Assembly (NCBI GenBank): GCA_945865815.1
Contig: CAMBFR010000046.1
Location: forward strand, 1 to 32,428
DNA from: Candidatus Sulfopaludibacter sp. SbA3
Lineage (GTDB): Bacteria; Acidobacteriota; Terriglobia; 20CM-2-55-15
DNA length: 32,428 bases
Direction of reading: 5' to 3'
The number at the start of each line of letters is the position of its first letter. Position 1 is the stretch's first letter. A program made the translations under genes and the position numbers. Under the pieces are notes generated by a model that worked only from the letters and a program-made list of their open reading frames with translations, searched no databases and was not told the DNA's origin. Below, piece after piece: positions 1-32,428 of this stretch.

Positions 1-96
1 GATCTTCATGGCCCGCTCCCAAGCTCGGGCCGGATATAACGCCATCCGCTCTTAACCTCCAGTGCGGATGTGACGTTACGTCGACCCTGCCCTTCA
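1..96. other. Left edge, no gene seen
   Basis: No convincing coding region is visible here. A short inverted repeat (GGCCCG ... CGGGCC, about positions 14-35) is present without a T-run. The stretch lies on the outer side of an IS-like end (97-148), so it may be the inside of an insertion element or its remnant, but no transposase segment can be recognised. Confidence 0.3.
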
Positions 97-148
97 GACC
101 GGACATTTCATTTGCTACAGGCACCGGACAGATCATGTGCTACCGACA
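97..148. mobile_element. IS-like terminal repeats (IS21-type end), left copy
   Basis: Read on the minus strand from 148, the sequence begins TGTCGGTAGCA and holds two spaced copies of a TGTCCGGT motif separated by TGTAGCAAATGA. The same layout occurs at the right edge from 32283. Multiple short terminal repeats starting with TGT are typical of IS21-family ends. The family assignment comes from memory of such ends and is not proven. The element body would lie to the left, in or beyond 1-96, and no transposase is visible. The outer boundary of the repeat block is approximate. Confidence 0.55.
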
Positions 149-164
149 AATGCACGTATCGTAT

Positions 165-193
165 TTGACACCAACCGGTTTGGCAGATATAAA
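165..193 (+). promoter_or_regulatory. Strong sigma70-type promoter for the TonB receptor
   Basis: A perfect -35 TTGACA (165-170), a 17-base spacer and a -10 TATAAA (188-193) give a near-consensus promoter with transcription expected to start near 200. The spacer contains a perfect palindrome AACCGGTT (173-180), where a bound dimer would block polymerase. The -35 box is only 16 bases inside the IS-like end at 148. The leader to the ATG at 305 is about 105 bases. Confidence 0.7.
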
Positions 194-304
194 CAGGCGT
201 TTAAAGGAACCAGCGAACTGATTTTGGATCATGTTCAGGTCGTGAGCGGCATCGGTCATTGACTGGCCGCCATGCACAGTCGAGTCAATGGAGGAGAATC
301 TACA

Positions 305-3300
305 ATGAGCGGAACGAAACGACGAATTATTCACACTGTCCTGGCAGCTGCCGTCATGTGTCTGGTCCTCACCGGGCTGGAGACCGCTGTCTGGGCGCAA
401 GGGACCGCACAGGTCAGCGGGGCAGTGACGGATCAAAGCGGGGCCGTGCTGCCGGGTGTGGAGATCACGCTGACGCAAACAGCCACTGGTCAGGTCCGGA
501 CGATAATCTCGAACGAGGTCGGCTCGTATGTCGTCGCGAACCTGCCCATCGGGCCCTACCGGATAGAAGCGACCCTGCCTGGATTCCGGACGTTCGTCCA
601 GACAGGCCTCGTCCTGGCGATCGGCGCCAACATTGTGGTCAACGTGGCTCTGGAAGTCGGACAGGTCGCCGAAACGGTGGAAGTCCAGTCGGATGCCATA
701 GCGGTCGAGACGCGGACTACAAGCATTGGCCAGTTGATGGACAACGTTCGCATACTCGAGTTGCCATTGAACGGGCGGGACGTGTCGAGTTTGATCCTGC
801 TCACAGCATCCGCGGTGCAGGGCGGCGACAGCTACACGATGGGAGCGCGGGGGTACGCACAGACCGTCATCTCCGTCGGCGGGGGCATGGGGGCCGGCAC
901 GACGTACCTGCTGGACGGCGGCGGCCACAACGATCCGTACACAGGCCTGGGCATAACGATGCCCTTTCCCGATGCGTTGCAGGAGTTCAAGGTGGAGACC
1001 AGCGCGATGCCGGCCTCGGTAGGACACCACTCCGCGGCGGCCGTGAACGGCGTCACTAAGTCTGGAACGAACCAGTTTCACGGCTCGCTCTTCGAATTCT
1101 TCCGCAACGGTAAACTGAACGCTCGTAACTTTTTTGCCCGTGCAGACGACACGCTGAAGCGTAACCAGTTCGGCGGCACGATCGGTGGACCACTCGTCGA
1201 GAACAAGCTCTTCTTTTTCGCGGCGCACCAAACGACGAAACAAAGCTCCGCGAGGAGCGACTTTTTCGAGTACGTTCCCACGCCGGCCATGATGGCCGGC
1301 GACTTCAGAACGTTTATGGCTCCGGAGTGCAACGCGGGGCGGGCTCAAGCGGCGCTGCGCGCCCCGTTTGGGACGAATGGAGCGGCGGCTAATACCGTCA
1401 ATCCCGCAGACTGGGCAAGGCTCGTTTCTCCCGCCGCGAGGAACGTCATGGCGCGAATGCCCGCCGCGCAAACCGAGTGCGGTATTGTCCGCTACGGCTC
1501 GACACAGAACGATAACAACTACCTGTCCCTGGGCCGGGTGGACTATCAGGTCGACACCACCCATACCGTGTTCGCCCGCTACCTGGATTCCATTGTCGAC
1601 AATCCGGATGACCTGGACCCAACCAATGTCCTGACGATGCAACGGTCGGGACTGGACAGCCACATCTATTCGGCAACAGCAGGCAGCACCTATCTGTTCG
1701 GCAGCAACGTCGTGAACTCGTTCCGGGCGTTCGCCAGCCGGATTACAAACCAGGCGGTGCCGCCCGAGTATTTCGACCTGGGACAGGTCGGGGTGAAGAA
1801 CATTTACAGCGTGGTCCCCGGCTTTGTGCTCCTCACCGTGACAGGCGGCAACGGTTTCACGGTAGGGAGCGGCGCTACGATCCGCACGACCTATAACTCG
1901 ATGACCTACGGTTTCAACGACGATGTCAGCTGGGTGCGCGGTACGCACCAGCTCGGAATCGGCGGGCAGTATATCCGCACCCACTCGAACAACCTGCTGG
2001 GTCTCAGCCGGAACCCCCGTCCGACTTTCAACGGGCAGGTGACGGGCCGTGGTCTTGCGGACTTCCTGCTGGGAAATATGTCGAGCATGATTCAGGGCGC
2101 GACCGGACAGGACTACAAGCGGCAGCACTACGTGGGTCTCTATTTGCAGGACTCCTGGCGGGCGAGCCAGGGCCTGACTCTCAATATGGGCATCCGGTGG
2201 GAACCCTTCCTGCCGCCGTCCAACAGGCGCGGCTACCTGTCCACGTTTGATGAAGACTTGTTTTCGAGGCGCGTGAAGAGCACTCAATTTCCGAACGCTC
2301 CGGCGGGCCTGCAGTTTCCGGGTGATCCCCTCGTACCCAACACGAAGTTCAGCGAAAACCGCTATGCCAACTTTGCGCCACGATTCGGCCTGGCGTGGGA
2401 TCCGCTGGGCGACGGCCGCATGAGTATTCGGGCCGCATACGGCATTTTCTACGAGCTGCCGTACTTCCAGAAATCCGGTGTGATGGCGGTCGCGGCGCCC
2501 TGGGCCGGTCAGCTCTCACTCGAGAGTCCAACCGGTGGCTTTGACGATCCATGGCGGGATGTTCCCGGCGGCAATCCGTTCCCCGTGAACCTCAGTAACC
2601 CGTTCTTCCCGCGCAGCGGCACTCACCCCAGTTTTCCGAGGGCGGCCGCGAATCCGTACGTGAACCAGTGGAACCTCAGCATCCAGCAGCAGCTGGCGCG
2701 CGACTGGATGGTCTCGGCCAACTACCTGGGCACGAGCACGATTCACCTCTGGTCCAGCACCGAACGCAATCCCGTGATGATTCTACCGGCCGGAGCCGAC
2801 GGCAGTTGCATGATCAACGGCGCGCGGCACAATCCGTGCAACTCGGTGAGCAATTACGAGGCAAGGCGTAAGTTCACACTGGAGAATCCGGCGGAAGGCC
2901 AGTTCCTGGGCGTCATGCCGACGCTCGACGACGGCGCGACGTCCAGTTATCACGGGATGGTTCTCACGTTGCAGCGCCGGACTGCGAACTCGACAATCCA
3001 GGGAAACTACACCTGGTCGCACTGTATTGGAACCGACGAACTGGTTCACCTTGGAATTCCCGCCAACTACCGCTACGCGGCCCAGGGGCGGGACTACTAC
3101 AGTGGCGACTGCAGCCAGGACCGGCGCCAGAGTTTCCGGCTTTCGACCGTAAACAGTTTGCCGGGATTCTCCAATCGGGCCGTGAATACGATATTTGGCA
3201 ATTGGCGCGTGTCCGGCATCGTCAGGATCGAGGCGGGTGGCCGGCTCACCCTGGCGTCGGGCCGAGATACGTCATTGACGAATTCCCTCGGCGGAGACCG

Positions 3301-3643
3301 GCCGGATCAAATCCTTGCGGACGCCTACGCAACCAACCGGGATGCCAACAAGTTCCAGTGGCTCAACCGCGACGCTTTCGTGCGTCCACCGGACGGCCGG
3401 TTCGGCAATTCAGGTTTTAATGCGTACGAAGGCCCGGGAAACTTCACGATCGATATGGGATTGACGCGTACGATTAATGTTCGGGAGGGACACGCGATCG
3501 AGTTTCGCGCCGAAGCGTTCAATGTGCTCAATCACGTCAATCTCCTTAACCCGACTACGAACGTCAGCAATACCAACTTCGGCCTGGTCACCAATGCCGG
3601 AGATCCACGCATCATCCAGCTTGCCCTGAAATACGTATTCTAA
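305..3643 (+). CDS. TonB-dependent receptor with N-terminal carboxypeptidase-regulatory domain
   Basis: A 1112-residue outer-membrane receptor of the Oar-like type common in Acidobacteriota, likely for uptake of large or complex substrates; the ligand cannot be read from sequence. The start at 305 is preferred over an in-frame ATG at 272 because GGAGGAGA (290-297) lies 7 bases upstream and it yields a clean signal peptide (hydrophobic stretch ending AVWA, residue 31). Residues about 35-115 form a carboxypeptidase-regulatory-like beta-sandwich (SGAVTDQSGAVLPGV). About 125-240 resembles the plug (ELPLNGRDVSSL), and the rest is a beta-barrel ending in an aromatic residue (LALKYVF), as expected for BAM-dependent insertion. 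No TonB/ExbBD genes are in the window. It stands alone, with its own promoter and a hairpin after the stop. Confidence 0.93.
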   Translation: MSGTKRRIIHTVLAAAVMCLVLTGLETAVWAQGTAQVSGAVTDQSGAVLPGVEITLTQTATGQVRTIISNEVGSYVVANLPIGPYRIEATLPGFRTFVQTGLVLAIGANIVVNVALEVGQVAETVEVQSDAIAVETRTTSIGQLMDNVRILELPLNGRDVSSLILLTASAVQGGDSYTMGARGYAQTVISVGGGMGAGTTYLLDGGGHNDPYTGLGITMPFPDALQEFKVETSAMPASVGHHSAAAVNGVTKSGTNQFHGSLFEFFRNGKLNARNFFARADDTLKRNQFGGTIGGPLVENKLFFFAAHQTTKQSSARSDFFEYVPTPAMMAGDFRTFMAPECNAGRAQAALRAPFGTNGAAANTVNPADWARLVSPAARNVMARMPAAQTECGIVRYGSTQNDNNYLSLGRVDYQVDTTHTVFARYLDSIVDNPDDLDPTNVLTMQRSGLDSHIYSATAGSTYLFGSNVVNSFRAFASRITNQAVPPEYFDLGQVGVKNIYSVVPGFVLLTVTGGNGFTVGSGATIRTTYNSMTYGFNDDVSWVRGTHQLGIGGQYIRTHSNNLLGLSRNPRPTFNGQVTGRGLADFLLGNMSSMIQGATGQDYKRQHYVGLYLQDSWRASQGLTLNMGIRWEPFLPPSNRRGYLSTFDEDLFSRRVKSTQFPNAPAGLQFPGDPLVPNTKFSENRYANFAPRFGLAWDPLGDGRMSIRAAYGIFYELPYFQKSGVMAVAAPWAGQLSLESPTGGFDDPWRDVPGGNPFPVNLSNPFFPRSGTHPSFPRAAANPYVNQWNLSIQQQLARDWMVSANYLGTSTIHLWSSTERNPVMILPAGADGSCMINGARHNPCNSVSNYEARRKFTLENPAEGQFLGVMPTLDDGATSSYHGMVLTLQRRTANSTIQGNYTWSHCIGTDELVHLGIPANYRYAAQGRDYYSGDCSQDRRQSFRLSTVNSLPGFSNRAVNTIFGNWRVSGIVRIEAGGRLTLASGRDTSLTNSLGGDRPDQILADAYATNRDANKFQWLNRDAFVRPPDGRFGNSGFNAYEGPGNFTIDMGLTRTINVREGHAIEFRAEAFNVLNHVNLLNPTTNVSNTNFGLVTNAGDPRIIQLALKYVF

Positions 3644-3656
3644 CGGAGCGGACAGA

Positions 3657-3687
3657 CCGGCGGCGCCACCTCAGCGTGTGCCGCCGG
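3657..3687 (+). terminator. Hairpin after the TonB receptor gene
   Basis: An 8-bp perfect stem CCGGCGGC (3657-3664) and GCCGCCGG (3680-3687) with a 15-base loop lies 14 bases after the stop codon. No T-run follows, so it may be a stabilising hairpin or a weak terminator. Confidence 0.45.
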
Positions 3688-3696
3688 TCGTTCGAG

Positions 3697-3728
3697 CCCT
3701 GCCCGGCCCTGCCCGGCCCTGCCCGGCC
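3697..3728. repeat. Three tandem copies of a 10-base unit
   Basis: CCCTGCCCGG is repeated three times exactly (3697-3706, 3707-3716, 3717-3726) plus two further bases, in the gap before trxB. Slippage could change the copy number. No function is evident. Confidence 0.9.
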
Positions 3729-3796
3729 GCTCCATGCGATGAGCCCGCCACCCGTGTGGTACCTTATATTTTCCTCAGCAGATCGGAGCAGAATTC

Positions 3797-4714
3797 ATGC
3801 GAAACATGGTCATTATCGGGTCCGGGCCGGCGGGCCTTACCGCCGCGGTTTATGCAGCGCGAGCCAATCTTCAGCCCATGCTGATCGAAGGCAAGGAGCC
3901 GGGCGGTCAATTGACGCTGACAACTCTGGTGGAGAATTATCCGGGATTCCCGGAAGGGATCATGGGCCCGAAGCTCATGGAAGACATGCGTAAGCAGGCC
4001 GAGCACTTCGGGGCTGAAATTGTTAACGGATACGTTCACGCCGTGAAGCTCCAGGAAAAGCCATTCCGCGTCTGCTACGGCGATCAGGAAGTGGAAGCGA
4101 AAACTGTTGTTATTTCCACCGGTTCGTCGGCAAAGCTGATCGGAATCAAGAGTGAACTGGAGTTGATGGGGCATGGCGTATCCACATGCGCAACATGCGA
4201 TGGATTTTTCTTCCGTGGCAAGGAGATCGCGGTCGTTGGCGGCGGGGATTCCGCAATGGAAGAAGCGACGTTCCTGACAAAGTTTGCGACCAGGGTTAGC
4301 CTGATCCATCGCCGCGACACGCTGCGGGCATCGAAGATCATGCAGGAACGGGCCGTCGCCAATCCAAAAATTCAGTTTGTCTGGAACACGGCGGTCGAGG
4401 AAGTGCTTGGCGACAAGGCGACGGGTGTGAAGGGACTACGCCTGAGGAACATCAAGACCGAGGACACTTCGGTTCTGAACGTTGACGGCCTGTTCGTAGC
4501 CATCGGCCACAATCCCAACACTGAAATTTTCCGCGGCCAGATCGACCTTGACGAGCGCGGCTACATCAAGACGCAGCCTTCTTCCACGCGGACGAACATT
4601 CCAGGTGTGTTCGCCTGTGGCGACGTCCAGGATCCCGTTTTCAGGCAGGCGATTACCGCCGCCGGCACCGGTTGTATGTCCGCCATAGAGGCCGAGAGGT
4701 GGCTGGAGCACTAG
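3797..4714 (+). CDS. trxB: Thioredoxin-disulfide reductase
   Basis: A 305-residue flavoprotein, normal length for low-molecular-weight thioredoxin reductase, which passes electrons from NADPH through FAD to thioredoxin in the cytoplasm. Visible signatures are the N-terminal FAD motif GSGPAG (residues 8-13), PGGQL, the redox-active pair CATC (C131, C134), the NADPH-binding VVGGGDSAMEEA (about 148-159) and the second FAD motif FACGDVQD near the C-terminus. A GGAG lies 8 bases before the ATG. A DUF2203 gene starts 10 bases after its stop and folB follows, so it probably heads a small operon. Confidence 0.95.
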   Translation: MRNMVIIGSGPAGLTAAVYAARANLQPMLIEGKEPGGQLTLTTLVENYPGFPEGIMGPKLMEDMRKQAEHFGAEIVNGYVHAVKLQEKPFRVCYGDQEVEAKTVVISTGSSAKLIGIKSELELMGHGVSTCATCDGFFFRGKEIAVVGGGDSAMEEATFLTKFATRVSLIHRRDTLRASKIMQERAVANPKIQFVWNTAVEEVLGDKATGVKGLRLRNIKTEDTSVLNVDGLFVAIGHNPNTEIFRGQIDLDERGYIKTQPSSTRTNIPGVFACGDVQDPVFRQAITAAGTGCMSAIEAERWLEH

Positions 4715-4724
4715 GCCGGATCCA

Positions 4725-5129
4725 ATGAGTGAGCAAACCTACGAGAAGCTCTTCACGCTTGCTGAAGCGAATACTCTCCTTCCGAGATTGAGAACGGTCC
4801 TGGAGGACGTTGCCGAGGTCTGGGGCCGAATGAAGGCGCTCCACCCCGAGATACAGAAAGCCCGCGACAGCGCTCCATTCGATGGCTACAGCCCCTACGG
4901 CGTCGAGTACGTCGAGTGCGTGGCGCGCCTCATGTTTCTCATTCATCAGATCAAGGAGATGGGCGTGGTGCTGAAGGACGTGGACAGGGGGCTGTGCGAT
5001 TTTCCGTATATGCGCGATGGCCGCGTCGTGTATCTGTGCTGGCACCTGGGTGAAGATAAGATCGAATACTGGCACGATATCGAATCCGGATTCGACGGCC
5101 GCGAGCCGCTGGACAGCCGCGATAAGTAG
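4725..5129 (+). CDS. DUF2203 family protein
   Basis: A 134-residue soluble protein recognised as DUF2203 from FTLAEANTLLPRLR near the N-terminus and the C-terminal GVVLKDVDRGLCDFP, then DGRVVYLCWHLGEDKIEYWHD with a GFDGREPL tail. The family has no established function. The N-terminal third is predicted helical and could self-associate. It lies 10 bases after trxB and 18 bases before folB on the same strand, which suggests co-transcription. No signal peptide or membrane segment is seen. Confidence 0.85.
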   Translation: MSEQTYEKLFTLAEANTLLPRLRTVLEDVAEVWGRMKALHPEIQKARDSAPFDGYSPYGVEYVECVARLMFLIHQIKEMGVVLKDVDRGLCDFPYMRDGRVVYLCWHLGEDKIEYWHDIESGFDGREPLDSRDK

Positions 5130-5147
5130 CATCTCTAAGGCATCTGT

Positions 5148-5504
5148 ATGGACAAGATCCTCATTTCTGAAATCGACTGTGTAGCCGCAATCGGGGTCAC
5201 GTCTGAAGAGCGGACCATGAAACAGCGGCTTTCGATCGATATCGAGTTGTCCGTCGACGCGGCGCACCCGGCCCAGAGTGATTCGCTCCGGGACGCCCTG
5301 GACTACTCCCGGGTTGCCAGCGCCGTCCAGGAGGTCTGCCGCAGCCGGGACTTCCACCTGATCGAGACTCTGGCCGAGCGGATTGCCGCCCGGATTCTGT
5401 CCGATTTTTCCACCGGGCAGGTGCGGGTCCTTGTGCGTAAACTCTCGCCCGTGCTGGAACCTCGAGTGAAATGCGTATCAATAGAGATCGTGCGTTCCCG
5501 GTGA
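5148..5504 (+). CDS. folB: Dihydroneopterin aldolase
   Basis: A 118-residue FolB, normal length for the family. FolB converts 7,8-dihydroneopterin to 6-hydroxymethyl-7,8-dihydropterin and glycolaldehyde in folate synthesis. Family features visible are the N-terminal ILISEIDCVAAIGVTSEER (the conserved Glu after the IGV segment), DALDYSRVA with the pterin-pocket tyrosine, the HLIETLAERIA helix and the closing VRVLVRKLSPVL. It follows the DUF2203 gene closely. The next gene on this strand is a radical SAM enzyme whose archaeal relative was once assigned to methylation of the FolB product, so the adjacency deserves attention. No other fol gene is in the window. Confidence 0.92.
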   Translation: MDKILISEIDCVAAIGVTSEERTMKQRLSIDIELSVDAAHPAQSDSLRDALDYSRVASAVQEVCRSRDFHLIETLAERIAARILSDFSTGQVRVLVRKLSPVLEPRVKCVSIEIVRSR

Positions 5505-5573
5505 TCCTGGGGTGATACTTACCGAGACCGTCCGTAATCCTTAGGAAACCCAAGTAGTTGCCGAAAATTTCTG

Positions 5574-5603
5574 TTGAGATCCCAAACACAACTGAGCTAT
5601 CCT
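5574..5603 (+). promoter_or_regulatory. Possible promoter for the radical SAM gene
   Basis: TTGAGA (5574-5579), an 18-base spacer and TATCCT (5598-5603) lie in the 189-base gap between folB and the radical SAM start. The fit to consensus is moderate, so the gene may have its own promoter or read through from folB. Confidence 0.35.
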
Positions 5604-5652
5604 CACACTCCGTTTTTAGTCTGGATCTTTTGGTCTTCATCAAAAAGCGCCA

Positions 5653-5681
5653 GTTTCACCAGGATCCGGTTTCACCAGGAT
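5653..5681 (+). repeat. 13-base direct repeat just before the radical SAM ribosome site
   Basis: GTTTCACCAGGAT occurs at 5653-5665 and again at 5669-5681, separated by three bases. It ends immediately before the AAGGAGG ribosome binding site (5682-5688). It may be a slippage product or a binding site in the leader. Confidence 0.85.
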
Positions 5682-5693
5682 AAGGAGGCATCT

Positions 5694-7814
5694 TTGTCTA
5701 CGACTCAAGAATCGGTCGAAACACCGCAAACCGACTACACCGTCCGAAACAAATTCAAAGCCAAGCTGAGCACACGTATTATCAAGTACGTCGATGCGGC
5801 GGTCTGCTCCAGCGCCGGCGTGGCGTTCGACACGATCCAATACTTCAACAAGTTCAATCCAAACCCTTCTTTCACTCCGAAGTGGTCTGAGAAACCCTTG
5901 CTGAAATCCTGGCAAAAGACGAAACCGACTCTCGGTTTTCCCCGGCAGACCGATTCGCTCTGCCCGGAGTGCGTCAAGGAAGCCCGCGAAAAGATCTTCA
6001 GCGGCACAACCGAGTGGACCGAACTGCTCCACGAGAAAGTCGGCGAAGTTAAAGCCAGCATCATCGAGCGGGACGGCCAGGTCTGGATGGTCAAGGATTG
6101 TCCCGAGCATGGACATTTTGAAGACATCATGGCCGTCGACGTGAAGTTCCTGGAATGGATCGAGAAGAACTTTCCCGGCCGCGACATTCCGGCGCACAAC
6201 GATGCCGACCTGCACAACCACGGCAGCAGCACGATCAAGCATGGCCGCGGCTCCGTCCTGACGGTCGATCTGACGAACCGCTGCAACATGATGTGCGATC
6301 CCTGCTTCATGGATGCCAACCAGGTTGGCTACGTTCATGAACTGACGTGGGAAGAGATCAAGGAAATCATGGACAACGCCATGAAGATCAAACCGCGCCG
6401 GCAGATGTCGATCCAGTTTTCGGGTGGAGAGCCGACCGTGTCGCCGTACTTCATCGATGCCGTTGCTTATGCCCGCAAGCTCGGATTCCAGAGCGTGCAG
6501 GCCGCGACGAACGGAATCGAGTTCGCACAGAACCCGGAATTCGCCAAGAAGGCGGCCGAAGCAGGTCTCCGTTACGCGTACCTTCAATTCGACGGCATCG
6601 GAAACGATGCGAACAGCCATCGCCAGATCGGCAACCTGTTCGACGTGAAGCTTCGCGCCATTAACAACCTGCATGCCGCAGGCGTGGAGATCATCCTGGT
6701 GGTCACGCTGGTGAACAGCGTCAACAATGACCAGGTCGGTTCGATCCTGCGCTTCGCGATGGACAATCCGAAGAAGGTTGCATTTATCGCCTTCCAGCCG
6801 GTTTCGTTTACAGGCCGCGACGAAGACATCACGCCGGAACGCCGCCTCCGCCAGCGTTATACGTTGTCGCACCTGGCCAACGACGTCAGGGACCAGGTCG
6901 GGATCACCGAACCGACGCGCGATTGGTTTCCGCTCTCATTGATGGGCGCCTTCGCCGATTTCGCGGATCTCGTTCACGGTCCGGGCGCGGACTGGGGCCA
7001 GGTAAGCTGCGGCTGCCATCCCAATTGCGGTGTTGGCACGGCTCTGATGATCAACAAGGAAACCAAGGAATTCGCGCCGGTTCCGCAGTTCCTGAACATT
7101 CCTGGCCTCGTCAGCGATATGCAGCAGGTCACCGACGCCGGCCGCGGCAAGTGGTTCTCGAATTCGATGATGGGCCTGGCACTCCTGAAGAACTACAACC
7201 CGTTCGGCGGACCCCCGAGCCTCCGGCTGTGGGACATTCTCAGGAAGTTCGACAAGTCGTTCGGACTTTCCGGCAAGAGCTATGGAAAGGTGACGAGCGA
7301 CCGCAGCAAGCAAGACATCGAGAAACGGCGAAGCGACCCCTGGAACTTCCTGTTCGTTGCCGGTATGTGGTTCCAGGATCTGTTCAACTACGATTTCCGC
7401 CGCACCGAGATGTGCATCATTCCTTATGCAACGCAGCTCGGCGAGATCTCCTTCTGCGCCTACAACACCGGTATCGGCTGGCGGAAGATCATCGAGAACA
7501 TGTACAAGACCGCCAGCGTCGCAGAGTGGAACAAAGTACACGGCAAGCACGCGGTTTATGCCGGCGGCAAGGAAGTTCCGCTCACGAGCTTCGAGCATAG
7601 TCTCGTTATCAATGCGCAGGATGCGGCTCGCGTTCGGGAGAAGGGCGCCGAGCCCGAAACCGCTGCTGAAGAGGAGATACTGGCGCGTCAGGCGGCGCGG
7701 ACCCGGGAAGCCACAAAGATGAAGCAGATGATGGATGAGTTAACGTTTGGTAAGAACCTTGGCTCGAGCGAAGCGGCTGAGCTGGTCAAGATCGAACTGG
7801 CTGCAAGAAAGTAG
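5694..7814 (+). CDS. Radical SAM enzyme, Tes/MSS (COG1964) type; candidate membrane-spanning lipid synthase
   Basis: A 706-residue protein. The TTG at 5694 is chosen because AAGGAGG (5682-5688) sits 5 bases upstream; the in-frame ATG at 5574 lacks such a site. Cysteine sets in order are C90/C93 (CPEC) and C136 (CPEHG), a rubredoxin-like N-terminal site; C197/C201/C204, the CxxxCxxC radical SAM cluster, followed by GGEP (244-247); C439/C441/C445 (CGCHPNC); and C574/C588. This layout matches archaeal tetraether lipid synthase (MJ0619) and the bacterial MSS proteins linked to iso-diabolic acid in Acidobacteriota. By analogy it would join two lipid tails carbon to carbon. An alternative is pterin methylation, the older proposal for MJ0619, which the folB neighbour keeps open. 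A charged helical tail runs from about 640 to 706. The specific substrate is inference. Confidence 0.85.
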   Translation: MSTTQESVETPQTDYTVRNKFKAKLSTRIIKYVDAAVCSSAGVAFDTIQYFNKFNPNPSFTPKWSEKPLLKSWQKTKPTLGFPRQTDSLCPECVKEAREKIFSGTTEWTELLHEKVGEVKASIIERDGQVWMVKDCPEHGHFEDIMAVDVKFLEWIEKNFPGRDIPAHNDADLHNHGSSTIKHGRGSVLTVDLTNRCNMMCDPCFMDANQVGYVHELTWEEIKEIMDNAMKIKPRRQMSIQFSGGEPTVSPYFIDAVAYARKLGFQSVQAATNGIEFAQNPEFAKKAAEAGLRYAYLQFDGIGNDANSHRQIGNLFDVKLRAINNLHAAGVEIILVVTLVNSVNNDQVGSILRFAMDNPKKVAFIAFQPVSFTGRDEDITPERRLRQRYTLSHLANDVRDQVGITEPTRDWFPLSLMGAFADFADLVHGPGADWGQVSCGCHPNCGVGTALMINKETKEFAPVPQFLNIPGLVSDMQQVTDAGRGKWFSNSMMGLALLKNYNPFGGPPSLRLWDILRKFDKSFGLSGKSYGKVTSDRSKQDIEKRRSDPWNFLFVAGMWFQDLFNYDFRRTEMCIIPYATQLGEISFCAYNTGIGWRKIIENMYKTASVAEWNKVHGKHAVYAGGKEVPLTSFEHSLVINAQDAARVREKGAEPETAAEEEILARQAARTREATKMKQMMDELTFGKNLGSSEAAELVKIELAARK

Positions 7815-7825
7815 TTCTGTGGACG

Positions 7826-7854
7826 GTGAACGCGGACTTCATGTCCGCGTTCAC
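7826..7854. terminator. Bidirectional hairpin between convergent genes
   Basis: A perfect 12-bp stem (GTGAACGCGGAC and its complement) with a 5-base loop sits between the radical SAM stop and the 3' end of the minus-strand SufT-like gene. There is no long T-run on either side, but its place between convergent genes fits termination in both directions. Confidence 0.7.
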
Positions 7855-7860
7855 GTTCTA

Positions 7861-8391
7861 CTAAATCCCCAGTATCTTTTTACCCTCTTCCGAGATCCTT
7901 TGCGGCGACCATGCCGGTTCCCACACGACTTCGACCTTCGGTGTGGGAAATCCTGCTTCAGACAGCTTTGACTTTATGTCTTCTCCAATGGCCACGTGCG
8001 ACGGGCACATCGGGGAGGTCATGGACATCTTCACATTCACCGATTCCCGCAGGACCTTCACCTCGTAGATAAGTCCCAGGTCCACGACATTCAGGGGAAT
8101 CTCGGGGTCATAGCATCCCTTGAGGACTTCATATGCCAGGTCCTCCTGGGTCATGGATGCCAGCCGCGGATCGCGCGCTTTCGCAGCGAGGCTCTCGGCC
8201 ACCGTGGCTTCCACGGCGGCTTCAACGATCTTTGTGGACTCAGTGTAAATCTTTTGATCCCGAGCTCTTTCGGCCTCGGAAGCCGTTTCCTGGGTGATCC
8301 TGGACTGACGCCGCACTGCAACGGCTATCCCAATGACAAGCAAAACCGTTATTAGAAAAAACAGGTATGGCAGCACGTTGATGATTCTCAC
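7861..8391 (-). CDS. Membrane-anchored MIP18/DUF59 (SufT-like) Fe-S assembly protein
   Basis: A 176-residue protein starting at GTG (8389-8391). Residues about 5-26 form one transmembrane helix (LPYLFFLITVLLVIGIAVAV), followed by a charged helical linker to about 85. A C-terminal MIP18/DUF59 domain carries YDPEIPLNVVDLGLIYEV and MTSPMCPSHVAIGEDI with the conserved cysteine. DUF59 proteins such as SufT help deliver Fe-S clusters to client enzymes. An N-terminal membrane anchor is unusual for this normally soluble family. The gene is convergent with the radical SAM gene and divergent from the yjbQ-carrier-thiC run, so it sits between Fe-S-dependent enzymes. The start lacks a strong ribosome site, but the helix after it supports it. 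Confidence 0.85.
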   Translation of the reverse strand: MRIINVLPYLFFLITVLLVIGIAVAVRRQSRITQETASEAERARDQKIYTESTKIVEAAVEATVAESLAAKARDPRLASMTQEDLAYEVLKGCYDPEIPLNVVDLGLIYEVKVLRESVNVKMSMTSPMCPSHVAIGEDIKSKLSEAGFPTPKVEVVWEPAWSPQRISEEGKKILGI

Positions 8392-8456
8392 TGCTCGCGT
8401 ACCGTCACTTCAAGGCTTATTTCAACATTGAGCGGCGAAAGATTTAATAAGTTTTG

Positions 8457-8462
8457 TATAAT
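8457..8462 (+). promoter_or_regulatory. Possible -10 box upstream of yjbQ
   Basis: A perfect TATAAT lies 64 bases before the yjbQ ATG in an AT-rich pocket. No good -35 box is seen at 16-18 bases upstream, so the assignment is tentative. The divergent SufT-like gene starts at 8391 on the other side of the same intergenic region. Confidence 0.4.
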
Positions 8463-8526
8463 AACCGCTTGCGGCAACAACTTGAACGTCAACCGGCTGG
8501 CCGCATCATGAGGAGTTCTAAAGAAT

Positions 8527-9024
8527 ATGCCTTCTGCTCCAGTTAAAGCTCCGGAACAACTTACGGTTGAAGTCGCAACGGGTTCTTATCGGGTTGTCAG
8601 CAATATTGTCAGGATTCAGTCCGAGGAACGGGAGGATCTGTACAACCTGACACAATTGATCCGTGATTTTGTCAAGTCGTCGGGAGTCCGAGCGGGATCA
8701 CTCAGCGTTTCATCGCTCCATACGACGAGCACGATCTTCATCAACGAGTGGCAGGACGCGCTGGTCCACGACATGAAGACGTATTTAAGAGCACTTGTTA
8801 ATAAGGACGGCTACTTCCGCCACAATGATCCGGCCTGGTCCGATTGCGATCGGCGTAATGCAGACTCGCATCTGCGAAGCTTGCTGTTAGGTATGAACCT
8901 GTCCTTGCAGATTTCGGACGGAGATGTTGTTCTTGGTGAGTGGCAAAGCATTATCATGGCCGAACTCGATGGACCTCGCGAACGCACGATCCGGCTTCAA
9001 GCCATGGGGATTGCAGGCGAGTAA
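8527..9024 (+). CDS. yjbQ: YjbQ/UPF0047 family protein, secondary thiamine-phosphate synthase type
   Basis: A 165-residue protein with the family signatures SSLHTTSTIFINE, then YFRHNDPAWSDCDRRNADSHL (shown in parts: HND, RRNADSHL) and the C-terminal LGEWQSIIMAELDGPRERTI. E. coli YjbQ has weak thiamine-phosphate synthase activity; the true cellular role of the family is unsettled. An AGGAG at 8511-8515 precedes the ATG by 11 bases. The Fe-S carrier gene starts 24 bases after its stop, and thiC lies further on, so a thiamine-linked role fits the context. The N-terminal 15 residues are an extension beyond the core fold. Confidence 0.88.
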   Translation: MPSAPVKAPEQLTVEVATGSYRVVSNIVRIQSEEREDLYNLTQLIRDFVKSSGVRAGSLSVSSLHTTSTIFINEWQDALVHDMKTYLRALVNKDGYFRHNDPAWSDCDRRNADSHLRSLLLGMNLSLQISDGDVVLGEWQSIIMAELDGPRERTIRLQAMGIAGE

Positions 9025-9048
9025 TTAACGCGAAAGGGGAACACTACT

Positions 9049-9377
9049 ATGCCCATTAGTCTGACTGAGAAAGCCAAAGAGAAGGTAAAAGAGATCATGT
9101 CTGAACAGCCCGAACCCTTCGCCGGCCTGCGCATCCAGGTCGTCGGCGGCGGCTGCTCGGGATTCTCTTATCGAATGGGTTTCGATAAGGCTTTCAATGA
9201 ACAGTCCGATACCATGTTTGAATTCGACGGCCTGAAGGTGTTCGTCGACAAGGCCAGCCTGATGTATATGGATGGCGCCGAAGTCGACTACGTCGATGGA
9301 CTGCACGGCGCAGGCTTCAAGTTCAGCAACCCACAGTCATCCGGAAGTTGCGGTTGCGGTAGTTCGTTCAGCGTATA

Positions 9378-9378
<1 letters not shown>
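9049..9378 (+). CDS. A-type iron-sulfur carrier protein (IscA/ErpA family)
   Basis: A 109-residue protein, usual length for A-type carriers. The three cluster-binding cysteines are visible: C36 in GGGCSGFSY and C101/C103 in the CGCG near the C-terminus. Such proteins carry [2Fe-2S] or [4Fe-4S] clusters to apo-enzymes in the cytoplasm. GGGGA lies 8 bases before the ATG. It is placed between yjbQ and thiC, and ThiC needs a [4Fe-4S] cluster, so cluster delivery to ThiC is a reasonable inference. The TPP riboswitch begins right at its stop codon. The sequence does not separate ErpA from IscA or SufA with certainty. Confidence 0.92.
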
Positions 9379-11342
<1,964 letters not shown>

Positions 11343-11387
11343 GGGGCGGATAGAGCCCCGAGCCCGGGATAACCAGCAACAGTCTTG

Positions 11388-11407
11388 CTGATTATCCGGA
11401 TAATCAG
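11388..11407. repeat. Perfect 20-base palindrome
   Basis: CTGATTATCC is followed directly by its reverse complement with no loop. Its left half also pairs with an upstream GATAACCAGCAA (11368-11379), so two alternative hairpins can form downstream of thiC. It may serve as a thiC terminator or mRNA-end structure, or a dimer binding site. Confidence 0.85.
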
Positions 11408-11623
11408 CGGCTATCATGCCGGTATGAAGGTTCGACGGCTGTTGAATGCACGTCCTGATTGTCCGCCTCCGTACAGTCCCGAGACAATCATTTGCAAGCG
11501 CGGGATCTCTTTTGTCGCTAACGGCTCTGGCGAAGAAGCGGGCGGAAATACCTGAAGGATCAGTAAGAGTGTCGCAAGAAGCGCGACCAATTTATAGCCG
11601 AAGTGCGGGGGCAGGCAAAATCA

Positions 11624-11668
11624 CAAATCACCTGTTCTGGATCGCTGACGACGGGGGGACGGAGTGGG
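11624..11668. repeat. 45-base direct repeat, copy 1 (stray fragment matching the cysE 3' end)
   Basis: This stretch matches 14319-14363 at 43 of 45 positions in the same orientation. The second copy is the authentic last codons and stop of cysE. Here there is no cysE gene in front of it on the minus strand. The two copies flank the secreted-protein/DUF6152/cytochrome module. Confidence 0.9.
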
Positions 11669-11710
11669 GCGCCGAACGTCACGCCCGGATAACCCTGATG
11701 ATTCGCCTGA

Positions 11711-11739
11711 TTGTTGCCAGTCAGGATTTCTGCTATTCT
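11711..11739 (+). promoter_or_regulatory. Promoter for the secreted protein gene at 11793
   Basis: TTGTTG (11711-11716), a 17-base spacer and TATTCT (11734-11739) with an upstream TG (extended -10) form a plausible sigma70 promoter. Transcription would start near 11746. Confidence 0.5.
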
Positions 11740-11748
11740 ACGCGCCTA

Positions 11749-11768
11749 ATTTGTCCCATGAGACAAAT
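11749..11768. promoter_or_regulatory. Inverted repeat ATTTGTC-6-GACAAAT, possible operator
   Basis: A perfect 7-bp inverted repeat with a 6-base centre lies just downstream of the expected transcription start and 24 bases before the ATG at 11793. Its position fits a repressor site or a short leader hairpin. Confidence 0.45.
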
Positions 11769-11792
11769 CGTGCCCGTCTAATGGAGGCTCAC

Positions 11793-12548
11793 ATGAGTGT
11801 AATCTGCAATCGCAATCAGGTACGTACGACGACTATGTGCGTGCTCGCTTTCCTTTTCCTTCTCTCTCCAGCGTTTGCGCAAGAATGGGTCAAGTACCGG
11901 AGCGACAGCGACGGCTTCGAGATGGAGATCCCCCCCGGCCAGCCGGTGCGCAAGGTCGACACGACATATCAATCCTGGACTGGGTTCACGCTGCCCGCGC
12001 GGATCTACTCGGTCCAGCGCGGAGCCGAACGCTATTCCGTGACCGTTGCCGACTACACCAACATCCAGGAATTGGGCAGAGCCAAGCTCAAGAAGTGTCA
12101 GGCGAACCTCGAAATTTGCACGGGCACTCCCCTGTCCGGCGAAGGCTACTGGAAGCACGACCTTCGCGGCGCTATGCTTCATGCGGCGGCGAACCTGGTC
12201 AAGCGGGACGCGAAGGTTCTGGACATGGCGTGGGACCAGATCAGCAGGGTTTCGACGATCCAGGTGTCGTTGCTCAACAACAGCGATGAGTCGAGAAACT
12301 ACGCGCTTGTGACGATGAACCAGAGGATGCTGTACATTGTCGAGGGGACCGTGCCAAAGGGGTCGCCGTCGGCGGTGCGGTTCGGGGGATCTTTCAGCAT
12401 CATCTCCAGGGATGGCTCCACCGGCGGCTTCGCCTACCCGTCGCTGTACTCGAATGAGATTTACGGTGTGGGGGATATACCTTTACCACCGCCCGCTAAG
12501 GGGGCCGAAGGCGGCGCCCGGCCGTTTAGGCCTGATGAGTTTTGTTAG
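11793..12548 (+). CDS. Secreted protein of unknown function, paralog of 19253-19897
   Basis: A 251-residue exported protein. The ATG at 11793 is chosen because GGAGG (11783-11787) lies 5 bases upstream and a signal peptide follows (hydrophobic to AFA, cleavage near residue 29). The mature part shares with the 19.3-19.9 kb gene the blocks LPARIYSVQRG, YSVTVADYTN, KKCQA, DLRGAMLHA and LYIVEGTVPKGSP. The motifs resemble a secreted family frequent in Acidobacteriota with no known function, and I cannot name a domain. This copy has an extra Pro/Gly-rich tail (PLPPPAKGAEGG). It converges on a DUF6152 gene, as its paralog is also beside one, hinting at a functional pair. Confidence 0.82.
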   Translation: MSVICNRNQVRTTTMCVLAFLFLLSPAFAQEWVKYRSDSDGFEMEIPPGQPVRKVDTTYQSWTGFTLPARIYSVQRGAERYSVTVADYTNIQELGRAKLKKCQANLEICTGTPLSGEGYWKHDLRGAMLHAAANLVKRDAKVLDMAWDQISRVSTIQVSLLNNSDESRNYALVTMNQRMLYIVEGTVPKGSPSAVRFGGSFSIISRDGSTGGFAYPSLYSNEIYGVGDIPLPPPAKGAEGGARPFRPDEFC

Positions 12549-12560
12549 AGCTTCGTGCGA

Positions 12561-12589
12561 TGCTGCGGCGGCCAGAGGCCGCCGCAGCA
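12561..12589. terminator. Bidirectional hairpin between convergent genes
   Basis: A perfect 13-bp GC-rich stem (TGCTGCGGCGGCC and its complement) around a 3-base loop lies between the secreted protein stop and the 3' end of the DUF6152 gene. There is no strong T-run, but the location suits bidirectional termination. Confidence 0.7.
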
Positions 12590-12621
12590 GTTCAAACTGA
12601 TCCGGTTCCGAATAGCGCCTG

Positions 12622-13032
12622 TCAGAAACCTGCGACCTTTATTTCGGTAGCTGGACCGTCATAATCCCTAACGGTTCCGTCCGGATGCTTGATAAAGCCC
12701 AAAAGACAACCGGCCGAGCCGTCCCGCAACGGATGGCATCGCACTTTGACTTTGTCGCCGGCTTTTAGACCCTTACCCGCTTTTGCAAGGTCTTGAATTC
12801 CCCTGGCGCCACCCCCCTCTAACGCCCACAGTTGCGCGCTGCCGGCCGCGTCCGTGACGTTCACGTAGATCCAGGAATGCGGGTTAAGACCGTGTACTTC
12901 AGTAACGACACCCTCAAGATCCTTTGTTTCCTGGGTGTAGTTTCCGTGGGAATGGTGAGACCATGCCGGAAGGGCGACTGCAACCACGCCGATTACGGCG
13001 ATTCCAACAACAAGAGCCAGTTTGAAACGCAT
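12622..13032 (-). CDS. DUF6152 family secreted protein, copy 1
   Basis: A 136-residue exported protein. The ATG at 13030-13032 is chosen over one 18 bases upstream because AAGGAG lies 8 bases before it. A signal peptide ends near ALPAWS, and the mature protein starts HHSHGNY, a histidine-rich opening seen in the family. Conserved blocks are GVVTEVHGLNPHSWIYVNV, AQLWALEGG, AGDKVKVRCHPLRDGS and GCLLGFI. It is a small beta-rich periplasmic or secreted fold whose function is unknown; the N-terminal HHSH and internal NPHSW could bind metal (inference). It is paralogous to 18796-19188. A frameshifted relic of the same family lies 50 bases upstream of its start. Confidence 0.88.
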   Translation of the reverse strand: MRFKLALVVGIAVIGVVAVALPAWSHHSHGNYTQETKDLEGVVTEVHGLNPHSWIYVNVTDAAGSAQLWALEGGGARGIQDLAKAGKGLKAGDKVKVRCHPLRDGSAGCLLGFIKHPDGTVRDYDGPATEIKVAGF

Positions 13033-13082
13033 GCAAATTCTCCTTTTCATCTATTCAGAAACGTTAAATTCAATACAGGCTA

Positions 13083-13160
13083 TCAAAAACCTTCCACCCT
13101 TCGGATGGCATCGCGCTCGATTTTGTCGCCGACTTTCGTGAGAGCGGGTTGTGCGCTCAC
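13083..13160 (-). pseudogene. Frameshifted DUF6152 relic or 25-codon coupled ORF after the cytochrome gene
   Basis: On the minus strand a GTG at 13160 overlaps the cytochrome stop (GTGA) and opens a 25-codon frame ending at 13083. About 32 bases of it (13102-13133) closely match the DUF6152 gene segment 12730-12762, which encodes the GDKVKVRCHP region, with one base missing. In the shifted frame it reads RCHPKGGRFLIAC, like the family's RCHP...GCLLGF. A decayed partial duplicate is more likely than a functional peptide. Confidence 0.55.
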
Positions 13161-14080
13161 GGGTTAGGGATCAGACATCGTTGCATCCCGCTTCCCTCGG
13201 TACCGCCGACATCGCGGTAAACTTTATGGCAGTTTGCGCAGGTCTGGTTCAATTTTTCGCTGAAGTCAGCAAATCCGTCATAATTTCTCGCTTTTGAGGT
13301 TTGGTAAGCGAGCTGTGCGACGTCCACGAGATCGGCAACGTACTGCTTCCAATCGGCCCGATCGACGGGAGCGGGCCTGCCATTCTGGCAGAGGCGTCCC
13401 GGCGTTAAGAGCAGGGGCGTGCTTTCAATCAGAGCGAGGGCGGCCTGGTCGATAGCCAGCCATCCCGGATAAATCGTGTCTCCCCATTTCGCATAGTCAA
13501 AGGGTACGGGCATCTCCCTTTTCGGTTCTTTAGAGGGATCCTTGAGCTGAAGATTGAAAAGGATATTGGAATTGGGAAACGCGATAGCTCTCATGAGCTC
13601 TGAAACATTTCCTGCGCGAGCGTTGGCGCCCGAACTATTCACAATCGGGAGAGCAATCTGCGCCAGACCGTTTTCGTTCAGTTCCGCCCGTCCAGCGGGG
13701 AACTTCCCCACCTCGAACATGTATGCCGCAAGGTCGATGGACTGTTGCCGGGATAGAGTCCCGGGTGAATCGAACGGCATCGTCTTCTGGATCTTGTCGA
13801 CCAGATTCGATAGCGGACGTCCGCTCCAGTTCGCCAGGAAACCGTCTCCAGTCAACGGGCCTCCGACGGCGCCTTCGAGCGCAGTTCCATGACAGCTCGC
13901 ACATTGCTCTTCGTAAATCGGCTTGACCCGCGCTGCTTGTTGGCTCGAATAGACACCTTCTGTTATCGAGCGCGACTGGCCGGCGCTTACAGTAATCCAG
14001 CCTCCCGCGAAGACCGCACATGCACACAACACCGATACGAAACGAATTGCGGGCCGGCTTACTCGGAGCAACGTAATCAT
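13157..14080 (-). CDS. Periplasmic diheme cytochrome c
   Basis: A 307-residue exported protein. A signal-anchor-like segment covers residues about 13-33. Two heme c sites are clear: CASCHG (C60, C63, H64) in a class I-like N-terminal domain with a later MPFDSPGTLS segment, and CANCHK (C281, C284, H285) near the C-terminus in a helical domain resembling cytochrome c'. The long middle (about 140-225) has no recognised domain. It probably carries electrons in the periplasm, partner unknown. It lies in the repeat-flanked module beside the DUF6152 gene and could be co-transcribed with it, 124 bases apart. The tail has an extra cysteine (C302). Confidence 0.88.
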   Translation of the reverse strand: MITLLRVSRPAIRFVSVLCACAVFAGGWITVSAGQSRSITEGVYSSQQAARVKPIYEEQCASCHGTALEGAVGGPLTGDGFLANWSGRPLSNLVDKIQKTMPFDSPGTLSRQQSIDLAAYMFEVGKFPAGRAELNENGLAQIALPIVNSSGANARAGNVSELMRAIAFPNSNILFNLQLKDPSKEPKREMPVPFDYAKWGDTIYPGWLAIDQAALALIESTPLLLTPGRLCQNGRPAPVDRADWKQYVADLVDVAQLAYQTSKARNYDGFADFSEKLNQTCANCHKVYRDVGGTEGSGMQRCLIPNP

Positions 14081-14124
14081 TTATCTTCCCTCTTCCAACA
14101 TCGGAAAAAATTTCACACGCCTGC

Positions 14125-14150
14125 AGAAATGGACCGTACACTCCATTTCT
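14125..14150. promoter_or_regulatory. 9-bp inverted repeat upstream of the cytochrome gene
   Basis: AGAAATGGA (14125-14133) and TCCATTTCT (14142-14150) with an 8-base centre lie 45-70 bases before the cytochrome start at 14080. Size and position fit an operator for a dimeric regulator. The rest of the 14081-14322 gap shows nothing else definite. Confidence 0.5.
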
Positions 14151-14318
14151 ACGGATGTTCCATATCGCGACAATGGCTGTAAAAAAACCAAATAGTCTTC
14201 ATCTACTTGTTATGACTTTTCGCGATGAGATCCTAATGCAGTCCTGAAACGGAGTCAAGGTAGCGATCTGACGGTGGCGTGCGTCCAGAAGCCGGATTCC
14301 GGGAAGTTGAGGTTACTG

Positions 14319-14363
14319 CAAATCACCTGTTCTGGATCGAGGACGACGGGGGGACGGAGTGGG
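14319..14363. repeat. 45-base direct repeat, copy 2 (true cysE 3' end)
   Basis: It covers the last codons and stop of cysE and four bases beyond. It matches 11624-11668 with two mismatches in the same orientation. Similarity ends sharply on both sides. Confidence 0.9.
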
Positions 14364-15201
14364 TGAGCCAGACGTTGCCTCCGATTACGGAGCCCCGGCC
14401 GATTGTCGTATCGCCTCCGAGGATCGTGGCTCCCGCGTAGATGACCACATCGTCTTCGATGGTCGGATGCCGCCGCTTTCCCCGGACCATTCGGCCCTCT
14501 TCATCCATCGCGAAGCTGAGCGCGCCGAGCGTCACTCCCTGATACAGCTTTACCCGATTACCGATATGCGTGGTTTCGCCGATGACCACGCCCGTGCCGT
14601 GATCGATGAAGAACGCGCTGCCGATCGTGGCTCCGGGATGGATGTCGATGCCCGTCACGGAATGCGCATGCTCGGTCATGATGCGCGGCAGCAGCGGGAC
14701 GTCCTGAAGGTGCAATTCGTGGGCAATGCGGTAAATCGTGATCGCGAATGTAGCCGGATAAGAAAAGATCACCTCGTCGATGCTCTTCGCCGCCGGATCG
14801 CCGTCGTACCCGGCCTGAACGTCTTCCGCCAGCCTGATGCGAAGTTCGGGCAGCTTGCGTAGCAGCGCCACGGATTGCTCTTCCGCGATTTCATGGCAGT
14901 GCTCGCACCTGTCGGCTGCGATCTCGCATTGCTGGCGGACGCTGCGATAGATTTCCAGCGTTATCCGGGCATAAATCGAGTCGATCAGGTCCCCGATGTG
15001 ATACTCGACGTTCGAGCTGTCCACGTCCTTGCGGCCGAAGTAGCCGGGATAGATGACTTCCAGAAGGTTATCCAGGATCTGAATGACCGATGCCTTGTCG
15101 GGAAGCGGCGTGGGCGCCAGGTGCTCGAGCTTCGTTTTGAGGCTGCCGAACGTCTGAAGAACTTCCCGTGCAATGGTGCGAATCTCGTCGCGCTTTTTCA
15201 T
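14323..15201 (-). CDS. cysE: Serine O-acetyltransferase
   Basis: A 292-residue enzyme that moves acetyl from acetyl-CoA to serine, giving O-acetylserine for cysteine synthesis. The helical N-terminal region (about 1-150) is followed by a left-handed beta-helix of hexapeptide repeats with DIHPGATIGSAFFIDHGTG, GVVIGETTHIGNRVKLYQG, GALSF and KRRHPTIEDDVVIYAGATIL (catalytic His/Asp in FIDHGT and the RHPTIED block). The start at 15201 lies 7 bases after the E2 stop, so it is the last gene of the oxoacid dehydrogenase operon. The C-terminal SVPPSSSIQNR is short compared with many CysE tails, and this 3' end is the sequence duplicated at 11624-11668. Confidence 0.93.
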   Translation of the reverse strand: MKKRDEIRTIAREVLQTFGSLKTKLEHLAPTPLPDKASVIQILDNLLEVIYPGYFGRKDVDSSNVEYHIGDLIDSIYARITLEIYRSVRQQCEIAADRCEHCHEIAEEQSVALLRKLPELRIRLAEDVQAGYDGDPAAKSIDEVIFSYPATFAITIYRIAHELHLQDVPLLPRIMTEHAHSVTGIDIHPGATIGSAFFIDHGTGVVIGETTHIGNRVKLYQGVTLGALSFAMDEEGRMVRGKRRHPTIEDDVVIYAGATILGGDTTIGRGSVIGGNVWLTHSVPPSSSIQNR

Positions 15202-15208
15202 GGACCGC

Positions 15209-16495
15209 CTACGCCTGCCAGATCTCCAGTTGTTTCTGGATATCGGCCATGAACTGATCGGCCATGGCGCCATCGATGACGCGGTGATCGAAAGAGAGCG
15301 AGAGGATGATCATCGAACGAATCGCGATGGCGTCGTCAATTACAACGGCCCGTTTCTTGATTCCCCCGAGGGACATGATCGCCACCTGGGGCTGGTTGAT
15401 GATCGGTGTTCCAGTCAGGCCGCCATATTGGCCGGGATTTGTAATCGTGAATGTGCCGTCCTTTACATCGTCGGGAGCGAGCTTCTTGTTCCGGGCGCGG
15501 TCTCCAAGATCGTTGATCGCCCGCGCCATTTCCAGCAGGCTCTTCCCGCCGGCATTCTTCAATACCGGAACGATGAGTCCCCCTTCGATATTGACTGCGA
15601 TTCCGATGTTGATTGCGCGCTTGTAGACGATCGTGTCGCCGTCGAGTGACGAATTCAACATTGGAAACCGCTTCAGCGCGCTCGCGGCCGCCTGGACGAA
15701 GTACGGTGTTACAGTCAGCTTCACGCCTGCCCGCTCGAATTCCGGCCTTGATTGTTCGCGCGCCTTCAGAATCCTGGAGCAATCCACCTCGAAGAAAGTG
15801 GTCACATGTGCTGAGGTTCTTCGGCTATGGACCATGTGTTCCGCGATGGATTTCCGTATGGCCGTCATCGGAACGCGTTCTCCCTCGCCCGTTGAAGCTG
15901 CTGGCTGAAGCGGCTGAAGCGGCTGAAGCGGCTGAAGCGATGGCTGCGCCGGAGGCGCGGCAGGCCTGGCGGGTGGAATTGGCGCCGGGGGCGCAATGAT
16001 CCCGGTTTTTGCTCCCGTTCCGCCCTGCTCGATGTGGCTCAGAATGTCGCGTTTCGTGATCCGTCCGCCGATGCCGGTTCCTTTTCCGGACAGTGCCACC
16101 AGCGTCACTCCGTGCTCTCTTGCGATCCGCCGCACCAACGGCGATGAGCGTACGTCCGGTTCGCGGCCTTCCCTCGTCCTTGCAGGCTCTACGGTTGTTT
16201 CCGCTTTCTGCGGAGGGGATGGAGCGGCGGTTTCTGAAGGCCCGGATGCCGCCGACTCGTCGCCAATAACCGCTACAACGGTATTGATCTGCACGGTCTG
16301 GCCTTCAGTCACCAGGACATCCTGAAGCACGCCGGATGCGGGTGAAGGAATTTCGGAGTCCACCTTGTCCGTGGAGATCTCAAACAGCGGCTCATCGCGT
16401 TGGACGCGGTCGCCCTTTTTCTTGAGCCACTTTGTGAGGGTTCCTTCGAAGATGCTTTCCCCCATCTGGGGCATGATTACTTTTGTTTCGGCCAT
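15209..16495 (-). CDS. 2-oxoacid dehydrogenase E2, dihydrolipoamide acyltransferase
   Basis: A 428-residue E2 core subunit. Domains in order are one lipoyl domain (1-77; lipoylated K44 in STDKVDSE), a linker, an E3/E1-binding domain (about 113-150; SPLVRRIAREHGV ... GRITKRDIL), a Pro/Ala linker with four LQP repeats, and a catalytic acyltransferase domain ending SFDHRVIDGAMADQF, with H404 and D408 as catalytic residues. It takes the acyl group from E1 and gives it to CoA. The acyl specificity (pyruvate, branched-chain or 2-oxoglutarate) is not fixed by these motifs; a two-gene E1 argues against the one-piece 2-oxoglutarate E1. It starts 3 bases after the E1 beta stop. No E3 gene is in the window. 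Confidence 0.93.
   Translation of the reverse strand: MAETKVIMPQMGESIFEGTLTKWLKKKGDRVQRDEPLFEISTDKVDSEIPSPASGVLQDVLVTEGQTVQINTVVAVIGDESAASGPSETAAPSPPQKAETTVEPARTREGREPDVRSSPLVRRIAREHGVTLVALSGKGTGIGGRITKRDILSHIEQGGTGAKTGIIAPPAPIPPARPAAPPAQPSLQPLQPLQPLQPAASTGEGERVPMTAIRKSIAEHMVHSRRTSAHVTTFFEVDCSRILKAREQSRPEFERAGVKLTVTPYFVQAAASALKRFPMLNSSLDGDTIVYKRAINIGIAVNIEGGLIVPVLKNAGGKSLLEMARAINDLGDRARNKKLAPDDVKDGTFTITNPGQYGGLTGTPIINQPQVAIMSLGGIKKRAVVIDDAIAIRSMIILSLSFDHRVIDGAMADQFMADIQKQLEIWQA
15903..15938. repeat. Four tandem 9-base units in the E2 linker
   Basis: GGCTGAAGC is repeated four times exactly, encoding the (LQP)n stretch of the flexible E2 linker on the minus strand. Being in multiples of three, copy-number change would keep the frame and only alter linker length. 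Confidence 0.95.
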
Positions 16496-16498
16496 GTT

Positions 16499-17473
16499 TT
16501 AGTATGCGTAAAGTTCACGTGCGACGCGAATCACGTCGGAGACTTTTGGAAGGAAGAATTCTTCCAGTGGAGGACTGTAGGGCACAGGCGTGTCTGGAGC
16601 CGTAATGCGGCGGATTGGCCCATCGAGATATTCAAAAGCCTCTTCGGAGATGACCGAGGCCAGTTCGCCGGCAAAACCGCCGATTCGCGTGTCTTCGTGA
16701 AGCAGGATTACCTTGTTCGTTTTCTTCACTGTATCCAGGACTGCTTCGCGATCGAAGGGAAGCAGAGACCGAAGATCCAGCACCTCCAGATCGATTCCTT
16801 CTTTCTCAAGTTGCCTGGCGGCGTCGAGGGCCGTGTAGACCATCGCTCCGTATGTAATGACGGAAATATCTGTGCCATGCCGGCGAATTGCAGCCTTGCC
16901 GATCGGCACAACAAAGTCATCGGCCGGAAGTTCTTCCTTGATCCGGCGATAAAGAAACTTGTGCTCGAAATAAATCACCGGATCGGGATCCCGGATTGCA
17001 GCCTTGATCAATCCCTTGGCGTCATACGCCGTTGAGGGACAGACCACCTTCAGGCCCGGCGTATGAACGTAGTACATCTCGGGGTTTTGCGAGTGGAACG
17101 GGCCGCCATGAACTCCGCCGCCGCTTGGCGCGCGAACGACAATCGGAACCCCCGCGCCCCATCGATACCGGGACTTGGCAGCGAAATTGGTGATCTGGTC
17201 GAATGCGCATGAAATGAAGTCCGCAAACTGCATTTCAGCGATCGGCCGCATGCCCATCAGCGCCGCGCCGATGGCCGCGCCGACAATGGCGGATTCGGAG
17301 ATTGGCGTGTCGATAATCCGCCATTCGCCGAATCGTTCGAGCATTCCGGCGGTGACTTTGAACGCGCCGCCGTAAATGCCGACATCTTCGCCAAGGACGA
17401 ACACGCGTTCGTCCTTTTCCATTTCTTCCCAGATTCCCTGGCGGATGGCTTCAACGTACGTAGTGAGCGCCAT
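16499..17473 (-). CDS. 2-oxoacid dehydrogenase E1 beta subunit
   Basis: A 324-residue E1 beta subunit of the alpha2beta2 pyruvate/branched-chain type. Family blocks are YVEAIRQGIWEEMEKDERVFVLGEDVG at the start (shown as EDVG, with the ThDP-contacting Glu), DTPISESAIVGAAIGAALMG, GMRPIAEMQFADF, HGGPFHSQNPE, RDPDPVIYFEHK and LRSLLPFDREAVLDTVKKTN. With E1 alpha it forms the ThDP site that decarboxylates a 2-oxoacid and acylates E2 lipoate. It lies 46 bases after E1 alpha and 3 bases before E2. The sequence alone leaves pyruvate versus branched-chain 2-oxoacid open. Confidence 0.93.
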   Translation of the reverse strand: MALTTYVEAIRQGIWEEMEKDERVFVLGEDVGIYGGAFKVTAGMLERFGEWRIIDTPISESAIVGAAIGAALMGMRPIAEMQFADFISCAFDQITNFAAKSRYRWGAGVPIVVRAPSGGGVHGGPFHSQNPEMYYVHTPGLKVVCPSTAYDAKGLIKAAIRDPDPVIYFEHKFLYRRIKEELPADDFVVPIGKAAIRRHGTDISVITYGAMVYTALDAARQLEKEGIDLEVLDLRSLLPFDREAVLDTVKKTNKVILLHEDTRIGGFAGELASVISEEAFEYLDGPIRRITAPDTPVPYSPPLEEFFLPKVSDVIRVARELYAY

Positions 17474-17519
17474 TAGTTTACTGGCTGCGCCCTATCGGGC
17501 TTGCATTCGCAGCCGCTCA

Positions 17520-18545
17520 TTAGCCCTCGTAATAAACGTCCTTCAAGGTGTCGTCCGGATCCGGGAACGGATCCTTCTCTGCAATCTGAATGGCCTCGTC
17601 GATTTCCCGGTTGATCCGCTTGTCGATCTCTTCGATGCCGCCCGGCGCAATCACGCCGCGCTCGGTGAGGTAGCGCTCGAATCGTTTGATCGGATCGCGC
17701 TCTTCCCACAGTTCGAAGAGCTCGCGCGGCACATATCCCGCGTCGTCATGTGCGGAATGGCCGGTCATCCGGAAGGTCTTACACTCGATGAGTGTGGGGC
17801 CGTGACCCCCGCGTGCCCGTTCGACGGCCCGCGCGGCGGCATCCCAGACGGCCAGCACATCGTTGCCGTCGACGATCTCTCCCGGTATGCCGTAGGCTTC
17901 GGCCCTGTCGGCCACATTCGCAACGGCCATCTGCCGTTCCAGCGGAGTGGAATACGCATACTGGTTGTTGTTGCAGATGAATACAACGGGCACTTTCAAG
18001 ACGGCCGCCATGTTCACGCCTTCGTGGAAATCACCCCGGCTTGTTGCGCCGTCTCCGAAGAAGCAGAGGGCCACGCGGTCCTGGCCGCGTATCTTGAACG
18101 ACAAGCCGATGCCCGCCGCGACGGGAATGTTGTCGGCCAGCATGCTCACAAAGGGGACCAGATTGAGGTTCAGGTCACCCATATGCATGTTGCCGTCCTT
18201 GCCGCGAGTCGCGCCGGTCTTCCGCGCCATGTATTGCGCGAAGATCGTCCGCAGCGACATGCCGCGAATCAAAAACGCGCCCATGTCGCGATGAGAAGGG
18301 CAGACCACATCCTCGTGCCGCATATCGATACAGGCGCCTACGGCAATAGCCTCCTGGCCCCGGCCCACATAAACGCCGCCGACGATCTTGCCCTGCCGGT
18401 ACAGTTTCCGCTCGATGCGGAACTCCAGTTCCCGCGTCAGCTTCATGTAATAAAGCATGCCGTGCAGGGTCTTTTCAGGTGGAGGAGCAGTAAGTTGGAT
18501 AGTGCCGCCGGGGACCGCGTGCGGTTTCACATCGTTCACATTCAT
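17520..18545 (-). CDS. 2-oxoacid dehydrogenase E1 alpha subunit
   Basis: A 341-residue E1 alpha subunit. The thiamine diphosphate motif runs from GDGATSRGDFHEGVN (GDG at 164-166) to the CNNNQYAYST block (N192-N194). HRDMGAF, GRGQEAIAVG and FRMTGHSAHDDAGYVP are further family blocks; the last is the regulatory/active-site loop of PDH and BCKDH-type E1. It catalyses oxidative decarboxylation of a 2-oxoacid with E1 beta. It is the first gene of the operon, with a predicted promoter 30-60 bases upstream, and its leader has no strong ribosome site. An alanine/proline-rich N-terminal stretch of about 25 residues precedes the core. Confidence 0.93.
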   Translation of the reverse strand: MNVNDVKPHAVPGGTIQLTAPPPEKTLHGMLYYMKLTRELEFRIERKLYRQGKIVGGVYVGRGQEAIAVGACIDMRHEDVVCPSHRDMGAFLIRGMSLRTIFAQYMARKTGATRGKDGNMHMGDLNLNLVPFVSMLADNIPVAAGIGLSFKIRGQDRVALCFFGDGATSRGDFHEGVNMAAVLKVPVVFICNNNQYAYSTPLERQMAVANVADRAEAYGIPGEIVDGNDVLAVWDAAARAVERARGGHGPTLIECKTFRMTGHSAHDDAGYVPRELFELWEERDPIKRFERYLTERGVIAPGGIEEIDKRINREIDEAIQIAEKDPFPDPDDTLKDVYYEG

Positions 18546-18575
18546 CTGTATTTGTTCGAGTTACCTAAAAAATCG

Positions 18576-18604
18576 ACGATACTCCAAATACATACCCATT
18601 TCAA
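18576..18604 (-). promoter_or_regulatory. Promoter for the E1-E2-cysE operon
   Basis: On the minus strand TTGAAA (18599-18604), a 17-base spacer and TATCGT (18576-18581) lie about 30 bases before the E1 alpha ATG. The -35 is good and the spacing ideal; the -10 is moderate. Confidence 0.55.
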
Positions 18605-18650
18605 GGCAAGGTCCCGTCTTAGTAGCGGTGTCTTTTGGATTTGGCGATCA

Positions 18651-18784
18651 AATTCCCCTCCTGTTTTAGGAGGGGTGGCGCGAAGCGCCGGGGTGGTATT
18701 GAAGGTCCGAAGAGTCTTCCGAACTTTTTACCACCCCGCCCTCGCTGTCGCTCGGTCTTCCTCTCCTAAAACAGGAGGGGAATT
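18651..18784. repeat. 134-base nested palindromic element (MITE/REP-like)
   Basis: The outer arms are a perfect 22-bp inverted repeat (18651-18672 and 18763-18784), beginning AATTCCCCTCCTG. Inside lie a small hairpin GGCGC-GAA-GCGCC (18677-18689) and a GGGGTGGTA / TACCACCCC pair. It sits between the DUF6152 stop and the E1 operon promoter. The layout suggests a small non-coding mobile repeat that may also act as a terminator. Similar GGGGTGG...CCACCCC elements occur between genes in many bacteria (from memory). Confidence 0.75.
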
Positions 18785-18795
18785 GAGCCTTCGAG

Positions 18796-19188
18796 TTAGT
18801 CCCACTCCTTCTCGACGCCATGTCCTCGCGCCGCATCGCCATGCACGGGCGTCACAAACCCGAGGAGACAGCCGTTGGAGCCGTCTTTGAGCAGGTGGCA
18901 CCGCACTTTGATGGTGTCACCCGGCTTGACGTCTTCGCGCTTGATCCCGTTTCCCTGGAGCCCGGCCGGACCAGTGGCTTCCATCGCCCACACCGCAGAC
19001 TGACCTTTGTCGTCTTTGATTTCGACGTAGATCCAGGAATGCGGGTTGATCAACGTCACTCGCTTGACCGTACCCTGAAAGGGCGTCCACACCGTTGTGT
19101 CGTAGGCGCCGTGGGAATGGTGCGCCGAAGACGGCAGCGCCACGAAAATAGAAAAAATGGCCGCAAGACTAAAGTATCTCAACTGCAT
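18796..19188 (-). CDS. DUF6152 family secreted protein, copy 2
   Basis: A 130-residue exported protein. The ATG at 19186-19188 is chosen because AGGAGGTG lies just upstream; an in-frame ATG 24 bases earlier lacks a site. A signal peptide ends at about PSSA, and the mature protein starts HHSHGAYD. Family blocks match copy 1: GTVKRVTLINPHSWIYVEI, SAVWAMEATG, KPGDTIKVRCHLLKDGSNG and CLLGFVTP. Function is unknown. It lies 64 bases after the stop of its secreted neighbour on the same strand, so the two are probably one transcript, while the corresponding pair at 11.8-13.0 kb is convergent. Confidence 0.88.
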   Translation of the reverse strand: MQLRYFSLAAIFSIFVALPSSAHHSHGAYDTTVWTPFQGTVKRVTLINPHSWIYVEIKDDKGQSAVWAMEATGPAGLQGNGIKREDVKPGDTIKVRCHLLKDGSNGCLLGFVTPVHGDAARGHGVEKEWD

Positions 19189-19252
19189 GGTCACCTCCTG
19201 ACATCCGAACAAATGGTTTCACGATCATCTATTGATTGCGTATTACAGCCGG

Positions 19253-19897
19253 TCATCTGTCGCGGCGCGGCGGTGGGAATCCGTTGGAATAGGGCGTCGC
19301 ATACCTTACTCTTTTGCCCTCCTTGTCCAGGAATCCCAGGGACTGCTGAAAGAGCGCCGGAGGCGGCGAACCCGCAGGGACGGTTCCTTCCACGATGTAC
19401 AGGCGGTTTTCGTGCATATGGATTGAGGCGAAAGTACGCGATCCGTCCGTGTTGGAAAACTGCAGCTCGTGCCCTTCAACCCGATCCACGTTCGAGTACG
19501 AGAAATGCGTCACCTTGGAGCCCCTCTGAAGGAAATTCCACGTGGCATGGATGATCGCTCCGCGCAGATCTGTGCTGGAGTGGTCGTTGCAACTGTCCCC
19601 GTCGCCACCTGCCGCCTGGCACTTCTTAACTCGCTCCGCTTCCATTTTCTCCAGGTTCGTGTAGTCGACCACGGTGATGGAATAGCGGTCCTGGCCATCC
19701 TCGCGGCTATAGACCCGAGCCGGGAGAGGCAGAGAATACTCGGTGCGATAGCTGATGTCGCGCACCCTGGGATCACCCGGAAAATTTATACTGAAAAAAT
19801 CCCCCCGGTTTTCGTACTCGATCCAATCCTGCGCGAACAAAGGCGGTGTCAGCACGGCCAGGGTTATCGTTGCCGCGATAAGCGGAATGAGGCGCAT
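19253..19897 (-). CDS. Secreted protein of unknown function, paralog of 11793-12548
   Basis: A 214-residue exported protein with a signal peptide (MRLIPLIAATITLAVLTPP, cleavage near FAQ) and a good ribosome site (GGAGGA). The mature region opens QDWIEYENRGDFFSINFPGDP and shares LPARVYSREDG, YSITVVDYTNLEKME, KKCQAAG, DLRGAIIHATWNF and LYIVEGTVPAGSPPP with the 11.8 kb gene. No known domain can be named. The paired cysteines (KKCQ and DSCND) could form a disulfide. It lies directly upstream of DUF6152 copy 2. The start coordinate could be off by one base. Confidence 0.82.
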   Translation of the reverse strand: MRLIPLIAATITLAVLTPPLFAQDWIEYENRGDFFSINFPGDPRVRDISYRTEYSLPLPARVYSREDGQDRYSITVVDYTNLEKMEAERVKKCQAAGGDGDSCNDHSSTDLRGAIIHATWNFLQRGSKVTHFSYSNVDRVEGHELQFSNTDGSRTFASIHMHENRLYIVEGTVPAGSPPPALFQQSLGFLDKEGKRVRYATPYSNGFPPPRRDR

Positions 19898-20060
19898 GGT
19901 CTTCCTCCGAAAGTCGTCATTTCGTCGTAATCCGGAATTGTGGGCTCATCGTAATACCCGAGTCGCACCTTGGCGAGTTTTTTTGCACAGGAATGAAGAC
20001 GAATTCGAGGCCTGGACTCCGTTTTCAGTACTGAGTACTCATTCGATGTACGATTAACGG

Positions 20061-21725
20061 ATGCGGTTCCCGAACATAACTCGATTTCTCACGGGCGTCG
20101 CAATTCCTGTTTCTTCCCTGCGTTCACAGTCCAGTTGCGGGGTCGGCGAATTTCCCGATCTTGTGCTTCTGGGAGAGTGGTGCAGGCGAACGGGACTCGA
20201 CTTGATTCAGATTCTCCCCGTCAACGATACGGGTCTTGATCCTTCCCCATACAACGCACAGAGCGCGTTCGCGCTGAACCCGGTTTACATCCGGCTCGAG
20301 GACGTACCGGGATGGGACATTTGCCGGGACGATATCCGCAAGGCAAGGGGGTGCTTCGAGGGCGCCGAAAGATTGCAGTACGGAAGCGTGCTTCGTTTCA
20401 AGATGGAGATGCTTCACCGGATTTTCCAGCACAACCAGCCGGGCATAGCGGACGACGAAACGCTTCGGCATTGGATGAGCCGTAATCATTGGCTGGCGGC
20501 ATATTCGGAGTTCCGCGGCCGGACGAACGGTCTTTTCACGGCGTGGATTCAGTATCATCTCGACCGCCAACTGAGGGATGCCGCACTGAAACTGCAAGCC
20601 ATGGGTATCGCGCTCAAGGGTGACATTCCGATCCTCTTGTCAGCGGAAAGCGTTGACGTTCGGGTCAACCCTTCGTTGTTCGATACCGAACGTCGCGTCG
20701 GCGCGCCGCCCGACATGTTCTCCAAAGAGGGTCAGAATTGGAGATTTCCGTCCTTCCATTGGCCGGAAATGGAACGCGACGGGTTTGCATGGTGGCGTGA
20801 AAGGCTCGATCGGGCGTCCGGTTTCTATCACGCCTGCCGCATCGATCACGTGCTCGGGTTCTTCCGGATCTGGGTCATTCCCGAAGCCGAGGAATCGGCA
20901 TCGCTCGGCTACTACACGCCCGCCCGCAGAATCAGTGCAGACGAACTTTCGCAAGATGCTGGCCTCGGAGCGGGCGAGATCGAAGAACTGCTCCAGTCGC
21001 ACGCGCTGGTGCGCGCGGAAGCGGGCTACGCGCCGGCGTGGCATTGGCACGATTCCCCCGCTTTCATGCGCCTCGGCGAGGGCAAGCGATCGAGATTGCG
21101 GACACTGATTGAAGCCTACTGGAACGGGCAGGAAAAACTTTGGCGGGAACACGGACGAAAACTGCTGGGCGCCATCACGAAATCCACGGACATGCTGATG
21201 TGCGCCGAGGATCTCGGCGTCGTTCCAGCGTGCGTTCCGGAAGTGCTGGAAGAACTCGGCCTTCTGGGTCTTCGCGTTGAGCGTTGGGGGGACGGGAGCG
21301 GCCGCCATCCCGGCAAGTTCCCAAGGCTCACGGTCAGCACGACCTCGACGCACGACACATCGACACTGCGAGGCTGGTGGCAGGAACAGGGATGGAACCG
21401 CCATGAGTACTTCGGTTGGTTGAATCTGCCGGGAAGCTGCCCCGATTACCTCACCACGGAGGTGTGCGCCGCCATTCTGGAGCGTAACCTGAATTCGAAT
21501 TCCCTGATTGCGGTCTTTCCGTTGCAGGACCTCTTCGCCCTCCACTACGACTTGCGAACGCCCGATCCCGCTGATGAGCGAATCAACGTGCCCGGCGTGG
21601 AATCCGCGGGCAATTGGACATATCGAATGAAGCTGCCGATCGAATCGCTGCTCGCCTACGGCCTGTACAACGATTACCTCAAGGAATTTATCGCGCGGCG
21701 CAGAAACAGAGCGCCCCGGGACTGA
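20061..21725 (+). CDS. malQ: 4-alpha-glucanotransferase (GH77 amylomaltase)
   Basis: A 554-residue GH77 enzyme, moving alpha-1,4-glucan segments between chains in glycogen/maltodextrin metabolism in the cytoplasm. The catalytic residues are visible: nucleophile Asp in CRIDHVLGFFRIW (about residue 262), acid/base Glu in CAEDLGVVP (about 382) and transition-state Asp in STHDTSTLRGWW (about 431). The N-terminal VSSLRSQSSCGVGEFPDL and the LPVNDTG...SPYNAQSAFALNP block are typical of MalQ. Its length is near that of short bacterial forms, without the large N-terminal insert of E. coli MalQ. It has a weak ribosome site. No other maltodextrin gene is nearby, and the next gene starts 90 bases later. 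Confidence 0.94.
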   Translation: MRFPNITRFLTGVAIPVSSLRSQSSCGVGEFPDLVLLGEWCRRTGLDLIQILPVNDTGLDPSPYNAQSAFALNPVYIRLEDVPGWDICRDDIRKARGCFEGAERLQYGSVLRFKMEMLHRIFQHNQPGIADDETLRHWMSRNHWLAAYSEFRGRTNGLFTAWIQYHLDRQLRDAALKLQAMGIALKGDIPILLSAESVDVRVNPSLFDTERRVGAPPDMFSKEGQNWRFPSFHWPEMERDGFAWWRERLDRASGFYHACRIDHVLGFFRIWVIPEAEESASLGYYTPARRISADELSQDAGLGAGEIEELLQSHALVRAEAGYAPAWHWHDSPAFMRLGEGKRSRLRTLIEAYWNGQEKLWREHGRKLLGAITKSTDMLMCAEDLGVVPACVPEVLEELGLLGLRVERWGDGSGRHPGKFPRLTVSTTSTHDTSTLRGWWQEQGWNRHEYFGWLNLPGSCPDYLTTEVCAAILERNLNSNSLIAVFPLQDLFALHYDLRTPDPADERINVPGVESAGNWTYRMKLPIESLLAYGLYNDYLKEFIARRRNRAPRD

Positions 21726-21815
21726 GTGCCCCGCCAGCAGCAGGCTCAAAGAACTTGAACTACTGGACTTTTCGCGACAGAATCATTGCGCGCAAAACAT
21801 AAAGGGGGTGCGAGA

Positions 21816-22634
21816 GTGCGAGATTATCGGATTATTAGAATTGTTACTTTCTCGGTCGTCATGGCGGGGATGACGCTGATCGCCGTACCTGTGGGATTCG
21901 CGCAGCGTGGGGGAGCGGCGCCGGCAAGACCCAACATCCCGATTCCGCGGCTTGCGGACGGCAAACCGAATTTGTCATTCGTGGATCCGGCCAACAAAGG
22001 TGGCTGGCAATCGAGTCAACACTGGGATTACGCAGCGGATCTTCTGGATCGGAAAGAAGAGGGGATCCCTTTCCAGCCCTGGGCCAAAGCCCTGTTCGAT
22101 TACCGCAAGGGAACGGAACACAAGGATGATCCCGAGGGATTTTGCGTTCCACCAGGCGGAACGCGGGCCACTTCAACGCAGGGTCTGCAGGAATTCATTA
22201 ACCTTCCCGAACAAAAACGCATTATCCGAATGTTCGATTCTTCGAGCGCCAACTGGCAGATCATTTACATGGACGGGCGTCCACATCCTCCCGAGGTTTA
22301 TGAAATTCCGAGCTGGATGGGCCACTCCGTCGGCCATTGGGAAGGCGACACGCTGGTTGTGGATACGGTGGGCTTCAATGAGGGACATTGGGCGTCCGTT
22401 TACGGCGCCATGCGCACTGACAAGCATCACTTGATCGAAAAGTTCACTCGCAAGGACTACTACACGCTTCGATACGAGGTAACAATCGATGATACCGGCG
22501 CATACACCAGGCCGTGGACGATCGGGTGGGACCTGCGATGGAATCTGGGCGCCGAGATTGAACACGCTGTTTGCGCCGAGAACAACAGGTTCCTCGAACA
22601 CTACGAGAATCTCGAGATTCCCGGGGCGCGATAA
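21816..22634 (+). CDS. Secreted protein of unknown function (EGDTLVVDTVGFN family)
   Basis: A 272-residue exported protein. The GTG at 21816 is preferred over an ATG at 21786 because AAAGGGGGTG (21801-21810) lies just upstream. A signal peptide ends near VGFAQ. The mature protein begins GGAAPARPNIP and carries DGRPHPPEVYEIPSWMGHSV, then HWEGDTLVVDTVGFNEGHW and a LIEKFTRKDYYTLRYEVTID block. This motif set is common in secreted proteins of Acidobacteriota; I know of no assigned function. It is followed 52 bases later by the heme/propeller gene, so the two probably form one transcript and act outside the cytoplasm. Confidence 0.82.
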   Translation: MRDYRIIRIVTFSVVMAGMTLIAVPVGFAQRGGAAPARPNIPIPRLADGKPNLSFVDPANKGGWQSSQHWDYAADLLDRKEEGIPFQPWAKALFDYRKGTEHKDDPEGFCVPPGGTRATSTQGLQEFINLPEQKRIIRMFDSSSANWQIIYMDGRPHPPEVYEIPSWMGHSVGHWEGDTLVVDTVGFNEGHWASVYGAMRTDKHHLIEKFTRKDYYTLRYEVTIDDTGAYTRPWTIGWDLRWNLGAEIEHAVCAENNRFLEHYENLEIPGAR

Positions 22635-22686
22635 ATGATTTAGAGAAGGACAAAGGAAAAGCGCAAACGAACGGAGGTCTATATCC

Positions 22687-24459
22687 ATGAGAAAGAATGT
22701 TCAGAATTTCACGATACTTCTCGTCGTCGGTATCGTGATCGTGTTGTTTGGTGTGGTTCCCCGCTCGGCGCGGTTCGAAGTCGGCGCGCAAGCCACTCTT
22801 CCCGGTATGGGATCCTTGTCCGGAACAGTCACTGCGCCGAAGCCCTTCAAAGCAGCGCAGGTGTACATCAGAAACACGGAGAACAACTTGATGTACACGG
22901 TCTATACGGCAGGCGGGCGCTATCGTGCCGTGGCCGTGGTTCCGGGGAACTATGAGATCACGGTCAGAAAAATCGGATTTGCCGCCGATTCGCAACGGGT
23001 TGTCGTCCGTGCCGGATCGAGCGCGACCGCCAATTTTGGCCTGAACGAGGGAACTCCCACTCTGACGCAACAACCGAAGTTTGGAGTTGGCGCAAGGGAG
23101 GACATTACCTATGTGAGTCAAAACCAGTTGGTCCCGCCGGGGCCGGGACTGAACGTGCTTCGGCAAAATTGCATCGTATGCCACTCCGAGAGTTTCTTTG
23201 GCCTGCGAAAGCAGAACGAAGCGCGGTGGAATACCTCCGTCAATAACATGGTCAGCAACGGCTATCTCGACGAGATCGCTGCGCCGCAGCGAACGGAGTT
23301 GATCGGCTACCTCACCAAAACTTTTGGTCCCGACAGCGTGAGGAGAGCCCTCGAACCTCAGTTCCCGCTCGATGAAGAGGCCCTGGGCAAGGCGATGTAC
23401 GTCGAATACTTCCTGCCTTTAACGAATAACAAGCCGCGCACGGCCCAGGAACCGCAGATCGATTTCGATGGGAACGTGTGGTTTACCGAGCGGAGCGAGC
23501 CGAACCAGATTGGAATGCTCGACCCGAGAACGGGAGCGGTGAAGGACCATCCGCTTCCGGTCCCGGACGCCGATCCGCATGGTCTCACCGTGGATCGATT
23601 CGGGACCGTCTGGTGGGCGGAAACCGACGGTTTCAACCTCGGAAATCTGGATCCGAAGACCGGTAAAATCGACCGTTTCAGCTTCACGCCGAAGACGGAT
23701 CCGACGCTCAAGGGCAGAGGCCATACTCCTGTTCTGGATTCGAAACAGAATATGTGGATCTCCATCAGGGATCTGGTTCGCGGCGGTACGGGCGTCTCGG
23801 GAGTTTTTGGGCGAGGCGGCGACGGTGGCGGAGTCGACGAGCCGAAGGACGGGATCGCAAGATGGGACCGTGAATCCGGAGAGATGTCCGTAATCCTTCA
23901 CGACATGGATGGTTCACGCCCCTACGGAATGCTTATCGATAGCAAAGATAACATCTGGACGGCGCTCAGCCAGGGATGCGGCGTTGCCCGTTACGAGCCG
24001 CAGACCGGAAAGTGGACGAATTACCTTTCGCCCACAGGAAACCGCTGCCAGATCCGGCGCCTGGGTGTCGATTCCAAATCCACGACGGTCTGGTACGGCA
24101 TCTGGTCCGGCGGTGGCAAACTCGGTAGAGTCGATGTCGCGAGCGGAAGAATCCGGGAATACGATATCCCGATGCCGGACGCTCAGCCTTACGACACCTG
24201 GACCGATCCCGAGGACAATGTCTGGATTTCAGATTCCGGACAGGGTGGAACACTCATCAAGTTCGATCCGAAGACTGAAAAGTGGACGTACTATCCGAGT
24301 CCCCAGATTACGGATATGCCGAAGCTGGCAGTCGGAGGCAATGGGGCCATTTGGTATTGTGCCCGGTCATCGGTGAATGCCGCCGTGGGCGTCCTCTATC
24401 CGGATATGTCGAAGATCACAACGCTGGCCGCTCAGCGGCCGCTGCAAAATCAGCGATAG
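22687..24459 (+). CDS. Exported fusion: carboxypeptidase-regulatory domain, heme c site and Vgb-like beta-propeller
   Basis: A 590-residue protein with GGAGG (22674-22678) 8 bases before the ATG. It has a signal segment (about 8-34), a carboxypeptidase-regulatory-like beta-sandwich (about 42-120; SLSGTVTAPKPFKAAQVYI), then a heme c motif NCIVCHSE (C162, C165, H166) in a short cytochrome-like region, and from about 240 to the end a beta-propeller of the virginiamycin-B-lyase/SMP-30 type (repeats DFDGNVWFTE, DRFGTVWWAE, DSKDNIWTAL, DPEDNVWISD). The propeller could bind a ligand or act as an oxidoreductase or lyase scaffold; the activity is unknown. It lies after the 272-residue secreted protein and ends at a strong hairpin. 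Confidence 0.85.
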   Translation: MRKNVQNFTILLVVGIVIVLFGVVPRSARFEVGAQATLPGMGSLSGTVTAPKPFKAAQVYIRNTENNLMYTVYTAGGRYRAVAVVPGNYEITVRKIGFAADSQRVVVRAGSSATANFGLNEGTPTLTQQPKFGVGAREDITYVSQNQLVPPGPGLNVLRQNCIVCHSESFFGLRKQNEARWNTSVNNMVSNGYLDEIAAPQRTELIGYLTKTFGPDSVRRALEPQFPLDEEALGKAMYVEYFLPLTNNKPRTAQEPQIDFDGNVWFTERSEPNQIGMLDPRTGAVKDHPLPVPDADPHGLTVDRFGTVWWAETDGFNLGNLDPKTGKIDRFSFTPKTDPTLKGRGHTPVLDSKQNMWISIRDLVRGGTGVSGVFGRGGDGGGVDEPKDGIARWDRESGEMSVILHDMDGSRPYGMLIDSKDNIWTALSQGCGVARYEPQTGKWTNYLSPTGNRCQIRRLGVDSKSTTVWYGIWSGGGKLGRVDVASGRIREYDIPMPDAQPYDTWTDPEDNVWISDSGQGGTLIKFDPKTEKWTYYPSPQITDMPKLAVGGNGAIWYCARSSVNAAVGVLYPDMSKITTLAAQRPLQNQR

Positions 24460-24474
24460 ACCTGCCCAAATAAA

Positions 24475-24503
24475 GAGGGGACAGCACAGTCCGCTGTCCC
24501 CTC
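24475..24503 (+). terminator. Hairpin between the propeller gene and the MBL-fold gene
   Basis: A perfect 11-bp stem (GAGGGGACAGC and its complement) with a 7-base loop lies 15 bases after the propeller stop and only 19 bases before the MBL-fold ATG. Transcription of the next gene must pass it or start in the short gap. Confidence 0.7.
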
Positions 24504-24522
24504 CCATTTCTGGCATGAAAAA

Positions 24523-25434
24523 ATGATTCGCACTTCCTTATTTGTTGTTTTTGTGGAGATGTTTCTCTGCATCGCCGCCTACCCGCAAACTGCGATCAAT
24601 CCAAAAGCGCCCTTCACGTCCAGGGATGTCGATCTCTGGAAACAGATGCAGGCGCGGCGTCCAGAGACTCAGCGGCAAAGCCCGAACATCGCTACTGGTG
24701 AGCCGTTCAAGGTTCTCGGCAATCTCTACTCTGTTGGCGTTCCCATCGGCAATTCGTTTCTCCTGACCTCGCCCCAGGGTCACATGTTGCTGAACACCGG
24801 CTATGCGGAATCGGCAGAACAAATGGGCAGGAACATCGAGGCGCTCGGATTCAAGTTATCCGATATCAAGATTCTTTTGCCCACTCATTGGCATAACGAC
24901 GGCGGCGGCGGGACGGCGTATTTCAAGGAGAAGACCGGCGCGGCTGTGATGGCCGGCGCGAGTGATATCGCTTTCCTCCAGGCCGGAGGAGAGGGAAATC
25001 AGAGGATACCTGCGGTCAAAGTCGACCGCGCCGTTTTCAACGGGGATGTCATTACACTGGGTCCGCTAAGTGTTACCGCGTACACGATTCCCGGACACAC
25101 TCCGGGATCGACGAGTTTCAGTTTTAAAGTCCGCGAAGAAAATCAGGACTACACCGTATTCCAGTACTGCTGTGGCCAGAATATCCCGCAGAATTTCAGC
25201 GCTAACCCGAATTACTCGGACGCCGGAATGCGGCATACGTTCGAAGTGTTCCGCAAAGTGCTTCCGGTGGATGTGTACGTTTGGGGACCTTCTTCCGGCT
25301 TTTTCCTGGCGGCGCGTCTGGCAAAGTTCAAGGCGGGCGACAAACTCGCATTCGTCGATCGTTCCACTTTTCCAGCATTCGCGGCATGGCTCGAAGTGGA
25401 GTACGAAACCAAAGTCAGGAACCTTGCGCAGTAG
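24523..25434 (+). CDS. Exported metallo-beta-lactamase-fold protein, B3-like with altered metal ligands
   Basis: A 303-residue protein with a signal peptide (hydrophobic to about IAAYPQT) and an MBL fold of the subclass B3 type. The first metal motif is THWHNDGG: H122, H124 and D126 are present, but the His expected after the Asp is G127. The third His is in IPGHTPGST (H192). At the place where B3 enzymes have the last His ligand, the sequence reads WGPSSGFF with no His. So the Zn1 triad looks complete and the Zn2 site keeps only Asp. It may be a one-metal enzyme or have a different activity; beta-lactam hydrolysis should not be assumed. The ribosome site is weak. C216 and C217 are adjacent. 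Confidence 0.85.
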   Translation: MIRTSLFVVFVEMFLCIAAYPQTAINPKAPFTSRDVDLWKQMQARRPETQRQSPNIATGEPFKVLGNLYSVGVPIGNSFLLTSPQGHMLLNTGYAESAEQMGRNIEALGFKLSDIKILLPTHWHNDGGGGTAYFKEKTGAAVMAGASDIAFLQAGGEGNQRIPAVKVDRAVFNGDVITLGPLSVTAYTIPGHTPGSTSFSFKVREENQDYTVFQYCCGQNIPQNFSANPNYSDAGMRHTFEVFRKVLPVDVYVWGPSSGFFLAARLAKFKAGDKLAFVDRSTFPAFAAWLEVEYETKVRNLAQ

Positions 25435-25444
25435 GCTGTCCATT

Positions 25445-25476
25445 TGTGGGCGCGGGGTTGAAGCCCCGCGCCCACA
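25445..25476. terminator. Bidirectional hairpin between convergent genes
   Basis: A perfect 13-bp stem (TGTGGGCGCGGGG and its complement) with a TTGAAG loop lies between the MBL-fold stop and the 3' end of the aldolase lipoprotein gene. It is very stable; no long T-run. It may also belong to a dispersed repeat family. Confidence 0.75.
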
Positions 25477-25481
25477 GGATC

Positions 25482-27125
25482 TCACTTCAGCGAAATAATT
25501 CGTTTCCAGTATTCCCACGCTCGATCGGAGCCGGTAGGTCCACCCCCATCTCCGGTTGGGACCAGAGGCGCCTGCTGTACTACCGGTCCTGTTTGCGCTG
25601 CCGGTTGCCCATCGAGATAAGAGATCTGGCCGCGAAGGGCAATGGCCTGCTGCTGGATTTTCGCGTTCATGCGCAGGTTGTATGCCCGGCTGATCAGCGC
25701 ATACAGAGATATGTCGGTGAGCGCAACGCCGTGGCCCGTGAGCAGCACGGCCGGCTTACTCCCCATCACTTCGGCGACACCGCGGCCGAGCGCGGGGCTG
25801 GTGATAATCGTTTCCCGCGGATCAAACTTCCGGATGTCGAACATGGGCAGGCCGTCGCCGATAAACGTTCCGCCATTCATTACCGGCCGTAGTTTTACCG
25901 AACTCTGTGTGAACGCGACGATCTCCGGCGTGTGCGCATGCAAAACGGCCATGACGTCGGGCCGGGCCTTGTAGATCTCCCCGTGCATGTAGATTTCCTG
26001 AAACTGATCGTTTCGAGGCGCTCCGACGGCCTTGCTGTCGAGGTCATTCTCTATGATGTCGGCCGCAGTGACGACTCCGGCAGAGACGTAACGCGGAATG
26101 AAGTAGTGACTGGGATCGTTGGGGTTTCGGACACTCACGTGGCCAAACGCATCGAGGATTCCCAACTCCGGAGACGCCAGCATGCGGCTGGCAAGAGCCA
26201 GGTCCTGCTTGATTGCATCACCCGGGGAAGCGGGCGCCGCCGGCCCTGGCGGAGTCGTCGCGGGAACACTTCCGCCGGTTTCCCGGAGTACCAATTGTTT
26301 CCAGTATTCCCACGCGCGATCGCCGCCTCTTCCGCCGCCTGTGCCGCTGGGAGCTGGTTCCGCCGGCGTGGGCGCCGGAGGCGGAGTGGCCGCCTGCACC
26401 GTGGCTCGTCTTGGATTGGGATCCCATGATCCGCCCATCGCAATCATGGTTTGATGCAGCCGCGCGGTACTTCGAAGGCCATTTGCACTGCTCACCAGGT
26501 TGTAGATCGAGCCGCTCGCGACGACAACACCGTGTCCGAGCAGGAGCACGGCGCCGTTACTGCCGAGCGTCTCCGCCACGGCCTTGCCGGAAGCGGGATT
26601 GTTGACGCCTGAGGACCGGCCGTTATTGAATTTCCGGGAGTCCCAGATGGGGACCGGCGTGTCGCCGGTGCGCAACGGGACCGAACTCACCGAGAACGCC
26701 ACAAGTTCGGGCGTATGCGAATGCATGACGGCCATGACGTCCGGCCTTGCCTTGTAGATCTCGCCGTGGATATAGACTTCCTGGTACTCATCGGAGCGCG
26801 GGCCCGCAACCGGTTTGCTGTCGAGGTCGTTTTCGATGATGTCTCCCATCGCGACAATGCCGGGCGACACGTATCGTGAAATGTAGAAGTGATCGGGATT
26901 CGTACGGCTGCGAACGCTTACATGCCCGAAAGCGTCCAATACTGCCAGTTCACCGGACGCGAGCATTCGATTCGCAAGAACGAGTTCCTCAACGAGCGCT
27001 TGCTCCGGATGGGCAGGGGACTGCGCTTCGTTGGGAGTGGTTTCCGAAGGGGAGCAACTTCCCAGGACAAGAGCCAGCATTCCGGTAAGCCCGGTCAGAC
27101 CAATGAGGGATAGGCTGCATTTCAT
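25482..27125 (-). CDS. Lipoprotein with two tandem class II aldolase/adducin domains
   Basis: A 547-residue predicted lipoprotein. The ATG at 27125 follows AAGGAGACGG; residues 1-23 form a signal peptide with lipobox LGSC (lipidated C24). Domain 1 (about 42-245) and domain 2 (about 303-505) are both class II aldolase/adducin folds. Their metal and catalytic sets are complete, by alignment to fuculose-phosphate aldolase: E116, H135, H137, H198 and E377, H396, H398, H465. Each domain is followed by a Pro/Gly-rich stretch and a DRAWEYWK motif (269-276 and 534-541), so the whole unit was duplicated. Known members cleave sugar phosphates in the cytoplasm; a membrane-anchored, exported double form is unusual and its substrate is unknown. 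It lies 14 bases after the 244-residue secreted protein. Confidence 0.9.
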   Translation of the reverse strand: MKCSLSLIGLTGLTGMLALVLGSCSPSETTPNEAQSPAHPEQALVEELVLANRMLASGELAVLDAFGHVSVRSRTNPDHFYISRYVSPGIVAMGDIIENDLDSKPVAGPRSDEYQEVYIHGEIYKARPDVMAVMHSHTPELVAFSVSSVPLRTGDTPVPIWDSRKFNNGRSSGVNNPASGKAVAETLGSNGAVLLLGHGVVVASGSIYNLVSSANGLRSTARLHQTMIAMGGSWDPNPRRATVQAATPPPAPTPAEPAPSGTGGGRGGDRAWEYWKQLVLRETGGSVPATTPPGPAAPASPGDAIKQDLALASRMLASPELGILDAFGHVSVRNPNDPSHYFIPRYVSAGVVTAADIIENDLDSKAVGAPRNDQFQEIYMHGEIYKARPDVMAVLHAHTPEIVAFTQSSVKLRPVMNGGTFIGDGLPMFDIRKFDPRETIITSPALGRGVAEVMGSKPAVLLTGHGVALTDISLYALISRAYNLRMNAKIQQQAIALRGQISYLDGQPAAQTGPVVQQAPLVPTGDGGGPTGSDRAWEYWKRIISLK

Positions 27126-27139
27126 TTTTCCGTCTCCTT

Positions 27140-27874
27140 CTACCGCGGCGCCGGCTTTCCGTAGACCTCGATCCATGCGAAATCCGAATAACCGCCCGGG
27201 CCATGACCGCTGCCCGGCATCAAGTCGACGAAGCCGACTTCTTCAATTTTGCTCAGGTCCGGACTGTTGACCCATCCGGACAGATTCCCCGTTGCCGTTA
27301 CGACCTTGTTGATATCGAGCCGGCGCCACCGCACATCGCTGATCGAGAATTCACGGACCAGCCAGTCCGCCCCTTCCGTGAATTCATCCGCATGATTTCC
27401 AACCAGCCATGTGCCGTCGGCAAGTTTCACTACCGGACGGATTGCGTGGTAGCCGGTCGTCTTGACGTACCACCGGATCTTTGAACCGAATCCGGACAGA
27501 TCGACATTTTGAGTCTTATGGCGAAGCCCCATTGCGCAGGGCTTGTTGCAGGTTCCGGTGAATAAATGAGGCGGTTCCTCGTCGTCCCGATGATTCATCC
27601 ACATCCCGCCATGCGTATGCTGTTCCTCGGGCGCCGCGCGCCCCGCCGGCCTGGGATCGTCCTTTGGCTGCTCACCGTAAAATCGGAGTTCCAGGTTCGC
27701 GTTTGTCACATTCTGCGGACTGGCCGGGCCCTCCACCAGTCCGCCTGGAAACTGGCGTTTCCACTCTTCACGGAAGAATAGTCCGGGCCGGCCCGGACGC
27801 TGTCCTCTTTGCCCGGCTTCGACCCAGAACGAAACCAGGCAGATCAGTGCCGCCGCAACAAGAATGCTTCGTCG
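27140..27874 (-). CDS. Secreted protein of unknown function
   Basis: A 244-residue exported protein. The GTG at 27874 is chosen because GGAGG lies 5 bases upstream and a signal peptide follows at once (RRSILVAAALICLVSFWVEA); an in-frame ATG 36 bases earlier lacks a site. The mature part has a basic Gly/Arg stretch, REEWKRQFPGG, HTHGGMWMNHRDDE, and FTGTCNKPCAMGLRHK with two cysteines. From about 130 it reads as a beta-sandwich (IRWYVKTTGYHAIRPVVKL, FVDLMPGSGHGPGG, FAWIEVYGKP), like carbohydrate-binding or DUF1080-like jelly rolls, but I cannot assign a family. It is probably co-transcribed with the aldolase lipoprotein. Confidence 0.8.
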   Translation of the reverse strand, partial: RRSILVAAALICLVSFWVEAGQRGQRPGRPGLFFREEWKRQFPGGLVEGPASPQNVTNANLELRFYGEQPKDDPRPAGRAAPEEQHTHGGMWMNHRDDEEPPHLFTGTCNKPCAMGLRHKTQNVDLSGFGSKIRWYVKTTGYHAIRPVVKLADGTWLVGNHADEFTEGADWLVREFSISDVRWRRLDINKVVTATGNLSGWVNSPDLSKIEEVGFVDLMPGSGHGPGGYSDFAWIEVYGKPAPR

Positions 27875-27971
27875 CACAGGACCTCCAGATTTTTCAGGAA
27901 TGGATTGCATGTTTCAGAGTGGCGGGATCTTAGCACGGTTTCCGAGCTGCCGCCCAAAACACGTTTTGTTG

Positions 27972-28430
27972 TTACCCCCGCGGATTGCGGCCGCCGTACT
28001 TTTCGAGTCTTTTCAGGTCGAAGGGTTCGTGTTCCGGATTGCGTTCAAAGCCGCGGTAGACGGCGTGGCAGGAATAACAGACGGTAACTTCGCCTACGAG
28101 GAAGTACACCAGGAAATCCACCAGTGCAGTCAATCCGAGTGATCCCATGGCCGGCATGGGTTGATTTTGAGAGAAGAAATACAGGCTGACTCCGATGCCG
28201 GCAATGACTATGGCGAGGCCCAGGTTTCGGTTGAAGTCCTTTTGAATGTAAAAGTCACCGTGCCCGCACGAGATGCAGCTCGTCGGACTGCTGCCATTTT
28301 CCGGAACCTCCCGTGTGGACAAATTCAAGTCCTGCCTGCAATGTGGACACGAGGTTGGAATGACTGAACCGGATCGGACGGAGATTTCGGCGTCGCAGCT
28401 GTGGCAACCGAAATGTATAATCGGAACCAT
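27972..28430 (-). CDS. Zinc-ribbon membrane protein of unknown function
   Basis: A 152-residue protein. The N-terminal half has two CxxC pairs (CHSC at 9-12 and CPHC at 28-31), then CISC (52-55), which fit small zinc ribbons. Two hydrophobic segments (about 71-88 and 97-116) are likely transmembrane helices, followed by CYSC (118-121) on the far side and a charged tail (RNPEHEPFDLKRLEKYGG). AGGGG sits 5 bases before the ATG. Its start codon overlaps the divergent start of the 28429 gene, so its promoter must lie inside that gene. Function is unknown. Confidence 0.82.
   Translation of the reverse strand: MVPIIHFGCHSCDAEISVRSGSVIPTSCPHCRQDLNLSTREVPENGSSPTSCISCGHGDFYIQKDFNRNLGLAIVIAGIGVSLYFFSQNQPMPAMGSLGLTALVDFLVYFLVGEVTVCYSCHAVYRGFERNPEHEPFDLKRLEKYGGRNPRG
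28416..28421 (+). promoter_or_regulatory. -10 box placed for a leaderless transcript
   Basis: A perfect TATAAT lies 7 bases before the ATG at 28429, so transcription would start at or next to the start codon, giving a leaderless mRNA. No good -35 box is seen at the usual distance. Confidence 0.4.
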
Positions 28431-29019
28431 GAAACCCCTGATTTTGATCCTTTTGGCCGCTATCTGCGCTGAGGCTCAAACTCTGGCGGATATTGCGCGC
28501 CAGGAGCGTGCGCGTCAGGCGCGGATTCAGAGCGCCCGCATCATCACGACCGAAGGTATTCGTACCACGGCGCCGGTCCTCGCAGCCCAGCCTGCCCCAG
28601 TCGCTGTTCCAGCGGCGCCCAATACTACCGCGCCCACTGCGCCAACTGAGCCGAATGCACCCACTGCACCTACTGCGAGTGCGCCCAGTGCGCCGGCTGC
28701 ACCCGCCACACCGGCAGCTACCGCGCCTGCCGCGGCCGCTCCAGCCGTCGATCCCGTTCAAAAGTGGAACGACGATATGCAGAAGGCGCGCGCGCGGCTC
28801 CGCGAACTGCAAACCGAGGAAACATCCCTGCAACTGCAACTCAACGATCTGACCAACCAGTTTACCGCGCCCGTGTCCGACGAAAACACGCGACGGCAGG
28901 TTCAAACAAGCCTCGGCGAAGTGCAGAACCGGCTGAATGCCGTTCGGAGTGAACTGGACCAGGCGAGAAGGTCAGTGCAGGCCATGGAAGCGCAGGGTCC
29001 GCCGGCTCCCCGAAGATAG
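28429..29019 (+). CDS. Exported Ala/Pro/Thr-rich coiled-coil protein
   Basis: A 196-residue protein with a signal peptide (KPLILILLAAICAEA, cleavage near residue 17), then QTLADIARQERARQARIQSA, a short helical block seen in other exported Acidobacteriota proteins. Residues about 45-108 are low-complexity Ala/Pro/Thr, a flexible spacer. About 110-185 is an acidic/basic heptad-like coiled coil (QKARARLRELQTEETSLQLQ ... NRLNAVRSELDQARRSVQA). This suits a periplasmic tether or assembly factor. The ATG at 28429 shares two bases with the minus-strand ATG of the zinc-ribbon gene. It ends at a strong palindromic terminator. Function is unknown. Confidence 0.82.
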   Translation: MKPLILILLAAICAEAQTLADIARQERARQARIQSARIITTEGIRTTAPVLAAQPAPVAVPAAPNTTAPTAPTEPNAPTAPTASAPSAPAAPATPAATAPAAAAPAVDPVQKWNDDMQKARARLRELQTEETSLQLQLNDLTNQFTAPVSDENTRRQVQTSLGEVQNRLNAVRSELDQARRSVQAMEAQGPPAPRR

Positions 29020-29020
29020 G

Positions 29021-29052
29021 AAAAATCGGGGTCCGGCCGGACCCCGATTTTT
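29021..29052. terminator. Perfect 32-base palindromic bidirectional terminator
   Basis: Five A, a GC-rich stem and five T form a perfect inverted repeat (AAAAATCGGGGTCCGG and its complement) between the convergent coiled-coil and korB genes. It works as an intrinsic terminator on either strand. Confidence 0.9.
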
Positions 29053-29055
29053 CGT

Positions 29056-30108
29056 CTACATCAACTCCGCCATTATCTTACTGAGGTCTTCCGCGGAAGG
29101 CTGGACGTCTTCCTGCCGCAAATGCGCCAGCGGTGTGTCTACCGTATTCAACTGAGTTATGAAGTCGGACTTGTCCTCGTTGATATAAATCAGGCCGGTC
29201 AGGAATTCGTTCGCTTCATGAGCCTTTCGCAGCATGGTGAACGCTTCGCCTTTGTTCGTCGGATCGTACTGGCGGTCGATCTTACGCAGGCGGATGTGCG
29301 AACCGTCGTGAAGTTTAACGTCTTCGGCTTCGCCTTCCTTGTAATCGACGTTGATCTGTTCGAAGAACGGTACGTACGAAATTTCATGAAGCAGTTCTTC
29401 GTGATCCTTGGCGTACTTGTAGCTCTTGGTCGATCCATCATGATTGTTGAACGTCACGCATGGACTGATCACGTCAAACAGCGCCGTGCCCTTATGGCCG
29501 AGAGATGCCTTCAGAAGAGCGATCATCTGTTTCGGATCGCCGGCAAAGGACCGTGCGACGAAATTGCATCCGAGTTCGATGGCCATTGCGCAGACATCAA
29601 TGGCGGGCAGTTCGTTCAGTGCGCCGGTCTTGGCCCTGGATCCCTGGTCGGCAGTGGCGGAGAACTGTCCCTTGGTCAGACCATACACGCCGTTGTTCTC
29701 GATGATGTAGATCATCGGAATATTCCGGCGCAGAAGATGAACGAATTGTCCCATTCCAATCGAGGCCGTGTCGCCATCGCCGCTGACGCCGATTGCCGTC
29801 AGTTCCTTGTTGGCGAGGAGGACGCCGGTACCGATCGCCGGCATGCGGCCGTGAACTGAATTGAAGCCGTGAGATTTGCTCAGGAAGTACGCTGGCGTCT
29901 TGCTGGAACACCCGATACCACTCAGCTTCGTGACCATATAAGGATCGACGCCGTATTCATAAAATGCCCGTATGATTTGCGCAGTTACTGCGTCGTGACC
30001 GCAACCTGCACACAGAGTGGAATCGGCGCCTTTGTATTCCGCCATCGTCAACCCGATCCGGTTCACGTTTTTCGGCGCCGAGGCAGGCGGTTGTGTAGTA
30101 GTAGACAT
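29056..30108 (-). CDS. korB: 2-oxoacid:ferredoxin oxidoreductase, beta subunit
   Basis: A 350-residue catalytic beta subunit. The thiamine diphosphate motif is SGDGDTASIGMGQF to IENNGVYGLTKGQ. Cysteines for the [4Fe-4S] cluster are in LCAGCGHD, GIGCSS and SPCVTF. The enzyme couples a 2-oxoacid and CoA to acyl-CoA, CO2 and reduced ferredoxin. Length and motifs fit the KorB form (for example the mycobacterial pair) that uses 2-oxoglutarate, but pyruvate or other acids are not excluded. Its ATG overlaps the korA stop by one base (TAATG), so translation is coupled. It ends at the palindromic terminator. Confidence 0.93.
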   Translation of the reverse strand: MSTTTQPPASAPKNVNRIGLTMAEYKGADSTLCAGCGHDAVTAQIIRAFYEYGVDPYMVTKLSGIGCSSKTPAYFLSKSHGFNSVHGRMPAIGTGVLLANKELTAIGVSGDGDTASIGMGQFVHLLRRNIPMIYIIENNGVYGLTKGQFSATADQGSRAKTGALNELPAIDVCAMAIELGCNFVARSFAGDPKQMIALLKASLGHKGTALFDVISPCVTFNNHDGSTKSYKYAKDHEELLHEISYVPFFEQINVDYKEGEAEDVKLHDGSHIRLRKIDRQYDPTNKGEAFTMLRKAHEANEFLTGLIYINEDKSDFITQLNTVDTPLAHLRQEDVQPSAEDLSKIMAELM

Positions 30109-32048
30109 TATTTCTTCTCCCCCTTCCGGCCTTCCTTGCCGTTTTCAGCGGTGACACCCACGGGGTTGCGCGACGTCATGGACGGGGCCGCTGCGGCAAT
30201 TCGTCCACGTTCGGCAGCCACAATTTCATCCGTTACAAAGCGGGCATCGATTGGAATTCCGCTGTAATGCCGTATGCTTCGAAGTTTCGAAATCAGCTCA
30301 ACCGGCAATTCGATCTTCGCCAGCATTGCCATCTGCGCATCGCGGTTCTGTTCCACGATGTAGACCCTGTCGTGCCGTCTGAAGAACTCGAGAAGGTCGG
30401 CCTGGAACGGCAGCGCGCGCAGGCGGTAGTAGCTGGTTGAAATGTTGTATTCCCTGGTCAACTGGTCGCGCGATTCGATGATCGCCCAGTGCGTCGTGCC
30501 GAACGCAAGCAATCCGATCTTTGCGCCTTCGCCGTAATCGATTGCGGCCTTCGGCACCCACTCGCGCGATGTTTCGTACTTGCGGGCCAGTCGGTCCATG
30601 TTGCGCTTGTAGTCGTCGGGCCGCTCGCTGTACGCAGCGCGCTCGTTGTGACCGCTTCCGCGCGTGAAGTAAGCCGCGGCCGGGTGTTTCGTGCCGGGAA
30701 GCGTGCGGTACCCTACGCCGTCGCCATCCACATCACGATAACGCTCGAACGAACCGAGCCTCTTCAGGTCTTCGGCGCTGAGCACCTTGCCTCGATCGAA
30801 TTTCTTTGTCGGATACTTGAAGGGGTCCGACATCCAGTTGTTCATGCCGAGATCGAGATCCAACATGACGAACACCGGCGTCTGGAATCTCTCAGTGATG
30901 TCAAAAGACTCGTAAGCGAATTCGAAACATTCCTCAACGCTGCCCGGAATCAGGACGATGTGCTTGGTGTCGCCGTGAGAGCAGTACACCATCGAGAGGA
31001 TGTCCGATTGCTGTGTCCGTGTCGGAAGCCCCGTGCTGGGACCCACTCGAGTCACGTCGAAGATAACGACAGGAATTTCCGCGTAATAGGCGAGCCCGAC
31101 GAATTCCTGCATCAGCGAAATTCCAGGTCCCGCGGTGGATGTCATGGAACGCGCGCCGGCCCAGCCGGCTCCGATCGCCATACCCACAGCCGCAAGCTCG
31201 TCCTCGGCCTGAACGACAGCAAACGTCGCCTTGCCGTCTTTATTGATCCGGTAGTCCTCCATAAAGTCGCCCAGTGTCTCGCAAAGGCTTGAAGAAGGAG
31301 TAATCGGATACCAGGTCGCGACGGTCACACCACCGAACATACAGCCCAGAGCCGCGGCCGCATTCCCCTCGATGATGATCTTGCCTTGCGTCGCATTCAT
31401 CGGCCTGCAACGGAACGGAACCAGGTTCTTATCGAGATTCTCCTGCGCGAACTTCCTGCCGATCTCAAGTGCCTGCTTGTTCAGGGCAACGGCCTTGGCT
31501 TTCCCTTTGAATTGCTTTCCAAGCGCGGCTTCCATCTGGGCCGGATCGATATCCATCAGTTCGCCTACCACTCCGACATAGATCATGTTGGCGAGAAGCC
31601 GGCGCAGCCTGGAGTCGGGAGTAATCTGTGTGGCCAGTTTCGCAAAAGGGACCGGAAAAAACGTCAGGTCCTTGCGTAGTTGATTAAGATTCAGCGTCTC
31701 TTCGTAAACGACGGCCCGGTTCGGATCCAGCGACATGACGTCTTCGCGCGCCGTCTCCGCATTCATGGCAATCAGGAAATCGATTTCCTTGCGCCGCGCG
31801 ATCCATCCGTCTTTGTTCGCGCGAATCGTAAACCAGGTCGGCAGGCCGGCGATATTGGACGGAAACAGGTTCTTACCGCTGACGGGAATTCCCATCTGAA
31901 AAATGGAACGCATGAGGACGCTATTAGAAGATTGGCTGCCGGAGCCGTTGACGGTTGCGACCTGGATACTGAAATCGTTGATTACAATATTTCCACTATC
32001 CTTTTTTTTATCCTCAACCAGTAGAGTCTGAGGGGAGTGATCTGACAC
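30108..32048 (-). CDS. korA: 2-oxoacid:ferredoxin oxidoreductase, fused gamma-alpha subunit
   Basis: A 646-residue protein starting at GTG (32046-32048) with AAGGAG 9 bases upstream. Residues about 20-200 are the gamma domain (NDFSIQVATVNGSGSQSSNS, FPSNIAGLPTWF); about 220-600 the alpha domain with GNAAAALGCMFGGVTVATWYP, ITPSSSLCE, AEDELAAVGMAIGAGWAGAR and TSTAGPGISLMQEF. This gamma-alpha fusion is typical of KorA. With KorB it forms the ferredoxin-linked 2-oxoglutarate-type oxidoreductase. The C-terminus is Lys/Glu-rich. Upstream, TATAGT (minus strand, 32106-32111) is a possible weak -10. No ferredoxin gene lies in the window, so the partner is unknown. Confidence 0.94.
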   Translation of the reverse strand: MSDHSPQTLLVEDKKKDSGNIVINDFSIQVATVNGSGSQSSNSVLMRSIFQMGIPVSGKNLFPSNIAGLPTWFTIRANKDGWIARRKEIDFLIAMNAETAREDVMSLDPNRAVVYEETLNLNQLRKDLTFFPVPFAKLATQITPDSRLRRLLANMIYVGVVGELMDIDPAQMEAALGKQFKGKAKAVALNKQALEIGRKFAQENLDKNLVPFRCRPMNATQGKIIIEGNAAAALGCMFGGVTVATWYPITPSSSLCETLGDFMEDYRINKDGKATFAVVQAEDELAAVGMAIGAGWAGARSMTSTAGPGISLMQEFVGLAYYAEIPVVIFDVTRVGPSTGLPTRTQQSDILSMVYCSHGDTKHIVLIPGSVEECFEFAYESFDITERFQTPVFVMLDLDLGMNNWMSDPFKYPTKKFDRGKVLSAEDLKRLGSFERYRDVDGDGVGYRTLPGTKHPAAAYFTRGSGHNERAAYSERPDDYKRNMDRLARKYETSREWVPKAAIDYGEGAKIGLLAFGTTHWAIIESRDQLTREYNISTSYYRLRALPFQADLLEFFRRHDRVYIVEQNRDAQMAMLAKIELPVELISKLRSIRHYSGIPIDARFVTDEIVAAERGRIAAAAPSMTSRNPVGVTAENGKEGRKGEKK

Positions 32049-32282
32049 CTTCTGATTCTCCTTTCCCTTTGCCTATCTAGACTTTGACGAGCATTTCGAT
32101 CCAATACTATATCAGAAAGGAAGTGGTTCACTGGAGCGTGTTTTAACCGGACGCCCCTCGGGCGGCGAAATTGAGCGTGAGCGGCAGTACCTCAAAATCC
32201 GGAAAATCCGGTAGTGGTCTAATTCGGGGTCTGACGGGTGAATTCCCATTTTCAGATCAAAGACTTCCTGAATGAAAAAGGG
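32049..32282. other. Gap between korA and the right IS end
   Basis: No supported gene lies here. The part next to korA holds its ribosome site and a possible promoter; from about 32180 the sequence has short repeats (AAAATCCGGAAAATCCGG) and no coding signal. Confidence 0.5.
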
Positions 32283-32428
32283 TGTCGGTAGCAAGTAGAA
32301 ATGTCCGGTTTTTGTAGCAAGTGATCTGTCCGGTTTTGTTGTTTTAAGTTCATCGCCGCCGTGCCTGTGGAAATGTGCGAAACCCAGCAGGGTTTTGCAC
32401 ATTTCCATCAGGCTGCCTTCTTCTTTCT
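32283..32428. mobile_element. IS-like end (IS21-type) running off the right edge
   Basis: The end begins TGTCGGTAGCA at 32283 and holds TGTCCGGT motifs spaced by TGTAGCAAGTGA, as in the left copy at 97-148 read from its inner side. A strong hairpin (32369-32385 with 32390-32406, 16 of 17 pairs, GAAATGTGCGAAACCC-like arms) follows inside. No transposase codons can be recognised before the window ends. IS21-family assignment is tentative. Confidence 0.6.
32369..32406. terminator. Strong hairpin inside the right IS-like region
   Basis: 17-base arms with one mismatch flank a 4-base loop. It lies about 86 bases inside the element end, a place where it could stop transcription out of or into the element. 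No T-run is seen. Confidence 0.6.

Follow-up and report, generated by a model that had tools for sequence, protein, structure and literature searches.

The stretch of DNA analysed here (32,428 nucleotides; hereafter the window) places a radical SAM gene just downstream of folB, and thereby raises the question of whether the encoded protein acts on the tails of membrane lipids or on a pterin. We propose that it probably couples iso-branched fatty-acyl tails into membrane-spanning iso-diabolic acid lipids, and that folB is unrelated to this reaction. The gene order described in an earlier sequence-only reading was confirmed (Table 1): FolB scored above both family cut-offs (PF02152, 100.9 bits against 31.8; TIGR00525, 91 bits against 72), and the radical SAM reading frame follows on the same strand after a gap of 189 bp, with AGGAGG 5 bases upstream of the start codon at position 5694. 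A promoter-like site lies within this gap (5574–5603), although such matches were no commoner than in shuffled sequence. This FolB was the only one detected in the genome, and HPPK is encoded elsewhere rather than beside folB, which fits an ordinary folate pathway; we judged folB to be a housekeeping neighbour of the radical SAM gene.

Table 1 Genes and ligand sites at the folB-radical SAM locus (window coordinates; MJ0619 equivalents in brackets).
Feature	Position	Strand	Basis or remark
trxB, thioredoxin reductase TrxB	3797..4714	+	upstream of DUF2203-folB in the window's clade
DUF2203 gene	4725..5129	+	18 bp from folB
folB, dihydroneopterin aldolase FolB	5148..5504	+	PF02152, TIGR00525
Radical SAM gene	5694..7814	+	706 aa, TTG start; Tes superfamily, acidobacterial type
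Rubredoxin-like site C90, C93, C136, H139 (C9, C12, C33, H36)	5961..6110	+	alignment; PF23545 Zn_ribbon_HMPTM, 58.5 bits
Residues 163-177, place of the N-auxiliary ligands (C73/C77/C80)	6180..6224	+	ligands absent, H174/H176 instead
Radical SAM CxxxCxxC: C197, C201, C204	6282..6305	+	
CGCHPNC: C439, C441, C445 (C445 = C338)	7008..7028	+	alignment
C-terminal cluster region: M558 (M439), C574 (C455), Y578 (Y459), C588 (C470)	7365..7457	+	

Profile and structure searches placed the radical SAM protein in the Tes superfamily. It matched the Tes profile (NCBIfam NF045702) with 325 bits (E = 7e-97) over profile positions 1–484, covering the C-terminal lipid domain and missing the equivalog cut-off of 450 bits, and it matched PDB 7TOL (GDGT-MAS, MJ0619) with E = 6e-65 (223 bits). 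An AF2 model built from a 67-sequence alignment (pLDDT 89.5, pTM 0.89) retrieved 7TOM and 7TOL in Foldseek at E ~1e-35 (TMt 0.85–0.86, 554–557 columns), spanning the full length of GDGT-MAS including its C-terminal lipid domain; the matches ranked after these two covered the radical SAM core alone. The closest named records were a 'Candidatus Sulfopaludibacter sp. SbA3' MAG contig at 96% identity and a 'gp5' MAG at 84%.

Comparison with MJ0619, whose numbering and ligands follow PMC9433317, revealed that the multi-site cysteine layout of Tes, as claimed in the sequence-only reading, is kept except at one cluster, a gap that this reading had overlooked. The motifs CPEC, CPEH, CxxxCxxC and CGCHPNC are present together with C574 and C588, all invariant or nearly so in relatives; whereas no counterparts of C73/C77/C80, the ligands of the N-terminal auxiliary [4Fe-4S] cluster, were found, the alignment showing a gap in the window protein and in the clade relatives inspected. 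This stretch instead reads ...HNHGSS..., with H174 and H176 near-invariant among relatives. At the rubredoxin-like site, MJ0619 C9/C12 lie outside the alignable stretch, and C90/C93 were paired with them through the CX2C...CX2H pattern and the PF23545 match. Among the SAM-site residues named in PMC9433317, F205, G245, Y296, D300, Q368, S371 and R375 are kept, the sole change being R210 to Q311. From their conservation and position, C338, C455 and C470 of MJ0619 would be the ligands of the C-terminal cluster; PMC9433317 names the labile Met439 of this cluster and the conserved Tyr459. C439 and C441 are extra cysteines without an equivalent in MJ0619, and almost all clade relatives keep them.

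We then surveyed 247 Acidobacteriota genomes with the Tes profile. The top matches fell into two groups, canonical Tes (472–619 bits, 29 of 247 genomes) and the window's type (~290–350 bits), the latter in ~120 of the 247 genomes, some of which hold a second copy at 47–56% identity. The N-auxiliary motif CPxxCGxC was present in 20/20 canonical Tes proteins of the phylum that we examined and in none of the inspected representatives of the window's type. In a mixture-model tree, 34 rows of this type separated from canonical Tes plus MJ0619 with a branch support of 100/100, a comparison in which archaeal Tes was represented by MJ0619 residues 15–495 only, as one long branch; a quick tree with long-branch warnings gave the same split. 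The phylogeny proposed in the earlier reading placed the protein in a well-supported acidobacterial clade, apart from the canonical enzymes. Of the 27 genomes in family f2 (same class as the window, by inference the SD1 Acidobacteriaceae), 12 gave no match at E ≤ 0.001 other than this gene type. It is also carried by Pyrinomonadaceae loci and, alongside paralogues, by genomes fitting Chloracidobacterium. Some genomes encode shorter TrsS/Tes-like proteins (~460–580 aa) that keep the N-auxiliary motif, and some, such as G091 and G157, hold further Tes-superfamily paralogues. At two loci (L195 in G115, L198 in G070), the window's type and canonical Tes lie ~4–6 kb or less apart on the same strand, with an opposite-strand ORF of ~1060 aa between them, possibly a lipid locus of one genus.

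The whole-length match to the GDGT-MAS fold, the retained catalytic ligands and the wide spread in a phylum known for iso-diabolic acid together argue for acyl-tail coupling, and so lend support to the lipid half of the earlier reading. By analogy with GDGT-MAS, we infer a reaction in which membrane phospholipids would have two of their iso-branched fatty-acyl tails joined through the terminal methyl carbons: one SAM would be cleaved at the C197/C201/C204 cluster, and the 5'-deoxyadenosyl radical would take a hydrogen from one chain end. The resulting carbon radical would be trapped as an S-C intermediate by the C-terminal [4Fe-4S] cluster (C445/C574/C588, M558), until a radical generated on the other tail with a second SAM attacked this intermediate to form the C-C bond. 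Iso-branched fatty acids and isoprenoid chains share the same terminal structure (PMC8941075). Tail-to-tail joining of two iso-C15 acids is the likely origin of iso-diabolic acid, which accounts for 20–40% of the fatty acids of SD1/SD3 cultures and has been reported in SD1, 3, 4 and 6 (PMC13274423). Pyrinomonas (SD4) and Chloracidobacterium also produce it (PMC4644332, PMC12816986). The brGDGT producer Edaphobacter aggregans encodes only one Tes homologue, 32% identical to MA_1486 (PMC8941075), the same level as that between the window's type and MJ0619 (33–34%). Against the coupling reading stand the missed Tes equivalog cut-off, the absent N-terminal auxiliary cluster and the hydrophobic positions of the MJ0619 C-domain, only 43 of 69 of which remain so in 80% or more of clade members. 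Moreover, the Tes-superfamily paralogues noted above could be the real coupling enzyme in the genomes that hold them.

When the ORFs lying within 4.5 kb of 129 radical SAM loci were clustered all against all, none of the resulting neighbour families reached beyond 15 of the 129, so that the gene behaves as a unit on its own. Besides the window, a search with an iterated FolB profile found folB next to the radical SAM gene only in L054/L035, L055, L056 and L057/L037, and those rows that entered the mixture-model tree formed one clade (100/99). The adjacency, which the earlier reading had suggested testing across Acidobacteriota, did not prove conserved: it occurs in 4/103 non-redundant loci (mutual identity ≤90%, flanked by 2 kb or more on each side unless folB was present), all of them in that clade. 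The closest partner of folB there is DUF2203, since both lie in a single 252-aa ORF in L055 (3480–4235), which suggests fusion or tight coupling of the two. The folB linkage is a chance neighbourhood within one clade and gives no evidence of function.

These observations weigh heavily against the view that the protein is a bacterial pterin-modifying enzyme, methylating or otherwise modifying the 6-hydroxymethyl-dihydropterin supplied by FolB as was once proposed for MJ0619, a view that we consider highly improbable. Its appeal lies in the short same-strand distance to folB in the window, in the adjacency in four close relatives and in the Pfam name of the N-terminal domain, which is still HMPTM. 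FolB was, however, detected in only 34 of 119 Acidobacteriota genomes (assumed to be those with the lowest-numbered handles), being absent from 33 of the 53 with a strong radical SAM match and present in 20/53 against 14/66 of the others (Fisher p = 0.066). Among the family f2 genomes listed, 12/12 have the radical SAM gene without FolB, and in the 19 genomes besides the window's that have both, the two always lie on different contigs. FolB in the window is, in addition, far closer to DUF2203 than to the radical SAM gene. The usual dihydroneopterin aldolase thus seems to be missing from much of Acidobacteriota, where another enzyme may replace it. According to PMC9433317, the group that solved the MJ0619 structure could not corroborate the pterin methylase role and, after structure determination and biochemical assays on the protein, replaced it with lipid coupling; the pocket is described there as a hydrophobic channel holding lipids, which makes a pterin unlikely, and phytanyl ends were coupled in vitro. 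We therefore rejected the pterin branch on the one-clade linkage, the co-occurrence and the superseded MJ0619 assignment. The sequence-only reading had stated that clustering deep within MSS in the absence of conserved folB linkage would reject the pterin idea; with Tes as the reference group, we observed this combination.

Two further alternatives stay with lipids. Some other radical chemistry on lipid tails, or on a different hydrophobic substrate, such as mid-chain methylation at C5/C6, ring closure or cross-linking to another partner, would suit a clade that has lost one metallocluster and has the near-invariant extra C439 and C441 at its catalytic cluster, and several Tes-superfamily paralogues do occur together in some genomes; we regard it as unlikely, because the C-terminal cluster, Met and Tyr positions match those of the coupling enzyme and the type is widespread in the phylum where iso-diabolic acid is common. 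Tail coupling on ether lipids, turning iso-C15 diethers into brGDGTs as has been suggested for Solibacter usitatus, would be in keeping with the diether substrates of Tes and with the two Tes homologues of S. usitatus, itself a brGDGT producer (PMC10087280). Mss and Tes are, however, thought to be indifferent to ester or ether bonds (PMC13274423), so the ether question becomes one of partner genes. A search of the window's genome (assembly 98% complete) for DUF2229 and BcrAD_BadFG found no DUF2229/PlsA-type protein and a single, short BcrAD_BadFG protein, hence no PlsA/Ger-type ether enzyme. An ester-linked product is accordingly likelier than a brGDGT, and we rate ether-lipid coupling here as rather improbable; coupling of acyl tails, with a product that is probably ester-linked in this genome, is the reading we prefer.

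Several other features of the window were recorded. Just downstream (7861–11342), genes for YjbQ (secondary thiamine-phosphate synthase), an IscA/ErpA-type protein and ThiC lie together, and the strand opposite to them encodes a SufT/DUF59-like protein (7861–8391) that has a hydrophobic stretch at its N-terminus. An IscA/ErpA-type gene lies within 2 kb of the radical SAM gene in 11 of the 103 loci, a proximity that is suggestive only. Two DUF6152 genes on the minus strand (12622–13050, 18796–19212) flank genes for a cytochrome c, a hexapeptide protein and 2-oxoacid dehydrogenase E1/E2. The E1/E2 genes (15209–18545) were considered as a branched-chain dehydrogenase supplying iso-acyl units; they proved PDH-like or ambiguous, and were therefore left out as evidence for such a supply. 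Further along are a metallo-beta-lactamase fold protein that is subclass B3-like and below its family cut-off (24523–25434; 194 bits against 240) and a 564-aa protein with two tandem class II aldolase/adducin stretches (25482–27176).

Published work already describes Tes homologues in Acidobacteria and proposes that they make membrane-spanning lipids (PMC8941075, PMC10087280), and the only fresh point, as read from the alignments, is the apparent clade-wide loss of one Fe-S cluster, of which we found no description in the open-access literature searched. Nor did that literature yield an experimental assignment of the iso-diabolic acid synthase in Acidobacteriota. We give about even odds to a broader proposal, that the clade is the main iso-diabolic acid synthase of the phylum and performs Csp3-Csp3 coupling with three rather than four metallocofactors, its C-terminal cluster perhaps re-ligated by C439/C441. 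If so, the N-terminal cluster would be dispensable, and a dominant membrane lipid of soil would have its enzyme identified, iso-diabolic acid being a major acidobacterial membrane lipid and a building block of the brGDGTs used as soil palaeothermometers. With a widespread, well-defined clade that supplies the sole detectable Tes-superfamily gene in 12 sampled genomes, the synthase question becomes testable, and the cofactor loss offers a natural experiment on the need for each Tes cluster. The negative result is also of use, in that the pterin reading is closed and folB linkage no longer counts as evidence.

Set against known systems, the protein lacks the conserved association with pterin genes expected of a radical SAM pterin methylase, the old assignment of MJ0619. 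The TrsS radical SAM (seleno)protein (NF045646) is its second-best profile, at 220 bits against a cut-off of 490, and the TrsS/Tes-like paralogues found in the phylum align, for the most part, with Tes positions ~1–317 alone. With Mss, the bacterial membrane-spanning lipid synthase reported in Acidobacteria (PMC11868695, PMC13274423), the likeness noted is the proposed coupling of acyl tails; should a validated Mss fall within the clade, the protein would simply be an Mss. Canonical acidobacterial Tes belongs to the same superfamily and lies within ~8 kb of the window's type in G070 and G115, but differs in its higher profile scores, its CPxxCGxC motif and its place on the opposite side of the tree. 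The closest likeness is to Tes/GDGT-MAS itself (MJ0619, 7TOL/7TOM, NF045702), with which the protein shares the full-length fold, the rubredoxin site, the radical SAM cluster, the C-terminal ligands and the equivalents of Met439 and Tyr459; whereas it differs in its 34% identity, its score below the equivalog cut-off, its missing N-terminal auxiliary cluster, the extra C439/C441, and N- and C-terminal extensions, the former bearing a 28-residue helix (residues 25–52).
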